Made by a program: the position numbers and the translations under genes. From Actinopolyspora biskrensis (GTDB lineage Bacteria; Actinomycetota; Actinomycetes; Mycobacteriales; Pseudonocardiaceae), in the NCBI RefSeq assembly GCF_013408175.1, contig NZ_JACBYW010000003.1, positions 496,001 through 560,000 of the forward strand: 64,000 nt of DNA, in the 5' to 3' direction. Every line of letters starts with the position of its first letter. The first letter of the stretch is position 1. Shown piece after piece: positions 1-64,000 of this stretch. Below the pieces are notes generated by a model. That model saw only the letters and a list, made by a program, of their open reading frames with translations, ran no database searches and was not told the origin of the DNA.

Positions 1-672
1 GCGCAGCACCTCCGGATCTATGCTGCCGGAGCCGATGCTGGTGTGCCGGTCTCGCCAGGAGCCGAACTCGTCCCGCGAGTCGTTGAGGTGGACCAGGTCC
101 AGCCGTCCGGTGATCGAACGCACCCGCTCCACGATGCCGACCAGGTCCTCACCCGCGGCGTGCGCGTGGCAGGTGTCCAGGCAGAAGCCCGCCCCGAACT
201 CGCCGACCGCGTCCCAGAGCCTGGCCAGGTCGTCGAATCCGCGCGCCATGGCGTTGGCGCCCCCGGCGGTGTTCTCGATCAGCACCGGGACCTCGAAACC
301 GCCCTCGGCCGCCTGGCGCTCGAACACCTTGCGCCAGTTCGCGACCCCCTCGGCCGGATCGTCGTTCTTGGTGACGTGTCCACCGTGGACCACCACTCCG
401 GACGCGCCGATCTCGGCGGCGGCCCGCACCTGCTGGACCACCGCCTTGCGGGAGGGTATCCGCACGCGGTTGTTCAACGAGGCGACGTTGATGACGTACG
501 GCGAGTGAACGAACACCCCCAGCTCGGACTCCCTCAGGCGTTCGGCCTGCGGATGTGGTTGCGGCGCCTTCCACCCCTGCGGGTCGGAAAGGAAGAACTG
601 CACGACGTCGGCATCGCGTTCGGCCGCGGCCTCCAGCGGATCGTCGTCACGGACGTGGGCCCCGATCTGCAT
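1..672 (-). CDS. nfo: Deoxyribonuclease IV (apurinic/apyrimidinic endonuclease), 3' end cut by the window edge
   Basis: Endonuclease IV cleaves DNA 5' to abasic sites in base-excision repair and uses a metal cluster in a TIM barrel. Reading from the ATG at 672 gives 224 residues starting MQIGAHVRDDDPLE, with the AP_endonuc_2 features VFVHSPYVINVAS, GVVVHGGH, PVLIENTAGG, FCLDTCHAHAAG and LVHLNDSRDEFGSWRDRH. These carry the His, Glu and Asp metal ligands. The frame is open to base 1, so only the C-terminus is missing (family length about 250-285). It is divergent from the exported protein at 938, with 265 bp between them. Confidence 0.93.
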   Translation of the reverse strand, partial: MQIGAHVRDDDPLEAAAERDADVVQFFLSDPQGWKAPQPHPQAERLRESELGVFVHSPYVINVASLNNRVRIPSRKAVVQQVRAAAEIGASGVVVHGGHVTKNDDPAEGVANWRKVFERQAAEGGFEVPVLIENTAGGANAMARGFDDLARLWDAVGEFGAGFCLDTCHAHAAGEDLVGIVERVRSITGRLDLVHLNDSRDEFGSWRDRHTSIGSGSIDPEVLR

Positions 673-937
673 GGGCCCGAGTCTAGATTGCACCTCGGAA
701 TCCGCGTGCGCGGTCACCGGAGCGTCCCCCTGCGAGGCCGCCGGGGGCCGGGCGCGGTACCTCGCGGCGAAATCCGGTTACCAATCGGTATCGACATCGT
801 TCCGCGGCGTCACCGCACGGCAACTCGCGCGTTGGGCCCGGTAACGGTTTCGCCAGGACTTCGTCTCGAATCGCGGGAGGTACCGCTCCGACGAACCCAG
901 GACGACCGAACCGGAGAAGCTCTATAGGGGTGCGTGT

Positions 938-1927
938 ATGAGCAGAGAACACGACCGCGAACGCGCGGGGGCCGACCGCTCCCGCGGACCGACCGGCGGA
1001 TTCCTGCGCGGCGGACTACGCGGCGCCGCGGTCCCCGTGGTGAGCGCGGTGCTCGCCGCAGGCGGCCTCGCAGGTGCGGGAGTGGCCGACGCGTCGTCGA
1101 GCCCCGTCGTGATCGGCACCTGCACGGAGGACGTGAGCAGCGATTCCTTCGGGCAGCGGATCGTCGCCTCACCCACCGCGCTCGACGCGAAGGTGAAGCA
1201 GGCCGCGCTGCTCGTCTTCCCGCTCCAGTTCGAACGAGCCGACGAGATCAGGGAGCAGTTCCTCGAGTCGGCCCCGGTCGAGCTCGGCGCGGTCACCGAG
1301 CGGGACCAGGAGTTCTCCGGAGGAGACCTGGCCGAGGCGCTCGCTCCCAGCATCGCCGCGATCCCCTCGGTCGAGGACAAGGGCGAGGCCGTGAACTTCC
1401 ACGTGGGCAACCTCGCCGCGATCGGCTGCCTCGGGGGAGTTTCCGTGCCGGGGCAGGAGGAGGCCGGCTCCTCGGAAACACCCACATCGCCGTCCGAACC
1501 TCCGCCGTCCTCCGCTCCGGATCCCACCGGAACGGGCGACTCCCCCGGTGGTGAACAGCCCGGGAACCAGCGGCCGAGCTCGCGAGCTCCGGAAACCGGC
1601 GACTCGGCACCGGGCGGCACCACTCCGAACCACCCCCCAGGGCCCGCCGCACGCGTGAACCCCTCGGACTACGCTTATGTTCCGGGGTCGTTACCGCCGT
1701 GGTCGGACACCCGGTTCGGAGAGGCCCCCGGTGGAAGAGCCGAGACCGGTGATCTGCGAAGCGACGAGAAGCACAACCAGCAGGACCGCGTGCGCGAGGC
1801 GGGCAGCGCCGAGGCACTGCCTTCCGACGCGGGCAGCAGGGTGGCCCTGCCGGTGTTGCTCGCCGCGATCTCGCTGGCCGGAGTGACCTCGGCGCTCATC
1901 AGGACGTGGGTGCTGCGCCGAACCTGA
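938..1927 (+). CDS. Exported membrane-anchored hypothetical protein
   Basis: The 329-residue product has an Arg-rich N-terminus, a hydrophobic signal segment (about 30-52, ending ADAS) and a predicted extracellular domain (55-170) with two Cys (GTCTED and IGCLG). A Ser/Pro/Gly-rich linker (170-250) is followed by one C-terminal membrane helix (about 299-318) and the short tail LRRT. This architecture suggests an outward-facing protein anchored at its C-terminus. No LPXTG motif and no known domain were recognised. AGGGG at 926-930 precedes the ATG. TATAGG just before it could instead be a -10 box with a very short leader. It lies 163 bp upstream of rpsF on the same strand. Confidence 0.7.
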   Translation: MSREHDRERAGADRSRGPTGGFLRGGLRGAAVPVVSAVLAAGGLAGAGVADASSSPVVIGTCTEDVSSDSFGQRIVASPTALDAKVKQAALLVFPLQFERADEIREQFLESAPVELGAVTERDQEFSGGDLAEALAPSIAAIPSVEDKGEAVNFHVGNLAAIGCLGGVSVPGQEEAGSSETPTSPSEPPPSSAPDPTGTGDSPGGEQPGNQRPSSRAPETGDSAPGGTTPNHPPGPAARVNPSDYAYVPGSLPPWSDTRFGEAPGGRAETGDLRSDEKHNQQDRVREAGSAEALPSDAGSRVALPVLLAAISLAGVTSALIRTWVLRRT

Positions 1928-2090
1928 CCGACCTGCCGCTCCGAGCGCGCGCCGCCCGGAGCGGCCGAAACAACACCCAGGTCACCGGAGTTTTCCACCG
2001 GGTTGCTAGACTGGTTCGGCTCGCCCGCGCGGCGACCCTCCTGCCACGGAGAGTCCGTGGCCGTGAGTCCACAGGAGGTGAGTGGTCTTC

Positions 2091-2471
2091 ATGCGTCATT
2101 ACGAGGTCATGATCATTCTTGACCCGAGTCTGGACGAGCGCAACGTGTCCTCGTCCCTGGAGAATTACCTCAAGGTCATCCGTAACGACGGTGGCAGCAT
2201 CGAGAAGATCGATGTCTGGGGCCGTCGCAGGCTCGCCTACGAAATCAACAAGCGTGCCGAGGGCATCTACGTCCTGCTGGACCTGAACTGCGAGTCGTCC
2301 TCCGTCAACGAGCTCGACAGGCAGCTCAACATCAGCGAGAACGTGCTGCGCACGAAGATGCTGCGCAAGATCGTCCAGCCGCGCAAGGAAGCCCGTCTCG
2401 CCCGGGCCAGCGCCAAGGCGGCCAAGGCAGCCCAGCAGCAGGCCCAGAGCGCGGTCGGCACTTCCGCCTGA
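2091..2471 (+). CDS. rpsF: 30S ribosomal protein S6
   Basis: Small-subunit protein that binds 16S rRNA together with S18. The sequence [17 protein letters not shown], the WGRRRLAY motif and the Ala/Gln-rich C-terminal tail are typical actinobacterial S6. The ATG at 2091 was chosen because AGGAGG lies at 2073-2078 and orthologues begin MRHYE. A GTG at 2082 is in frame but only 3 nt from the ribosome site. First gene of the conserved rpsF-ssb-rpsR-rplI cluster. Confidence 0.97.
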
Positions 2472-2533
2472 TCCGCCCGGAAGGCGAACGGCAATGATGC
2501 CCGACCGCAGCACAGAGACGGAGTTTCCAGGCG

Positions 2534-3007
2534 ATGGCCGGTGAGACGGTAACCACGGTGGTCGGCAACCTGACGGCCGACCCGGAACTGCGCTTCACGC
2601 CCTCCGGTGCGGCGGTGGCGAACTTCACCGTCGCCTCGACGCCGCGGTTCTACGACCGCCAGGCAGGCGAGTGGAAGGACGGCGAGGCGCTGTTCCTGCG
2701 CTGCAACATCTGGCGACAGGCCGCGGAGAACGTCGCCGAAACCCTCACCCGCGGGATGCGTGTGGTGGTGCAGGGGCGGCTGCGCCAGCGTTCCTTCGAG
2801 ACGAAGGAGGGCGAGAAGCGCACCGTCGTCGAGATGGAGGTCGACGAGGTCGGCCCCTCGCTGCGCTACGCCACGGCCAAGGTCAACAAGATCAGTCGCG
2901 GCGGTGGTTCGGGAGGCGGCTCCGGCGGCTCCGGCGGAGACGACCCCTGGAGCTCCGCTCCACCGGCCGGTTCGGGTAGCGGTTTCAGCGACGAACCGCC
3001 CTTCTAG
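2534..3007 (+). CDS. ssb: Single-stranded DNA-binding protein
   Basis: SSB coats single-stranded DNA in replication and recruits partners through its C-terminal tip. The 157-residue protein has an OB fold at residues 3-110 ([23 protein letters not shown]..., [34 protein letters not shown]), then a Gly/Ser-rich flexible linker and the acidic tip SDEPPF. The tip is a close variant of the canonical DDIPF end. It sits 62 nt after rpsF. Confidence 0.97.
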
Positions 3008-3166
3008 CCAGGGTGGAACACCACGGTCCGGCGGTTCGCCCGTCCGGAGTGTGGCCATACCGTTCCGCGAATGCCCGGCCGCGACCGGTGTACGGAGACG
3101 ACTCCGGTCTCGCGGCCGAACGAAAGCCCTCTACGGAGTTCTCGCTCTCTTCAAAGGAGCAAGCAC

Positions 3167-3406
3167 ATGGCCAAGGCGCCCGTGCGCAAGCCGAAGAAGA
3201 AGGTCTGCGCCTTCTGCGACGACCAGAACGTCCTGAGCATCGACTACAAGGACACCACGCTGCTGCGTAAGTACATCTCCGACCGCGGGAAGATCCGCGC
3301 GCGTCGTGTGACGGGCAACTGCAGCCAGCACCAGCGGGATGTCGCCATCGCGGTCAAGAACGCCCGCGAGATGGCGCTGCTGCCGTACACCTCGACCGCC
3401 CGGTAA
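3167..3406 (+). CDS. rpsR: 30S ribosomal protein S18, zinc-ligand (C+) form
   Basis: The 79-residue protein has the S18 core [21 protein letters not shown] and retains CAFC and NCSQHQ, the Cys/His positions of zinc-binding S18. Many actinobacteria also carry a Cys-less S18 paralogue under Zur control; only this copy lies in the window. The ATG at 3167 follows AAAGGAG (3153-3159). Upstream in-frame codons translate to low-complexity sequence and were excluded. Confidence 0.96.
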
Positions 3407-3612
3407 ACCGAGACTTCCGGCCACGGCCCCGGGACTTCGCGTGCGGAACGCGCTCCGGTCTACTCCGGGTCGGTCGGGCGCGGGCTCGTTGCCCCGGTCC
3501 GGCGTTCGCGGAATCCGCACGACAACATCGACCGACTGCTCGGTGCATTCCCGCTTCGGTCGTTTACGGGGCCGGGGTTTGACCTCGGTTCGGCTTTGAA
3601 AGGAGACACGCC

Positions 3613-4065
3613 GTGAAGATCATCCTGACCTCGGACGTGAGCGGTCTCGGCGCCTCGGGCGACTCCGTCGAGGTACGTGACGGCTACGCCCGCAACTACC
3701 TGCTGCCGCAGGGCATGGCCATCGTGGCCACCAAGGGCGCGCAGAAGCAGGTCGAGTCGATTCGCCGCTCCCAGGAGAACCGCCGCGTTCGCGATCTGGA
3801 GCACGCCAGGGAGCTTCAGGAGCAGCTGCAGAACATGGGGATGGTGCAGCTGTCCAAGAAGGTATCCAAGAAGGGCAAGCTGTTCGGCTCGATCACCGAG
3901 TCCGATGTGACTTCCGCCGTCCGCCAGGCCGGTGGCCCCAGCCTGGACAAGCGTTCCATCGAGCTGAAGGGCAACGTGAAGTCGCTCGGCAAGATGGCCG
4001 TCGGTGTCCGGCTGCACCCGGACGTCTACGCCTCGATGTACGTCGAGGTCAATCCGGGCGGCTGA
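3613..4065 (+). CDS. rplI: 50S ribosomal protein L9
   Basis: The 150-residue protein begins MKIILTSDVSGLGASGDSVEVRDGYARNYLLPQGMA, the conserved N-terminal 23S-binding domain. A Lys/Glu-rich connecting helix and a C-terminal domain (KLFGSITESDV, IELKGNVKSLG, VRLHPDV) follow. GAAAGGAG precedes the ATG. Length and order are normal for the family. The 206 bp after rpsR hold no gene. Confidence 0.97.
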   Translation: MKIILTSDVSGLGASGDSVEVRDGYARNYLLPQGMAIVATKGAQKQVESIRRSQENRRVRDLEHARELQEQLQNMGMVQLSKKVSKKGKLFGSITESDVTSAVRQAGGPSLDKRSIELKGNVKSLGKMAVGVRLHPDVYASMYVEVNPGG

Positions 4066-4228
4066 CTTCGCCACGTGAGTTCCGCGCGGTGCGCGGTCGT
4101 TCGTTCACCGCGCGGAACCACTCGAGAATCCGCTTGCGCTCACAACGGTGTTCATCCTGCCGTAGCGGGGCGGTTCCACGACTCACGTCATTCGGACCGG
4201 CAGGTCCGGGGCACCGGCGGACGAACAG

Positions 4229-4369
4229 TTGTCCCCATGAGCTATCCACAAGCTATCCACAGGCTTTTACCTGGGATAGCTTCCTGTGAGGGTCGAGTTT
4301 TCCCCAACTTGTCCACAGCGTGCGTCTTCAGGTTGGCGTAGTTTCCACATGGGACAAAGCTTGTCCACA
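4229..4369 (+). promoter_or_regulatory. Cluster of DnaA-box-like 9-mers upstream of dnaB
   Basis: The 526-bp gap between rplI and dnaB has no convincing gene. Within 141 bp it contains TTGTCCACA at 4309-4317 and 4361-4369, CTATCCACA at 4242-4250 and 4253-4261, TTGTCCCCA at 4229-4237 and a weaker GTTTCCACA at 4341-4349, all on the plus strand. TTGTCCACA is the high-GC actinobacterial DnaA-box consensus. The box at 4361 lies inside a 7+2+7 inverted repeat (4358-4373). Inferred role: DnaA-dependent control of dnaB, or titration of DnaA. Confidence 0.6.
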
Positions 4370-4591
4370 AGCTGTTCGTGGGGGCGGGCGTCCGCGCGCG
4401 CGGACCGTCCGAGCACACACGTGCGGCGGTTCCGCTCCCGGACGTCCACCGCGACACCACCGGAACCGGTGACGTCGTCACGACCACCCGCTCGAACGAG
4501 TCCGATGTCGGTCGTTGCCTCGACGGGCGCGGGTGGCGAGTATGGCCGGACTACAGCTCGCAGCTCTGCGTCCAGGAGGTGGCAGTAACCC

Positions 4592-6898
4592 GTGTCGTTG
4601 TCCGACGAACGCGGAGCGGATCCGTCCTCCAACGGCAAGGGCGGTTCCGGCCCGGACGGAAGCGTCGACCGCCAGCCACCGCAGGACGTCGCCGCCGAGC
4701 AGTCCGTGCTCGGCGGAATGATGCTGAGCAAGGACGCCATCGCCAACGTCATCGAGATGCTCCGCCCGCAGGACTTCTACCGTCCTGCCCACCACGCGAT
4801 ATACGACTGCGTCCTCGACCTGTACGGACGCGGCGAACCCGCCGACCCCATCACCGTCTCGGCGGAACTGGAACGACGCGGCGAACTGGGCAGAGTGGGC
4901 GGCGCACCGTACCTGCACACCCTGATCCAGACGGTGCCGACGGCGGCCAACGCCAACTACTACGCCGAGATCGTCTCCGAGAAGGCGATACTCCGCAGGC
5001 TCGTGGAAGCCGGAACCAGGGTCGTCCAGTACGGCTACAACGGCGCCGAGGGCGCCGCCATCGAGGAGGTCGTGGACCGGGCGCAGGCCGCCATCTACGA
5101 CGTGACCGAGCGCCGCACCTCCGAGGACTACGCGGCGCTGGAAGACCTGCTGCAGCCCACGATGGACGAGATCGACGCCATCGCCTCGCGCGGCGGGGAG
5201 TCGCAGGGGCTGCCGACCGGCTTCGTCGACCTCGACGGCGTGACCAACGGACTGCACCCCGGGCAGATGGTGATCGTCGCGGCGAGGCCCGGCGTCGGCA
5301 AGGCGCTTGCTCTGGACACCCCACTGCCCACTCCGGACGGTTGGACCACCATGGGGACGGTCTCCGTCGGGGACGAACTGCTCGGCGCCAACGGAAACCC
5401 GGTGCGGGTCGTCAACGCGACCGAGGTCATGCACGGCCACACCTGCTACGAAATCGAGTTCTCGGACGGAACCGCCGTCGTGGCCGACGCCCAGCACCAG
5501 TGGACCCTGCGGGACGGCGGCGTGCGGACCACGGCGACGCTGCACGACGAGCAGAGCGGGGAACTGCCCGAGCACGCCGCTCTCGACCTGGAGCAGCGCG
5601 ATCTCCCCGTTCCGCCCTACTCACTGGGCGTGTGGCTGGCCGCGGGCGATCCGGAGACCGGTGAACTCACCGGTGTCCCCGCCGAGGTCCTGGCCGATCT
5701 CGAACCGGAGGGGGTCGACAGCGCCGGTGACCGTCCCGTCGTCGACGAGGACACCGCCGCGAAGCTCTCCGAGCTGGGTGCCCGGCGTCAACCGGACGTT
5801 CCCGTCGAGTACCTCCGTGCCAGCCAACGACAGCGCCGCGACCTGCTGGCCGGGCTGGCCGACGCCGCAGGCGACGTGGCCGAGGACGGACGAGTGCGGC
5901 TGCGGGTGCGCGAGTCCCTCTCCGTGCGGGTGCGCGAGCTCGTGCTCACCCTGGGGAGTCCGTGCACGGCCACCGTGGACACTGCGGCCGCGGAGACGGC
6001 TCCGACCACCCTGCTCGTCTTCGACAGCGGACAGGACCAGGTGTTCCGGATCCCCGAGAAGGTCGAGCAGCACAAGCGACGCCGCGCCGAGGGGGCGGCG
6101 ACCAGGCACGTCGTCGCCGTCCGCCCTACCCGCAGCGTCCCGGTGCGCTGCGTCGAGGTGGACTCCTCCGACCGGCTCTACCTGGCCAGCCGCTCGTTCC
6201 TGCCCACCCACAACTCGACCCTCGGGCTGGATTTCGCCCGCGCCGCCTCCATCAAGAGCGGCGCTGCCAGCGTCATCTTCTCGCTGGAGATGGGGCGCAC
6301 CGAGATCGTGATGCGGATGCTCTCGGCGGAGGCCCGCATCCGGCTCGGCGACATGCGCGGGGGGCGGATGACCGACGAGGACTGGACGCGGCTGGCGCGT
6401 CGCATGAGCGAGATCAACGAGGCGCCGCTGTTCATCGACGACTCGCCGAACCTGACGATGATGGAGATCCGGGCCAAGGCCCGGCGGCTCAAGCAGCGCA
6501 ACGACATCAGCCTGATCGTGGTCGACTACATGCAGCTGATGACCTCGGGCAAACGCGTCGAGTCCCGCCAGCAGGAGGTCTCCGAGTTCTCCAGGAACCT
6601 CAAGTTGCTGGCGAAGGAGCTCGAAGTGCCGGTGGTGGCGATCTCCCAGCTCAACCGTGGTCCCGAGCAGCGCAACGACCGGCGTCCCCAGCTCTCGGAC
6701 CTGCGCGAGTCGGGCAGCCTGGAGCAGGACGCCGACGTGGTGATCCTGATCCACCGCCCGGACGCCTTCGAGCGCGACGACCCCCGCATGGGCGAGGCCG
6801 ATCTGATCCTGGCCAAGCACCGTGCCGGTCCCACCGAGACGGTCACGGTCGCCCACCAGCTGCACTACAGCCGCTTCGTGGACATGGCCCAGGAGTAG
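4592..6898 (+). CDS. dnaB: Replicative DNA helicase DnaB, interrupted by an in-frame intein
   Basis: Hexameric 5'-3' helicase of the replication fork. The 768-residue precursor has an N-terminal DnaB domain (about 25-130) and a RecA-like domain whose Walker A motif ARPGVGK (ending K237) is split from STLGLDFARA by a 304-residue intein. After the intein come SLEMGRTEIVMRML, Walker B LIVVDYMQLM (about 645), SQLNRGPEQR and SDLRESGSLEQDADVV. Removing residues 238-541 leaves a 464-residue helicase of normal length. The GTG start at 4592 follows AGGAGG at 4574-4579. A DnaA-box cluster lies upstream. Confidence 0.96.
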   Translation: MSLSDERGADPSSNGKGGSGPDGSVDRQPPQDVAAEQSVLGGMMLSKDAIANVIEMLRPQDFYRPAHHAIYDCVLDLYGRGEPADPITVSAELERRGELGRVGGAPYLHTLIQTVPTAANANYYAEIVSEKAILRRLVEAGTRVVQYGYNGAEGAAIEEVVDRAQAAIYDVTERRTSEDYAALEDLLQPTMDEIDAIASRGGESQGLPTGFVDLDGVTNGLHPGQMVIVAARPGVGKALALDTPLPTPDGWTTMGTVSVGDELLGANGNPVRVVNATEVMHGHTCYEIEFSDGTAVVADAQHQWTLRDGGVRTTATLHDEQSGELPEHAALDLEQRDLPVPPYSLGVWLAAGDPETGELTGVPAEVLADLEPEGVDSAGDRPVVDEDTAAKLSELGARRQPDVPVEYLRASQRQRRDLLAGLADAAGDVAEDGRVRLRVRESLSVRVRELVLTLGSPCTATVDTAAAETAPTTLLVFDSGQDQVFRIPEKVEQHKRRRAEGAATRHVVAVRPTRSVPVRCVEVDSSDRLYLASRSFLPTHNSTLGLDFARAASIKSGAASVIFSLEMGRTEIVMRMLSAEARIRLGDMRGGRMTDEDWTRLARRMSEINEAPLFIDDSPNLTMMEIRAKARRLKQRNDISLIVVDYMQLMTSGKRVESRQQEVSEFSRNLKLLAKELEVPVVAISQLNRGPEQRNDRRPQLSDLRESGSLEQDADVVILIHRPDAFERDDPRMGEADLILAKHRAGPTETVTVAHQLHYSRFVDMAQE
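5303..6214 (+). other. DnaB intein, class 3 (WCT) type with degenerate LAGLIDADG endonuclease
   Basis: This in-frame insert begins with Ala1 (ALALDTPLPTPDGWTTMG) and ends SFLPTHN before the +1 extein Ser. The usual position-1 nucleophile is absent. The class 3 triad is present: Trp67 two residues after block-B His65 (AQHQW), Cys283 in block F (VPVRCVEVD) and Thr in the terminal THN. In class 3 inteins that Cys starts splicing. The centre keeps traces of a LAGLIDADG endonuclease (LGVWLAAGD, LLAGLADAAGD), but the acidic catalytic residues look replaced (GDG to AAG, DTDG to DAAG). Splicing is therefore likely retained and homing lost. The position matches the P-loop intein described in Mycobacterium smegmatis DnaB. 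Confidence 0.88.
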
Positions 6899-6972
6899 CG
6901 CTCGGCGGTCCGTCCGCCGGGTGCTGCCGCACGGGACCGGACTCGCCGGAGTCCTGCTCAGAACCGCCCTGG

Positions 6973-7461
6973 TCAGAGCCTGCGGTGCATGATGTGCAGC
7001 CCGACGAGCCCCTTCTCCGGGTGCTCGAAGGCCTCGGGAACGGTGGTCAGTATCTCGAATCCCAGTGAGAGCCACAGCTCGACGGCACCGGTGTTCGTCT
7101 CCACCACCGCGTTGAACTGCATCGCACGGTAACCATCGGCGCGGGCCTGCTCCACCACGTGCTCGCCGAGCGCGCGCCCGACCCCCTTGCCGGAGTGGTC
7201 CGGGTCGACCATGAACCCGGCGTTGGCCACGTGCGCCCCCGGACCCGCGTGGTTCGGATGCGTCTCGGCCGTGCCCAGCACGGTTCCCCGCTCGTCGACG
7301 GCGACGAAGGTCCGCCCGGGGGACTGGCGCATCCAGGACGCGCGGGCGGCCGGTTCGGCGATGTCGCGCGGCCAGCAGAAGGTCTCCCCGGCCGAGACGA
7401 TGTGACGCAGGAACTTCCAGATCGAGGGCCAGTCGTCGGCCACCGCTTCTCTGACACGCAC
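6973..7461 (-). CDS. GNAT-family N-acetyltransferase
   Basis: From the GTG at 7461 the product is 162 residues beginning VRVREAVADDWPSIWKFL. It has the GNAT fold: FVAVDERGTVLGTAETHPN (beta 4), an acetyl-CoA pyrophosphate loop DHSGKGVGRAL, and NTGAVELWLSLGFEI near the C-terminus. The frame is open to 7569, but the extra N-terminal residues are Gly/Arg/Pro-rich and unlike the family, so the later start is preferred. It lies just downstream of the HAD gene and is probably co-transcribed. The substrate is unknown. Confidence 0.8.
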   Translation of the reverse strand: MRVREAVADDWPSIWKFLRHIVSAGETFCWPRDIAEPAARASWMRQSPGRTFVAVDERGTVLGTAETHPNHAGPGAHVANAGFMVDPDHSGKGVGRALGEHVVEQARADGYRAMQFNAVVETNTGAVELWLSLGFEILTTVPEAFEHPEKGLVGLHIMHRRL

Positions 7462-7590
7462 GACACCAGGGTCCCGCACCCCTTCCGTCCCCCGAACAAC
7501 GCCCGGCCGCTGCTCGGTCTCGGAGCCCCGAGGCCGGGCGCCGCCCGGGGTTCCGCCAAGGGCACCCACGCGAACCGAGCCGACGCTCCC

Positions 7591-8262
7591 TCAGTCGAGC
7601 AGTTCGGCGAGGGCGCGGGGGAGCTCCTCGATCCCTTCCAGCCTGGTCCGGGCGAGCCCCAGCGCGTCCTCGGCCGGCGGGAAGTGCGGGTTCGGGACGG
7701 CGACGACGGTGGCTCCGGAGGCCGCTGCGGCGCGCAGCCCGTTGCTCGAGTCCTCCACGGCCACGCACTCCTCCGCGGGCACCGCCAGTCCTTCGACCGC
7801 ACGCAGGTACACATCGGGGGCGGGTTTCCCGGCTCGCGTCTCCTCGCTGGAAACGGTGTGCCGCACGACGTCGCCCAGGCCGGTCGCGTCCAGGAAGGCC
7901 CGGATTATGCGGGGCGGGGCGGAACTCGCGATCGCCGTCGGGAACCGACCGCCGAGCTCGCGGACCGTTTCCGCCGCTCCGGGAATCACCGGGGGGTCGG
8001 TCTCGTAGTGCTTGCCCATCCGGTCGATGACGGTCTCGGCGACCCGCTCCGGGGAGAGCCGCACTCCCAGCTCCGTGACCAGGTACTCGGACCATTCCGG
8101 GGTGCTCATCCCCATCATGGCCCCGGTTGCCCCCTCGGCCCATCTCCCACCGAACTCGTGGGTGACCTCGCGCCGGATCCGGTCCCAGAGGTGCTCGGAG
8201 TCGACGAGCACCCCGTCGAGATCGAAAAGGATCGCGCGCGGTTCTCCGCTGCTGACTGCCAC
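7591..8262 (-). CDS. HAD-superfamily hydrolase, beta-phosphoglucomutase-like
   Basis: The 223-residue protein has HAD motif I FDLDGVLVDSEHLW (Asp nucleophile), motif II AIASSAPP, motif III Lys in RAGKPAPDVYLRA and motif IV AVEDSSNGLRAA. A C1-type helical cap follows motif I (about 25-95). This is subfamily IA, which includes sugar-phosphate phosphatases and beta-phosphoglucomutases; the substrate is unknown. The start is GTG. The GNAT gene follows on the same strand. Confidence 0.88.
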   Translation of the reverse strand: MAVSSGEPRAILFDLDGVLVDSEHLWDRIRREVTHEFGGRWAEGATGAMMGMSTPEWSEYLVTELGVRLSPERVAETVIDRMGKHYETDPPVIPGAAETVRELGGRFPTAIASSAPPRIIRAFLDATGLGDVVRHTVSSEETRAGKPAPDVYLRAVEGLAVPAEECVAVEDSSNGLRAAAASGATVVAVPNPHFPPAEDALGLARTRLEGIEELPRALAELLD

Positions 8263-8349
8263 GGGACGATGCTATTTCGCCCGCACCGCGGAGGCCACCG
8301 CCGCGGTTCCCCGGTGAGCTTGCTCAAACCGGCTGGCCTCGGAACGCGC

Positions 8350-8388
8350 AAAAAGTTAGCGTTGCAAACGAAATACTTTGTCTAATCG
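8350..8388 (+). promoter_or_regulatory. AT-rich promoter/operator candidate for the MFS gene
   Basis: This short AT-rich island lies between the divergent HAD and MFS genes. It contains TTGCAA (8362-8367), a possible -35 box, and an imperfect dyad ACGAAAT/ACTTTGT (8368-8381), the kind of site bound by MarR- or TetR-type repressors. No regulator gene is adjacent. Support is only composition, position and partial symmetry. Confidence 0.3.
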
Positions 8389-8403
8389 AGGAGCACGTCG
8401 CCG

Positions 8404-9627
8404 ATGAGCGCGTCATCAGACGTCCGGTTGCTCGAAGTCTTCAAGGGACAGCCCAAAGCGGTCTGGATCACGGCCTTCGCCGCCGTGATCGCCTTCATGG
8501 GCATCGGCCTGGTCGACCCGATCCTGCGTTCCATCGCGGAAGCGCTCGACGCCGGGCCCGAACAGGTGACGCTGCTGTTCTCCTCCTACCTCGGCGTCCA
8601 GGTGATCGCCATGCTGATCACGGGGGCCTTCAGCGCCCGCTTCGGGGCGAAGCGGACCGTGGTCACGGGGTTGGCGCTGATCGTGCTCGCCACGCTGGCC
8701 TGCGCCCTGGCCGGTTCGGTCGTTCAGCTCGTGGCGCTGCGTGCGGTCTGGGGGCTCGGCAACGCCCTGTTCATCGCCACGGCCCTCTCGGTGATCGTCG
8801 GCGCGGCCAGCGGTGGCCAGCAGGCCGCGATCCTGCTCTACGAGGCGGCGCTGGGCATCGGACTGTCCACGGGACCGCTGCTCGGAGCGCTGCTCGGACA
8901 CCTGTCCTGGCGCGGCCCCTTCGCCGGAACCGCGGTGCTGATGGCCGTCGCGCTCATCCTCTCCGTGGGCTTCCTGCCCTCCGACGGCGGAAAGAGCAGG
9001 GACCCGATCAAGCTGCTGGACCCGCTGCGCGCCCTGCGCCACGGAGCGCTGCTGCGCACCTCGATCGGCTCCGCGCTGTACACCGCCGCGTTCTTCACCG
9101 TGCTCGCCTGGTCCCCCTTCGTGCTCGAGTTCGGCGCCATAGCCGTCGGTCTGGTGTTCTTCGGCTGGGGAATCTGCGTGGCCGTCGCGGGCGTGACCCT
9201 GGCCCCGCGGCTGGCCAACCGGCTCGGCGAGCTCGGCGGAACGGTGCTGGCCGTGCTCATGTACGCCGCCCTGCTGGCGATCATGACCATCGACAACAAG
9301 ACCGTGCTCATCGTGGCCATCGTGGTCAGCGGACTGGCCTCGGGACTGCTCAACACGCTGTTCACCGGGAGCGCCATGAGCGTGAGCAAGGCACCCCGCC
9401 CCGTGGCCAGCGCGGGGTACAACTTCTGCCGCTGGCTGGGTGGTGCGCTGGCCGCGACGCTCGTCAGCCACATCGCGACCTGGTTCGGCTCACCGCAGGC
9501 GCCGTTCGCCGTGGGTGCCGTCGCCTGCCTGATAGCCGCCGGACTGCTCGCCGTCGGCCTCCGCTCCGGCCGAACCGATCCGCACGAGGTCCCGCAGGAA
9601 GCCGCGGTCGTGGGCGAGGAGCTCTGA
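8404..9627 (+). CDS. Major facilitator superfamily transporter (probable drug/metabolite exporter)
   Basis: The 407-residue protein is predicted to have about 12 hydrophobic helices. It has the MFS loop 2-3 motif variant GAFSARFGAKRTVVTG and an antiporter-like helix GIGLSTGPLLGALLG, which points to the 12-helix proton-antiport efflux group. The ATG at 8404 follows GAGGAG. The substrate cannot be deduced. An AT-rich promoter/operator candidate lies directly upstream. Confidence 0.88.
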   Translation: MSASSDVRLLEVFKGQPKAVWITAFAAVIAFMGIGLVDPILRSIAEALDAGPEQVTLLFSSYLGVQVIAMLITGAFSARFGAKRTVVTGLALIVLATLACALAGSVVQLVALRAVWGLGNALFIATALSVIVGAASGGQQAAILLYEAALGIGLSTGPLLGALLGHLSWRGPFAGTAVLMAVALILSVGFLPSDGGKSRDPIKLLDPLRALRHGALLRTSIGSALYTAAFFTVLAWSPFVLEFGAIAVGLVFFGWGICVAVAGVTLAPRLANRLGELGGTVLAVLMYAALLAIMTIDNKTVLIVAIVVSGLASGLLNTLFTGSAMSVSKAPRPVASAGYNFCRWLGGALAATLVSHIATWFGSPQAPFAVGAVACLIAAGLLAVGLRSGRTDPHEVPQEAAVVGEEL

Positions 9628-9841
9628 GGGGCGTACCGGACGGCCGCACCCGCGACACGCCCGGCATCGGAGCATCCCCCGAGCGGGCCCCGTCGAAGGG
9701 GGCGGAGCGAACGACCGCGCTTCGCCTCCTTCGAAGCGGCGCAGTGCCATCACTCACGGTGACCACATTCCGGTCATTCACCCACCCAAAGCAACAGATG
9801 TTCCCCGATACGAGTGAGTAATTGCCAACCACGGGTAACGA

Positions 9842-9863
9842 ATTCGCTCGCAGTTCACCTCCG
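9842..9863 (+). promoter_or_regulatory. Possible PHO box (PhoP site) upstream of phoX
   Basis: Two adjacent 11-nt units, ATTCGCTCGCA and GTTCACCTCCG, match the Streptomyces PHO-box consensus G(G/T)TCAYYYR(G/C)G at about 8 and 10 of 11 positions. They lie 28 nt upstream of TAGCCT (9891-9896), a plausible -10 box, so the unit could act at the -35 region. A further isolated unit GGTCATTCACC lies near 9775. The 306-bp gap 9628-9933 holds no gene. Confidence 0.4.
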
Positions 9864-9933
9864 AGAAGTCGCGACATCGCCTGATCCGCATAGCCTCGGT
9901 GCGTTCCCGATCGATGCTGTGGAAAGGCAGGAG

Positions 9934-12009
9934 ATGTCCACCAACCCAGCCGACCAGCGCGCGATCCCGTTGCCGCTGGCCCCCCACCACTCCGCCAGCC
10001 GATCGGCGGTCACCTGCGAATACCGCTGCGGCAACGCCTGCTCGCACGACGCACCGAACACCTCGGCCAACACGTACTTCGGCGACGTCGTCCGGCGCGC
10101 TCTCGACAGACGCGGTGTCCTGCGGGCGGGCGCGGTGCTGTCCTTCGCGGCGGGGCTGACGGCCGCCACCGGACTCCCGGCCGCGGCACGTGGGAAGAAC
10201 CCCGGTTCCACCCCCGCGCCGGCGGGCATCGACTTCGATCCGGTCCCCCCGAACACTCAGGACCGGGTGGTCGTCCCGGAGGGCTACGAACAACAGGTCG
10301 TCATCCGGTGGGGCGACCCGGTGCTGCCCGGAGCCCCCGAATTCGACTTCGAGAACCAGAGCGAGACCGCCCAGCAGGGCCAGTTCGGCTACAACAACGA
10401 CTTCGCGGGCCTGATCCCGCTGGACGGCGCGGGCGTCCACAGCCTGCTGGTGGTAAACCACGAGTACACCACCGAAACCCACATGTTCGGCGACTACGAC
10501 CCGGAGAACCCGACCGAGGAGCAGGTCCGGATCGCCTGGGCCGCGCACGGGCAGTCGGTGCTGCTGGTCAAACGTGACCCCGCCCGCGGAGGCCTCACCC
10601 CGCTTCCCGGCCGGTACAGCAGGCGCATCACGCTGAACACCGAGTTCGCCGTCCGCGGACCCGCCGCCGGAAGCGAACTGCTGCGGACCTCCGCCGACCC
10701 GGAGGGATCCCGCGTTCGCGGCACGCTCAACAACTGCGCGGGCGGCGTCACCCCGTGGGGAACGATCCTCTCCGGCGAGGAGAACTTCCACCAGTACTTC
10801 GCCCACGCCGACCGGGTGGCGGACCCGGTCGCCAAGCAGCGGATGCGGCGCTACGGAGTCAACACCGGGGCCAGCACCCGCAAGTGGGAACGGTTCGACG
10901 AGCGCTGGGACGCGAGCACGGAGCCGAACGAGACGAACCGGTTCGGCTGGATCGTCGAGATCGACCCCAACGACCCGAACTCCACACCGGTCAAGCACAC
11001 CGCGCTCGGACGCTTCAAGCACGAGGGGGCGACCGTCCGCATCGCCGAGGACGGCCGCGTGGTCGCCTACATGGGCGACGACGAGCGGTTCGAGTACATC
11101 TACAAGTTCGTCTCGAGCGGCAGGGTGAAGAAGGGCCGCAGCGCCCACGCCCGGCGGCACAACATGTCGCTGCTGGACGAGGGCACGCTCTACGTGGCCA
11201 GGTTCTCGGGCAACAGTCCCGCCGCCGAGATCGACGGCAGCGGCGAACTGCCCTCCGACGGCGAATTCGACGGCGCGGGCGAGTGGCTCCCGCTGGCCAC
11301 GGGAACCACCTCGCACGTGCCGGGTTTCACGGCCGAGGAGGTCTACGTCTTCACCAGGCTCGCGGCCGACCGGGCCGAGGCCACGAAGATGGACCGGCCG
11401 GAGGACATCGAGCCCAACCCGGTCAACGGGCGGGTGTACTGCGCCCTTACCAACAACTCCAACCGGGGCGCACCGGAGCACGCTCCCGCCGACGAGCCCA
11501 ACCCGCGCACGGGCAACAAGCACGGCCACGTGCTGGAGCTCGCCGAGAAGTCCGACGATCCCACCGCGACGAAGATGGAGTGGCGGTTGCTGCTGGTCTG
11601 CGGTGATCCGCAGCAGGGCGACACCTACTTCGGAGGGTTCGACAAGGACCAGGTCAGCCCCATCTCGTGTCCGGACAACGTGACCTTCGACCGGCACGGA
11701 AACCTGTGGATCGCCACCGACGGCAACGAGCTGGGCTCGCACGACGGCCTGTTCGCGGTGCCCGTGGGAGGTCCCTCCAGGGGGCACGTCAAGCAGTTCC
11801 TCACCGTTCCCAACGGAGCCGAGACGTGCGGACCGATCGTCACCGACGACCTCGTGACCGTCTGCGTCCAGCACCCCGGCGAGAACGGCCCCGGAGCGGA
11901 GAACCCCGGTTCGCACTGGCCGGACGGAGGCCGGACACAGCCCCGACCCTCGCTGGTGGCCGTCTGGCGCACCGACGGACACCACGTCGGGGAGATCGGC
12001 GAGCGCTGA
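9934..12009 (+). CDS. phoX: PhoX-family (DUF839) alkaline phosphatase, Tat-exported
   Basis: Secreted Ca/Fe-dependent phosphomonoesterase family. The 691-residue protein has an N-terminal segment with a Cys/His cluster (CEYRCGNACSH, 28-38) and a Tat-like signal DRRGVLRAG (R59-R60) with a hydrophobic stretch to AAARG. The DUF839 body includes PEGYEQQVVIRWGDP, NHEYTTETHMFGDY, GGVTPWGTILSGEENFHQYF, HEGATVRIAEDGRVVAYMGDD and CPDNVTFDRHGNLWIATDG. The ATG at 9934 was chosen for the AAAGGCAGGAG just before it; upstream in-frame sequence is not family-like. A possible PHO box suggests phosphate-starvation control. Confidence 0.87.
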   Translation: MSTNPADQRAIPLPLAPHHSASRSAVTCEYRCGNACSHDAPNTSANTYFGDVVRRALDRRGVLRAGAVLSFAAGLTAATGLPAAARGKNPGSTPAPAGIDFDPVPPNTQDRVVVPEGYEQQVVIRWGDPVLPGAPEFDFENQSETAQQGQFGYNNDFAGLIPLDGAGVHSLLVVNHEYTTETHMFGDYDPENPTEEQVRIAWAAHGQSVLLVKRDPARGGLTPLPGRYSRRITLNTEFAVRGPAAGSELLRTSADPEGSRVRGTLNNCAGGVTPWGTILSGEENFHQYFAHADRVADPVAKQRMRRYGVNTGASTRKWERFDERWDASTEPNETNRFGWIVEIDPNDPNSTPVKHTALGRFKHEGATVRIAEDGRVVAYMGDDERFEYIYKFVSSGRVKKGRSAHARRHNMSLLDEGTLYVARFSGNSPAAEIDGSGELPSDGEFDGAGEWLPLATGTTSHVPGFTAEEVYVFTRLAADRAEATKMDRPEDIEPNPVNGRVYCALTNNSNRGAPEHAPADEPNPRTGNKHGHVLELAEKSDDPTATKMEWRLLLVCGDPQQGDTYFGGFDKDQVSPISCPDNVTFDRHGNLWIATDGNELGSHDGLFAVPVGGPSRGHVKQFLTVPNGAETCGPIVTDDLVTVCVQHPGENGPGAENPGSHWPDGGRTQPRPSLVAVWRTDGHHVGEIGER

Positions 12010-12133
12010 CGTCGGCACGACCGGCCGCGGGGCCGCGCACCCGGGCCTCGCGGCCGGTCCGGACACCGCCGGAACACCGCACGCCACTGCCGGGGGACGC
12101 GGCGGTGCCGTTGGGGAGAGCGCTACTGTATCG

Positions 12134-12823
12134 ATGATGACTTCACGACCGACAGCACTGGTCACGGGCGCTTCACGCGGAGTCGGGGCGGCCGTGGCCC
12201 GCTCGTTGTCCGACACGCACGACGTACTGCTCGGCGGGCGGGACGAACAGGCGCTGCACAAGATGGCGCAGGACATCCCCGGATCCCAGCCGTGGCCGGC
12301 CGAACTCACCGACTACGACGGCATCGCCGAAGCGGCCGCGGGCATCGACCACCTCGACGTGCTGGTGCACAGCGCGGGGATGGTCGAGATCGGCTCCGTT
12401 TCCGAAACGGGTGTGGACTCGTGGCGGCGCACCTTCGAGCTGAACCTCTTCGCGGTCACCGAGTTGACCCGGACCCTGCTTCCCGCGCTGCGCGCCGCCT
12501 CCGGGCACGTCGTGCTGGTCAACTCGGGCGCGGGGCTGGCCGCGAAGCCGAACTGGGGCTCCTACGCGGCCAGCAAGTTCGCCCTGCGGGCCTACGCCGA
12601 CGTGCTGCGCGGTGAGGAGTCCGCCAACGGACTCCGGGTCACCTCCGTCTTCCCCGGACGCGTGGCCACCGACATGCAGCGCGAGGTACGGGAGTCCGAG
12701 GGCGGCTCCTTCGAACCGGAGCGCTACCTGCGGCCGGAGTCGGTGGCCGACTCCGTCGTCTCCACGGTCCGTGCCGGTTCGGACGCCCACATGACGGAGA
12801 TCGTGCTGCGTCCGAACGACTGA
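12134..12823 (+). CDS. Short-chain dehydrogenase/reductase (SDR)
   Basis: Classical NAD(P)-dependent SDR of 229 residues: cofactor motif TGASRGVGAAVA (about 12-23), HSAGMVE as the NNAG-equivalent, catalytic Ser in LVNSGAGLA and YAASKFALRAYA with the Tyr-x3-Lys pair, then FPGRVATDM. The second codon is also ATG. No strong Shine-Dalgarno is seen (GGGAG about 13 nt upstream), so translation may start from a short leader. The substrate is unknown. Confidence 0.88.
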   Translation: MMTSRPTALVTGASRGVGAAVARSLSDTHDVLLGGRDEQALHKMAQDIPGSQPWPAELTDYDGIAEAAAGIDHLDVLVHSAGMVEIGSVSETGVDSWRRTFELNLFAVTELTRTLLPALRAASGHVVLVNSGAGLAAKPNWGSYAASKFALRAYADVLRGEESANGLRVTSVFPGRVATDMQREVRESEGGSFEPERYLRPESVADSVVSTVRAGSDAHMTEIVLRPND

Positions 12824-13049
12824 TAACTCACAGCGGAACTCTGCTGAGCTGGCCGGGTAGCCGTCACGCGAGTCGGCGCCTCGCTGCGTTGCAGGGCATC
12901 CCGAGTAGCGGCCTACACCACGTGCCCTGCCGCCTCGCAACGCATCCGAACCACGCACCGGGGGCCGTGCTCGACGTGGGCCGAAGCACCCGCGCCGGAC
13001 GAAGCCCTTCGCCGGAAGTTCCGCAGGCGGGCCCGCGGATCGGTTTGCT

Positions 13050-13137
13050 CGGCGGTGCCGGTTGATCGGGTGGTGACAAGCGGCTGCGTCGCTTGACCGA
13101 CTACCGGCCCAACCGAGCGAGCGCTCGCCCGAATCCG
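13050..13137 (-). repeat. Dispersed intergenic repeat, family 1, copy A
   Basis: Read on the minus strand this 88-nt element matches copies at 17840 and 19607: TTCGGGCGAGC..CGCTCGG, then a hairpin-forming CAAGCG(n)CGCTTG unit and CAACCGGCACCGCCG. It lies in the 354-bp gap between the SDR and the amidohydrolase, which otherwise shows no gene. No coding potential. Confidence 0.65.
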
Positions 13138-13177
13138 TGCGGACACCGACGGAGAGCCCCTCGCGCGGAAACCTCCG

Positions 13178-14509
13178 TCAGCCTTCGATCCGTTTGGCGG
13201 CCGATCGCGCGGCCTCCTGCACCTCGGCCCGTTCGACGCCGGTGGGTTCCCCGTTCCGCAGCACCGACTCACCGGCCACCCACACGTCGCGGACGCACTC
13301 CGCGCCGGCCGCCCAGACGAGATTGGACAGAATCCGCTCGTCCGTGGTGTCCACACCGCACACGAAGGCCGGGTTGTCCGTGTCCACGTGCACCACATCG
13401 GCCCAGCGCCCGCTCTCCAGCGCGCCGATGTCGTCCCGGTGCAGAGCTCGGGCTCCACCGCGCGTCGCGGCCAGCAGTGCGGCAGCCGAACCGAGCGCGG
13501 TGGCGTCCCCCGTGCTCAGCCTGGCGAACATCCCCGCGAGCTGGATCTCCTCCCACAGGTCGAGGTCGTCGTTGCTGGACGGCCCGTCGGTACCGAGCCC
13601 CACCGGAACGCCCGCTTCGAGCAGTTCGGTGAGCCTCGCCGTCCCGGAGGCCAGCTTCGCGTTGGAACCGGGGCAGTGCGCCACTCCGGCACCGCTCTCG
13701 GCCAGGACGCGGATGTCCTCCTCGTCCAGGTGCACTCCGTGCGCGGCCAGCACCCTTCCGTCCAGCACCCCCAGTTCGGCCAGCAACTTCGGGACGGACC
13801 CGTAGGAGCGGCGTTGTTCGGTGTCCTCGTCGGCCGTCTCGGCGACGTGGGTGTGCACGAGAGCGCCGCGTTCACGAGCCTGCTCCCCGATGACGCGCAG
13901 GGCCTCCGGAGGAAGGGTGTAGGCGGAATGGGGGCCGTAGGCCAGTTCTATCCGCTCCCCCGGACCGAAGCGCAGTCCGTCCGTGTCGATCCAACGGCTG
14001 ATGTCCTCGACCATTCGCCGCCAACCGCCGAGCTCGCCCAGGTCGGGCGTCGCGATCACCGCCGGAGCTATCACGGCGCGCGAACCGACTTCGAGCACCG
14101 CCTCGGCGACCGACTCGCCGGAGAAGTACATCTCGCTGCTCGTGGTGACCCCCGACCGCAACATCTCCAGACTCCCGAGCCTCATCCCGGCCCGAATGTC
14201 CTCCGGGCCGAGCTTCGACTCCGCGGGCCAAACCACTTCGCGGAGCCACCTGAGCAACGGCATGTCCCCGCCCATCCCCCGCAGCAGTGTCATGGGGCTG
14301 TGCGCGTGGGCGTTCACCAGACCGGGCAGCAACATGCCCGCGCAGTCCAGCACCGCTGTGCCCGGGTCGATTTCGGGGGCCTGTTCCCGCGGACCGCAGT
14401 GGGAGATCCTGCCCTGCTCGTCGATGTCCACGACGGCGTCTCGCAGCACCGAACACCGCGGATCGCAGGGAAGCACCAGAGGGGCACGCAGACGTCGAGC
14501 GATCGGCAT
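13178..14509 (-). CDS. Amidohydrolase / Zn-dependent deaminase (MtaD/TrzN-like)
   Basis: The 443-residue protein belongs to the metallo-dependent hydrolases acting on purine or pyrimidine nucleoside-like substrates, such as S-adenosylhomocysteine/methylthioadenosine or 8-oxoguanine deaminases. Visible ligands: LVNAHAHSPMTLLRG (HxH), HTHVAET, AAHGVHLDEED and VGLGTDGPSSNDDLDL. The N-terminal beta domain includes VVDIDEQGRISHCG. The ATG at 14509 was chosen because family homology begins here; the frame is open further upstream, where a small membrane protein is encoded in another frame. The exact substrate is unresolved. Confidence 0.86.
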   Translation of the reverse strand: MPIARRLRAPLVLPCDPRCSVLRDAVVDIDEQGRISHCGPREQAPEIDPGTAVLDCAGMLLPGLVNAHAHSPMTLLRGMGGDMPLLRWLREVVWPAESKLGPEDIRAGMRLGSLEMLRSGVTTSSEMYFSGESVAEAVLEVGSRAVIAPAVIATPDLGELGGWRRMVEDISRWIDTDGLRFGPGERIELAYGPHSAYTLPPEALRVIGEQARERGALVHTHVAETADEDTEQRRSYGSVPKLLAELGVLDGRVLAAHGVHLDEEDIRVLAESGAGVAHCPGSNAKLASGTARLTELLEAGVPVGLGTDGPSSNDDLDLWEEIQLAGMFARLSTGDATALGSAAALLAATRGGARALHRDDIGALESGRWADVVHVDTDNPAFVCGVDTTDERILSNLVWAAGAECVRDVWVAGESVLRNGEPTGVERAEVQEAARSAAKRIEG

Positions 14510-14526
14510 ATCCACATTCTCACCGA

Positions 14527-14739
14527 TCAGGGCCCGATCGAGTTCACCACCTGGAACATAACCAACCCCGCGGTGATCATGCCGACGACGAGCAGCGCAC
14601 AAACGACGTTGTCCCAGCCGAACCACGAATACGGACGCACACCACGCGAACCCCGGATCGGCACGGCCCCGGACCGCAAGAGCCGTTCCCGAACCACGGC
14701 GCTCGGCAGCGGCGAACCAATCGGCAGCTGTTGTGTCAT
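14527..14739 (-). CDS. Small single-pass membrane protein
   Basis: The 70-residue product starts MTQQLPIGSPLPSAVVRERL and ends with one strong hydrophobic helix, WDNVVCALLVVGMITAGLVMF. It stops 17 nt before the amidohydrolase ATG on the same strand, so it is probably the first gene of a two-gene unit. The family is unknown. The clean hydrophobic helix supports coding. Confidence 0.6.
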   Translation of the reverse strand: MTQQLPIGSPLPSAVVRERLLRSGAVPIRGSRGVRPYSWFGWDNVVCALLVVGMITAGLVMFQVVNSIGP

Positions 14740-14923
14740 GGGCCCAGCATGCGGCCGGTGGAGCTCCGCACACCTCGGCTCTTCGGCCGGGCGAACTCCT
14801 ACTATCGGTCAGAACACGCGGCGGGGAACTCGGCTCATCGGCCGAGCCGTCACCCCCCGCCCGAACGCTCCCGGAACTCCCCGTGCCGCCCCCGCGCCGA
14901 ACCGGCCCGGTCCGGCAACGGCC

Positions 14924-15586
14924 TCAATCGGCCATCAAACCGGTCCGCCACGCCCAGGCAGCGGTCTCGACGCGATTGCGCGCACCGATCTTTCCCTGCA
15001 CCGCGGCCAAATGGGACTTCACCGTGGACAGCGACATGTACAACCGACCGCTCACCTCGGTGTTGGTCAGTCCGCTTGCGACTTCGCGAACCACGTCCCG
15101 TTCCCGCTCGGTGAGTTCGTCGCTCGGCCGGTCCGACTCGCGCGCTCCTCCGGAAGGGGCTCCTCCGTTGAAGTGCCTGAGCAACCGGACGGTGATCTGG
15201 GGCGAGACCATCGCGTCCCCGCGCTCCGCCGCGTGAACGGCCTCGACCAGCAGCGCGGGGCCCGCGTCCTTGAGCAGGAAACCACTGGCCCCGTTGGCGA
15301 GCGCGGTGGCGACGTACTCGTCGAGGTCGAAGGTCGTGACGACGACGACCCGCACCGGGTCGCTCACCCCGGACCCGGCCAACCGGCGGGTGGCCTCCAA
15401 CCCGTCGGTCCCGGGCATCCGGATGTCCATCAGACAAACGTCCGGACGCAGCTCCCGCGCGAGCCGCAGGGCGTCGTCCCCGTTGCCGACGTCGCCGACG
15501 ACCTCGATGTCCTCCTCGCCGTCCAGGATCATCCGGAAACCGGCGCGCACCATTTCCTGATCATCGGCTATCAGGACCCGGATCAT
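14924..15586 (-). CDS. NarL/FixJ-family response regulator
   Basis: The 220-residue regulator has a receiver domain (1-120) with the acidic pocket ADDQ, phospho-acceptor Asp54 in [12 protein letters not shown], and [11 protein letters not shown] and FLLKDAG near the C-end. A LuxR-type HTH follows at about 150-215 ([15 protein letters not shown], then [11 protein letters not shown]). Its ATG overlaps the stop of the kinase gene by ATGA (15583-15586), so the pair is translationally coupled. Confidence 0.94.
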
Positions 15587-17388
15587 GGCCGTCCTCTCCC
15601 CGCTTCCGACTCGGTCAGCGGCAGCCGGGCCTCGACCTGCCAACCGCTCCGCGGAGCGGGCCCCGCGGCCAACGTGCCGCCGAGCAGCTCGATTCGTTCC
15701 CGCATACCAACGAGACCGTATCCCCCGGAGCCTCCGGCCGGACTCCCACCACCGGGCGAACCGTCGTCCTCCACCCGGACAAGCAGCTCCCGGGCGACGG
15801 TGCGCACGGTGACGTCGACCACCGACACGTCGCGGCCGTGCTTCTCGGAGTTCGTGACGGCCTCCTGCACCAGCCGCAGAGCCGAGCGCGCCACTTCCTG
15901 CGGGACCTCGGTCGCCAGCTCCACCTCGAGTCGCGTCCCGACCCCCGTGCCGGCCGCGCCGTCGCGCTCGACCAGCTCGCGCAGGTCCGCTCGCAGGTCC
16001 GTGCTCGGGTGCCCGCCGATCCCCCCGGAAGCCGACGACTCGGCATCGCGCATGCTGCCCACCAACCGCCGCATCGCGGTGAGCGCCTCGGTACCGCTGG
16101 CCGAGATCCGTTCCAGCGACTCGCGCGCCGCCTGCGGGTTCCGCTCCGCGACCGTGAACCCGGCCTGGGCCTGCACCACGATTCCGGTGACGTGGTGCGC
16201 GACCACGTCGTGCAGTTCGCGGGCCAGCGCCATCCGTTCGGCGTGCTGCGCGTCGGCCACGGCAGCGCTCACGCCCCGGGACCGCTCCTCGTCGCGGGCG
16301 CGGAAGTACATCCCCGTGCTCACCGACAGCACCAGCAGCACACCCCCCATGAACAGCGGGTTGAGAATCGCCTGGGACGCGTTGCCGTACAGCTCCCGCG
16401 GCATGAGAACCACGCCCGCGACGGCCGCCGAAACCAGTGCCGCCGTGGCGACGGCCGCCTCCCGCGCCGGGCGGAGACGCACCGCGAAGGCGACCAGCAG
16501 CATCCCGGAGGCTATGACGGGCAGGGGAAGGGCACCGAGGAAGTAGGTGTTGCCCTCGATCCCGAAGAGCAGGGTCAACCCGACGGTGAGGAACAGGTTC
16601 ACGGCGCCGAACAGGGCCGCCTGCAACGGTCGCATCGGGGCGAACACGGCCAGTACGGCCATGATCAGACTGCTCGTGAACAGGATCACCCTGCCGAGCG
16701 GCACCACGCCGAACTCGCTGGAGAACAGCTGGAAGAACAGCAGCACGGACAGCACGGCGATTATCGGCCAGTGCTTGCGCAGCAGAACCGCCGTCGGGTG
16801 CTGCGTGGCCGGTCGGTGCCGACCGCCGCGCAGGTAGAGGCCCGTTCCCACCGCGAGCACCAGCTGCAGGAACCCGACCTCGACCACGCGGACCAACGAG
16901 ATGCCGGAGGGCTCTCCGGCGGGCGAACGCGCGAAAACGGCGAGCAGGCACGCTGCGACCAGGGACGCGGTCACCGGGACGGCCTTGACCCTGGACAGTT
17001 CCCGGAAGGAGTGGAGCACGAGCAACATCCCCGCGAAGTTCTCGGCGAACGAGACGTGTCGCAGCACGCCCGGCCCCGGTTCGACCCCCGCGAACCTGGT
17101 CAGCGCGGTGGCCAGCACCAGGAAGCTCGCACCGAGCAGTCCGCAGACCACGGGACGGCGGGGAGCGACCAGTGCGAGCAGCACCAGCACCGCGGAAACG
17201 ACGAGCCCGGGCCAAGCCGCCCCGCCCCGCTCGACGACGAGCAGCACCTCCCCGCACCAGGTGATCGACAACAGCGCGGCGAAGATCCACTGGCTTCGGA
17301 CGACGGCCGCGAAACGACGCGCGTGCTCCGGAAGGCGCTCCCGCCGAGCGCGCGGGCCCACGATGTCGAAATCCGTCTGGTAGCGCAC
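15583..17388 (-). CDS. NarL-type sensor histidine kinase with multi-pass membrane domain
   Basis: The 601-residue protein has about ten hydrophobic segments in residues 30-365. A HisKA_3 dimerisation box ALARELHDVVAHHVTG carries phospho-acceptor His393. An HATPase domain follows with LVQEAVTNSEKHG (N box) and GYGLVGMRERIELLGG (G box). It is paired with the regulator downstream. The signal is unknown; the large membrane part without a clear extracellular domain suggests membrane sensing. The GTG start at 17388 has no strong ribosome site. Confidence 0.92.
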   Translation of the reverse strand: MRYQTDFDIVGPRARRERLPEHARRFAAVVRSQWIFAALLSITWCGEVLLVVERGGAAWPGLVVSAVLVLLALVAPRRPVVCGLLGASFLVLATALTRFAGVEPGPGVLRHVSFAENFAGMLLVLHSFRELSRVKAVPVTASLVAACLLAVFARSPAGEPSGISLVRVVEVGFLQLVLAVGTGLYLRGGRHRPATQHPTAVLLRKHWPIIAVLSVLLFFQLFSSEFGVVPLGRVILFTSSLIMAVLAVFAPMRPLQAALFGAVNLFLTVGLTLLFGIEGNTYFLGALPLPVIASGMLLVAFAVRLRPAREAAVATAALVSAAVAGVVLMPRELYGNASQAILNPLFMGGVLLVLSVSTGMYFRARDEERSRGVSAAVADAQHAERMALARELHDVVAHHVTGIVVQAQAGFTVAERNPQAARESLERISASGTEALTAMRRLVGSMRDAESSASGGIGGHPSTDLRADLRELVERDGAAGTGVGTRLEVELATEVPQEVARSALRLVQEAVTNSEKHGRDVSVVDVTVRTVARELLVRVEDDGSPGGGSPAGGSGGYGLVGMRERIELLGGTLAAGPAPRSGWQVEARLPLTESEAGRGRP

Positions 17389-17716
17389 TGCACGAACCCT
17401 AGACGAACCCCGGTGGCGCTCCGCCGGGCGCGTCCCCGCACCGCACGAACCCGATCACCCCGGGGCGACGGCGGCGGAACACCGCCCGAGCAGCCGGAAC
17501 CGCCGCGGATTCACCCGCGCGGACCGCGCCGACGAACTCGGAAAAGCCACTGTTGTCCGATCGGTCACCAGTGACAACCACATGGCCGATGCAACACACG
17601 CCTCCGGAGAGCCAAGCTCTGTGTGGCAGCTCAGGAGAAACGACCGAGACTCCACGCGGAAAGCTCGTACAGCCCCCGACCCGCGCACCGTCCACGCACT
17701 CCGAAAGAAGGCCCCC

Positions 17717-17830
17717 GTGCTGACAACCGTACTGACCGTTCTGGGAACGGCCCTGGCTTTAACGGTACTGGTGCTGATGGCGCTCAGCTCAGTCCTGCCC
17801 GATCTCTGGGAGGGGTTCCAGAGCCGCTGA
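17717..17830 (+). CDS. Very small membrane protein (37 aa, or 82 aa from an upstream ATG)
   Basis: GAAAGAAGG at 17703-17711 lies 5 nt before a GTG at 17717, giving a 37-residue peptide that is nearly all one membrane helix (LTTVLTVLGTALALTVLVLM) ending WEGFQSR. The same frame is open from an ATG at 17582, which would add 45 polar residues but has a poorer ribosome site. Function unknown. The gene stands alone, divergent from the kinase, with repeat copy B just after it. Confidence 0.5.
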   Translation: MLTTVLTVLGTALALTVLVLMALSSVLPDLWEGFQSR

Positions 17831-17839
17831 GCGCCCGCT

Positions 17840-17902
17840 CGGTTCGGGCGAGTGCTCGCTCGGCCGAGTCGGTCGTCGTACAAGCGGCGAAGCCACTTTC
17901 CA
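17840..17902 (+). repeat. Dispersed intergenic repeat, family 1, copy B
   Basis: Matches copies A and C through CGGTTCGGGCGAGTGCTCGC and the CAAGCGGCGAAGCCACTT hairpin unit. It is shorter than the others on the right side. It lies between the small membrane gene and trmB. Confidence 0.6.
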
Positions 17903-17935
17903 CAGCCTTCGGAGCGATCAGACGTCGAAACGGCG

Positions 17936-18649
17936 TCAGCGACGCTCGAATATCAGATCGTGCACCGCTCGCCCCTCGGAATGAGCACGTTCTTCGAACT
18001 TGGTGACCGGTCGCCACTCCGGACGCGGCGCCCAGCCACCGGGATGATCGGCGAAACCGTTGCGCAGTTCGGGCCGGGCGGTGCAGACCTCCATCATCTG
18101 CTCGGCGTAGTCCTGCCAGTCGGTCGCCAGGTGCAGCACTCCTCCTTCCCGCAGCCTCGAGGCCACCAGTTCGACGAACTCGGGCTGAACCAGCCGACGC
18201 TTGTGGTGACGTTTTTTGGGCCAGGGGTCGGGAAAGAAGATCCGCACCTCCGCCAGCGACCCCGGAGGCATGTGCTCGCGCAACAGCACGGTCGCGTCAC
18301 CGCGCAGCAGGCGGAGATTGTCGATTCCCATTTTCTCGGCACGCAGGAGCAACTGCGCCAACCCCGGCTTGTACACCTCAACCGCGAGGTGGTCGAGATC
18401 CGGCCGGGCTGCGGCCAGTTCCGCTGTCGTCTCCCCCATGCCGGAGCCGATCTCCAGAACCAGCGGCGCGGAGCGGCCGAACCAACCGGTCGTGTCCAGT
18501 GACCCCTCGGGAAGTTCGGACACCTCACAGCCGAACTCGTCCCAATACCGGTCCCAGGCACGTTGTTGCCCGGCTGTCATCCGTTCACCGCGCCGCACGT
18601 AGCTGACAACCGTACGCCGATGGGGAACCTGCTGGTCGGAAGCACTCAC
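17936..18649 (-). CDS. trmB: tRNA (guanine-N7-)-methyltransferase
   Basis: TrmB methylates G46 in the tRNA variable loop using SAM. The 237-residue protein has the SAM motif LVLEIGSGMGETTAELA, the TrmB signature VRIFFPDPWPKKRHHKRRLV and the C-terminal TKFEERAHSEGRAVHDLIFER. The start is GTG. It is followed on the same strand by noncoding sequence with repeat B and preceded by an unrelated gene. Confidence 0.96.
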   Translation of the reverse strand: MSASDQQVPHRRTVVSYVRRGERMTAGQQRAWDRYWDEFGCEVSELPEGSLDTTGWFGRSAPLVLEIGSGMGETTAELAAARPDLDHLAVEVYKPGLAQLLLRAEKMGIDNLRLLRGDATVLLREHMPPGSLAEVRIFFPDPWPKKRHHKRRLVQPEFVELVASRLREGGVLHLATDWQDYAEQMMEVCTARPELRNGFADHPGGWAPRPEWRPVTKFEERAHSEGRAVHDLIFERR

Positions 18650-18756
18650 GGGAGGTCAGTATCGCAAACTCGACTCCGGTCTCCGAGTTCGACCAGCACT
18701 GCCGGGCATCCGATCACCCTTCGAACAGCCCGGCCGAACTCGCCGTCCGCAATGGA

Positions 18757-19329
18757 TCACCAGGACTCGATGCGCGGAAGGAACCCGGACAGCCCGTCGA
18801 TCCCCGGCTCGGGAACCGGGACCGTTCTACCGCTGTCCACCTGGGCCGGGACGATGTTGAGCCATCCCGGGTGCTGGTCCGTCAGCGTGACGGTGGTCGG
18901 GACGGTCATCGGCGGGCGATCGGAGGGAGTGTACTCCCAGTAACCTATCTCACCCGCCGTCGACCACGGCACGAAGATCCAGCCCCGCCGCTTGCTCAAC
19001 AGGGAGTGCACGGCGTCCTCGAATTCGAAGCCCTCCGCGCGCGTGGAGATCTGGCCCCGCTCCAAGGCGCGCAACCACCAGGGAACCGGTAGTCGCCCTG
19101 CCGAACCGTCGAGTCGCCGGAACAGCTCGAGCACGTGTCCTTCCGGTGCGGTGTGCACCCACCCGCACCGCACCGATGCCGGCGAGGTGGCCTCGTCCGC
19201 GGACGGGACCGGCTCGGTAGCCAGTGACCACTCCAGGCGAGGTATCGGAATCAGCCGTACATCGTTTTCCTCGTCCTCGCTCACCTCCGCTTTTTGCTCA
19301 TGCGACGAAAACTCACTCGAAAGAACCAC
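18757..19329 (-). CDS. Hypothetical protein
   Basis: The 190-residue soluble protein has an acidic N-terminus (SEDEENDVRLIPIPRLEW) and aromatic-rich stretches (LPVPWWLRAL, GWIFVPWSTAGEIGYWEYT). No signal, membrane helix or recognised domain was found. The GTG start at 19329 is supported by GGAGGAAGG just upstream. Codon use matches its neighbours. Function unknown. Confidence 0.65.
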   Translation of the reverse strand: MVLSSEFSSHEQKAEVSEDEENDVRLIPIPRLEWSLATEPVPSADEATSPASVRCGWVHTAPEGHVLELFRRLDGSAGRLPVPWWLRALERGQISTRAEGFEFEDAVHSLLSKRRGWIFVPWSTAGEIGYWEYTPSDRPPMTVPTTVTLTDQHPGWLNIVPAQVDSGRTVPVPEPGIDGLSGFLPRIESW

Positions 19330-19606
19330 AATTCACCTTCCTCCGCGAGCACCGCGAGAGGGTCTGACGAACACTCGCGGCAAGCACCCCCAGGGGATGC
19401 GCCCCGGAAACGGCGCTGGTTCGGGATCGCACCACTCACTTTACGAACTACCACGGACACAAGAGGTAAACACAACCTCTCGAACCGCGGCCCCACCCTC
19501 ACGCATGGGGGCCATCGATAGTAGCGCAGAACCAATCGAACCGTAATCACAGCAGCGCGCACAGTGCTCGCCGAGGTTCTCCGTCGCGGTTGTCCCAGTG
19601 GCCGCG

Positions 19607-19693
19607 CGGTTCGGGCGAGCAACCGCTCGGTTTGGCCGGTATTCGGGCAAGCGGCGAAACCGCTTGCCGCCACCTGCGCAACCGACACCGCCG
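19607..19693 (+). repeat. Dispersed intergenic repeat, family 1, copy C
   Basis: GGTTCGGGCGAGCAACCGCT is followed by a perfect 7-bp hairpin CAAGCGGCGAAACCGCTTG and CAACCGACACCGCCG. The same blocks occur in copies A and B. It lies in the gene-free stretch 19330-20274. Confidence 0.65.
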
Positions 19694-19849
19694 GGGTGTC
19701 TCAGGCGCGGGTCTCGCGAGGACAGCCGGCGCGTGGCCACAGGTTCCTGCTCGATGTGGGCGGATCCCGCAGCGAGCCCCCGACCGGGGTTCCCCACCCA
19801 CGCGGCCGAGCAAACCAACCCGCGCGAGCTCCCGGGTACTCGGTCGGCG

Positions 19850-19880
19850 GAACCTCCCGCGGGCTCGCGAGTTGGCGCCC
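19850..19880 (+). repeat. Dispersed intergenic repeat, family 2, copy 2
   Basis: Contains GGCGGAACCTCCCGCGGGCT, the core shared with copies at 24072, 46765 and 47881. Part of the gene-free stretch 19330-20274, in which nothing else was recognised apart from repeat C and the RNA candidate. Confidence 0.5.
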
Positions 19881-20045
19881 CGGCCTCGGGTGGTGACCCA
19901 CGGGTCGCGCCGGACAGCGGACTTCGGCGCGTAGCTGTCGCCGGGCGAAGAGTTGCGCGCGCTCGACACCGGGCGTGCGTGCTCGAATTCCGCGGTGATC
20001 GGCCGATGGACGGGGTTGCGCGGCGAAGCCCCACCAGAAGTGATC

Positions 20046-20274
20046 AGGGCCAGGGCCGTCCCCCGAATGACAGCCCTGGCCCTCCCCCGTCCCGACCGTT
20101 AGGCACCCCCGAAGCGCCCGTACAGCCGGTCGATCCGGTTGTGCCAGGACTCACCCCGACAGAGTGCACAGCGGATCGTTACGCCTGTAGTGGTCCCTCT
20201 CGGACCAGTTACCGTGATCTTATCGGCCGGGGTGAGCAGTCTCTCCCCCGGGATCGGTAACAGCGCGGAGTCAC
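20046..20274 (+). ncRNA. Candidate structured RNA or 5' leader
   Basis: Several nested helices can be drawn. (1) Perfect 11-bp stem 20046-20056 / 20073-20083. (2) GGCAC/GTGCC at about 20102/20139 enclosing CCGGTCGATCCGG. (3) TGGTCC-CTCTC-GGACCA at about 20190-20206. (4) GTTACCGTGATC (about 20207) pairs with GATCGGTAAC (20252-20261) around an inner CCGGGG/CCCCGG stem. GCGGAG and an ATG follow at once. It matches no riboswitch I know. It could also be a terminator plus chance pairing in GC-rich DNA. Confidence 0.35.
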
Positions 20275-20406
20275 ATGGAGAGCTTTGTTTTTCCTTCGCG
20301 TGAAATGTTCACCCGAACAGACGTATTGCACATTCGTTCGAGTAACCGCCTGATGACAAAACGGTCGAAGTTCGGGTTTTCCTCACCCGAGGGAAGGAAA
20401 AACTGA
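20275..20406 (+). CDS. Possible 43-aa basic peptide
   Basis: An ATG at 20275, 4 nt after GCGGAG, opens a 43-residue frame (MESFVFPSREMFTRTDVLHI...) rich in Arg, Lys and Ser, ending at the TGA at 20404-20406. The DNA is clearly lower in GC than its surroundings and follows the structured region above. It resembles no known family. It may be a leader peptide or a chance frame in an AT-richer spacer. Confidence 0.25.
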   Translation: MESFVFPSREMFTRTDVLHIRSSNRLMTKRSKFGFSSPEGRKN

Positions 20407-20415
20407 CGGTGGTGC

Positions 20416-21165
20416 TCACGCGTCACGCTTGCGAACCGTGACCAAGGCCACCACGAGCAGAACCAACGTGATGGCGAGGAAGTAGACCAGCGAGGCCCAC
20501 GGTCCGATCGGCATCTCGGAGACGGGCTGACTCATCATGGAGTCCCCACCTCCGCGCATGAACCTGAACGCCGCGGCGAACGGCAACCACTGGTAGATGT
20601 CGTCCCCGATGGTGGGCAGCAGCTGGATCAACGACTCGGCCAGCAGCACCCAGATCATGACCAGCGTCACCGCACCGGCCGTCTGGCGTACCAGCGCACC
20701 GACGGAAAGGGCGAAGACCGCGGCACCCGCGAACACCAGCCCCACTCCGGCGACCTGCCGCCATTCGGCCGCCGTGTCCAGCACCAGAGCCTGGTCCGAG
20801 GTGAGCAGCCACCCCGCGGCCCACGAACCGAAGGCGGCCAGCTCTCCGATCAGGAAGGCCAGCACCGCCACCACGGAGGTCTTGGCCAGCATGACGGCCA
20901 CGCGGTTGGGCATCGCCTGGAAGGTCGCCCGGATGGTCCCGAACCGGTACTCGGTGGTCACGGCCAGCGCCGCCATCACCATGACCACGATGAGCCCGAA
21001 CTGGGCGCCCCGCTGGGTCATCCCGACGCTCATCGGGGCCGTGTCCTGGACCTGGGACGCGAACATCGCGGCGAACCCGATGGTCAGCCCCAATGCCGTG
21101 ACTATGCACCACCACGGGGACCGGGTGGAGAAAAGCTTCATACGTTCGACTGAGATCAATGTCAT
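20416..21165 (-). CDS. ABC-2 type transporter permease
   Basis: The 249-residue protein has about six membrane helices and the ABC-2 pattern TTEYRFGTIRATFQAMPNR after helix 2, ending with the basic tail TVRKRDA. It pairs with the ATPase gene upstream on the same strand (131 bp away). Such pairs usually export antibiotics, peptides or lipids, or act in envelope stress; the substrate is unknown. Confidence 0.88.
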   Translation of the reverse strand: MTLISVERMKLFSTRSPWWCIVTALGLTIGFAAMFASQVQDTAPMSVGMTQRGAQFGLIVVMVMAALAVTTEYRFGTIRATFQAMPNRVAVMLAKTSVVAVLAFLIGELAAFGSWAAGWLLTSDQALVLDTAAEWRQVAGVGLVFAGAAVFALSVGALVRQTAGAVTLVMIWVLLAESLIQLLPTIGDDIYQWLPFAAAFRFMRGGGDSMMSQPVSEMPIGPWASLVYFLAITLVLLVVALVTVRKRDA

Positions 21166-21296
21166 ACGAAAATCCCGTTGGAAAGGTGTGGGCCGGCAGT
21201 TCGCTGCGCGAACCCGAACCGCCGCCCCGTGAACGAGTGAACTGTGGATCGGCGAAACCGGACCGGTGGCGAGTCGGCCACCGGCTCAGCTCCGCT

Positions 21297-22268
21297 TCAT
21301 TTGTCGGCCGCCGCGAGCGCCCCGTCGCCCGCGTCCCCCGGGAGAGCGGATTCCGGTGATCCGGTGCGGTACTCCACGTCCTGCCCGGTGATCCGCATGA
21401 ACGCGTCCTCGAGCGAACCGCGCTGAGCGGACAGCTCGTGCAGCACGAAACCGTGCCCCGCCGCGAGCTCGCCGATCCGCTCGGTGGTGGAGTCGGAGAC
21501 GAGCAGGCTGTCGGGCTCACGGGAGTCCGGGGGCGCCACCGCCATCCCCTGCGCGGTCAGCACCTCCCGCAACCGTTCCGCCTGGGGAGCACGGACCTTG
21601 ACGGAGGAGCTGCTGGTGCTGTCCACGAACTCCTCGGTGGTGCACTGGGTGATGAGCCTCCCGCGGCCGACCACCACCAGCTCCTCGGCCGTCTGCGCCA
21701 TCTCGGAGAGCAGATGACTGGAAACCAGGACGGTACGTCCCTCGGCGGCCAGCCGTTGCATGAACCGGCGGATCCAGTTGATGCCCTCGGGGTCCAAGCC
21801 GTTCACCGGTTCGTCGAACATCAGGATGTCCGGGTCGCCGAGCAGAGCCGTCGCGATCCCGAGACGCTGGGACATGCCGAGCGAGAAACCGCCGGCCTTG
21901 CGGCGTGCCACTTCGGTGAGCCCGACGGTGTCCAGCACCTCGTCCACTCGCTTCGTGGGGATTCCGTTGGAACGCGCCATCCACTTCAGGTGCGCGTACG
22001 CCGAACGGTTCGGGTGAACCCATTTCGCGTCCACCAGGGCTCCGACCGTGCGCAGCGGATTCCTCAGGTCGGTGTAGCGCTTGCCGTCGAAGAGGACCTC
22101 GCCCGCCGTGGGCCGGTCCAGTCCGAGCATCATGCGCATGGTGGTCGACTTGCCGGCGCCGTTCGGACCGAGAAAACCGGTCACCTTGCCGGGTTTGACG
22201 GTGAACGACAGATCGTTCACCGCGACCGTCGAACCGTAGCGTTTGGTGAGGCCCACAGCCTCGATCAT
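21297..22268 (-). CDS. ABC transporter ATP-binding protein (ABC-2 exporter)
   Basis: The 323-residue ATPase has Walker A GPNGAGKSTTMRMM, signature FSLGMSQRLGIATALL, Walker B ILMFDEPVNGLDPEG and switch His in VSSHLLSEM. A C-terminal extension (about 220-323) is common in bacitracin/daunorubicin-type exporters. The ATG at 22268 was chosen because AGGAGTGAAG lies directly before it and homology starts at MIEAVGLTKRYG. It drives the permease downstream. Confidence 0.94.
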   Translation of the reverse strand: MIEAVGLTKRYGSTVAVNDLSFTVKPGKVTGFLGPNGAGKSTTMRMMLGLDRPTAGEVLFDGKRYTDLRNPLRTVGALVDAKWVHPNRSAYAHLKWMARSNGIPTKRVDEVLDTVGLTEVARRKAGGFSLGMSQRLGIATALLGDPDILMFDEPVNGLDPEGINWIRRFMQRLAAEGRTVLVSSHLLSEMAQTAEELVVVGRGRLITQCTTEEFVDSTSSSSVKVRAPQAERLREVLTAQGMAVAPPDSREPDSLLVSDSTTERIGELAAGHGFVLHELSAQRGSLEDAFMRITGQDVEYRTGSPESALPGDAGDGALAAADK

Positions 22269-22372
22269 CTTCACTCCTGGACGGACTCGGTGACGGCCGG
22301 AACGAACGATCCGAGTTCCGGCCCCATGCCACACGCCAGGTTGCCCGACGATCGGGGGCGCGCGCGTCAACC

Positions 22373-22389
22373 TTCGGTCTAAAACCGAA
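22373..22389 (-). promoter_or_regulatory. Palindromic operator candidate upstream of the ABC exporter
   Basis: TTCGGTCTAAAACCGAA is a perfect 6-bp dyad with a 5-nt centre, about 105 bp upstream of the ATPase start in an AT-richer island of the 180-bp spacer. Its size suits a GntR- or TetR-type dimer. No regulator gene is adjacent. Confidence 0.4.
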
Positions 22390-22448
22390 TAGTCTTCAAG
22401 TCGTACTTCCGCCCCGGACACTCTCGGGGCGCGGCCAGGCCGGCGGGC

Positions 22449-23255
22449 TCAACCGAGCGGGAACCAGCGCTCCAGCGCCGTGACCAGACCGTCCTCGGTG
22501 ACCGCACCGGTCACCTCGTCGGCGGACAGCCGCACCGTGGCGGGAGCCTGCCCCATGGCCACCCCGTGCCGGGCCCAGTCCAGCATCCGGATGTCGTTGT
22601 CCCCGTCACCGACCGCGAGCGTGTCCTCGGAGCCCACCCCGAGTTCGACCCGCAACTTCTCCAGGGATGCGGCCTTGGTCACCCCGTCCGGGACGACCGT
22701 GACCCACGGTTCGTAGTGATCGATCGTGTAAATGCAGCCGGGCAGCTCCACCCCTTCCAACCTTCCCCACACCTCTGCGGGGGAGTGCCCGGCCCAGTTC
22801 GCGATGAACCGGGGGACGCGGCTCGCGAGCAGTTCGGGGACACCGCTGCGCCACTGGGGCCCGTGCAGCTCGCCCTCGGCGAAGGGCTCCGTGACCAGAC
22901 TTCCCGCACCGACCTGCTCAGCCGCGAACAACGCCCCCGGCAGCAGGAGGCTCAGCCGCTCGTGAACGGGCCGCGGGTCGAAGGTCTCCACCGAGACGTC
23001 CTCCCTCGTGGCGACGTCGACCCGGACAGCACCGTTGGAGCACAGGGCGTCCCCGGAGCTCATCCCCAGCTCGTCGAGCACGGGCAGGACTCCGAGCATG
23101 CTCCTGCCGGTGGCGACGACCACCTGAGCTTCCGCGGCCACTCGGGCCACGGCCTTCCGTACCGGCGCGGATATCGCCCGCGTGGCCGGATCGAGCATGG
23201 TCCCGTCCACGTCGAGCGCGACCAGACGCGGCTTCCAACTGGATGTTGCGGTCAC
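22449..23255 (-). CDS. HAD-superfamily hydrolase, Cof/YbiV-type (subfamily IIB)
   Basis: The 268-residue protein has motif I VALDVDGTMLDPATRAIS, motif II VVATGRSMLGV, a C2-type cap (about 85-180), motif III Lys in VTKAASLEKL and motif IV AVGDGDNDIRMLDWARHGVAMG. Members dephosphorylate sugar phosphates or flavin intermediates; the substrate is not predictable here. The start is GTG. It stands between the ABC exporter and a two-component system. Confidence 0.9.
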   Translation of the reverse strand: MTATSSWKPRLVALDVDGTMLDPATRAISAPVRKAVARVAAEAQVVVATGRSMLGVLPVLDELGMSSGDALCSNGAVRVDVATREDVSVETFDPRPVHERLSLLLPGALFAAEQVGAGSLVTEPFAEGELHGPQWRSGVPELLASRVPRFIANWAGHSPAEVWGRLEGVELPGCIYTIDHYEPWVTVVPDGVTKAASLEKLRVELGVGSEDTLAVGDGDNDIRMLDWARHGVAMGQAPATVRLSADEVTGAVTEDGLVTALERWFPLG

Positions 23256-23366
23256 ACCGGCAGCCTATCCATCACGCGCACCGCCGCAGCCGGAACGTGC
23301 GACGTCGCACGAAACGTGCCGAACAACCGCCCGGAGGGCCCCTGGCGAGACCCTCCGGAGGTGGAG

Positions 23367-24023
23367 CTACTCGCCACCGGGACGCACCAGACCGGTCTCG
23401 TAGGCGAGCACCACGGCCTGCACCCGGTCACGCAGTTCGAGCTTGGACAGCACACGCCCGATGTGGGTCTTCACGGTGGCCTCGGAGAGGTGCATGCGTT
23501 CGGCGATCTCGCCGTTGGACAGCCCCCGGGCCGTGTTGACCAGGACCTCGCGCTCGCGGTCGGTGAGCACTTCCAGCACGGAGTCGTCCCGGAGCTCACC
23601 CCCGGCCGCCCCGAGGAAGCGGTCCAGCAACCGCCTGGTCACGCTGGGCGAGACGACGGCGTCCCCCTCGTGCACGGAGCGCACGGCGGAAACCAGGTCG
23701 TCGGGCGGAGTGTCCTTGAGGAGGAAACCGCTCGCCCCGGCCCGCAGGGCGGACAAGGCGTAGTCGTCGAGATCGAAGGTGGTCATCACCAGCACCTTGG
23801 CCAGGTCCTCGCCCACTATGAGCTCGGTGGCGCGCACCCCGTCCGTCCCCGGCATCCGAACGTCCATGAGCACCACGTCAGGAGCGTGTTCGCGCGCCTT
23901 GTCCACCGCGGAGGCCCCGTCCTCGGCCTCGTCGACCACCTGCACGTCCTCCTGGGAGTCCAGCACCATGCGCAGGCCGACCCTCATGAGTTCCTGATCG
24001 TCGACCAGTACCACGCGAACCAT
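23367..24023 (-). CDS. NarL/FixJ-family response regulator
   Basis: The 218-residue regulator has a receiver domain with Asp54 in VLMDVRMPGTDG, VMTTFDLDDYALSALRAG and FLLKDTP, then a LuxR HTH (LTDREREVLVNTARG, ATVKTHIGRVLSKL) at about 150-212. The ATG at 24023 was chosen because upstream in-frame codons are Arg/Pro-rich filler. Its kinase lies upstream on the same strand, separated by 159 bp holding a family 2 repeat. Confidence 0.94.
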   Translation of the reverse strand: MVRVVLVDDQELMRVGLRMVLDSQEDVQVVDEAEDGASAVDKAREHAPDVVLMDVRMPGTDGVRATELIVGEDLAKVLVMTTFDLDDYALSALRAGASGFLLKDTPPDDLVSAVRSVHEGDAVVSPSVTRRLLDRFLGAAGGELRDDSVLEVLTDREREVLVNTARGLSNGEIAERMHLSEATVKTHIGRVLSKLELRDRVQAVVLAYETGLVRPGGE

Positions 24024-24071
24024 GCCGGTCAGCCTATACGCAGGACTCGGTCGTCCCGGTCCGCTCAGGGG

Positions 24072-24107
24072 TGCGGGTGGCGGAACCTCCCGGGGGCTCT
24101 CGCTCCG
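24072..24107 (+). repeat. Dispersed repeat, family 2, copy 1
   Basis: TGGCGGAACCTCCCGGGGGC then TCTCGCTCCGG. It is nearly identical to copy 3 at 46765, and both are preceded by CCGCTCAGG. It lies inside the spacer between a histidine kinase and its regulator, so it is probably transcribed. Confidence 0.6.
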
Positions 24108-24182
24108 GGAGCGGCCGTTCCGGCGCTGCCGCGCCGAGGAGCACCGGCGCGCCACCGGAGTCGAACGGGCGCAAGGCTTCGG

Positions 24183-25400
24183 CTACGGGTTCCCGGAGAC
24201 GGCTCGCTCCCCCTCCAGCGGGAGGTCGGCGCGCACGCACCAACCACCGTCGGCGTTCGGCCCCGCCTCGAGGTTCCCGCCGTAGACGGTGGCCCGTTCC
24301 CGCATCCCGATGACGCCGTTGCCCCCGGACGCCTGCGGAGCCAGCACACCGCGCGCCCCGCTGTCGGACACCTCGATGCGCATGCTGCTGCCCCCCTCCT
24401 CCAGCGACACCGTCGCCGTCGCGTTCCACCCCGCGTGCTTGAGCACGTTGGTCAACGACTCCTGCACGATGCGGTAGATGGCCAGCCCCGGTCCGGTCGG
24501 GACCCGATCCAGCTCCCCGTTGATCCGCAGGGTCACCGGCAGTCCCAGCGCACGAACGCGTTCCACGAGGTCGCGGACACCGTTCACACCGGGCTGGGGG
24601 GAGCGACCCCCGGTGTCGTCCCGCTCCTCCGGGTGGCGCAGCACGTGGAGCAGGCTCCGCAACTCGTTCAGGGCGTCCCTGCCGGTGTTCCCTATGGTCT
24701 CCAGAGCCTGCTCCGCCAGCTCCGGTTTCCGCCGAACGGCGTAGGTGGCGCCGTCGGCGTGGGTGACCATCACGCTCACCGAGTGCGCGAGCACGTCGTG
24801 CAGCTCCCTGGCTATGCGGTTGCGCTCCTCGGCCACCGCGATCCTGGCCTGCTGGTCCTGTTCGAACTCCAGGCTGCGCAGCCTGCTCTCCGTCGCTTCC
24901 TGGTACGCCCTGCGCGCGCCGACGTACTCGCCCAGCACCCAGCAGAACCCGAGTTCGAGCCCCAGCTGGATCGCGAAGAACACGAGGGGCGTTCCCACGT
25001 GGGGCTCGCTGAGCAGCGCAGGCGGAACCAGCCACGTCACGGCGACGCCGCAGGCATAGCACGCGGCCGCGCTCCTGCCCACGTAGGCGACCAGGGTGTA
25101 CAGCATGATCAGCGCCGCGAAGGCGGCCGGGCGGGTGACCATGTCCTGCTGCGTGACCAGCTGCACCAGCAGGCCGAGCAGCATCAGGTAGGCGACCGGC
25201 ACCGGCAGGGTCCTCCGCAGCACCAGCGGGAGGACCAGCAGCACCCCGGCGAGCACGTCCCAGAACGGGGCGGGGGAGTCGGCGACGGTGTCGCCGAGCG
25301 TGCCGCGCATGATCTCGGCCAGCAGCACCAACAGCATCAGCGTGCTGTCCCCCGCGCTCGGGTGGGCGCGCATCCACAGGCTCAGTCTCCGCACGTCCAC
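24183..25400 (-). CDS. NarL-type sensor histidine kinase (DesK-like)
   Basis: The 405-residue kinase has four to five membrane helices (about 20-165), a short coiled linker (EATESRLRSLEFEQDQQARI), HisKA_3 box RIARELHDVLAHSVSVM with His201, N box VQESLTNVLKHAG and G box GGNGVIGMRERATVYGG. The start is GTG at 25400. It is partnered with the regulator at 23367-24023. The signal is unknown. Confidence 0.92.
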   Translation of the reverse strand: MDVRRLSLWMRAHPSAGDSTLMLLVLLAEIMRGTLGDTVADSPAPFWDVLAGVLLVLPLVLRRTLPVPVAYLMLLGLLVQLVTQQDMVTRPAAFAALIMLYTLVAYVGRSAAACYACGVAVTWLVPPALLSEPHVGTPLVFFAIQLGLELGFCWVLGEYVGARRAYQEATESRLRSLEFEQDQQARIAVAEERNRIARELHDVLAHSVSVMVTHADGATYAVRRKPELAEQALETIGNTGRDALNELRSLLHVLRHPEERDDTGGRSPQPGVNGVRDLVERVRALGLPVTLRINGELDRVPTGPGLAIYRIVQESLTNVLKHAGWNATATVSLEEGGSSMRIEVSDSGARGVLAPQASGGNGVIGMRERATVYGGNLEAGPNADGGWCVRADLPLEGERAVSGNP

Positions 25401-25793
25401 CCACGGTAGCCCGTTGCGCTGTCCGGACGCGTCGTTCCGCGGCCGAGACCCCTGTCATACCGGAGCAGGGCGGACCGCGCGCCCTCTCGGGGGCGACGTC
25501 CCGCCCGGCTTCCGCTCGTCCGAGCGGGTTCCGAGCAGCGCTCCCTCACCCGGCTCAGTGATATTTCGCCCCCGGTCGGCGCCGTACGGCCGTTCGGACT
25601 CCCCGAACTGCTCCTGGCGGAGCATTCTCGCCCGACGGTGTTGACGCGGGGTGTGTTCTGCGACACCAATGTTCGTTGATGGTGACTGACGTCCGGTTGT
25701 GTTCTTCTCTGTTGCCGAATGTGCTCCCGCGTCCCACGGCCGCGGCGACCGCTCACCGGGCGAGAGCCACCTGATGTCGTGCGAGGAGGATCG
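25401..25793 (+). other. Gene-free divergent promoter region
   Basis: 393 bp between the divergent kinase and glycosidase genes. A possible TTGACG (-35) lies near 25640, and a short dyad GGTGT/ACACC flanks GTTCTGCG near 25650. Neither is strong. No gene or repeat was recognised. Confidence 0.35.
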
Positions 25794-27716
25794 ATGAAAT
25801 CACGACGGCCCGCCCGCGGACGGCTCCTCGGAAGCCTCGGCGGACTCGTGCTCGCGAGCACCCTCGCCCTGGGGGCCGTGCCCGCCGGGGCAGCCGCTCC
25901 CCCGAAGCAGTGGACCCCGGAGGACCCACCGCTGACCACGCCGTGGACCGAACAGGTCGGACCGGACAACGCCCTGCCGGAGTACCCGCGCCCCCAGCTG
26001 AAGCGGAAGCGCTGGAAGAACCTCAACGGCGAGTGGAGGTACGCGGGCGGGGCCACCCCGCCCGACAGGCACGGTCGCCTCGACGAGCGAGTGCTCGTCC
26101 CCTACCCCGTCGAGTCGGGACTGTCCGGCGTCCAGCGCCACGACGACCACATGCTCTACCAGCGCGAGTTCGAGGTCCCCCGCTCGTGGCGCGGTGACGA
26201 GCTGCTGCTGCACTTCGGAGCGGTCGACCAGCAGGCCACCGTCTGGGTGAACGGCAGGCGGGTCGGTTCGCACCAGGGCGGGTTCACCTCGTTCACGCTC
26301 GACGTGAGCGACGCGCTGCGCCCCGGCAAGCGGCAGCGGGTGACCGTGGCCGCCACCGACACCAACGAGGAGAGCTCCTACCCGGTCGGCAAGCAGAGCA
26401 ACCAGCCCGGCGGGATCTTCTACACCGGGTCCTCGGGAATCTGGCAGACCGTCTGGCTCGAACCGGTCTCGGACGCCCACCTGAGCGAGCTGAACATCAC
26501 TCCGCGGCTCGACTCGCGGATCTTCCGGCTCGAACCGGAGGTACGCGGGTCCGAAGCCGCCCGCGTCGAAACCGTGGTCTCCCACGAGAACGGCGAGACC
26601 GTCTCACGAACCAGCACGGAGGCGGGAGCGACGGTGGAGGCCCCGGTGCCGGAGCCCAGGCTGTGGAGCCCCGACGACCCCTACCTCTACGACCTGACGG
26701 TGCGCCTGCTGGACGCCTCCGGACGTGAGCTGGACCGGGTCGACAGCTACGCGGGCATGCGCTCGATCGGCCTGACCACCGACTCGCAGGGCAGACAGCG
26801 GATGGCGCTCAACGGCGAGATCCTGTTCCAGCAGGGAATGCTCGACCAGGGGTTCTGGCCGGACGGGCTGCACACTCCCCCCACCGACGAGGCCATGCGC
26901 CACGACATCACCCGGGCCAAGCGGATGGGCTTCAACATGCTGCGCAAGCACATCAAGGTCGCCCCGAAGCGCTGGTACCACTGGGCCGACCGGATGGGGA
27001 TGCTGGTCTGGCAGGACATGCCCTCCCTCTCCGCAGGGGTGGGAGGCACCAACGGGCCCCCTGACGAGCAGGCCCGGGCCAACTTCGAGGCCGAGACCGA
27101 AGCGGTCGTCGACCAGCTCGACAGCGTGACCTCGCTGGTGACCTGGGTGCCGTTCAACGAGGGCTGGGGCGAGTTCGACACCGCCCGCGTCACGCGCGAG
27201 ATCGAACAGCGGGATCCCGACAGGCTGGTCGACGCCTCCAGCGGGGTCAACTGCTGCAACTCGCTGCCCGACACCGGGGCCGGTGACATCTACGACGACC
27301 ACACCTACGTCGGCCCGGGAACCCCGACGGCCACGGCCGACCGCGCCGCCGTGGACGGCGAGTACGGCGGCCTCGGGCTCGTCGAGCAGGGCCACCTCTG
27401 GCCCGGTGAGCCACACGCCTACGAGATGACCGACAACGGTTCCGAGCTCACCGAACGCTACGACCGGCTCTCCGAGGACCTGATCGGAGCCATCGAGCGG
27501 AACGGGATCTCGGCGGCGGTCTACACCCAGGTATCGGACGTGGAGAACGAGGTCAACGGCCTGATGACCTACGACAGGAAGGTCACCAAACCCGATGTGG
27601 ACTCCATCCGCGAGTCCAACCGGGCGATCATCGACGCCGGAACTCCCCGAGCCACCCGCGCCCCGGGCCGGGTGGGCAGCCGCGGCGCTGCTCGCCCGGC
27701 CCCGCGAGTCCGGTGA
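25794..27716 (+). CDS. Secreted glycoside hydrolase family 2 enzyme (beta-galactosidase/glucuronidase-like)
   Basis: The 640-residue exoenzyme has an N-terminal signal (RPARGRLLGSLGGLVLASTL, cleavage near AGAAA about 33). The GH2 sugar-binding domain (about 70-225) includes VDQQATVWVNGRRVGSHQGG. A beta-sandwich and the TIM barrel (about 330-600) follow. Predicted acid/base is Glu456 in WVPFNEGWGEF and nucleophile Glu523 in VDGEYGG. The ATG at 25794 follows GAGGAGGA. The C-terminal 30 residues are basic low-complexity. It is followed by a Tat-exported epimerase, suggesting external sugar use. Confidence 0.88.
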   Translation: MKSRRPARGRLLGSLGGLVLASTLALGAVPAGAAAPPKQWTPEDPPLTTPWTEQVGPDNALPEYPRPQLKRKRWKNLNGEWRYAGGATPPDRHGRLDERVLVPYPVESGLSGVQRHDDHMLYQREFEVPRSWRGDELLLHFGAVDQQATVWVNGRRVGSHQGGFTSFTLDVSDALRPGKRQRVTVAATDTNEESSYPVGKQSNQPGGIFYTGSSGIWQTVWLEPVSDAHLSELNITPRLDSRIFRLEPEVRGSEAARVETVVSHENGETVSRTSTEAGATVEAPVPEPRLWSPDDPYLYDLTVRLLDASGRELDRVDSYAGMRSIGLTTDSQGRQRMALNGEILFQQGMLDQGFWPDGLHTPPTDEAMRHDITRAKRMGFNMLRKHIKVAPKRWYHWADRMGMLVWQDMPSLSAGVGGTNGPPDEQARANFEAETEAVVDQLDSVTSLVTWVPFNEGWGEFDTARVTREIEQRDPDRLVDASSGVNCCNSLPDTGAGDIYDDHTYVGPGTPTATADRAAVDGEYGGLGLVEQGHLWPGEPHAYEMTDNGSELTERYDRLSEDLIGAIERNGISAAVYTQVSDVENEVNGLMTYDRKVTKPDVDSIRESNRAIIDAGTPRATRAPGRVGSRGAARPAPRVR

Positions 27717-27816
27717 TGCCGAGCCCCCGCGCCGCCCGGCCGGCCCAGCGGAACGGGAGGGCACCACCGGACAACGCCGATCCACGACACGAACGGTTCG
27801 ACCGGAAAGGACGTTC

Positions 27817-28887
27817 ATGAGCGATTCCGACACCGCGGGGCGCGGCTGGAGCAGGCGCAGCGCGCTGACCACCCTCACCGCGACCACCGCGGCAACGGCG
27901 CTCGGCGCCGGGTCCGCCGCCGCGCACTCGGTGCCCGGACATCGCGGTCCGGGGCACGACCGGTACGAGCAGACCGCCAACGGCAGGCTCTACGAGATCC
28001 GTTCGGGCCGGAACCGCGCCGTCGTGGCGGGAGTGGCCGCGACCCTGCTGTCCTGGCGGGTGGGCGGCGACGAGATGCTGCTGACCCACGAGCCGAACGA
28101 CCCCGGCGAGGGATACCAGGGGAAAACCATCCTCCCCTGGCCCAACCGGATCGACCGGGGAACCTACGAGTTCGGCGGTGAGCGGCTCCAGGTTCCGATC
28201 AACGAACCGTCCAGGCAGGCGGCGCTGCACGGCCTGATGAACTTCGTCGAGTGGGAGCCGGTGCGCCACGGGGCCGACAGCGTGCGGCTGCGGTACCTCC
28301 TGCACCCGCAGTACGGCTACCCGTTCTCTGTGGAGTTCTCGATCGAGTACGCGGTGGACCGACACGGCGTGCGGTGCACGCTCACCGCCGAGAACAGGGG
28401 AAGTGCCGCGGCCCCCGTGGGTTGGGCCAACCACACCTACCTGGCGGCCGGTCCCGGCGGCACCGACCGGATGGGACTGCGACTGCCCGCCGAGACGTAC
28501 TACCGCACCAACGACCGGCTCATCCCGACGGGAACCGCCGCGGTGTCCGGCACGGAGTACGACTTCCGCGAAGAGCGCGAGATCGGTGCGACCGAGATGG
28601 ACACCGCGTTCAAGGACCTCGCGCGCGACGGCGACGGGCACGCGGTCGTGCAGTTCGGACTGGAGGACGGCCGGGAGGTGCTGCTCTGGATGGACGAGGC
28701 CTACGGCTACCTGCAGGTCTACACCGACGACGCCCCGAGCGAGGACCGCGGGCAACCGGCCAGGTCGGGGATCACCGTCGAACCGAACACCTGCCCGCCG
28801 AACGCGTTCGTCACCGGTGAGGCCGTACGTGTTCTGCGGCCGGGCGAGCGGCACACCGCGACGTGGGGGCTGCGCTCAACGGGCTGA
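27817..28887 (+). CDS. Aldose 1-epimerase (galactose mutarotase), Tat-exported
   Basis: The 356-residue protein has a Tat signal WSRRSALTTLTATTAATA (R13-R14) ending near AAAHS. The mutarotase fold includes TILPWPNRIDRGTYEFGG, AALHGLMNFVEWEP (His), VGWANHTYLAAG (His) and ITVEPNTCPPNAF (catalytic Glu). The ATG at 27817 follows GGAAAGGA. The exported form beside a secreted GH2 enzyme fits extracellular conversion of released sugars. Confidence 0.9.
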   Translation: MSDSDTAGRGWSRRSALTTLTATTAATALGAGSAAAHSVPGHRGPGHDRYEQTANGRLYEIRSGRNRAVVAGVAATLLSWRVGGDEMLLTHEPNDPGEGYQGKTILPWPNRIDRGTYEFGGERLQVPINEPSRQAALHGLMNFVEWEPVRHGADSVRLRYLLHPQYGYPFSVEFSIEYAVDRHGVRCTLTAENRGSAAAPVGWANHTYLAAGPGGTDRMGLRLPAETYYRTNDRLIPTGTAAVSGTEYDFREEREIGATEMDTAFKDLARDGDGHAVVQFGLEDGREVLLWMDEAYGYLQVYTDDAPSEDRGQPARSGITVEPNTCPPNAFVTGEAVRVLRPGERHTATWGLRSTG

Positions 28888-29103
28888 ACGTCGGGCCGCG
28901 GGGCAGGGCCCTGTCCGGGAACCGCCTTCCGGTTCCCGCGAATCGGCAAGGCGGTTGCCCGCAGAGCGTTGCTCGCCTGGCGACGCGCGGAGCCGCGGGG
29001 TCCCTCTAGACTCTTCCGAGCCGTTTCCGCCCGCCCGAGAACACCGGCTGGGTGACGGGAACGGCCCGAGGAGGAAGCACGAGAGATCCGTGAAGGAACG
29101 GGG

Positions 29104-30639
29104 TTGACCACTCACCACGTGCGCGGCCCGATCTCCGCCGCCGTGGCGCGGCTGTGCGAGGAACTGCGTCCCCGTGTCGGGCAACGAGCCGCCACCGGTT
29201 TGGGCGAGGTGCTCGACCGGCTGAGCGCGCCGCTGCAACTCGCCGTCGTGGGGCGAATCAAGTCGGGCAAGTCCACACTGGTCAATGCCCTGATCGGGCG
29301 CCGGGTGGCACCGACCGACGTGGGCGAGTGCACGAAGGTGGTCACCCGGTTCCAGTACGGGACGGTCGATCGGCTCGAGGTCGTCCTGCTCGACGGGAAC
29401 AAGTACTCGCTGCCGTTCACCGCCGGAGGGGCCATCCCCACCGACCTAGGGGTGCGCCTGGAGCGGGTGTCGCACGTCGAGGCGTACCTGACCAACGCCG
29501 TGCTGCGCGACCTGACCGTGATCGACACCCCCGGGCTGGGTTCCCCGGACGACGACTCGGTCGCCCGCACCGAGGCCGTGCTCGGCACCGCGGAGCGGGC
29601 CGGGCGCTCCGAAGGCCCAGAACGGCTCGATCCCGTTTCGCACGAAGCCGTCGCGGGCGCCGAGGCGGTGCTCCACGTGATCACCCAGTCGGTGCGGGCC
29701 GACGACCGACAGGCCCTGTCCGCGTTCAACGCCGCCACGGGCGGTCGTCCCTCCGGACCGGTCAACGCGATCGGCGTGCTGAACAAGGCGGACACGATCG
29801 AACCGGATTCGGTGCGCGGCGGCGAGGGCGGGCTGTGGACGGCGGCACGGGCGCTGGCCGCGGACCAGGAACGGCAGCTCAAACCACGTGTCGCCGACGT
29901 GCTGCCGCTGATCGGGCTCCTCGCCGAGACGTCCGAGGCCGGTGAGTTCACCGCCTCCGACGCAGAAACGCTGCACCGGCTGGCCGCGCTGGACGAGTCG
30001 ACGAGACGGACCATGCTGATCTCGGCCGACCTCTTCACCGAGTGGGAGTGCGCGGTTCCCGCCGACGCCCGGGCACGGCTGCTGGAACTGCTGGATCTGC
30101 ACGGTATCCGATGCGCTCTGGAGAAGATCGACGCCGATCCGCACATCACCGCGGGACGGCTGCGGAGCGAGCTGCACGAGGCATCCGGTCTGTCCACACT
30201 GCTCACGAGGCTCAACGCGGTGTTCCGCGGCCGCGCTGACGGCATCAAGGCCGCCGCGGGGCTCGCCTCGGTCGCCGCCGTGGCGCAGTCCTGCACGGAC
30301 CCGAACGAGCGCGAGCGGCTGCACGCCGCGATGGAGGGACTGCTGACCCAGCCGCAGGCGCACCAGCTCAGGCTGCTCGAGGCGCTGACGATGATCTCGG
30401 CCGGAACGGTCACCCTGCCCTCCGACCTGCTCGACGAGGTTCTGCGACTCGGCGGTTCCGAGGACTTCTCCGAAAGGCTGGGGATGCCGGGAGCCCCCGT
30501 CGAGCGGATGACCGAGTTCGCCTTGGAGCGGGCGAAGTGGTGGCGCTCCTTCGCCTCGCTGGGAGCGACCCCGGCCCAGAGCCGGGTGGCGCACGTGGTG
30601 CACCGTGCCTACTTCCTGATGTGGCGCCAACTGCGGTAG
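29104..30639 (+). CDS. Dynamin-like GTPase, first of pair
   Basis: The 511-residue protein has G1 GRIKSGKST (50-58), G2-region TDVGECTKVVTRF, G3 DTPG (141-144) and G4 NKAD (227-230), followed by a long helical region and no clear membrane helix. This is the bacterial dynamin arrangement, related to mycobacterial IniA/IniC and Streptomyces DynA/DynB, which act on membranes. The TTG start at 29104 follows AAGGAA; a GTG at 29119 is an alternative. It shares an operon direction with a GrpE-like gene and a second dynamin. Confidence 0.85.
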   Translation: MTTHHVRGPISAAVARLCEELRPRVGQRAATGLGEVLDRLSAPLQLAVVGRIKSGKSTLVNALIGRRVAPTDVGECTKVVTRFQYGTVDRLEVVLLDGNKYSLPFTAGGAIPTDLGVRLERVSHVEAYLTNAVLRDLTVIDTPGLGSPDDDSVARTEAVLGTAERAGRSEGPERLDPVSHEAVAGAEAVLHVITQSVRADDRQALSAFNAATGGRPSGPVNAIGVLNKADTIEPDSVRGGEGGLWTAARALAADQERQLKPRVADVLPLIGLLAETSEAGEFTASDAETLHRLAALDESTRRTMLISADLFTEWECAVPADARARLLELLDLHGIRCALEKIDADPHITAGRLRSELHEASGLSTLLTRLNAVFRGRADGIKAAAGLASVAAVAQSCTDPNERERLHAAMEGLLTQPQAHQLRLLEALTMISAGTVTLPSDLLDEVLRLGGSEDFSERLGMPGAPVERMTEFALERAKWWRSFASLGATPAQSRVAHVVHRAYFLMWRQLR

Positions 30640-30911
30640 AACTCCGTCGGCGCGGGCCGCCGGGGCGGAGTTTCGGCACCGGGAGCACCGGAGCCGGGAG
30701 ACTCCGCGGCGGTTCCGGTCGCTCAGGGTGGGCGGACGGTCCGCGCTCCGTGACCAGGGCTCCGACCTCGGGATTTTTCACCCGAAGGTGGAACCGACGA
30801 GGCCGCGTTCGCGTCGGAGGCGACCAGGCACGCACATCGTTCCCGACCGTCCTCGAAGACCGTCCCGCCGATGATCGGCGTGCGAGACGACGACACCGAA
30901 TTCGGAAGCAC

Positions 30912-31265
30912 ATGGCCGCTTTGAGCAACGAACCACTCGTCGATCCGCTGGGCCGGGCACTGGCCGAGCGGGAGACGCTGATCCGACTGTGCATGTACGC
31001 CTACGACAGGGCACGCAGCACCGGGGTCACCGAACGCCTGGAAGAAGGCATGAGCTCGATCGGAGTGACGGCGTTGCGTCCACGGGGAGAGCCTTTCGAC
31101 CCGTCCCGGCACGAGGCCGGCGGCACGGTCCACACCGCGGACCACACGCTGGACGGCCTCATAGCCGAGACCGAGACTCTCGGGTTCGCCGATCGCGGCC
31201 GCATGTTGCGCCCCCCTGTGGTGGTGGTGTACCGGCTGGATTCGGCGGAGGCTCCGCCCGGCTGA
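30912..31265 (+). CDS. GrpE-like nucleotide-exchange-factor head domain protein
   Basis: The 117-residue protein has a predicted helix (about 5-50) followed by a GrpE-type beta head: GVTALRPRGEPFDPSRHEAGG (50-70), then a stretch ending GRMLRPPVVVVYR. The FDPxxHEA motif is the GrpE hallmark, but the usual long N-terminal coiled coil is mostly missing (family about 180-200 aa). It sits between two dynamin-like genes. No Hsp70 gene lies within the window next to it. Inferred role: partner of an Hsp70 family protein, or an adaptor for the GTPases. Confidence 0.72.
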   Translation: MAALSNEPLVDPLGRALAERETLIRLCMYAYDRARSTGVTERLEEGMSSIGVTALRPRGEPFDPSRHEAGGTVHTADHTLDGLIAETETLGFADRGRMLRPPVVVVYRLDSAEAPPG

Positions 31266-31317
31266 CCACTCCACGAACGGCCGCATCCGTCCGAACCCTG
31301 CTCGACCGAGGAAACCC

Positions 31318-33198
31318 ATGTCGTCGAACTCCCCGATCGACCAACTGCCCGGCGCCGACGTGGCGGCCGCGGCCCAGTTGCCCACCCAGGTCAAGCAGAC
31401 CCGCGAGTCCCTGTCCGCCCTGCTGCGCGAGGTCGATCCGGAAGCGGCCGAGTGGGTGGAGCGGATTCGCGCCGACCGGCCGCGCACACCGAGCGCGGTC
31501 GTGGTCGGGGAGACCAACCGCGGCAAGAGTTCACTGGTCAACGCACTGCTGGGCGAGCAGGGCCTTTCTCCGGTGAACGCGGGTGCGACCACCTCGACCT
31601 ACCTGTGGTTTCAGCACGGCTCCGAGTGGGCCGGGTACGCGTGCCATCCGGCGCGCGACGGCCCGCTCCGCTTCGGGATGGATGAGCTTGGCGAGCGGGT
31701 CTCGGGCACCGGGGAGGCCCCGAGCGGGGAACTCCCGACCCGCTACATCAGGGTCGACGCGCCGATCGAGCTGCTCGAGGAGCTGACGGTGGTCGACACA
31801 CCAGGTGTGGGCGGGCTCGAGTCGGTCCACGGCGAGTTGGCGGCCGAGGCCGCGGCCTCGGCGACGGCGCTGCTGTTCGTCGTGGACGCCTCGGCGCCTC
31901 TCGGACGTGGCGAGCTGGACTTCCTGCGCGGGGTGAGCGACCGGGTCGAGACCGTGCTGTTCGCGCTGACCAAGACCGATCAGCACCGGGGGTGGCGACG
32001 CGTCCTGGAGGAGAACAGGAAACTGCTCGCCGCCCACGCCCCCCGCTTCGCCGAAGCGCCCTTCCACCCGGTCTCCGCGCGCATGGCCGAACTGGCCGGC
32101 CGGACGCCGGACGCGCGGAAGGCCGAGGCGCTGTGGGAGCGTTCCGGGATCGCGGAGCTGCGTTCCGCGCTGCGTCAGCTGCTCGCGGACCACTCGGCGA
32201 TGCTCGGCGAGGCCAACACCATGCGCGGTCTCTCCACGGTGCTGGACGAGCTCGTGTCCAGGTTGGAGGCCGAGAGGCGCGCGCTGAGCTCGGGGGAGCA
32301 GGAGGCCGAGTCGCTGCGCAGCCGGCGTGACGAGCTGACGGCCGAGCGGAAGTCCTCCACGCGCGGCTGGCAGGTGCGGCTCAGGGGGCAGGTCCAACGC
32401 GCGCGGGTGGAGGTGAATCACGAGGTCACCGACCGCGTGCGCGAGGTGCAGAACTGGTTTCGGCGCGAGATCGACGCGGCCGACAGGGACCGCCTGGAAC
32501 AGCTCCCCCAGCAGGTCGACTCGGCCCTGCAGCTGGTGTCCGGCCGGATCGCCGAGCTGTTGTCCACCCGGTTGGACGAAGTGGCCGGGTCCTGCCTCTC
32601 CGAGCTGTTCTCCCCTGCCGAGTTGAACGTGATCCGCTCCCAGTTCACCAGGGGGAACAGAGCTCCGGTCTCGTTGCGGCGGCCGGACAGACGACCGCCG
32701 ACGGCCGAGGACAAGCTGCTGGTCTTCATGGGGGTGTCCGGCGGCCTCGGGGTCGGCCGTGCCGCCGCGCTGCCGCTGGCCGGCGCCGGTGTGAGCGCGT
32801 TGAACCCGATGGTGTTGCCGGTGACCATCGTGCTGGGCCTCGGCGCGGGCTGGTGGATGGCGCGCACGCGCAGACACGCGGCGGACAAGCAGCACATGAA
32901 GCAGTGGCTGACCGAGGCCATCGCCGAGGCGCGCTCCACATTGGAGCAGCTGGTCTCGGAACAGCTCATCGAGGCCGAACAGCAGTTGGCCCTGGCACTG
33001 GACGACGCGCTGGGCAGGCGGGTCGAGGCGATCGAGGGTGAGCTGCGTGAGACAGACCGCGCGCTGAAGTTGGACTCGGCGGAGCGGAACCGGCAGCTGC
33101 GGACCGTCGACCGGCGGCTGGAGGAGCTGAGAACGGGCGGGGAGAAAGTGGACGAGCTGCTGGAACGGATCCGCGCGCTGCGCGATCGCTCCCCCTGA
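31318..33198 (+). CDS. Dynamin-like GTPase with membrane segment, second of pair
   Basis: The 626-residue protein has G1 GETNRGKSS (64-72), Thr-rich G2 (GATTSTYLW), G3 VVDTPGVGG (160-163) and G4 TKTD (218-221). Long charged helices (about 270-420) form a probable stalk. A hydrophobic pair at about 478-517 (LPLAGAGVSALNPMVLPVTI, then LGAGWWMA) is followed by a second coiled coil. That is the bacterial dynamin paddle or transmembrane arrangement. It follows the GrpE-like gene by 52 bp; the ATG at 31318 is directly preceded by GAGGAAACCC. Confidence 0.86.
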   Translation: MSSNSPIDQLPGADVAAAAQLPTQVKQTRESLSALLREVDPEAAEWVERIRADRPRTPSAVVVGETNRGKSSLVNALLGEQGLSPVNAGATTSTYLWFQHGSEWAGYACHPARDGPLRFGMDELGERVSGTGEAPSGELPTRYIRVDAPIELLEELTVVDTPGVGGLESVHGELAAEAAASATALLFVVDASAPLGRGELDFLRGVSDRVETVLFALTKTDQHRGWRRVLEENRKLLAAHAPRFAEAPFHPVSARMAELAGRTPDARKAEALWERSGIAELRSALRQLLADHSAMLGEANTMRGLSTVLDELVSRLEAERRALSSGEQEAESLRSRRDELTAERKSSTRGWQVRLRGQVQRARVEVNHEVTDRVREVQNWFRREIDAADRDRLEQLPQQVDSALQLVSGRIAELLSTRLDEVAGSCLSELFSPAELNVIRSQFTRGNRAPVSLRRPDRRPPTAEDKLLVFMGVSGGLGVGRAAALPLAGAGVSALNPMVLPVTIVLGLGAGWWMARTRRHAADKQHMKQWLTEAIAEARSTLEQLVSEQLIEAEQQLALALDDALGRRVEAIEGELRETDRALKLDSAERNRQLRTVDRRLEELRTGGEKVDELLERIRALRDRSP

Positions 33199-33430
33199 TC
33201 CCGAGTCGTCACCCCGGCGATCCGGTCCCGAAGCACGACGGTGGACGAGTCGACGCCTCCCCCGACCGAGGTGTTCGGCGGTGACGCGGCGTCCCCTGAC
33301 CGGCACAACACGTGCTCCCCCGAACAGGACCTGCTCACCTCTTCTTGTCCCCGCTCGAGCGGCGGAACTCGGACGACCCCGCCGAAATGACCCCGGGACG
33401 TGAACGTTGTCACGCCACAGTGGGCTCGAT
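33199..33430 (+). other. Gene-free spacer before the iron boxes
   Basis: This is the first part of the 446-bp gap between the dynamin gene and desA. No gene, repeat or strong hairpin was recognised here. The remaining part (33431-33644) carries two iron boxes and a leader of about 170 nt. Confidence 0.4.
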
Positions 33431-33449
33431 ATAGGTTAGCCTAAGTTCT
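33431..33449 (+). promoter_or_regulatory. Iron box 1 (IdeR/DmdR/DtxR type)
   Basis: ATAGGTTAGCCTAAGTTCT has the strong left half and centre of the DtxR-family consensus TTAGGTTAGSCTAACCTAA and a degenerate right end. It lies 195 bp upstream of desA. Iron-loaded DmdR/IdeR is known to repress desferrioxamine operons through such sites. Confidence 0.75.
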
Positions 33450-33451
33450 CG

Positions 33452-33470
33452 GAAAGTTAGGCTAACCTTG
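33452..33470 (+). promoter_or_regulatory. Iron box 2 (IdeR/DmdR/DtxR type)
   Basis: GAAAGTTAGGCTAACCTTG matches the consensus core GTTAGGCTAACCT. It is spaced 21 bp from box 1, about two helical turns on the same DNA face. The pair should give tight iron repression of desABCD. Confidence 0.82.
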
Positions 33471-33644
33471 CTCAGGAGGTCGTGCCACGAACCGCCCACC
33501 ACCGCACCGCAGCACGGGACACCGTCCGTCCGGAGCACCGAGGGACACGTGCCGCTCGCGCTCACCACACGCCGAACACCCCCTCGCACCCGCCACAGGC
33601 ACCGAAACGATCAGCGCAACACCGAGCACCGAGGAGGACGGGTC

Positions 33645-35189
33645 ATGAGTTTCCTCGCCTACCAGAACGAGGAACCGTCCGGAACACCAGCACAGCAGGC
33701 GGATCCGCGCGAGAACCTGCTGGACGAGCACAACACCGCCGCCTACCGCGCATCGGTCCTGCAGGGCGTCGAACGCGTGATCGGTGAGCTCACCGGCCGG
33801 GACAGGCCCACCACCGGAATCCAACCCGAGCAGCTCGAACCGGAAACCAAGCGGATCGACCTGGACTCCCCGCTGCGGGACACGAGCGAGGCCCTCGACG
33901 AACTGGAGAAGGTCTACCTCCGCGACGCGGTCCACTTCCACCACCCGCGTTACCTGGCGCACCTCAACTGCCCGGTCGTCATCCCCGCGCTGCTGGCAGA
34001 GGCGATCGGCTCGGCGATCAACTCCTCGCTGGACACCTGGGACCAGAGCGCGGGCGGCACGTTCATCGAACAACAACTGATCGACTGGACGGCCGGACGC
34101 ATCGGCCTGGGCGAGAAGGCCGACGGGGTCTTCACCAGCGGAGGGACCCAGTCCAACCTGCAGGCCCTGCTGCTCGCCCGCGAACAGGCCCTCGCCAGGC
34201 AGGAAACGAACCCGGACACCGGCTGGCAACTGTCCAGGATGCGGATCCTGACCGCCCGCGACAGCCACTTCAGCATCGTCAAGGCGGCCAAACTGCTCGG
34301 CCTCGGCGCCGAATCGGTGATCCCGGTGGACTGCGACGAACAGCGGCGGATGATCCCGTCCGCACTGGACGCCGAGCTGGACGGCTGCCGCGACCGGGGG
34401 CTGATCCCGATGGCCGTGGTCGCCACCGCGGGCACGACGGACTTCGGCAGCATCGACCCGCTCCTGGAAATAGCCGGGAGCTGCGCCCGTTCCGGGGCCT
34501 GGATGCACGTGGACGCGGCCTACGGCTGCGGGCTGCTGGTTTCCGGCAAGGGCCCGTCCCTGACCGGGATCGAACACGCCGACTCGGTCGTGGTCGACTA
34601 CCACAAGTCCTTCTTCCAGCCGGTCAGCTCCAGCGCCGTGCTCGTCCGGGACCGGGAGACGCTGCGGCACGTCACCTACCACGCCGACTACCTCAACCCG
34701 GAGCGCCACGCGGAGCAGCGGATTCCGAACCAGGTGGACAAGAGCATCCAGACCACGCGGAGGTTCGACGCGCTCAAGCTCTGGCTCACGCTGCGAACGA
34801 TGGGGCCGGACGCACTGGGAGGGCTCTTCGACGACGTGCTGGACCTGGCGCAGCAGGCGTGGGAGGTCCTGCACGCCGACCCCCGCTTCGAAGTGGTCAC
34901 CCGCCCCGAGCTCAGCACGCTGGTGTTCCGCTACGTCCCCTCGGCGGACATCGATCCCGAGCTCTGCGACCGGGCGAACCTGCACGCCCGCGGCGCGCTG
35001 TACGAATCGGCGGCGGCCGCGATCGCGGAAACGGTCGTGGACGGGCGCACCCACCTGAAGTTCACCCTGCTCAACCCGAGAACCACCCGGGACGACATCG
35101 CCGAGGTGCTCGAACTCGTCGCCGAACACGCCGGGCGGCACCTGGAGGAGAACGACACCACCGGGCTCGAACAGCGCCGAGCCAGCTGA
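33645..35189 (+). CDS. desA: Lysine decarboxylase, desferrioxamine biosynthesis (DesA-like)
   Basis: The PLP-dependent group II decarboxylase makes cadaverine from lysine, the first step of desferrioxamine/nocardamine synthesis. The 514-residue protein has [35 protein letters not shown] and the PLP-lysine motif [11 protein letters not shown] (Lys321). The ATG at 33645 follows GAGGAGGA at 33631-33638. It is first of four genes ordered desA-B-C-D, downstream of tandem iron boxes. Confidence 0.95.
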
Positions 35190-35248
35190 TCGAGGTTCGA
35201 GCTCCAACAGCGCCGAACCAGCCGAGAACACGACGAACCGGAGCACGG

Positions 35249-36571
35249 ATGCAACCGACGCACGACTTCATCGCCATCGGGGTCGGGCCGTTCAACCTCG
35301 GGCTCGCCTGCCTGACCGAGCCGATTCCCGAGCTGAACGGGCTCTTCCTGGAGAGGAAACCCGACTTCGACTGGCACAGCGGGATGATGCTGGAGAACAG
35401 CACCCTGCAGACGCCGTTCCTCGCCGACCTGGTGAGCATGGCCGACCCGACCTCGCCGTTCTCCTTCCTGAACTACCTCAAGGAGGTCGGCAGGCTGTAC
35501 TCCTTCTACATCCGCGCCGACTGGTTCCCACCCCGGCTCGAGTACAACGACTACTGCCGCTGGGCGGCGCGCAAACTCGGCAACGTCCGGTTCGGCAACG
35601 AGGTGACCTCGGTCGAGTACGACGAGCGCTCCGAAACCTACCTGGTGCACGCCACGGAGCTGTCCAGCGGACGCGTCGACACGCACCGGGCGCACCGCCT
35701 GGTGCTCGGGACCGGGACACCGCCGCACGTCCCCGAGGCGTGCCGCGACCTCGGCGGTGACGCCTTCCACAACTCCGAGTACCTGAACCGCAGGGACTCG
35801 TTGCTGAACAAGGACAGCGTCACCGTCGTCGGCAGCGGGCAGAGCGCGGCCGAGATCTACTACGACCTGCTGGGCGAGATCGACAAGCACGGCTACACGC
35901 TCAACTGGGTGACGCGCTCGCCCAGGTTCTTCCCGCTGGAGTACACGAAGCTGACCCTGGAGATGACCTCTCCCGAGTACACCGACTACTTCCACTCGCT
36001 CCCGGAGCGCACCAGGGAGTCGCTGCTGGCCGAGCAGCACGGCCTGTACAAGGGGATCAGCGCCGAACTGGTCGACAACATCTTCGACCTGCTCTACGTG
36101 AAGAACCTCTCGGAACGCTGCTCGACCAGGCTGATGACCAACACCGCGGTCACCGCGGCGCGCCACGACCCGGACAGCGGCCGGTACACGCTGAGCCTCC
36201 GCCAGCAGGAGCAGGGCAAGGACTTCACACTGGACACCGAGGGGCTGGTGCTGGCCACCGGATACCGCTACGAGGTCCCCGAACTGCTCAACCCCGTGAC
36301 CGACCGGATCAGCTGGGACGAGTCCGGGCGCTTCGACGTCGGGCGGAACTACGGCATCGACCCGAAGGGCGCGGAGATCTTCGTGCAGAACGCCGAGCTG
36401 CACACGCACGGATTCGTCACCCCGGATCTCGGGATGGCCGCCTACCGCAACTCCTGCATCATCCGGGAGATGCTCGGCGAGGAGTACTACCCGATCGAAC
36501 GCGGAATCGCCTTCCAGGAGTTCGCCGCTCCCGAGCAGCGGAACCGAGCGGGAGAGGAGTCCGCGGCATGA
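35249..36571 (+). CDS. desB: Cadaverine N-monooxygenase (DesB-like)
   Basis: The flavin-dependent N-hydroxylating enzyme converts cadaverine to N-hydroxycadaverine. The 440-residue protein has an FAD motif [33 protein letters not shown] (family signature), NADPH motif [16 protein letters not shown] and a C-terminal ATGYR motif ([15 protein letters not shown]). Orthologues are the lysine/ornithine monooxygenase class. It overlaps desC by ATGA. Confidence 0.95.
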
Positions 36572-37155
36572 ACGACGTCGTTTTCACCCGCACCGACCGG
36601 GAGCTCGGGGAGTTCGCGGTCCGCCACGTCGACCCGGCCGCGGACGTCGGCCTGCTGCACCGCTGGCTCACCCACCCCAAGTCGGCGTTCTGGCTGATGG
36701 GCGACGCCACGCGGGACGACGTGGCACGGCAGTTCGCCGACACAGCGGCCGCTCCCGGGCACGACGCGCTGCTGGGAACGCACAACGGGACTCCGGCCTT
36801 CGTGATGGAGCGCTACGACCCGGCGAGCAGCGAACTGGCCGATGTGTACCCGGTGCTTCCGGGCGACGTGGGCATGCACTTCCTGGTGGCTCCGACCACG
36901 ACGCCCCTGCGCGGATTCAGCCTCGGCGTGCTCCGCACCGTCATGGAACTGCTGCTGTCCGATCCGGGCAACCAGCGCGTGGTCGTCGAACCCGACGTGC
37001 GCAACACCTCCGTGCACCGGCTCAACCGCGCTGTCGGGTTCCAGGAGGTCGAAACCGTGTCGCTGCCGGGCAAGACGGCCCTTCTCAGCACCTGCACCCG
37101 CTCCCAGTACCACGCGACGGTGCCCGACGAACACGATCAGGAGGTATCCCGTTGA
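36568..37155 (+). CDS. desC: N-hydroxycadaverine acyltransferase, GNAT family (DesC-like)
   Basis: The 195-residue siderophore-type acyltransferase has [17 protein letters not shown] near the N-terminus, [19 protein letters not shown] and [20 protein letters not shown], the IucB/DesC acceptor and CoA motifs. It acylates N-hydroxycadaverine with succinyl- or acetyl-CoA. The ATG overlaps the desB stop (ATGA), and its stop overlaps the desD start, so translation of the operon is coupled. Confidence 0.93.
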
Positions 37156-38963
37156 GCAGCAGCAGTGCAGCCGCACCGCGCGAGGCCGCGGCCCATCTGA
37201 CACCGCACCACTGGGAGACCGCCAACCGATTACTGGTGCGCAAGGCGCTGGCCGAGTTCTCCCACGAGCGCCTGCTGGAACCCGCGGAAACCACGCCGGG
37301 ACACTACCGGGTGAGCAGCGACGACGGGCTGGTGGAGTACCACTTCGCGGCCGAGGTGGGGAGTCTGCGGCACTGGCGGGTCGACGCCGACAGCATCACC
37401 AGGTACTCCGAGGGGGACGAGCAACCGCTCGACGCGCTCGCCCTGTTCCTGGAGTTCCGGAAAACCCTGGGGCTGTCCGAGAGCACGCTTCCCGTCTACC
37501 TGGAGGAGATCAGCAGCACGCTGTCCAGCAGCGCGTTCAAGCTCGCCGCGCCCGCCGCGCGCTCCGCGGAGCTGCTCGACGCGGGTTTCCAGGAAGTGGA
37601 GTCCGGGCTTACCGAGGGGCACCCGTGCTTCGTGGCCAACAGCGGGCGCATCGGGTTCGACAGCACCGAGTTCACCGAGTACACCCCGGAGGCGGGGCAG
37701 CCGGTCTCCCTGGTCTGGATGGCCGCGCACCGCGACAGGTCCACCTTCACCGTCTCCTCCGAGACGAGCTACGCGGAACTGATCTCGTCCGAACTGGACG
37801 AGGCGGAACGTGCCGGGTTCACCGCAGGACTGCGCGAGCGCGGACTCGACCCGGAGGAGTACCACCTCTTCCCGGTGCACCCGTGGCAGTGGGAGAACAA
37901 GCTCTCGGTGACCTTCGCCGCCGAAGTGGCGCGGAACAACCTCGTGTACCTCGGCCGCGGTTCCGACGCGTACCGCCCGCAGCAGTCCGTCCGCACCATG
38001 TTCAACGAGAGCTCGCCGTCGAAGCACTACGTGAAAACGGCGCTCTCGGTGCTCAACATGGGCTTCCTGCGCGGGCTGTCCGCCGAGTACATGAAGGCGA
38101 CCCCGGCCATCAACGACTGGCTGGCCCGGGTGATCTCGCGTGATCGGCAGCTCGCCGACTCCGGGTTCGACATCCTGCGCGAGCGGGCCGCGATCGGCTA
38201 CCACAACGAGTACTACGAGTCCGCCTGCGCGAAGAGCTCCCCCTACCGCAAGATGCTGGCCGCGCTCTGGCGGGAGAGCCCCGTGCCGAAGCTGCGTTCC
38301 GGGCAGCGGCCGGTGAGCATGGCCGCGCTGCTGCACGTGGACCGCTTCGGGGACTCGGTGGTCGGCGAGCTCGTGTCCCGCTCCGGGCTGGAGCCCGAGG
38401 TCTGGCTGCGCCGCTACCTGGACGTCTACCTGCGGCCGCTGCTGCACCTGTTCTACGCCTACGACCTGGTGGCCATGCCGCACGGCGAGAACATCATCCT
38501 CGTGCTGGAGGACGGGGTCCCCCGAGGAGCCCTGCTCAAGGACATCGCCGAGGAGATCGCCGTGCTCGACGCCGACGCGGAGCTGCCGCCCGAGGTCGAG
38601 CGGATCCGGTCGGTGGTTCCGGAGCACCTGCGCGAGCTGTCCCTGCTCACCGACGTGTTCGACTGCTTCTTCCGCTTCCTGTGCTCGATCACGTCCGCCG
38701 AGGGCGTGCTGAGCGAGGAGGTCTTCTGGAGGACCGTGGCCGAGTGCGTGACCGACTACCAGCGGGACAACCCCGAGCTGCGGGACGAGTTCCGGCGGCA
38801 CGACCTGTTCACCGAGTGGTTCTCGCTGTCCTGCCTGAACAGGCTGCAACTCGGCGACAACGAGCAGATGGTCGACCTGCAGGACCCGAGCAGCGCGCTC
38901 GCCTTCGCCGGGACCCTGTCCAACCCGATCGCGCCCTACGCGCCGGACCCCGTGGAGCGGTGA
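37152..38963 (+). CDS. desD: NRPS-independent siderophore synthetase (DesD-like)
   Basis: The IucA/IucC-family enzyme joins hydroxamate monomers into desferrioxamine E/B-type products with ATP. The 603-residue protein has EGHPCFVANSGRIGF, FPVHPWQWENKL, SVRTMFNESSPSKHYVKTAL and a C-terminal FhuF-like part with MPHGENIILVLEDG. The TTG start at 37152 overlaps the desC stop (TTGA) and has AGGAGG at 37139-37144. The operon ends in a very strong hairpin directly after the stop codon. Confidence 0.95.
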   Translation: MSSSSAAAPREAAAHLTPHHWETANRLLVRKALAEFSHERLLEPAETTPGHYRVSSDDGLVEYHFAAEVGSLRHWRVDADSITRYSEGDEQPLDALALFLEFRKTLGLSESTLPVYLEEISSTLSSSAFKLAAPAARSAELLDAGFQEVESGLTEGHPCFVANSGRIGFDSTEFTEYTPEAGQPVSLVWMAAHRDRSTFTVSSETSYAELISSELDEAERAGFTAGLRERGLDPEEYHLFPVHPWQWENKLSVTFAAEVARNNLVYLGRGSDAYRPQQSVRTMFNESSPSKHYVKTALSVLNMGFLRGLSAEYMKATPAINDWLARVISRDRQLADSGFDILRERAAIGYHNEYYESACAKSSPYRKMLAALWRESPVPKLRSGQRPVSMAALLHVDRFGDSVVGELVSRSGLEPEVWLRRYLDVYLRPLLHLFYAYDLVAMPHGENIILVLEDGVPRGALLKDIAEEIAVLDADAELPPEVERIRSVVPEHLRELSLLTDVFDCFFRFLCSITSAEGVLSEEVFWRTVAECVTDYQRDNPELRDEFRRHDLFTEWFSLSCLNRLQLGDNEQMVDLQDPSSALAFAGTLSNPIAPYAPDPVER

Positions 38964-38965
38964 CT

Positions 38966-39015
38966 CCCGCCCGCCGGTGGAACGTTTCGCGTGAAACGTC
39001 CCACCGGCGGGCGGG
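38966..39015 (+). terminator. Strong 23-bp hairpin after desD
   Basis: Arms at 38966-38988 and 38993-39015 pair over 23 positions with one mismatch around a 4-nt loop, GCGT. It starts 3 nt after the desD stop. No U-tract follows, which is common for actinobacterial terminators. It could also stop transcription from the converging minus-strand RiPP genes. Confidence 0.85.
38984..38997 (+). promoter_or_regulatory. parS-like ParB-binding core in the des terminator
   Basis: GTTTCGCGTGAAAC differs by one base from the chromosomal parS core GTTTCACGTGAAAC. It sits at the tip of the terminator stem. A near-oriC position is expected for parS. The single centre mismatch may weaken ParB binding, and the overlap with a hairpin may be chance. 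Confidence 0.4.
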
Positions 39016-39164
39016 CGGGGTTGGGGTCGACCAGCTCCTCGAACAGAGCTTCGGTGAGCCTGTCCGGCCCCAGTCGGGGTCGTGGGCGATGTCGTGGGTC
39101 GCGGTGAGTTCTCCCAGCGTGTCGGCGTCGGTGCGCGAAGGTGTGAACTGCATGTGGTTCGTGG

Positions 39165-40085
39165 TCAGCAACTCGCGGGCGGTATCTCCGTCGGTGTCTC
39201 GGCATCGACGATCAAGGACTCTTCCGTCGTGTGGTCGGTCATGACGACCTCGGTGGCTCGTTCGGACAGTACTTTCTGTTCCTGGGCTGACAAGCCCAGG
39301 CGATTCCAGGCGAAAACCGCGTGGTGGGCCAGCACCGCGCGTAGGCCCCGTTCGAGCTGTCCGCGCTGGGCGTGTTCGTCGAGTGTGCTACCGGCGGCTG
39401 CGAACGCATCGAGCCAACCGTGGATCGGTGCGAGCGGACCGCTTTCGGCCAGGCTTGCCGCGTCGGCGGTCATCAACCGCTGCATGTTCTGCCGCTGCTG
39501 TCGAGTGATCGGTAGTGGATGGGTGGACTCGTCGTTGCCGGTGTGTCGCATGCGGGCGATGCGGTTCCACACGTCGCCCTGTTCGTACCAGTCCAGGCCC
39601 GCGCCGCGGAGCAGAGCACTGATCAGCAGTACGCCGAGTTCCCGGCGTCCCGGTTCGGGCGAGGATTCGGCGGCGTGCTGGCGGGCGAGGTAGGCCAAGA
39701 TGTTGCTGCTGTCGCCGTGGAACAGCCTGTGGGCGGTGGTCATCGCAGCCGCGCCGCCGAAGGCCAGTGTTTCCGGCTCGTAGATGCCGTGGGCCCACCA
39801 AGCCACTTCGCCGGTGGCGGTCAGGTCTTCCAGGGTCCGTGCCAGGTAGGTGCGGGCAGCGGTGTCGCCGAGGTAGCGCAGCCGCCAGTGCGGGTGTTTG
39901 CGTACGAAGAACCACTGGTCGAGGCGGCCGTCGTGCTCGGCGGTGGCCAGGGGCGGGTGGAGACGTCGTGCTGCGGTGGTCTCGGCGTTGTCCCAGTCGG
40001 TCCATTCGATCAGCAGCTGTGGCCAGCAGTCGTGGTCGTCATCGGAGTCTTCGCGTTGCCCCGGGGTGGTGCTGTCGGGAAGCAT
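39165..40085 (-). CDS. Stand-alone SpaB_C / thiopeptide-type bacteriocin biosynthesis protein
   Basis: The 306-residue protein has the SpaB_C (glutamate-elimination) fold: PQLLIEWTDWDNAET, LDQWFFVRKHPHWRLRYL, then a helical C-domain (LGVLLISALLRGAGLDWYEQ, AFAWNRLGLSAQEQKVL). Such proteins complete dehydration of Ser/Thr in lanthipeptides and thiopeptides. The ATG at 40085 follows GAGGACCAAGG. It is third of three genes transcribed lanB-lanC-spaB_C. The last about 25 residues (after ATEVV) look unrelated to the domain and start with a Met that has its own GAGG upstream. Confidence 0.82.
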   Translation of the reverse strand: MLPDSTTPGQREDSDDDHDCWPQLLIEWTDWDNAETTAARRLHPPLATAEHDGRLDQWFFVRKHPHWRLRYLGDTAARTYLARTLEDLTATGEVAWWAHGIYEPETLAFGGAAAMTTAHRLFHGDSSNILAYLARQHAAESSPEPGRRELGVLLISALLRGAGLDWYEQGDVWNRIARMRHTGNDESTHPLPITRQQRQNMQRLMTADAASLAESGPLAPIHGWLDAFAAAGSTLDEHAQRGQLERGLRAVLAHHAVFAWNRLGLSAQEQKVLSERATEVVMTDHTTEESLIVDAETPTEIPPASC

Positions 40086-40097
40086 CCTTGGTCCTCG

Positions 40098-41303
40098 TCA
40101 GTTCAGTAGGAGACTCGCGTCCCATGCGCATGAATCGGTGCTGGCGGCTGTGGTGTGCAGGGTGAGGGCTATGCCGGCGGCGCCGGTCAGGAATTCCGGC
40201 GAGTCCGTGTGCTGGTGCTCGGTCAACGTGCTGATCAGTTGTGGAAGGTGCTCACCCAGGTCTTCGGTGACAGCGTCCGCGGCCATGCGCCAGGTGGTTT
40301 GTACGAGTCCGGCGAGTCCGTGGCACAGGCCGGGTTCGGTGAGGTAGGTGCGTTGCTTCGGGTCGGTCAGGCAGCCGAGCAGCGCGGCTTCGCTGGTGCG
40401 CTGGCGGGTCGTGTCGCCCAGGGCGAGGGCGGCGAGCTGCTGGGCACGGGCCAGCCCGGGGGTGCCGTAGCACCAGGAAGGTCGTCCCGGCCCCGTGATG
40501 GGAGCGTCGTCGCGTATCTGGGCGTGGGTGAGCCAGTAGGGCCACCACGGTCCGGCTGGGTGGGGTTGTTGCCAGGTGTCGAGCCAGGTGCAGATCCGGT
40601 CGAGGGCGTCGATGTGTCCGTCCACGGTGATGCCGCGACGCGCTGCTCGGGCGAGAAGAGCGAGTGGTCCGGTGATGCCGTGGGCCATGCCGAGGTTGGC
40701 GTGTCCGTGGGTGAATGCCGGGTCGGGGTCGTCGGGGCTCGGAGCGTGGTCGACCCACCAGCCTGGCGACCCGTCCGGGTGCGGGTGCGTCAGGCGCACC
40801 AGGTAGGACAGCACAGCACGGGTGCTGTCGTGGTGGTTGCGTTGCAGGTGGTATGCCCCGAGGCCGGTGAGCCCGCGCATGAGGTCGTACTCGCGGAAGG
40901 TCGTGGGGTGTCCGCGGTCGATGCGGGTGTGGGCGGCGGCCAGGCGGCGGAAGGTCAGGTCCGTGATGCTCGTGTCGAGTTGGGACAGGGCGCGGGTGAG
41001 TGTGCCCGGCCGTGCGCGAGTGACGAGGTGGGCGGCGAAGGCGCAGGCTGGGGCTCCGAAGAACAGTCCGGCATCGTCTCCGGCGGACAGGTCACCGCTG
41101 AGGGCGGTGGTCAGCCAGGTGTGGGCACTCGCCCGGTCGTCGTGGCCGGAAGCGGCGCGTTCGCTGTGCAGAAGGGCGATCCCGGCCGCTCCGGAGGCCA
41201 AGGACTGCGCCGATGCCCCCGTCTCGGCGAGCCGCTCCGGGGACGTGAGGTTGTGGGCGATGTCGGCGGCGGCCTCCAGCGTCGTCTGAACGGTGGGGGT
41301 CAT
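40098..41303 (-). CDS. lanC: Lanthionine synthetase C family protein (LanC-like cyclase)
   Basis: The 401-residue protein catalyses thioether ring closure in class I lanthipeptides using zinc. It has the family's alpha-toroid repeats with FTHGHANLGMAHGITGPLAL, the zinc Cys in PSWCYGTPGLARA and the Cys-His pair in EPGLCHGLAGLVQT, plus the final FLTGAAGIALTL. The reading frame is intact. Its ATG overlaps the upstream lanB stop by ATGA (41300-41303). Confidence 0.9.
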   Translation of the reverse strand: MTPTVQTTLEAAADIAHNLTSPERLAETGASAQSLASGAAGIALLHSERAASGHDDRASAHTWLTTALSGDLSAGDDAGLFFGAPACAFAAHLVTRARPGTLTRALSQLDTSITDLTFRRLAAAHTRIDRGHPTTFREYDLMRGLTGLGAYHLQRNHHDSTRAVLSYLVRLTHPHPDGSPGWWVDHAPSPDDPDPAFTHGHANLGMAHGITGPLALLARAARRGITVDGHIDALDRICTWLDTWQQPHPAGPWWPYWLTHAQIRDDAPITGPGRPSWCYGTPGLARAQQLAALALGDTTRQRTSEAALLGCLTDPKQRTYLTEPGLCHGLAGLVQTTWRMAADAVTEDLGEHLPQLISTLTEHQHTDSPEFLTGAAGIALTLHTTAASTDSCAWDASLLLN

Positions 41304-44101
41304 GCGGTTCCTTGCTTCCGACGGCTGGTGATGCTCAGGGCGGCGGCGCGGGCCAGGTGCAGACACCGGCGTTCGCGGTCGGGGTCGATGCCGGTCATGC
41401 GCACGTGGTGCAGGTGCAGGAAGTCGCGCAGGATCTCCGTTGGGACCGCAGTTCCGGGCGAGGTGATGGACTGGCGATAGCTGGTCAGTGCGTGGGCACG
41501 GGTTCTCCATGCGGCGAGGGTGGTGTCGCCGCCGGGCAACGCGCGTAGCGCAGTCCACTGGTCGTGGGGGGTGGCGAGTTCGAGTGCCTGGTCGCGGAGT
41601 CCTCGGGGCGGGGCTGGTGTGTGGGTGCGGGGGATGTGGTCGATCAGCCACCGCGTCCCCTGCTCGATGTTGCCGAGGTAGGAGATCACCAGGTCGACCA
41701 TGCTCGCGGCCGTGATCGCCTCGCTGGACGCGCCCGCGCGGGTGTGTTCCAGCTGCGTGAGCACGGCCGCGGAGTCGGCGGCGAAGAGGGATTCGGCCGC
41801 GCGCATGGCTTCCCCGTCGCCGAACCGGCCGGTTTCGGGGCGATAGGTCTCCAGGGTCATTCCGCCCAGCAGACCTCGTTGGCGCAGGGCGTGAGCCCAA
41901 GCGCTGACACGGGCGGCAGCGGTTCCGAACTCGTCGGGGTGGTTCAACCGGATGCGCAGCCGCAGGTGCGGGTGGGGGTCGGCATAGCGCAGGAACCACC
42001 ACTGCGGGTGGTTGTCCCACTGGTCCAGCAGCCGAGGCAGATGGTCGGTGAGGAGGTGTGTCTGCCGGTCGGGATGGCCGTGGAGCTGGGCGTAGAGCCA
42101 GGTTCCGGCTCCGGGCAGGTGTCCGTGTTCACGAGCGTGCACGGTGACGGGAGAGCGCGTGCGTGCCGCGGGTCCGGCCTCTGGGGCGGCTGTGGAGGTC
42201 ATCGGGGCGACGAGGTCGTGAGCGCGGCCGTCGATCCAGTCGAAGGCACCGGGCGGGGGTGCTTCACGTAGGGTGAGGCGCTCGTTGCGGTCGAGCTCGG
42301 TGCGCAACAGCTGCTGGTGGGTGGGGTCGTCCAGGTTCAGGTGCAGCCGTTGATCACCATCACCGAGGTACACGTCGTCGGCGACGTGGAACCGGTCTCG
42401 CCAGGTGGCCAGTGCTTCGGCCCATCGGGTCCCGTCGGCGTCGTGCGGCAGTTCGCGGGAGGTAAGTGTCCACTGGGCGGGAGCGAGGATGCTGCGCTGG
42501 TAGCGCACGCGCGGTAGGTATGGCAGCTGTCCTGCTGCTTTGCCCCAGGCGAAGGGGCCGAGGGTCGGGGTGCGGGCCGTGGTGATCTCGGCCAGAAACC
42601 GAGCCAGCGGGTGTGTGTGGTGGGTGAATTCCACGGCATTGACCATGATCGGCTCAACCACCTGCCCGTGGGTGAGTGAGACGAGGTAGAGGCGGTCGAG
42701 GTCGCCGGTCACGGTGAGGTCGTCGACAGCGAGCCGGTTCACGCGATGCTCACCCAGGGACAGCACCTCGGGCAGCACAGCGGGACTGCGGGCGACGTTG
42801 TGGGTACGGGTGTGCAGCGGTGGGCAGGAGAGCTGCACGGGAACGGCCTCTCGGGCGAGTGTGGGAAGCCGAGCGTAGGTCTCCGTCAGGCGCTTGCGTT
42901 CGGGCTCGGCGAGCGCGTCCAGGAAACGTCCGGTCAGGGTGCCCGCCGCACGGGAGATTCCGGCAACCGCTAACTCGAACTCGCCACGGTCGATGGCCTC
43001 GGGGGTTGTGGCGTGGACACGAAACGAGAGTTCACAGTGTGGACGACGCCGCGGAGTCTCGGAAGTGGCTGCCAGCGCGGCCACCGTGTCCTCGTCGAGG
43101 TGGACCTCCCGGCGTTGATCGAGGGCGGCCCGTTGTGCCAGGGAGAGCAGCCGCGCGTCCCGCTCGGAGAGGCCCTGTTGCCCCACGTCCAGGAGGGAGT
43201 CCCGGTATCCGGCGGGATAGCCGAGCCCGGTGTCGGGGTCGAGCAGGTCGCGAACGGGTACGTGCGCGCCGGGTCCGTAGCGTTCGAGGAACCGGTGGTG
43301 GTAGTCGATCCACTCGGTGCTGCCCTGAGGGTGCGGGCTCAGGCGTGCAAGCACGTCTACCGTGGATTCGGCCTCCCGCCAGACAGGTTCGGGAAGACTC
43401 ACCGAGCAATCGGCGTGCAGATCCACCATGACGGGCTTGTCGGTGGCAGCCAGGGCCGACATCCGTGTCGACAGCGATCTGCGCAGCGCGCCGGGCTCGG
43501 ACGGAGGCGTCGCGGCGTTGTGCCGGGCGAACTCGCCCCGCACCTCGCGCAGCTCGTTGATCAACGCGACCGCGTCCTCCGGAAGTTCGTCCAGGTCGAA
43601 GGTGTCGAGTTCGGCCACGACGTGCTCCACCGAGTCGGTGCTGGTCATGGGAGGACGCAGGTTGCTGATCAGCACGCGTTGTTCGATCAGCTCATCCACC
43701 ATGTGCTCGATCGCCGCGAGCGAGCTGCGGGGAAACTCGTGCTCCAGCCTGGTTATCAGGGCGGTAACCGGGATGGGGGTGTCGGCGGTTCGCAGGGCGA
43801 TGTCGACGGCACGGGTGTAGCGCACCGAGATCTCGGCGGGTCCCTTGTGGTCTGTGCGTGGCTGGTGGGTGATCACGAGTCGGTCGCCGCGGGTCTCGGC
43901 GATGTTGGTGGACACCACGCGAAGTCGGTGCCGGAGCGCTCGACACCGTTCCAACGAGGTGATCACCTGATTGATCCACTCGGACTCGGCCCGCGCATGG
44001 ACACGGTGATCCACGAGTCCGGCCTCCGTCAGCTGGTCGGCGGTACCGACGTGATGCGGGAACAGTTGGAACATCTCGTCACGATGGGCGACCTGCCGCA
44101 T
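41300..44101 (-). pseudogene. lanB: Lanthipeptide dehydratase (LanB), 5'-truncated
   Basis: The open frame gives 933 residues. Recognisable LanB sequence starts only at ESEWINQVITSLERCRALRH (near 43985), followed by RGDRLVITHQP, GPAEISVRYTRAV and LRPPMTSTDSVEHVVAEL. It continues through the glutamylation domain to a fused SpaB_C domain (WWFLRYADPHPHLRLRIRL). Family members carry about 110-150 more residues before this point. The 38 residues encoded beyond it are antisense to a DUF5753 regulator. The normal start, promoter and the RATPFG-type region are missing. Function is doubtful. Confidence 0.8.
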
Positions 44102-44350
44102 GTCACTCTACAAGTACTGCCGTTCAGCGCGGGCGCGGTGCCCGCGCTCGGCGCACCGTTCATCATCCTCTCGTTCCCTGACCAGGAAGACCCCGACGTT
44201 CCATACACGGACTACCTGACCGGCTGCGTCTACGTGGAGGACGAGGACGAGGTCGCATCGTATAACCTGAATTACAGCGCTCTTGAACAAGCGGCGCTGA
44301 CCCCCGCAGACTCGACAGAGTTCCTCTCCAAGCTTGCCGGGGAGCTATGA
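43997..44350 (+). pseudogene. DUF5753-domain regulator, N-terminally truncated, copy 1
   Basis: Residues from MDTVIHESGLRQLVGGTDVM match the C-terminal half of XRE-family DUF5753 regulators, followed by MREQLEHLV, VTLQVLPFSAGAVPALGAPF and YLTGCVYVEDEDEVASYNL. The helix-turn-helix and first half of DUF5753 are absent because lanB sequence lies directly upstream. No ribosome site is seen before the ATG. The stop overlaps an ATG of the DUF397 frame. Confidence 0.78.
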
Positions 44351-44367
44351 GTACAAGGAGCACCCAC

Positions 44368-44577
44368 ATGACCGCCCCAGACTTCAGTCAGGCTCGCTGG
44401 CACAAAAGCAGCCGCAGCAACGGCGGCGGTGCAGCTTGCGTCATGGTGGCGCACGTGCCCACCGCCACCGGCGTCGCCGACAGCAAACTCGGCGACGACA
44501 GCCCCGTCCTGCCGTTCGGCAAAACCGCGTGGACACAGTTCCTCGACGCGATCAAAAGCGACCGCCTCGACAGCTGA
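44368..44577 (+). CDS. DUF397 protein, copy 1
   Basis: The 69-residue DUF397 protein has QARWHKSSRSNGGGAACVMVA, GVADSKLGDDSPVLPF and WTQFLDAIKSDRLDS. DUF397 genes typically follow XRE/DUF5753 regulators in actinomycetes, where the pair acts as a regulator-partner system (BldB-like in Streptomyces). AAGGAG at 44355-44360 supports the ATG at 44368; the frame is also open from 44347. Confidence 0.85.
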   Translation: MTAPDFSQARWHKSSRSNGGGAACVMVAHVPTATGVADSKLGDDSPVLPFGKTAWTQFLDAIKSDRLDS

Positions 44578-44590
44578 TCCCGCTTCGCGA

Positions 44591-44621
44591 AGTCCCGCTC
44601 GATGTGCCGTCGGGCGGGACT
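44591..44621 (+). terminator. Hairpin after DUF397 copy 1
   Basis: AGTCCCGC (44591-44598) pairs with GCGGGACT (44614-44621). The same structure follows DUF397 copy 2, so it belongs to the duplicated unit. Confidence 0.65.
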
Positions 44622-44808
44622 CCTTCATGGTAGGCCGCTGTGCCCAACGCTCCAAAGTTCAGTTGACCAGCTCGATCACGACATCACACGCCGCATGAGA
44701 CCTCAGCTCATGTTCCGGAAGGTTTCTGGGCCGTGATCCCAGCACCGAACTGCGACAGCGCCGGACACAAAAACAGCCTCACACTCGGTCGTCCTCAGCG
44801 AAGGTACG

Positions 44809-45144
44809 TTGAAACGCCGAATTGGCGGCACAGCGGTCATGACCGAACAGCTGGAACTTCTCTGCGACTTGGCGGAACTCCAGCACGTAGCGGTGCAGGT
44901 GCTGCCGTTCAGTGCCGGTAGCCACGCTTCGCTGGGCACTTCCTTCACGATCCTGCGGCTGCGCAACAACCACAAGCGCACGGTGTATGTCGAAGACATC
45001 ACAAGCGCGGACTACCTGGATCGACCGCACCACCTCGACACGTATAACCTGGTCTACGAGCGGCTACGGATGGAAGCACTCGGCTTGAACGAGTCCAAAT
45101 CCATGCTGAAGCAGACCATAGAAGAGCTTGGCGCTGGAAGGTGA
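44809..45144 (+). pseudogene. DUF5753-domain regulator, truncated and decayed, copy 2
   Basis: The open frame from TTG at 44809 starts LKRRIGGTAVMTEQLELLCD and contains VAVQVLPFSAGSHASLGTSF and VERLR-like C-terminal sequence, i.e. the second half of DUF5753. Upstream codons in this frame give SVVLSEG. The preceding ELRQRRTQKQP motif lies in another frame (about 44745-44780), so a frameshift separates the halves. No HTH domain remains. A second DUF397 gene follows. Confidence 0.7.
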
Positions 45145-45148
45145 CGGG

Positions 45149-45355
45149 ATGACCCCCAATCTCACCGAGGCGCGGTGGCGCAAGTCCACCCGAAGCAGCG
45201 GTAACGGCGGTGCCTGCGTTGAAGTGGGGATCGCGCCTTCCGCTGCCGGAGTACGCGACACGAAACTCGGCGACGACAGCCCCACCCTCGCGTTCACACG
45301 TTCGCGGTGGGGCTCCTTCCTCGACGCGATCAAGAGCGACCGCCTCGACGGCTGA
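45149..45355 (+). CDS. DUF397 protein, copy 2
   Basis: The 68-residue product has TEARWRKSTRSSGNGGACVEV, GVRDTKLGDDSPTLAF and WGSFLDAIKSDRLDG. It is very like copy 1 (shared KLGDDSP and FLDAIKSDRLD). GGAAGG lies 7 nt before the ATG at 45149. Confidence 0.85.
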   Translation: MTPNLTEARWRKSTRSSGNGGACVEVGIAPSAAGVRDTKLGDDSPTLAFTRSRWGSFLDAIKSDRLDG

Positions 45356-45369
45356 CCCCGCTTCGCGAG

Positions 45370-45398
45370 GTCCCGCTCGGCGCACCACCGGGCGGGAC
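45370..45398 (+). terminator. Hairpin after DUF397 copy 2
   Basis: GTCCCGC (45370-45376) pairs with GCGGGAC (45392-45398), extended by CGG/CCG inside. Equivalent to the hairpin at 44591. Confidence 0.65.
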
Positions 45399-45489
45399 TT
45401 CGCGCGTCGCGCACCTCCGTGTCCCCTGGTCGATATCTACCGCGCGAGCAGCACCGATCGCTAACCTCGCACTCGAGGGGATCGATCCG

Positions 45490-45612
45490 ATGCTGTGGAG
45501 GTCGAGCATGGGCAAGCGCGACTCGGACCGGGACGGCCAGGGCACTCCCCAACCGGACGAGTGGGAGAACTGGGAAACCGAGGACGACGGGGACAAGCAC
45601 GAGGACAAGTAG
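45490..45612 (+). CDS. 40-aa acidic peptide, candidate RiPP precursor
   Basis: An ATG at 45490 lies 9 nt after GAGGGG and gives MLWRSSMGKRDSDRDGQGTP followed by an acidic, Trp-containing tail with DEWENWETEDDGDKHEDK at the end. A second Met (45508) could also start it. The stop is 14 nt before the methyltransferase ATG. It has no Cys, so it is not a lanthionine substrate. Two Asp-Gly pairs and the adjacent isoaspartate-methyltransferase-like gene suggest a substrate for aspartimide formation, as in imiditide-type RiPPs. This is inference from context and composition. Confidence 0.5.
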   Translation: MLWRSSMGKRDSDRDGQGTPQPDEWENWETEDDGDKHEDK

Positions 45613-45626
45613 CGACGGCACGGCGG

Positions 45627-46732
45627 ATGACTCACTCACGTGCTCGGCTCCCGGTACCGCGCGACCGGTTCGTTCCGTCCGTGGTCTGGCTGGAAAACCC
45701 CGCTGGTGACGGATTCACCCCCGTCTCCCGCACCGACGACGAAGCCGGGTGGCGTGCCCTGGTCGAGGCGGACGAACCGATCGTCACCCAGGTCGACGAC
45801 GGCAGGGCACCACCGAACGGCGTGGGCCTGCGCCCGTCCAGTTCGTGCAGCCAACCGTCCCTGGTCGCCGCCATGCTCGAGGAGCTCGACGTGCGCGCGG
45901 GCCACCGCGTGCTGGAGATCGGCACGGGAACCGGCTGGAACGCCGCCCTGCTCGCCGAGCGGGTCGGCGAACGCGGACGTGTCGTATCGGTCGAAGTGGA
46001 CACCGGGGTCGCGGACCGAGCCCGAGCCCGCCTGCTCCGCGCCGGCTACTCCCCGCTGGTCGTGACCGCGGACGGCCTCGCCGGGCACCCTCCCGCAGCC
46101 CCGTACGACCGGGTGGTCTGCACCGCCTCCGCCCGGCGGATCCCGCGCGTGGATCGAGCAGACCCGGCCCGGTGGAATGATCGTCACCCCGTGGGGAACC
46201 GACTACGGCGACGACGCGCTCACGCGGTGGGAGGTGCACGAGGACGGCTCGGCCTCAGGCCGATGTGGAACGAATCTGGCGTTCATGCGGCTCGGGGACC
46301 AGCGCCGCGACTTCCTCGAACCGAGCGAAGGCGAGATCGAATCGGCGGACAGAACGGTGACCCGACGCGGCGGGCGGGAACTGTTCGAAATGGTCTCCTT
46401 CGCGCACGCCTCCTTCACGATCGGGCTAAGCGTGCCGAACTGCTACGTCACCGTGGAGGACCTCGACGCCGACCACCGCAACGTGGAACTGCACGATGCC
46501 CGCTCGACTTCGTGGGCGCGGGTGGAGCTCGTCCGTGGCCGGCATCCGTGGACCGTGCGCCAACTCGGCCCGCGCCGCCTGTGGGACGAGGTGGACACCG
46601 CCCACCGCTGGTGGGTAGACGCGGGGAAACCGACACCGGAGCAGTACGAACCGACCGTGGCCCCCGGACGGAACGCACGCGGTCCGGCTCGACACCCAGG
46701 CCGGTCCACACCGGTGGCAGGTGACCGCGTGA
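45627..46732 (+). pseudogene. Protein-L-isoaspartate O-methyltransferase-like gene with two frameshifts
   Basis: Frame 1 (from ATG 45627) has RDRFVPSVVWLENPAG, PIVTQVDDG, SSCSQPSLVAAMLEEL and the SAM motif VLEIGTGTGWNAALLAERVG, to CTASARRIP near 46150. Homology resumes one base over as AWIEQTRPGGMIVTPWGTD and continues to WWVDAGKPTPEQYEPTVAP near 46660. It then shifts again at a C5 run, giving DGTHAVRLDTQAGPHRWQV and a stop at 46730-46732. Both shifts equal one extra base. RiPP-associated PIMT homologues share this layout. It is a real pseudogene or carries two sequencing errors. Confidence 0.8.
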
Positions 46733-46764
46733 CCGAGGTTCTCCGCTCAGGTTGACCAGGTGGT

Positions 46765-46799
46765 TGCGTGGCGGAACCTCTCGCGGGTTCTCGCTCCGG
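46765..46799 (+). repeat. Dispersed repeat, family 2, copy 3
   Basis: TGGCGGAACCTCTCGCGGGT then TCTCGCTCCGG. Close match to copy 1 at 24072. It lies just after the methyltransferase remnant, at the right edge of the RiPP island. Confidence 0.6.
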
Positions 46800-46836
46800 C
46801 GAGGCCCGACATCGGGTAGCGACGCGGACCGGCCCG

Positions 46837-47820
46837 TCAGTGACGGCCCTCGCGCCAGTACCCCATGAAGGCCACCGAGGTGCGCGGAACCCCGTACTGG
46901 TTGACCGTCATCCTGCGCAGGCGCTTGATCACCCCGGCCTCACCGGCGAGCCAGCCGTAGAGCTCACCGCTCTCCACGTCGACGCGCTCCCGCGCGGGGG
47001 CTTCCGGTATCTCCCAGAGCGGGCAGCTGTCCACGTCCACGTCCTCCAGGGCCGCGGAGCGGGACGAGGCGAGCTCGTCCGGCTCCCCGTTTCCGCCGCA
47101 CAGCTCCCGCAACGCCTCGGACAGGGCGCCCTCCAGCAGCGAGCCGTGCTCCCGCGCGGTCCCCGCGTTCCTGGGCAGCCAACGGACCTCCATCCCGCTC
47201 GGAACCTCCCACTCCTGGGCGTCGTCCTCTGTCGGGATCTCCAGGCAGGCGATGCCGCACGCACCGGCGGGCAGGGACTCGAGGATGGCCCCCACCGCGG
47301 GTATGGCGGTCTCGTCCCCGGCCAGCAGCAGCCGCCGGGCCGTGGCGGGAGGGCACCACTCGCACCCCCACATGCGCCCGGTTCCGGGGCGGTCCGGCCC
47401 GAGCAGCGCCACCCGGTCCCCCGGCCGGGCGGAAGCGGCCCAGTTCGACGCGGGCCCTCCCGAGTCCTCTTCGGACCCGTGCAGCACGAAGTCGATGTCG
47501 ATCTCCGCCCGGGACGGGCGGAAGGCACGCACCGTGTAGGTCCGCATCGTGGGCCGCGTCTCCTCCGGCATCGCCTGCCACTCGGCGTACCAGTCCCTGC
47601 CCCTCGGGACATCGGCGACGGTTCGCCCCGGTCGGGGAAGCATCAGCTTGATGCGCTGGTCGGCCCCGCCCGCGCCGAAGGAACGCAGGCACTCGCCCGC
47701 GACCGTCACTCGCACGAAACTCGGACTCAACCGCTTCCGAGCTACCACCTCGACGGTGTAGACCCGGTACTCGGGCTTCTGCTCGTTACGACGAGCCGTG
47801 TGTTCGAGCGCAGTGGTCAT
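46837..47820 (-). CDS. Siderophore-interacting protein (FAD ferric-siderophore reductase, ViuB/DesF-like)
   Basis: The 327-residue protein has an FAD-binding domain with MRTYTVRAFRPSRAEIDIDFV (RxYT motif) and GPASNWAASARPGDRVALLGP, then a SIP C-terminal domain (ARRLLLAGDETAIPAVGAIL, ELYGWLAGEAGVIKRLRR). It would release iron from imported ferric siderophores in the cytoplasm. The ATG at 47820 follows GGGGAGAG. An iron box lies 147 bp upstream. In Streptomyces a homologous gene (desF) lies beside desABCD; here it is separated by the RiPP island. Confidence 0.92.
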   Translation of the reverse strand: MTTALEHTARRNEQKPEYRVYTVEVVARKRLSPSFVRVTVAGECLRSFGAGGADQRIKLMLPRPGRTVADVPRGRDWYAEWQAMPEETRPTMRTYTVRAFRPSRAEIDIDFVLHGSEEDSGGPASNWAASARPGDRVALLGPDRPGTGRMWGCEWCPPATARRLLLAGDETAIPAVGAILESLPAGACGIACLEIPTEDDAQEWEVPSGMEVRWLPRNAGTAREHGSLLEGALSEALRELCGGNGEPDELASSRSAALEDVDVDSCPLWEIPEAPARERVDVESGELYGWLAGEAGVIKRLRRMTVNQYGVPRTSVAFMGYWREGRH

Positions 47821-47880
47821 GGGCTCTCCCCTTTTCGCACGAGCCGGCTTGCGAAGGTTCGCGGTTCGGTTTGTCGTGGG

Positions 47881-47908
47881 TGGTCGCTCGGCGGAACCCC
47901 CGCGGGCA
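47881..47908 (+). repeat. Dispersed repeat, family 2, copy 4 (partial)
   Basis: CGGCGGAACCCCCGCGGGC, a shorter form of the family 2 core, in the leader between the SIP start and its iron box. Confidence 0.4.
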
Positions 47909-47966
47909 ACGTGGCCGAACAACCGAACGAACTCACCCGACCAAGTCCTACTGGTCCGATCTGCGG

Positions 47967-47985
47967 GTAAGGTTAGCCTATACTT
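47967..47985 (-). promoter_or_regulatory. Iron box upstream of the SIP gene
   Basis: TAAGGTTAGCCTATACTTA matches the DtxR/IdeR consensus TTAGGTTAGSCTAACCTAA at about 15 of 19 positions. It is placed to repress the SIP gene (minus strand) and possibly also the divergent acidic-protein gene at 48166. Confidence 0.78.
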
Positions 47986-48165
47986 AAGGCTCTTGGCGAT
48001 AGCAGTGCAGGGGGCGTCGCGTCACAGTCGGACGAGACGCACGAGGCCAGGCCGAGGCGGCGGGCACCGCGGGCGCCGTCCCGGCACTTCCCGGGAACCA
48101 CGAGCGGGCGGGCCGCGTCCCACGCGCGAACGACCAACGACGGCTACGACGGGAGTGCTCGCCTC

Positions 48166-48879
48166 ATGTACGTGGAGGACACCGGTTCCGGCGACGGCGA
48201 CATCCGGATCAACGTGGACGGCGCGGAGTACACCGCCGAGGCCAACTACGACCTGGACGAGAACGGAGTGGACGAGACCGTGGCCGTGCTCACCGACGAC
48301 GGCTACCTCGCCTACACCGACTCGGACTCCGACGGCGAGGCCGACGTCGTGCGCTCCATCGACGACCGGGGCAACGTCGTGGAACGCGCCCGTTTCGACG
48401 AAGCGTCCGGGGAGTGGGTGCCCGAGCAACCGGACGGTTCGGCCGAGCAGGACCCTCGGGACGGCGCCGAGGGGCAACCGATGGTGGTGGACACCCCCGG
48501 GGGAGACCGGGAGGTCGGCCCGCCGACCGAGGACACCAACAACGACGGCAGGGCGGACACGACGATAGTCGACACCGACGGCGGGCAGATGCTGGTCACC
48601 GATGTGAACGGGGACGGAGCCGCGGACCAGATGGTCCGGATCAACGACTCCGGCGAGGTGACCGTCGCCAAGCACACCGGTGACGGCGAGTGGACCGTGG
48701 TCGACCAGGGCCGGTTCGACGGCAGCGGGCAGTACGCCTCCGGACAGACGGAGAGCCCGGTCACCGGCACCGAGGACTGGCTGTGGGAGTCCGACGGGCA
48801 CGCGGAGTCGAACCCGTCGTCGCACCGGAGCACGGACACCGGGAGAACCGATCCGGCGAGCGACTCCTTCTGGGGATGA
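48166..48879 (+). CDS. Acidic protein with calcium-loop-like repeats (DUF6802-like)
   Basis: The 237-residue, very acidic protein repeats a D-x-D/N-x-D/N-G pattern: YDLDENGVDETVAV, DSDSDGEADVV, DTNNDGRADTTIVD and DVNGDGAADQMVRIN. These resemble EF-hand/dockerin calcium loops in beta-rich repeats. No signal peptide is visible from this ATG, and GGGAG lies 10 nt upstream. It may be an intracellular or leaderless secreted protein. The DUF6802 assignment is from memory of similar actinobacterial proteins. It is divergent from the SIP gene. Confidence 0.65.
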   Translation: MYVEDTGSGDGDIRINVDGAEYTAEANYDLDENGVDETVAVLTDDGYLAYTDSDSDGEADVVRSIDDRGNVVERARFDEASGEWVPEQPDGSAEQDPRDGAEGQPMVVDTPGGDREVGPPTEDTNNDGRADTTIVDTDGGQMLVTDVNGDGAADQMVRINDSGEVTVAKHTGDGEWTVVDQGRFDGSGQYASGQTESPVTGTEDWLWESDGHAESNPSSHRSTDTGRTDPASDSFWG

Positions 48880-49299
48880 GCACGAGCGGGCCCGGAAGCA
48901 CTCGTCGAGTCGACTACCGCCCGCCCCGCATCACCAAACTCCCGGAACAAAAATGTGACCCGAAACACAGCACAATTCGGTTGAAACTCCACCGGAGCGA
49001 AAGCCCTGTCCGGCCGCCCTCCCGGCCGGAGAGGAAAACATGGCCCGCAATCGGGCAGCGACACGCGAAATTTCGCGCAACCCTCCCAACTGAATCGATT
49101 CCCTTATCGTTCCTGTGAGGGAAGCGACAACGCTGATCTCCGTAAACGGACGCCCATCCGGTTAGTCTCGGTGCATCCACTTCGCAGCTCCGCCCGGAAT
49201 TTCCGGGCGGAGCGAAGCATTCCTTGAAAGCCCCGTCGGCCGGTGCGTCGGCGGCACGAAGAATCCGGGCTGAGGCGCCCAGTCAGGAGACACGACGCG
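48880..49299 (+). other. Promoter/leader region of pckG, no gene
   Basis: 420 bp without a convincing gene. TAGTCT near 49163 could be a -10 box, giving a leader of about 130 nt. TTCCCT/AGGGAA near 49100 form a weak hairpin. Nothing else was recognised. Confidence 0.35.
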
Positions 49300-51129
49300 A
49301 TGACCGCTTTGACCATCCCCGGTCTCGACCAGGCACCCGTGAATCACGAACGCCTGCTGTCATGGGTACGCGAGGTCGCGGAACTGACCACGCCCGAGCA
49401 GGTCGTGTGGTGCGACGGGTCCCAGGAGGAATGGCAGCGCCTGACGGATCGACTGGTCGAGGCGGGCACCTTCAAGCGACTTGACGAGTCGAAGAAGCCC
49501 AACTCGTTCTGGACGGCCTCCGACCCCAGTGACGTCGCCCGCGTCGAGGAGCGCACGTTCATCTGCTCGCGCGACAAGGCCGATGCGGGCGTGACGAACA
49601 ACTGGATGCCCCCGGAGCAGATGAAGGCCACCATGACCGAGCTCTACCGGGGCTGCATGCGTGGTCGGACGATGTACGTGGTCCCGTTCTGCATGGGCCC
49701 GGTCGAGGCGGACCCGCCGCGCCTGGGCGTGGAGATCACCGACTCCGAGTACGTGGTGGTCTCCATGCACATCATGACGCGGATGGGCGACCGGGTGCTG
49801 GAACGGTTCGCCGAGGACAGCGACGCGGAGTTCGTGCCCGCGCTGCACTCGGTCGGCGCCCCGCTCGAACCCGGCCAGCAGGACGTCCCGTGGCCGTGCA
49901 ACGAGACCAAGTACATCACGCACTTCCCCGAGGAACGTCTGATCTGGAGCTTCGGCTCCGGCTACGGCGGCAACGCGCTGCTCGGCAAGAAGTGCTACTC
50001 CCTGCGGATCGCCTCGGCCATGGCCCGTGACGAGGGCTGGCTGGCCGAGCACATGCTGATCCTGAAGCTGATCTCGCCGGAGAACAGGGTCTACTACGTG
50101 GCGGCCGCCTTCCCGTCGGCCTGCGGCAAGACCAACCTGGCGATGCTCGAACCGACCATCCCCGGCTGGAGGGTCGAGACCCTCGGCGACGACATCGCGT
50201 GGATGCGCTTCGGCGAGGACGGCAGGCTCTACGCCGTCAACCCCGAGGCCGGTTTCTTCGGTGTCGCACCGGGGACCAACTGGAACACCAACCCCAACGC
50301 GATGCGCACCGTCGAGAAGGGGAACTCCATCTTCACCAACGTCGCGCTCACCGACGACGACGACGTGTGGTGGGAGGAGATGGAGGGCGAGCCCGCCCAC
50401 CTGACCGACTGGAAGGGCCGGGACTGGACGCCCGACTCCGACGAGAAGGCCGCCCACCCCAACTCGCGCTACTGCACTCCGATGTCGCAGTGCCCGATCC
50501 TGGCGCCGGAGTGGGACGACCCCCAGGGTGTGCCGATCTCGGCCATCCTCTTCGGCGGGCGCCGCAAGACCACGATCCCGCTGGTCAACGAGGCCTTCGA
50601 CTGGCAGCACGGCGTGTTCATGGGGGCCACGCTGTCCTCCGAGAAGACCGCGGCCGCCGCGGGCAAGGTCGGCGAGGTCCGGCGCGACCCGATGGCGATG
50701 CTGCCGTTCATCGGCTACAACGTCGGGGACTACTTCCAGCACTGGGTCAACATGGGCAAGGAGGCCGACGCCTCCAAGATGCCGAGCATCTACTACGTGA
50801 ACTGGTTCCGCAGGGACCCGTCCGGCGAGAAGATCGTCTGGCCCGGTTTCGGCGAGAACTGCCGCGTGCTCAAGTGGATCGTGGACCGGCTCGAGGGCAA
50901 CGCGGCCGCGGAGGAGACCCCCATCGGCAGGGTCCCCACGGCCGATCAGCTCGACCTGAGCGACCTCGACGCCACCCGCGAGGAGATCGAGCAGTCCCTG
51001 GATGTGGACCGTTCCGAGTGGCGCGCGGAGCTTCCGCTGATCGAGGAATGGTTCGACACCATCGGCGACGCCCTGCCCACTTCGATGCGTGACGAGCTGG
51101 AGGCCCTCAAGCAGCGCGTCGGTGAGTGA
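49300..51129 (+). CDS. pckG: Phosphoenolpyruvate carboxykinase (GTP)
   Basis: It converts oxaloacetate + GTP to PEP + CO2 + GDP, the gluconeogenic entry step. The 609-residue protein has [18 protein letters not shown], the P-loop with the reactive Cys [12 protein letters not shown], the kinase-2 region [16 protein letters not shown] and NYFGVAP-like [16 protein letters not shown]. The ATG at 49300 was chosen because CAGGAGA lies upstream and homology starts at [15 protein letters not shown]. It is monocistronic, ended by a strong terminator. Confidence 0.97.
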
Positions 51130-51203
51130 CTCGCGCTGCTGCCCGGGATTCGCGGGGAGCCGAACGGGCCACCGCGGCTCCGATTCCCGGGCGGAGTCGC
51201 CCC

Positions 51204-51256
51204 GATGAGTCGTGCGGGCATTCCGTGAGCTTTTCGGAATGCCCGCACGACTCATC
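51204..51256 (+). terminator. Intrinsic terminator after pckG
   Basis: A perfect 22-bp inverted repeat (51204-51225 with 51235-51256) has a 9-nt loop containing TTTT, then TATTTTTATTT. The 447-bp gap 51130-51576 has no gene otherwise. The stem is unusually long and perfect. Confidence 0.92.
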
Positions 51257-51576
51257 ACGGAGTGTATTTTTATTTGAAGTCAATCTCCGCAACTCACCCT
51301 TCCGGGTGATTCCTTGATCGATGCTTCCAGCAAGCGGAATCACCCGATCCGAGGTTTCGCGCGGATATTTCCGCGAACCTCACGAATTGTCCGCCGCTCC
51401 CACCCGAAAATGCGCGGGGAAGAACCGCTCGGCACCGGTGACCGGCCGTTCGAGCGGCGTAGGAATACTCAGCGTCAACGAGTGAGATTTGGTTGGCCGG
51501 GCCTACGGGCCACGGGGCACACTCGACGCGTCCGAGAAACCGGAAAAACTGCGCAACACACCCGAGGAGGTGTGTC

Positions 51577-51843
51577 ATGGTTGATCTGGCCACGGTCGCG
51601 CTCGCCCTGGTCGCCCTCCTGGCGATCTGGTTGTTCCTGCGGGGAACGGACGACGGCAGGTTCTCCCGGAAGAAGAGACCGCCCGCTGAAGGGGACGACG
51701 GGGAAAACGCCCGGCAACGAGCCGAAGCCCGTGAATCACGCGGCCCGGGACTGTACCGCTCCATGCTGCTGCTGTCCCAGCGACGGTCCGAGCAGGAACG
51801 CGGAGCGGACGAGCGGCCCGGCACCACCGGCCGCTCGCCCTGA
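51577..51843 (+). CDS. Small membrane-anchored protein
   Basis: The 88-residue protein has one N-terminal helix (VDLATVALALVALLAIWLFL) followed by a charged cytoplasmic tail rich in Arg, Glu and Gly (RFSRKKRPPAEGDDGENARQ). CGAGGAGG at 51563-51570 gives a good ribosome site for the ATG at 51577. Unknown family. It stands alone between pckG and the convergent amino-acid transporter. Confidence 0.65.
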   Translation: MVDLATVALALVALLAIWLFLRGTDDGRFSRKKRPPAEGDDGENARQRAEARESRGPGLYRSMLLLSQRRSEQERGADERPGTTGRSP

Positions 51844-51933
51844 CGTCGCCACCCGAGGCCGGGGCACCCGCTCAGGAGCCCCGCCGCGGGGTTCCGCTCG
51901 ACGATCACCCAACGACGAGCCGAACGGAAGTCC

Positions 51934-52695
51934 TCAGTCCTCCGGCGCCGCGTGCGTCGGATCCAGCACCCTGGCGAGGAACCCGCGAGTGCGCTCCTGC
52001 TGCGGCGCCCCGATGACGTCGGCCGGTGCGCCCTGCTCGACGATGGTTCCACCGTCCATGAACAGCACGCGGTCGGCCACCTCCCGCGCGAACTGCATCT
52101 CGTGGGTGACCACCAGCATCGTCATTCCCTCGTCGGCCAGCCTGCGCATCACCCCGAGCACGTCCCCGACCAGCTCGGGGTCCAGCGCCGAGGTCGGCTC
52201 GTCGAACAGCATCACGTCCGGATCCATCGCCAGGGCGCGGGCTATCCCGGCGCGCTGCTGCTGACCGCCCGACAACCGCCCGGGCATGGAACCGGCCTTG
52301 TCCTCCAGCCCGACCTTGCGCAGGTTCTCCCTGGCCACGGACTCGGCTTTGGCCCGGTCCCGCCCGAGCACCTTGCGCTGGGCCACGGTGAGGTTGTCCA
52401 GCACCGACAGGTGCGCGAACAGGTTGAACTGCTGGAAGACCATCCCGATGCGCGCCCGGGCCGCGTCGATGTCCGTGTCCGGGTCGGTGAGATCCATCCC
52501 GTCCACGACGATCCTGCCCGCGGTGGGCTGCTCCAGCAGGTTGACGCAGCGCAGGAAAGTGGACTTGCCCGAGCCGGAGGGCCCGATCACGCAGACCACC
52601 TCACCGGCCTCGACCCGCTGGTCGACCCCGCCGAGCACTTCCAGCTGCCCGAAGGACTTGCGCAGCCCCGAGATGTCGATCTTTACGTCGCTCAT
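51934..52695 (-). CDS. Polar amino-acid ABC transporter, ATP-binding protein
   Basis: The 253-residue ATPase has Walker [20 protein letters not shown]-loop [14 protein letters not shown], signature [16 protein letters not shown], Walker [17 protein letters not shown] and switch [12 protein letters not shown]. These are typical of GlnQ/GluA amino-acid importers. The ATG at 52695 overlaps the permease stop by ATGA. Third gene of the order binding protein, permease, ATPase. Confidence 0.95.
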
Positions 52696-53525
52696 GACTT
52701 GCTCCCCTGTCCACCGTCGGGGCCGAACCTTCGCTCCAGGCGCTGCTGCAGGATCCCCAGCGGGATCGTGATCACCAGATAGCACAGCCCGACGACCAGG
52801 ATCGGGGTCATGCCCGGATAAGTGGTCAGCGCCGACCTGCCGAACTGGGTGAGTTCCTGCTGCGCCAAGGTGGCCCCCAGTACGAAGGCCAGCGAGGAGT
52901 CCTTGGTCAGCAGGATCAGCTCGTTGGTCAGCGGCGGCAGGATGATCCGGAAGGCCTGCGGGATGACGATGGTCATCGTCGCGCGGCCGTGCGACATCCC
53001 CAGGGAACGCGCCGCCTCGAGCTGTCCGCCCGGCACCGCCTTGATCCCCGCGCGGATCGTCTCGGCCATGTAGGCCGAACCGACGATCCCCAGCGCGAGC
53101 ATGATGGTGACTTTGCGGTTGAGGTCGACGTTGGGGAAGGCGTTCGGAATGCCGAACCCCACGGACAGGAACACCAGCAGCGCGGGCAGTCCGCGGAAGA
53201 ACTCGATGTAGGCCCCGGAGATCCAGCGGTACGGTCCCACCGAGGACATCCGCATCAGGGCCAGCACGAGCGCCAGCCCGAGACCGAAGGCGAAGCCCAG
53301 CGCGGTGTAGACCGCCGTGTTCACCAGTGCCGTGGTGACCACGGTGGGGAACAGGGACCGCACGACCTCGACGTTGAAGAAGGCCTCCTGGATCTGACCC
53401 CAGTCGGCCAGCAGGGCGGCCACGATCACGATCAGGACCAGGACCACGTACTGCGCACCGCGCCCCAGTTTGGCGCGCTTGCGCTTGCTCATCCCGCTCT
53501 TGGCGGGGCGAGTTTCTACTGCCAT
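52692..53525 (-). CDS. Polar amino-acid ABC transporter, permease
   Basis: The 277-residue HisM/GlnP-type permease has a basic N-terminus, about five to six helices, the [17 protein letters not shown]-type loop ([12 protein letters not shown]) and the EAA motif [20 protein letters not shown]. Only one permease gene is present, so it probably forms a homodimer. It lies between the binding-protein and ATPase genes. Confidence 0.95.
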
Positions 53526-53630
53526 CGAGACTCCAGGGCAGTCGTGGCGGGCCGGGCGCGGTTCACGCCCGGCTCGTCGTATACGGGCTCAGCGAGTACG
53601 GCCGGTCCGCGCCGCGGCGGAACCGGAAGC

Positions 53631-54434
53631 TCACTTCTCCGAGGGCGCGAAGCCGAACCACTTCTCGTGCAGCCGGTCGTAGGTTCCGTCCTGCTTGGCC
53701 CGGGCGAGCACCTCGTTGATCTTCTCGCGGAGCTCGTCGCTGCCGCTCTCCACCCCGAAGCCGTAGGACTCGCTGGTGTCGAACTTCTTGGACATCTCGA
53801 AGCCCGGGTTCTGCTGCACGAAGTCGCGGAGCACGAAGTCGTCGGCGATCACGGCGTCGATCTGCCCGTTCTGCAGCGCCGGGTACAGCAGGCCCAGGTC
53901 CGCGTACTCCTTGATCGTGATGCCCTTCGGCTTGGCGTGCTCCTTGGCGTACTGCTCGCCGGTGGTGCCCTTCTGGTAGCCCACCGTCTTGCCCTCGAGC
54001 TGGTCCAGGCTGTTCACCCCGGAGTCCTTCGGAACGAGCAACGCCTGGGTGGCCTGGAAGTACGGCTCGGAGAAGTCGAAGTTCTTCTTGCGCACATCGG
54101 TGATCGTTATCGCCGAGGCGGCGATGTCGCAGTTGCCGACGTTGAGCGCCTGGCCGGACTGGATGGTCTCGAACGGAGCGGTGGTGACTTGCTGCGGGAC
54201 GCCGAGGTCCTCGGCCACCAGGTCGATCAGCGCCATGTCGAAGCCGACGATCTCGCCGTTCTTCCTGGACTCGAACGGCTCGTACGGCGGATTGGTGCAG
54301 GTGGTCAGTTGGCCCTGCTGCACCAGCGGAACGCCCTTGGCCTCGCCACCGCCGCTGCCGCAGCCCGCCACTGCCGCGACCAGTGCGAGTCCGGGCAGCA
54401 AAGCCGCCGCTCGCCACATCGTCCGACGCGCCAC
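53631..54434 (-). CDS. Amino-acid ABC transporter substrate-binding lipoprotein
   Basis: The 267-residue protein has a lipoprotein signal VARRTMWRAAALLPGLALVA ending at lipobox AVAGC (Cys25). The SBP_bac_3 domain includes NPPYEPFESRKNGEIVGFDM, DIAASAITITDVRKKNFDFS and VGYQKGTTGEQYA. The GTG at 54434 is preferred because GGAGGAG lies 7 nt upstream. Ligand is likely a polar amino acid such as glutamine or glutamate. Confidence 0.93.
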   Translation of the reverse strand: MARRTMWRAAALLPGLALVAAVAGCGSGGGEAKGVPLVQQGQLTTCTNPPYEPFESRKNGEIVGFDMALIDLVAEDLGVPQQVTTAPFETIQSGQALNVGNCDIAASAITITDVRKKNFDFSEPYFQATQALLVPKDSGVNSLDQLEGKTVGYQKGTTGEQYAKEHAKPKGITIKEYADLGLLYPALQNGQIDAVIADDFVLRDFVQQNPGFEMSKKFDTSESYGFGVESGSDELREKINEVLARAKQDGTYDRLHEKWFGFAPSEK

Positions 54435-54855
54435 AGTGTCACTCCTCCTCGACGGGAATCCGGATGCTGGGATACTGCCATCCGCCAGGACCATCGGAAA
54501 TGGCCTCACGTGTTTCGATCACGTCAACTTCACTCGGAAGCATGACAGCCACACAACGAGTGAACACACAGCGCTTTCCCGATCGTGTTGGTCACTCAAC
54601 CGACGCCACACGAGATCGAGTTCAGCGGCCGCGATAGCGGCCAATACGATACCCCTCCTCCGAACAGGTGAAGCGACGAGGGGTTGAAAGCCATCACCAA
54701 GAGTGACCAGGACCGTTCACGAGAACCGGTCCTCCCGCCCGGGGCGGCCTTCCGCGCCGCCGGCTCCGCCAACGACGTGGACACGCCCCTGCCGGGAGGA
54801 CACGAAGTCACCGCCCGCGGACGAGCCGTGGTGGGCAGTCCGCGGGCGCGAAGGG
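54435..54855 (-). other. Upstream region of the amino-acid transporter operon
   Basis: 421 bp between the binding-protein start and the end of the M20 gene. Somewhat AT-richer near 54520-54680. No gene, repeat or clear operator was recognised. Confidence 0.4.
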
Positions 54856-56271
54856 TCACTTCCGCGCGTGCGCGTCGAGCACGCGGGCCACGGCGCTGGT
54901 CACCCTGGCCGCGTAGTCGAGGTCCAGGGACTCGTCCGGCACGTGGGCGTTGCTGCGCGGGCCCAGCGCCCCGGTGACCACGAACTGCGCCTCCGGGTAG
55001 CGCTCGTGCAGCAGTCCCATGAACGGAATCGAACCACCGAGCCCCATGGAACGCCAGCCCGCGCCGAACACCTCGGCACTGGCCCGGTCCAACGCCTCGT
55101 TCAACCAGGGCGCCGTCTCGGGCGCGTTGAAGCCCCGCCCCGCTTCCTCGTGGCCGAACTCGACCTCGGCCCCGTAGGGAACGTCCCGCTCCAACGTCGA
55201 GCGCACGGCACGCAGCGCCGCATCCGGGTCAGCGGTGGGCGGCAGCCGGAAACTCAGGTCGAGCGTGGTCCGGGACCGCAGCACGTTTCCCGCTTCCGCC
55301 GGATGCGGCAGACCGTCCGCGCCGATCACGGTCAGGGTGGGGCGCCACCAGTTGTTCAGGGCCAGCTCGGCCTCGTCCTCGTGCATCATCCGCATCCCCG
55401 GCGGAAGCTCCACCGAACCGCGCACCAGCCCCGGCGCCGCCTCGACGCCCGCGCGCGCCTCCGCGGCGCGGCTGTCCGGGATCCGCACGTTCAGCTCCGG
55501 CAGCAGGATCTCCCCCGTCGCCGAGTCCTCCAGCCGCTCCAGCAGCTGGCGGGCGATCCGGAAGGAATCGGGGACCAGGCCACTCGCCGCCCCCGAGTGC
55601 TGCCCGGTGTCGAGCACCTTGACGGTGACGTTCACCTGCACCAGACCGCGCAGCGAGGTGGTCAGCCAGAGCCGCTCGTAGTCCCCGCCCCCGGAGTCCA
55701 GGCACACCACCAGACCGATCCGGCCCAGCCGTTCGGAGAGGTGGTCCAGATAGGCGGGCAGATCGGGACTGCCCGACTCCTCGCCCGTCTCCAGCAGCAG
55801 CACGCAGCGCGGATGACGACCGCCCTGCGCGCGCAGCGCCTCGATCGCCGTGACGGCGGCGTAGCCGGAGTACCCGTCGTCCACCGAGCCACGTCCGTAG
55901 AGCCTGCCCTCGTGCACCACCGGGCTCCACGGGCCGAATCCCGCGGACCAGCCGTCCATCGGAGGCTGCTTGTCCAGGTGCCCGTACAGCAGCGCGGTCT
56001 CGTCCGAAGCGCCGTCCGTGGCCGGCACGTCCACGAGCAGCAGCGGACTGCGACCGGGCAGCCGCACGACCTCCGTGCGGGCCCCGGTGAGGCCCCGGGC
56101 CTCGATCCACTCCCGCACGTGCCCGATCGCCGAGTCCAGCTGCCCGTTGGCCTCCCACTCGGGGTCGAACCCGGGGGAGACGGCCGGTATCTCGATCAAC
56201 CGGGAGAGACTGGACACCACGGAGGAGTCCCACTGCTGACGAACGAAGGTGTTAACTGCTGCGTGGTCCAC
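54856..56271 (-). CDS. M20-family metallopeptidase (carnosinase/dipeptidase-like)
   Basis: The 471-residue dizinc peptidase has metal ligands in ALLYGHLDKQPP (His, Asp), YGRGSVDDGYSG (Asp), LLETGEESGSPDL (catalytic and ligand Glu), VCLDSGG, and a C-terminal His in RSNAHVPDESL. A dimerisation domain is inserted at about 220-370. It likely cleaves di- or tripeptides in the cytoplasm. The start is GTG at 56271. It follows the GPP34 genes in the same direction by 57 bp. Confidence 0.9.
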   Translation of the reverse strand: MDHAAVNTFVRQQWDSSVVSSLSRLIEIPAVSPGFDPEWEANGQLDSAIGHVREWIEARGLTGARTEVVRLPGRSPLLLVDVPATDGASDETALLYGHLDKQPPMDGWSAGFGPWSPVVHEGRLYGRGSVDDGYSGYAAVTAIEALRAQGGRHPRCVLLLETGEESGSPDLPAYLDHLSERLGRIGLVVCLDSGGGDYERLWLTTSLRGLVQVNVTVKVLDTGQHSGAASGLVPDSFRIARQLLERLEDSATGEILLPELNVRIPDSRAAEARAGVEAAPGLVRGSVELPPGMRMMHEDEAELALNNWWRPTLTVIGADGLPHPAEAGNVLRSRTTLDLSFRLPPTADPDAALRAVRSTLERDVPYGAEVEFGHEEAGRGFNAPETAPWLNEALDRASAEVFGAGWRSMGLGGSIPFMGLLHERYPEAQFVVTGALGPRSNAHVPDESLDLDYAARVTSAVARVLDAHARK

Positions 56272-56328
56272 ACCGCGATCGTATTCCCACGTTCCGGGAA
56301 CGGGCAGCTCCCCGTCGGGTCGGCGACC

Positions 56329-57069
56329 TCACTCCCCACCTCCACCGCCGTCTCCACCGCCTCCGCCGCCGGTTCCACCAGCCGTGCCCCTTCCGTTCCC
56401 GAAGGCGAAGGAAGCCAGGGCGCCGAGGACCGGACTGCTGTCCGCGACGGCGTCCGAGACGGTCTCTCCCAGCAGCTCCCCCCGAGCGATCGAACGCAGC
56501 CGCTCCAGCGAAGACCATTCCTGGAAGAGTTTCCGACACAATCCACTGGAATGAGCGATCGTGACGAGCAGAGCCCTCCGGTCGTCGACACGACCCTCGC
56601 CGCGGGCGATGCGTACGAGCTCGTCGAACCGCGCCTCCCGCTCCGCCTCGTGCGGGAAGTACCGCTCGTGCAGTACGAATCCGAGCAGCTTCTCCCTCCG
56701 GTGCTCGAGCCCACCGATCGCGCACAGCTGGGCGCGGTGTTCCGCGAAAGCCTCCCGGCGGAGCCGGGCCCAGGAAAGAAAAGGGATCGAATCGGTCCGC
56801 GACTTCACCGAGCGAGCCAGCAAGCTCAACACCCGGTCCAGCCAGTCCACCCCCACCGGAGTCCGGCGCAGGAGCACGATCTCGGCCTTTCCGCGCTTTC
56901 TCTGCCGCAGCTCGACCCGACCGTGCAGCACGAGTTCGGCGATCTCGGCCACGATGGTGACGATCCAGGGGTTCACATATCCGACCCCCTTGCCACCCGG
57001 CTGGTGCAACAACAGCACGAGCTCGGCGGGCAGCGGCAGGTTCGGGACACCGGGTGCTCGCTCGTTCAC
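56329..57069 (-). CDS. GPP34 (GOLPH3/Vps74-like) domain protein, copy 1
   Basis: The 246-residue protein has PAELVLLLHQPGGKGVGYVN, IAELVLHGRVEL, VGVDWLDRVLSLLA, a basic stretch and the helical DRRALLVTIAHSSGLCRKLF. It ends with a Gly-rich tail (GGTGGGGGGDGGGGGE). In eukaryotes this fold binds phosphatidylinositol-4-phosphate; its bacterial role is unclear. The GTG at 57069 is chosen by comparison with copy 2. It is tandem with copy 2. Confidence 0.83.
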   Translation of the reverse strand: MNERAPGVPNLPLPAELVLLLHQPGGKGVGYVNPWIVTIVAEIAELVLHGRVELRQRKRGKAEIVLLRRTPVGVDWLDRVLSLLARSVKSRTDSIPFLSWARLRREAFAEHRAQLCAIGGLEHRREKLLGFVLHERYFPHEAEREARFDELVRIARGEGRVDDRRALLVTIAHSSGLCRKLFQEWSSLERLRSIARGELLGETVSDAVADSSPVLGALASFAFGNGRGTAGGTGGGGGGDGGGGGE

Positions 57070-57148
57070 CCGGCGGAGTCTAGAGCTCCACGGCAGCGCG
57101 GTGGGACGTTTCCGCGATTCCGGAGGGACACGTCCCCCTCCGAAAGGA

Positions 57149-57844
57149 TCAGCCTCCTCCACCGTCCCCGCCGCCCGAGATGGCCGCCGCTCCGGCGACC
57201 ACGATGGCCGCCCGCGCCGACCCCACGGCATCGTCGACGGCCTCCCCGAGCCGCTCACCCCTGGCCAGCGACTTGATCACCCGCCGTTCGGAGCGCTCCA
57301 GACCGAACTCCCGCAGCAGCCCGGTGCCGTGGGTGACCGCGGCGAGCAACGCCAGCCTGTTGTCGGCGGCCCGTTCCTGTCTGGCCACCTCGCCGAGCTC
57401 GCGGAGCAGCCCGGCCCTGGCGTCCGGGTCCGGGAAGTACTTGGAGTACTCCACGCCGAAGACCCTGCGCCGCTCCGTCCGCAGCGGCCCGTCCCGGGCC
57501 ATCCGGGTGCGGTAGCGCTTGAACACCCCGCTCCTGGAGTGGAACCAGGAACCGAGGGCGACGGATCCGGTGGAACGCCGAACCTTGCGCCGCAGCTGAT
57601 CCAGCGCGTCGTCCAGCCAGTCGAGCCCGCTCGGCTCCGCGTCGTCCAACCGCATCCCGAAGCCGGACATTCGCGTGCCGGTGATCGTGGCACGCCCCCG
57701 AAGCACCAGTTCCCCGACCTCGGCGGCGGCCACGGCCACATCCGGGGTGGACGAGTAGTGCCCGCCGTGCGGCTTGTGCGACAGCAGCACGAGCTCACCC
57801 GGGAGCCCGAAAGCGATGCGTGATCGATCATTCACCCGCCGCAT
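57149..57844 (-). CDS. GPP34 (GOLPH3/Vps74-like) domain protein, copy 2
   Basis: The 231-residue paralogue has PGELVLLSHKPHGGHYSSTP, VGELVLRGRATI, GLDWLDDALDQL, the central basic RYRTRMARDGPLRTERRR and ADNRLALLAAVTHGTGLLRE. It ends with SGGGDGGGG. The ATG at 57844 is used; a GTG at 57835 is equally possible. It is the first gene after a promoter candidate at 57911-57937. Confidence 0.83.
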   Translation of the reverse strand: MRRVNDRSRIAFGLPGELVLLSHKPHGGHYSSTPDVAVAAAEVGELVLRGRATITGTRMSGFGMRLDDAEPSGLDWLDDALDQLRRKVRRSTGSVALGSWFHSRSGVFKRYRTRMARDGPLRTERRRVFGVEYSKYFPDPDARAGLLRELGEVARQERAADNRLALLAAVTHGTGLLREFGLERSERRVIKSLARGERLGEAVDDAVGSARAAIVVAGAAAISGGGDGGGG

Positions 57845-57910
57845 TGTATGGCGCGCGTGAAGGCACACGAAGGGCTTTCGCCGATTCGTAAGCAAAACCC
57901 CCGAAGATCG

Positions 57911-57937
57911 GTTATACAACTGTCACAACCCCATCAA
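57911..57937 (-). promoter_or_regulatory. Promoter candidate for the GPP34 genes
   Basis: On the minus strand, TTGATG (57937-57932) and TATAAC (57916-57911) are 15 nt apart in an AT-richer part of the 352-bp gap 57845-58196. The remainder of that gap, the leader of bkdA, shows no gene. Confidence 0.45.
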
Positions 57938-58196
57938 TCGGAGCTCCGCCCCTTTGATGACCTGCGAATACGTACTCCACACCCGAGCACTACGGTGCCG
58001 GGGAAAAGGTTTGCAGGCGGGATCGATCTTTGTGGCGGGACTCACGGAAGTGGCGGGTGTCATGCCAGGATGGCCAATACAGCGATCCAACGGCTGCGCC
58101 CGGCGGCCCGGAACCCACCAGGTCGAGCGGCACCGGGCGGAGCAACCGGACCCGTCGCCACAAGCGATCGGGCCGGGGTGAGACGAGGAGATCCAC

Positions 58197-59450
58197 ATGT
58201 CCCCCGAACACTGGACGCGACCGAGCCGATCCGAGGATCGTGGTCACGCGGACGAGACGGCACCTGCCGCAACCTCAGCAGCACCGACGAGGGAGCAGGT
58301 GATCGCCGGATTGCGCGCGACCAGCGAAGGCGGAGCTGACCTCGTGCAGCTTCTGACACCGGAGGGTCAGCGGGTATCGCACCCGGATTTCGACATCGAA
58401 ATTTCCGGACAACAGCTACGCGAGATGTACCGCGACATGGTGCTGATACGGCGGGCGGATCGCGAGGGCAACTCCCTGCAGCGTCAGGGACAGCTCGGCA
58501 TCTGGGTACCGCTGCTCGGCCAGGAAGCGGCGCAGATCGGCGCGGGAAGAGCGCTGCGGCCCCAGGACATGGCCTTCCCGAGCTACCGCGAGCACGGAGT
58601 GGCCTGGTGCCGGGGCATCGACCCCACCGAGCTGCTCGGCATATTCCGCGGAACGGATCACGGCAGCTGGGACCCGAACCGGACCGGGATGGGGCTCTAC
58701 ACCATCGTCATCGGCAACCAGTGCGTGAACGCCACCGGTTACGCGATGGGACAGAAGTTCGAGGGCATGGTCGGCAACTCCGACCGGGACCCGAACGCGA
58801 ACGAAGCCACGATGACGTTCTTCGGCGACGGCGCCACCAGCCAGGGCGACGTGCACGAAGGCATGGTCTGGGCCTCCGTCTACGACGCTCCCGTGGTCTT
58901 CTTCTGCCAGAACAACCAGTGGGCGATCTCCGAGCCGACCGAACGTCAGACCCGTGTTCCGCTCTACGAGCGCGCCAGGGGATACGGCTTCCCCGGCATC
59001 AGGGTGGACGGGAACGACGTTCTCGCCAGTCTCGCCGTCTCCAAGTGGGCGCTCGACGAGGCGCGCAGCGGAAACGGTCCGGTGCTGATCGAGGCGTTCA
59101 CCTACCGCATGGACGCGCACACCACCTCCGACGACGCCACGCGCTACCGGATGGACGACGACCTCCAGGCGTGGAAGCTCAAGGACCCGATCGAACGGCT
59201 GCGGGTGTACCTGCTCCGCGAGCAGATCGCGGACCAGGGGTTCATCGACGAGGTGCAGAACGAAGCCGAGGAACTGGCCACGCGGTTCCGCGAGTTCTGC
59301 CTCAACATGCCCGACCCACCGCCGGAGAGGATGTTCTCCGCCGTCTACGCGGACGAGAGCCCCGTGGTGGCCGCACAGCGGGACGAGTACCTCGACTACC
59401 TTTCCGGCTTCGCCGATGCGGGTCACGACACCGAGGGGAGTGTTCGCTGA
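58197..59450 (+). CDS. bkdA: 2-oxoacid dehydrogenase E1 component, alpha subunit (branched-chain type)
   Basis: The thiamine-PP-dependent decarboxylase subunit feeds the E2 core. The 417-residue protein has an Ala/Glu-rich N-terminal extension, RRADREGNSLQRQGQLGIWV, the TPP motif FGDGATSQGDVHEGMVW...NNQWAIS and AHTTSDDATRYR. GACGAGGAG precedes the ATG. The E1alpha-E1beta-E2 gene order matches mycobacterial bkdABC; pyruvate dehydrogenase activity cannot be excluded. Its stop overlaps the next start (TGATG). Confidence 0.9.
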   Translation: MSPEHWTRPSRSEDRGHADETAPAATSAAPTREQVIAGLRATSEGGADLVQLLTPEGQRVSHPDFDIEISGQQLREMYRDMVLIRRADREGNSLQRQGQLGIWVPLLGQEAAQIGAGRALRPQDMAFPSYREHGVAWCRGIDPTELLGIFRGTDHGSWDPNRTGMGLYTIVIGNQCVNATGYAMGQKFEGMVGNSDRDPNANEATMTFFGDGATSQGDVHEGMVWASVYDAPVVFFCQNNQWAISEPTERQTRVPLYERARGYGFPGIRVDGNDVLASLAVSKWALDEARSGNGPVLIEAFTYRMDAHTTSDDATRYRMDDDLQAWKLKDPIERLRVYLLREQIADQGFIDEVQNEAEELATRFREFCLNMPDPPPERMFSAVYADESPVVAAQRDEYLDYLSGFADAGHDTEGSVR

Positions 59451-60469
59451 TGGCCGCACCAACCGTTGAACCCACCGGTTCCGGCACCGCACAGCCCCAG
59501 ACCGTCACCATGGCCAAGGGTCTGAACATGGCCATGCGGGCCGCCATGGAGCGCGACCCGAAGGTACTCGTCATGGGCGAGGACGTCGGCAAGCTCGGAG
59601 GTGTGTTCCGGGTGACCGACGGGCTGCAGAAGGACTTCGGGGAGCACCGCGTGCTGGACACCCCGCTCGCGGAGTCCGGCATCATCGGCGCGGCCGTCGG
59701 ACTCGCGATGCGCGGTTTCCGCCCGGTTTGCGAGATCCAGTTCGACGGGTTCATCTTCCCCGGTTTCGACCAGATCGTCTCGCAGCTGTCCAAGATGCAC
59801 TTCCGCAGCCAGGGCAGGGTCAAGACCCCCGTGGTCATCCGGGTCCCGTTCGGCGGGGGGATCGGCGCGGTCGAACACCACTCCGAGTCGCCGGAGTCGC
59901 TGTTCGCTCACGTCGCCGGGCTGAAGGTGGTGTCCTGCTCGAACCCCGTGGACGCCTACTGGATGCTGCAGCAGGCCATCGACAGCGACGACCCGGTCCT
60001 GTTCTTCGAACCGAAGCGGCGCTACTGGGAGAAGGCCGAGCTCGACCCCACCGCCGAGCACCTGCCCATGGGCAGTTCGGCACTGCTGCGCAGGGGGTCC
60101 TCCGCCACGCTCGCCACGTACGGGCCGATGGTCAAAACCTGTCTGGACGCGGCCAACGCGGCCACGGAGGACGGCAACGAGCTCGAGGTCGTGGACCTGC
60201 GTTCCTTATCACCGCTGGACCTCGGCCCGGTGGCCGAGTCGGTGCGCCGCACCGGACGTCTGATCGTGGTGAGCGAGTCCCCACCGGAGTCCTCGGTCAC
60301 CTCGGAGGTCGCCGCGCGGATCCAGCAGGAGTGCTTCTACTCCCTCGAGGCGCCCGTCATGCGGGTGAACGGGTTCGACACACCGTACCCACCGAGCAAG
60401 TTGGAAGAGGGGTACCTGCCCGACCTGGATCGGGTGCTCGATGCCGTCGACCGTTCGCTGGCGTACTGA
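59450..60469 (+). CDS. bkdB: 2-oxoacid dehydrogenase E1 component, beta subunit (branched-chain type)
   Basis: The 339-residue transketolase-like subunit has VLVMGEDVGKLGGVFRVTDG, TPLAESGIIGAAVGLAMRG, VCEIQFDGFIFPGFDQ, HHSESPESLFAHVAGL and ATYGPMVKTCLDAA. It pairs with the alpha subunit to form the active site. The start overlaps the bkdA stop by one base, indicating coupled translation. Confidence 0.92.
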   Translation: MAAPTVEPTGSGTAQPQTVTMAKGLNMAMRAAMERDPKVLVMGEDVGKLGGVFRVTDGLQKDFGEHRVLDTPLAESGIIGAAVGLAMRGFRPVCEIQFDGFIFPGFDQIVSQLSKMHFRSQGRVKTPVVIRVPFGGGIGAVEHHSESPESLFAHVAGLKVVSCSNPVDAYWMLQQAIDSDDPVLFFEPKRRYWEKAELDPTAEHLPMGSSALLRRGSSATLATYGPMVKTCLDAANAATEDGNELEVVDLRSLSPLDLGPVAESVRRTGRLIVVSESPPESSVTSEVAARIQQECFYSLEAPVMRVNGFDTPYPPSKLEEGYLPDLDRVLDAVDRSLAY

Positions 60470-60479
60470 AGAGGCTGCC

Positions 60480-61919
60480 ATGTCACAACTCAAGCACTTT
60501 CCGCTTCCGGACGTCGGTGAAGGCCTGACCGAAGCGGAGATCCTGAACTGGCGGGTCGGCCCCGGGGACGCGGTGGAGCTCAACCAGACCATCGTGGAGA
60601 TCGAGACCGCCAAGGCGTCCGTCGAACTTCCCTCCCCCTACGCGGGCAGGGTCGGTGAGCTGCTGGCTCAACCGGGGCAGACCGTCGAGGTCGGCACCCC
60701 GATACTGGCCTTCGAGCTGGACGACCAGCGAGCCGAGCCGGAAGCCTCCCCGGAGCCGGGCGGCGAGAGCGGCGAGCAGGGCGACGACGAGCAGGTCGCG
60801 AACCTGGTCGGATACGGGCCCCGCTCCTCCAGCGCCAAACGCCGTCCCCGCAAGGGGAACGCGACCACGACGAGCACGCCACAGCGGGAGCCCGGTGCGG
60901 CGGAAGGCGGGGGCCCGTCCGAAGGCGACTCCCCCGCGAAGCGGAACGGGACGAACGGCACCCCGAAGGGCGCTCCTGCCGGCGGGACCGCGGTGAACGG
61001 TTCCGCTCCGTTCCGTCAGGGGGCCTCGGCACCCTCCGGTGGACAGGTCCCCCTGGCCAAGCCTCCGGTGCGCAAGCTGGCCAAGGACCGCGGAGTGGAC
61101 CTGCGCTCCCTGAGCGGGTCCGGCTCCGAGGGCATCATCACCCGCGAGGACGTCGAACGGGCCGCGGCCGGAACGGAGTCCCCCGCGTCCGCCCCCGCCG
61201 GTGATTCCGGGCCGTCCGGGGCACGGGAGCACCGCGCCCCGGTCAAGGGGGTGCGCAAGGCCACGGCCCAGGCGATGGTGGACAGCGCGTTCACCGCACC
61301 GCACGTCACCGAGTTCCTCACCGTCGACGTCACGCCGATGATGGAGTTCCGGCAGCGGCTCAAGACGCACCCGGACTTCCGGGACGTGAAGGTGACACCG
61401 CTGGCCGTGGCCGCGAGGGCCATGTGCCTGGCGGTGGCCAGAACGCCGGACGTGAACGCGACCTGGGACGGCGAAGCGGGCGAGATCGTCTACAAGGACT
61501 ACGTGCACCTGGGGGTGGCCGCGGCCACCGACCGGGGACTGGTGGTCCCCAAGGTGCGCGACGCCGAGGCGAAGTCGCTGCGCGAACTCGCGGTGGCCCT
61601 GGACGAGCTCACCAACACCGCGCGGGAGGGCAGGACGCCGCCCGAGGCGATGACCAACGGCACCATCACGATCACCAACGTGGGTGTGTTCGGTGTGGAC
61701 ACCGGAACTCCCATCCTGAATCCCGGCGAGTCGGCCATCCTGGCTTTCGGAGCGATCCGCGAGATGCCCTGGGTGGTGGACGGCCAGGTGGTGCCGCGTC
61801 AGGTCTGCCAGCTCGCGCTGAGCTTCGACCACCGCGTGGTCGACGGGCAGCAGGGGTCCCGTTTCCTCGCCGATGTGGGGGCGATCCTCTCCGACCCCGG
61901 CATGGCGCTGACCTTCTGA
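60480..61919 (+). CDS. bkdC: 2-oxoacid dehydrogenase E2 component (dihydrolipoyl acyltransferase)
   Basis: The 479-residue protein has a lipoyl domain (1-80) with Lys45 in VEIETAKASVELPSP, a long Gly/Glu/Ser-rich linker (83-195), an E3-binding domain VRKLAKDRGVDLRSLSGSG (about 200-235) and a catalytic domain (about 255-479) with FDHRVVDGQQGSRFLADVG. AAGAGG precedes the ATG. No E3 gene is present in the window. Confidence 0.94.
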   Translation: MSQLKHFPLPDVGEGLTEAEILNWRVGPGDAVELNQTIVEIETAKASVELPSPYAGRVGELLAQPGQTVEVGTPILAFELDDQRAEPEASPEPGGESGEQGDDEQVANLVGYGPRSSSAKRRPRKGNATTTSTPQREPGAAEGGGPSEGDSPAKRNGTNGTPKGAPAGGTAVNGSAPFRQGASAPSGGQVPLAKPPVRKLAKDRGVDLRSLSGSGSEGIITREDVERAAAGTESPASAPAGDSGPSGAREHRAPVKGVRKATAQAMVDSAFTAPHVTEFLTVDVTPMMEFRQRLKTHPDFRDVKVTPLAVAARAMCLAVARTPDVNATWDGEAGEIVYKDYVHLGVAAATDRGLVVPKVRDAEAKSLRELAVALDELTNTAREGRTPPEAMTNGTITITNVGVFGVDTGTPILNPGESAILAFGAIREMPWVVDGQVVPRQVCQLALSFDHRVVDGQQGSRFLADVGAILSDPGMALTF

Positions 61920-61932
61920 GCAACGCCCCCAC

Positions 61933-61968
61933 CCGGGGGGCGGCACCCGCGCGGGTGCCGCCCCCCGG
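61933..61968 (+). terminator. Terminator after the bkd operon
   Basis: GC-rich arms at 61933-61949 and 61952-61968 are perfectly complementary over 17 nt with a minimal loop, 14 nt after the bkdC stop. Confidence 0.85.
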
Positions 61969-62192
61969 CGGGAGCGCGACCGGCTCGTGCTCGGCGGCGT
62001 CAGCGCGCGGCCGCCTCGCCGACGGCAGGCACCTCGCACACCGGCGGCAACCACCGGCACCTCCGCGTTCGGCGCGATCCGCTCCGAGCTCGCCCGCGGT
62101 GCTCCGGCCGACGAGCGATTCGTGGCGCTCGGCGGAGTGATGATGACCATGTCCCTGGTCGAGCGGAAGCGAGTTCTGGTTAGGCTGGGTCC

Positions 62193-62669
62193 ATGCCGAG
62201 GGCACTCACTCGCAGGCGCGCGCGCATCGCGTCCGTCGCGTTCGTTGTCCTCACAGGTTTTCTGATGTGCGTTCTCCCGCCCCATCAGTCGCAGGCTCCG
62301 ACAGGGCGGATCTCCGAGGCGGCGATCGCCTCCGCGGCTGCTGGGTGTTCTTCAGCGGCACCGCGATCCGGGCGCCCTGCTTCTGCGTCGAGTTCCGCAG
62401 CGGGGCGGGGAGGGCTTGCTCAGCCGTCCGGCGGCCAGGACCACCGCCCCGAACCGATTCCCGTGTGCCAGGCCACGACTGCGCACACTATGGAGGCGGT
62501 AAAACCGCTCCAGGGATCTGTCCTCGGACTCCTCGGGGCGCTGCTGGTCACCGCGGTCGGCCTCGCACCTCGCGGTGCCCGGGTGCGCGCTCCGGGGTGG
62601 GCCACGCGACCGCCCCTGCCCCTCGCCGGTTTTCCCCTGCTGATCAGCCTCGGTGTGTCACGAACCTGA
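62193..62669 (+). CDS. Small membrane or exported protein, unknown
   Basis: The 158-residue product has an N-terminal hydrophobic segment after a basic start (RRRARIASVAFVVLTGFLMC), a Ser/Ala/Gly-rich middle and a second helix (GSVLGLLGALLVTAVGLAPR). TAGGCT at 62180-62185 lies only about 7 nt before the ATG, which suggests a leaderless transcript. No family was recognised. A copper-related role is possible only from its proximity to the multicopper oxidase gene. Confidence 0.55.
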   Translation: MPRALTRRRARIASVAFVVLTGFLMCVLPPHQSQAPTGRISEAAIASAAAGCSSAAPRSGRPASASSSAAGRGGLAQPSGGQDHRPEPIPVCQATTAHTMEAVKPLQGSVLGLLGALLVTAVGLAPRGARVRAPGWATRPPLPLAGFPLLISLGVSRT

Positions 62670-63137
62670 TCCGCGTTCACGGGACGACGTCTTTCCGAGT
62701 CCTGACTGAACGATTCCTGGGGGACGTCACACCCCGCTCCGGTTCCTCCGACTTCGCCGCGGACGCGCCACTGCGCGGAAAAAGCGGCGATTGTCGGATT
62801 CCTCCACTTCGGCGGACACGCGCCCGCCCCCTCCTCGACCGTGCTGTTGGGAGCGGCGTGCGGCGCGGCCGGTGCGCGTCGCGTGTGCGCGGCCCGCTCC
62901 GAGCGCACGCGGGGCAGCACTGCCGAGCGGTCCGCTGATCGAGGGACGGACGCACCGGTGCTCCGCCGGATGAGCGGGAACCTCGATCTCCCCTCCGGCA
63001 GGCCCGGACCCGGTCCCGCCCCACGTTCCGTGGCGGAGCGCCTTTCGGACCGCTCCGGAACCGGCGAGGGCCGTTCGTCTCGCTGACGCACCGATCACCG
63101 TGACGGGCCTGCGCCCGTCCACGCGGAAAGGACATTC
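62670..63137 (+). other. Gene-free region before the multicopper oxidase
   Basis: 468 bp in which long frames on both strands are Arg/Pro/Ala-rich and look noncoding. No repeat, hairpin or operator stood out. Confidence 0.4.
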
Positions 63138-64000
63138 GTGTCGAGCACCCACCAACCCTCGTCCCACGTGTCACGACGCCGAGTCCTGCGACTCGGGACC
63201 GGCCTGGCCGTCGGAGGCCTGGCCGCCGCGTGCGGCGGTCCCGAGCGGACGTCAACGGCGCTCGGTCCCGACTCGACCGCCGTGCGGGACTTCGCCCGGG
63301 AGCAACAGCGGCGCTTCCCCCGGGGGCGCACCGTCTCCCGGACCGTGACAGCGGCTCCCACGACCGTTGACCTCGCGGGAAGCACCGCGACCGCGTGGGC
63401 CTACAACGATGTGATGCCCGGACCGCTCCTGCGCGCGACCGCGGGGGACCGCGTCCAGGTGCGCGTGCGGAACCAGCTGCCGGAACCGACGACCGTGCAC
63501 TGGCACGGACTGGCGATCCGCAACGACATGGACGGCGTGCCGGAGGTGACCCAACCACCGATCCCGGCCGGTGGGGAGTTCACCTACGAGTTCATCCCGC
63601 CCGACCCGGGGACGTACTGGTACCACTCGCACGGCGAGCTGCAGCGCGGCCGGGGCCTGTTCGGTGCGCTGATCGTCGACGACCCGCGCGACCCGGGCGA
63701 TTACGACGTCGAGTTCCTCGTCGTGCTCTCCGACTGGCTCGGTCGGCGCACACCGCGGCAGGTCCTCGACGAGCTCCGCGGCGGAAGAACGAAGCCGGGG
63801 CACGACGGACACGCGGAACGGTCCAGCTCGGCGGTGCTCGGCGCCGATGCCGGTGATGTGAGCTACCCGTTCTACCTGACCAACGGTCGCCCTCGGGTTG
63901 ATCCGGAGACCTTCCGGGCCCGTGCCGGCCAGCGTGCTCGCATCCGCGTCATCAACGCCGCCGAGGACACCACGTTCCGCGTGGCCCTGGGCGGGCACAC
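63138..64000 (+). CDS. Multicopper oxidase, Tat-exported lipoprotein, 3' end cut by the window edge
   Basis: The GTG at 63138 (after GGAAAGGA) opens a frame that runs off the end. It begins with the Tat motif SRRRVLRLGTGLAVGG and the lipobox GLAAAC (Cys32). The first cupredoxin domain has the copper ligands VHWHGLAIRND and TYWYHSHGELQRG. Later sequence (FRARAGQRARIRVINAAEDT) begins the second domain. The C-terminal copper motif is outside the window. Members oxidise Cu(I), phenols or metals in the cell envelope. Confidence 0.9.
   Translation, partial: MSSTHQPSSHVSRRRVLRLGTGLAVGGLAAACGGPERTSTALGPDSTAVRDFAREQQRRFPRGRTVSRTVTAAPTTVDLAGSTATAWAYNDVMPGPLLRATAGDRVQVRVRNQLPEPTTVHWHGLAIRNDMDGVPEVTQPPIPAGGEFTYEFIPPDPGTYWYHSHGELQRGRGLFGALIVDDPRDPGDYDVEFLVVLSDWLGRRTPRQVLDELRGGRTKPGHDGHAERSSSAVLGADAGDVSYPFYLTNGRPRVDPETFRARAGQRARIRVINAAEDTTFRVALGGH

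Follow-up and report, generated by a model that had tools for sequence, protein, structure and literature searches.

The stretch of DNA analysed here (the window) comprises 64,000 nucleotides of the forward strand of Actinopolyspora biskrensis (assembly GCF_013408175.1, contig NZ_JACBYW010000003.1, positions 496,001 to 560,000), and coordinates are those of the window unless a locus is named. Papers are cited by PMC number. The locus was compared with that of a sibling genome (G001) and with related loci in other genomes. A preliminary description had placed a peptide gene and a methyltransferase gene behind DUF5753 and DUF397 genes, and genes of these two kinds were found at 44785-45144 and 45149-45355, respectively. 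The features are as follows.

39030-44784 (no strand assigned): DNA that does not align with the sibling genome, with genes for LanB, LanC, a Lant_dehydr_C protein, a partial DUF5753 protein and a DUF397 protein; not part of the imiditide system
44785-45144 (+): later part of a DUF5753 helix-turn-helix regulator; the DNA-binding part and the first part of DUF5753 are missing, and the alignment with the sibling starts at 44785
45149-45355 (+): DUF397 protein, partner of the regulator (9.5e-19); this gene is open in the sibling as well
45508-45612 (+): imiditide-type precursor peptide of 34 aa, delimited by alignment with 15 relatives; the predicted modified residue is Asp9 (Asp9-Gly10)
45627-46148 (+): first in-frame piece of a PIMT-like methyltransferase, including the SAM-binding GTGTG (TIGR04188, 1.5e-56; PCMT, 2e-26)
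46177-46755 (+): open reading frame in a different frame with the C-terminal domain of the methyltransferase (TIGR04188, 5.6e-20; WVDAGKP at 46612)

In the sibling genome all four genes (regulator, DUF397, peptide and a methyltransferase of 368 aa) are open.

The peptide had been described as an acidic, Cys-free product of 40 residues. It has no Cys and it is acidic, and the length was revised: alignment with the peptides of the relatives begins at the second ATG (45508), six nucleotides downstream of a GGAGG (45497-45501), so that a product of 34 and not 40 residues is most likely. The longer version, which starts at the upstream ATG (45490), is common to the window and the sibling (locus L089). 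The gap of 14 nucleotides proposed between the two genes was found as described, the peptide frame ending at 45612 and the methyltransferase gene starting with the ATG at 45627. The net charge of the window peptide is -8, as compared to -1 to -9 in 15 relatives, 11 of which lie at -4 to -6. Lys18 (present in 15/15 of the other aligned peptides) and Lys25 (12/15) are both replaced by Glu in the window, and part of the strong acidity is therefore peculiar to this copy of a peptide whose group as a whole is net acidic.

The methyltransferase gene is broken. The frame is lost near position 46148 and again near position 46670, and comparison with the sibling places the end of the gene in the third frame, with a stop at about 46732. 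TIGR04188 was the best family for both pieces, the first of which covers positions 19-188 and the second positions 205-360 of the 363 in the model; the C-terminal extension is located in the second piece. The scores were below the curated cut-off of 380 bits for the window pieces (192 and 72 bits), for an intact relative (L010, 314 bits) and for the sibling (313 bits). The FxLD-system model scored well below TIGR04188 on the window enzyme (125 versus 192 bits). TIGR04188 matched in all 17 relatives scanned, covering positions 22-362 in L010, and the other 16 of 17 aligned enzymes were 44-73% identical to that of L010. In the relatives with this type of peptide the enzymes are 359-376 aa long and carry a C-terminal extension of more than 100 aa. 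The exact WxxxGxP motif occurs in 68 of 81 enzymes and is absent from L013, L014 and L020, as well as from truncated enzymes such as that of L018.

An AlphaFold2 model of the intact L010 enzyme (pLDDT of 91.8) had as its best fold match the PIMT of T. maritima (1DL5; 365 alignment columns of 368 residues), with TM-scores of only 0.49-0.57 and an rmsd of 8.8; the low TM-scores would fit shifted domains. Among models of defence systems only mad2 matched, partially and within the region of the methyltransferase, and this was attributed to the shared methyltransferase fold. For the enzyme tree 39 rows were used, 35 of them loci hand-chosen from the best 80 of 421, plus four others. Ten enzymes of this peptide group fell on one side of a branch with a support of 100/99, placed among the enzymes of other two-gene peptide loci, and the graspetide-type enzyme of the window's own genome was found on a long branch whose placement is unsure.

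Related loci were represented by the best 80 of 421 confirmed. Many of these come from related Streptomyces, Kitasatospora or Actinomadura, so that counts made over them are not independent, and L013, L014 and L018, as well as L016 and L017, are near copies. Peptides were picked across the loci by a motif score in which Asp-Gly and a Lys/Arg-His tail count in favour; counts of Asp-Gly would therefore be circular outside an alignment of 16 peptides, composed of the window and 15 hand-chosen relatives. The preliminary description had proposed a search of related genomes for the peptide next to intact methyltransferases, and there the peptide was found to be conserved. In all of the 11 closest named loci (L009 to L018 and, by its E-value, L031; from the best 80 of 421) a peptide that can be aligned over its full length directly precedes the enzyme; the peptide frame stops somewhere from 18 nt upstream of the beginning of the enzyme match to 1 nt into it. 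The enzyme is full length in ten of the 11 (it is truncated in L018), and the same two-gene arrangement, with a full-length enzyme, is present in G001 and G032. The sequence KWE(N/T)W is common to ten of the 11 peptides, the variant in L031 being KLASW. Asp9-Gly10 is found in 16/16 aligned peptides, Asp27 in 15/16, and a KHE or KHD tail also in 15/16 (AHE in L031), and the first 32 residues are near-invariant across genera. Among the 11 peptides (55 pairs), 604 of 886 nucleotide differences lie at third codon positions. Values of pN/pS were determined over the first 31 codons in 11 chosen pairs and were 0.05-0.15 in the eight without the window; the window against L013 or L014 gave 0.14, like the other pairs. 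These comparisons of coding sequence indicate that selection on the peptide is purifying. The enzyme was found, at E 1e-40 or better, in 5 of 9 other Actinopolyspora genomes and in 14 of the 61 genomes searched (the 4.95 Mb genome of the window included); same-genus relatives include G003, G004, G006 and G008.

The presence of a PCMT domain would also suit an ordinary protein-repair PIMT that happens to lie beside a meaningless acidic reading frame. The C-terminal extension and the conservation of the peptide across genera, under purifying selection, argue against this, and on L010 models of repair PIMTs scored at most about one third of what TIGR04188 did and covered the catalytic domain only; the probability of such an arrangement is negligible.

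Enzyme family, C-terminal domain, peptide motif and gene order instead support the assignment of the window pair to the imiditides or type I pamtides, as defined in PMC10787088 and PMC13001092, and the membership in this class put forward in the preliminary description agrees with these features and with the conservation of the peptide beside intact enzymes. The system is not new, as the class has already been published (the original paper on imiditides is Cao et al., 2023, as cited in PMC11048544) and 1,414 type I pamtides are reported in a review (PMC13001092); the window copy is a further, apparently decayed member. In common with the pairs NmaA-NmaM and SpaA-SpaM, the locus has a short, linear, Cys-free peptide with a conserved Asp-Gly and a charged tail, and a PIMT homologue 3' of the peptide gene with a C-terminal domain and the WxxxGxP motif; in the eight genomes checked, neither an ATP-grasp nor a LanB enzyme lies close to the pair. 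It differs in that the peptides of this subfamily are Pro-poor, unlike the published average, carry Trp (in KWE(N/T)W) and are net acidic, and in that the window copy is broken. In NmaA the modified Asp is followed by His (PMC13001092), whereas Gly follows the predicted one here. A strong positive charge is ascribed to imiditides in the review; since only 2 of 38 peptides from related loci are net positive, charge is no clean mark of the class. The mark of type II pamtides or cysimiditides (two CxxCxGxG motifs) is absent from the Cys-free window peptide, and Cys-bearing peptides with the look of that type were seen at L054 and L087. Among the literature matches listed, none combines imiditides or pamtides with Actinopolyspora or Saccharopolyspora.

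The genes for LanB, LanC and the Lant_dehydr_C protein lie within about 6.5 kb of the pair, class I lanthipeptide clusters often contain PIMT homologues (PMC13001092), and in the sibling an FxLD-system methyltransferase, of the lanthipeptide type, is encoded about 3 kb from the pair. One could accordingly suppose that the lanthipeptide cluster next to it uses the enzyme in an accessory role (LanSA). The sibling, however, has the enzyme and the peptide without that cluster, the best family of the enzyme is TIGR04188 and not the FxLD system, and the pair is kept in G003, G004, G017 and G027, where the whole genome was searched for LanB and gave no match. Searches with the window's own LanB and LanC (E 1e-5, up to 4 kb on each side) likewise gave 0 matches in the best 80 of 421 loci, and an accessory role of this kind is very improbable. 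The alternative offered in the preliminary description, of an independent system sharing an island with the lanthipeptide cluster, found no support, as the island is absent beside the pair of the sibling and its LanB and LanC are not matched in the best 80 of 421 loci.

Graspetide precursors contain a Thr/Ser-Glu core. A graspetide system in which the ATP-grasp enzyme is encoded elsewhere and the methyltransferase is secondary would be in keeping with the name of TIGR04188, a family named after ATP-grasp systems, and five of the eight genomes with the pair have an above-cut-off match to TIGR04187 (the ATP-grasp maturase) elsewhere or at a distance. When these eight genomes were searched for the two families TIGR04187 and PF04738 (LanB), no match was found within 74 kb of the pair in any of them, and the closest match to a primary enzyme on the same contig was about 74 kb away (G017). 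The pair is kept in G003, which has no match to either family, and in G004, which has only a 20-bit match to TIGR04187, and the peptide is without a core like that of graspetides. A graspetide system is, on this evidence, highly unlikely. The lanthipeptide and graspetide readings were both rejected, with TIGR04188 as the best family, no match to the LanB or LanC of the window in the best 80 of 421 loci and no ATP-grasp enzyme near the pair in the eight genomes; for the two enzyme families searched, this suggests that the two genes work alone.

In the genome of the window the only TIGR04187 match is a stretch of 60 positions (252-311 of 312) on another contig, beside a graspetide-type methyltransferase (L002, L105), and is possibly what is left of a truncated graspetide locus. 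Contig C1 of the same genome carries two FxLD-system methyltransferases and three matches to FxLD precursors (L003, L004, L117, L118 and L119). Graspimiditides (group 13 graspetides) also have TIGR04188 methyltransferases, and DUF397 and DUF5753 genes are reported to adjoin graspetide groups 11 and 13 (PMC13097080); the present pair differs from graspimiditides in having no ATP-grasp enzyme nearby and a linear precursor without the graspetide core. With the lanthimiditides (OlvA-OlvSA) and the FxLD-system methyltransferases it shares a PIMT-like enzyme acting, as predicted here, on a peptide Asp. OlvSA, however, acts only after OlvB and OlvC (PMC13001092), and most lanthimiditide precursors contain a TxDGC motif, whereas the window peptide has no Cys; the lower score of the FxLD-system model is a further difference.

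When the window was aligned with the sibling by blastn (E 1e-10), the two were 93% identical up to position 39029 and 96% identical from position 44785, and nothing aligned between these positions. The corresponding interval of the sibling encodes an FxLD-system methyltransferase (547 bits) together with the beginning of the regulator, which in that genome is a protein of 281 aa with HTH_31 and DUF5753. The junction of the island cuts the regulator on the imiditide side, leaving in the window no more than the C-terminal portion of DUF5753 (positions 79-178 of 178 when the reading frame is taken from 44809, or 55-178 from about 44740). Between the IucA-like siderophore gene and the imiditide locus (39030-44784 in the window; L106:8712-12512) the two siblings have different RiPP genes, and the interval is a possible integration hotspot. 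Within it the match of the LanB gene (41300-44101, minus strand) to Lant_dehydr_N does not begin until profile position 78, and the partial DUF5753 gene (43991-44350, plus strand; positions 67-177 only) overlaps it on the other strand. Both look cut at one junction, and the lanthipeptide cluster of the window may therefore itself be a remnant.

The best explanation of the whole, to which a probability of about 0.78 is assigned, is that an Actinopolyspora species carries here a stand-alone imiditide (type I pamtide) locus in the course of decay. With a regulator that lacks its DNA-binding part and an enzyme whose frame is lost twice, the pair in the window is, judged from its sequence, very likely inactive. 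Between the window and the sibling, pN/pS was 0.56 for the enzyme (31 nonsynonymous and 20 synonymous changes) and 0.65 for the peptide (0.68 over its first 31 codons), from four changes only; the values for PEPCK, the siderophore-interacting protein and the IucA-like protein were 0.07, 0.20 and 0.33, and that for the regulator remnant was 0.11 (four changes). For the enzyme in two pairs of intact relatives, values of about 0.21 and 0.30 were obtained. In Fisher tests, the ratio of 31:20 gave p values of 0.00002 against PEPCK, 0.007 against the siderophore-interacting protein, 0.19 against the IucA-like protein, and 0.04 and 0.16 against the two pairs of intact relatives. Nine relatives agree without exception at 121 alignment columns; the window differs from them at seven of these and the sibling at four. 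The rates are consistent with decay and are no proof of it; the frame breaks themselves carry the claim.

The frame breaks could also be errors of sequencing or assembly in a pair that is functional. Both are located in short G+C-rich runs, which are frequent sites of base-calling errors, codons 1-118 of the enzyme are near-identical to those of the sibling (three nonsynonymous and four synonymous changes), and the rate evidence for decay is modest. The long syntenic genes around the locus are, however, unbroken relative to the sibling (coverage of 1.00 for PEPCK, 0.95 for the siderophore-interacting protein and 1.00 for the IucA-like protein), and errors in runs can explain neither the missing part of the regulator nor the two Lys-to-Glu changes. 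Errors are thus an unlikely explanation, if one of appreciable weight, and decay is the preferred reading. Further split reading frames among the surrounding genes were taken to be shadow ORFs. With decay, an apparent loss in nature could be set against the version that is still open in the sibling.

In the intact relatives, a dedicated PIMT-like methyltransferase, equipped with a C-terminal recognition domain, probably acts on a linear peptide of 33-43 aa. If NmaA/NmaM and SpaA/SpaM are a guide, the enzyme would methylate a single Asp while the peptide is still unmodified (+14 Da), the resulting ester would close onto the next backbone amide to form an aspartimide (-18 Da), and the aspartimide would hydrolyse, largely to isoaspartate; the conserved Lys-His-Glu tail is the putative recognition element. 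The target is most likely Asp9, in Arg-Asp9-Gly10, because all 16 aligned peptides have this residue, Gly comes directly after it, and L027 has it but no Asp27. Since Asn-Gly stands in the place of Asp9-Gly10 in L019, of a neighbouring clade (by eye), and Asp27 is found in nearly all of the aligned rows, the target residue is not certain. No electrostatic covariation was detected between the peptide and the C-terminal domain of the enzyme (Spearman coefficient of -0.08 over 38 hand-picked loci).

Regulator genes were counted with profiles for DUF5753-type proteins, DUF6879 and DUF397, within 2.5 kb of the enzyme in the best 80 of 421 loci. A DUF5753-type regulator was found upstream in 34 of the 80 loci and downstream in six, DUF6879 in 16 versus one, DUF397 in 12 versus seven, and any of the three in 38 versus eight; when DUF5753-type regulators were counted by tblastn in the same loci, 29 were upstream and four downstream. 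The genome of the window has 29 DUF5753 matches in its 4.95 Mb, and if the density is the same elsewhere, one or two upstream matches would be expected in 80 loci. None of the three was found upstream in 42 of these 80 loci, including L010, L011, L012, L015 and L031. In the 11 closest loci, a DUF6879 gene lies upstream in six (L009, L013, L014 and L016 to L018), beside which a DUF5753 regulator was found in five by tblastn (in fragments in L017) and in four by profile. The view that the DUF5753 and DUF397 neighbours are incidental, as one DUF5753 query had matched only 2 of the 12 nearest loci, was overturned by the comparison of neighbours and the profile searches.

The regulator of the sibling, with HTH_31 and DUF5753 and followed by an open DUF397 gene, is built like Scr1/Scr2 and the WhiJ-type XRE-DUF397 pairs. 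Scr1 and WhiJ are taken to share this DUF5753 type. Such pairs serve as regulators: antibiotic production is activated by Scr1/Scr2 (PMC6262351), and WhiJ9 turns on a gene adjacent to it (PMC10294661). For the imiditide genes a regulatory role is, by contrast, a prediction; the DUF5753 regulator and its DUF397 partner probably control the expression of the pair. HTH-DUF5753 proteins have been listed beside ATP-grasp loci (PMC8939145). The main texts of PMC10787088 and PMC13001092 make no mention of a regulator, helix-turn-helix, XRE, DUF397 or DUF5753, and the linkage of imiditide loci to a DUF5753-type regulator, as deduced from gene neighbourhoods, goes beyond these two papers. The biological role of type I pamtides is still open (PMC13001092, Conclusion), and the DUF5753-type regulator often found beside the wider class provides a concrete handle on it. 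The peptide of the present subfamily is near-fixed across genera, acidic and Pro-poor; a conserved partner within the cell would account for its near-invariant first 32 residues and its net acidity more readily than a role as an arms-race toxin. It is conceivable, at rather low odds, that imiditides of this kind are effectors or signals in a regulatory circuit and not secreted antibiotics; the DUF5753-type regulator that recurs upstream would govern their production and might also sense them.

Damage was also seen at loci other than that of the window. Actinopolyspora righensis has two imiditide loci (L017 and L018) about 6 kb apart, and it is the enzyme of L018 that is truncated. In G010 (L095) the reading frame of the peptide follows that of the family only as far as the Trp motif, which would suit a frameshift.
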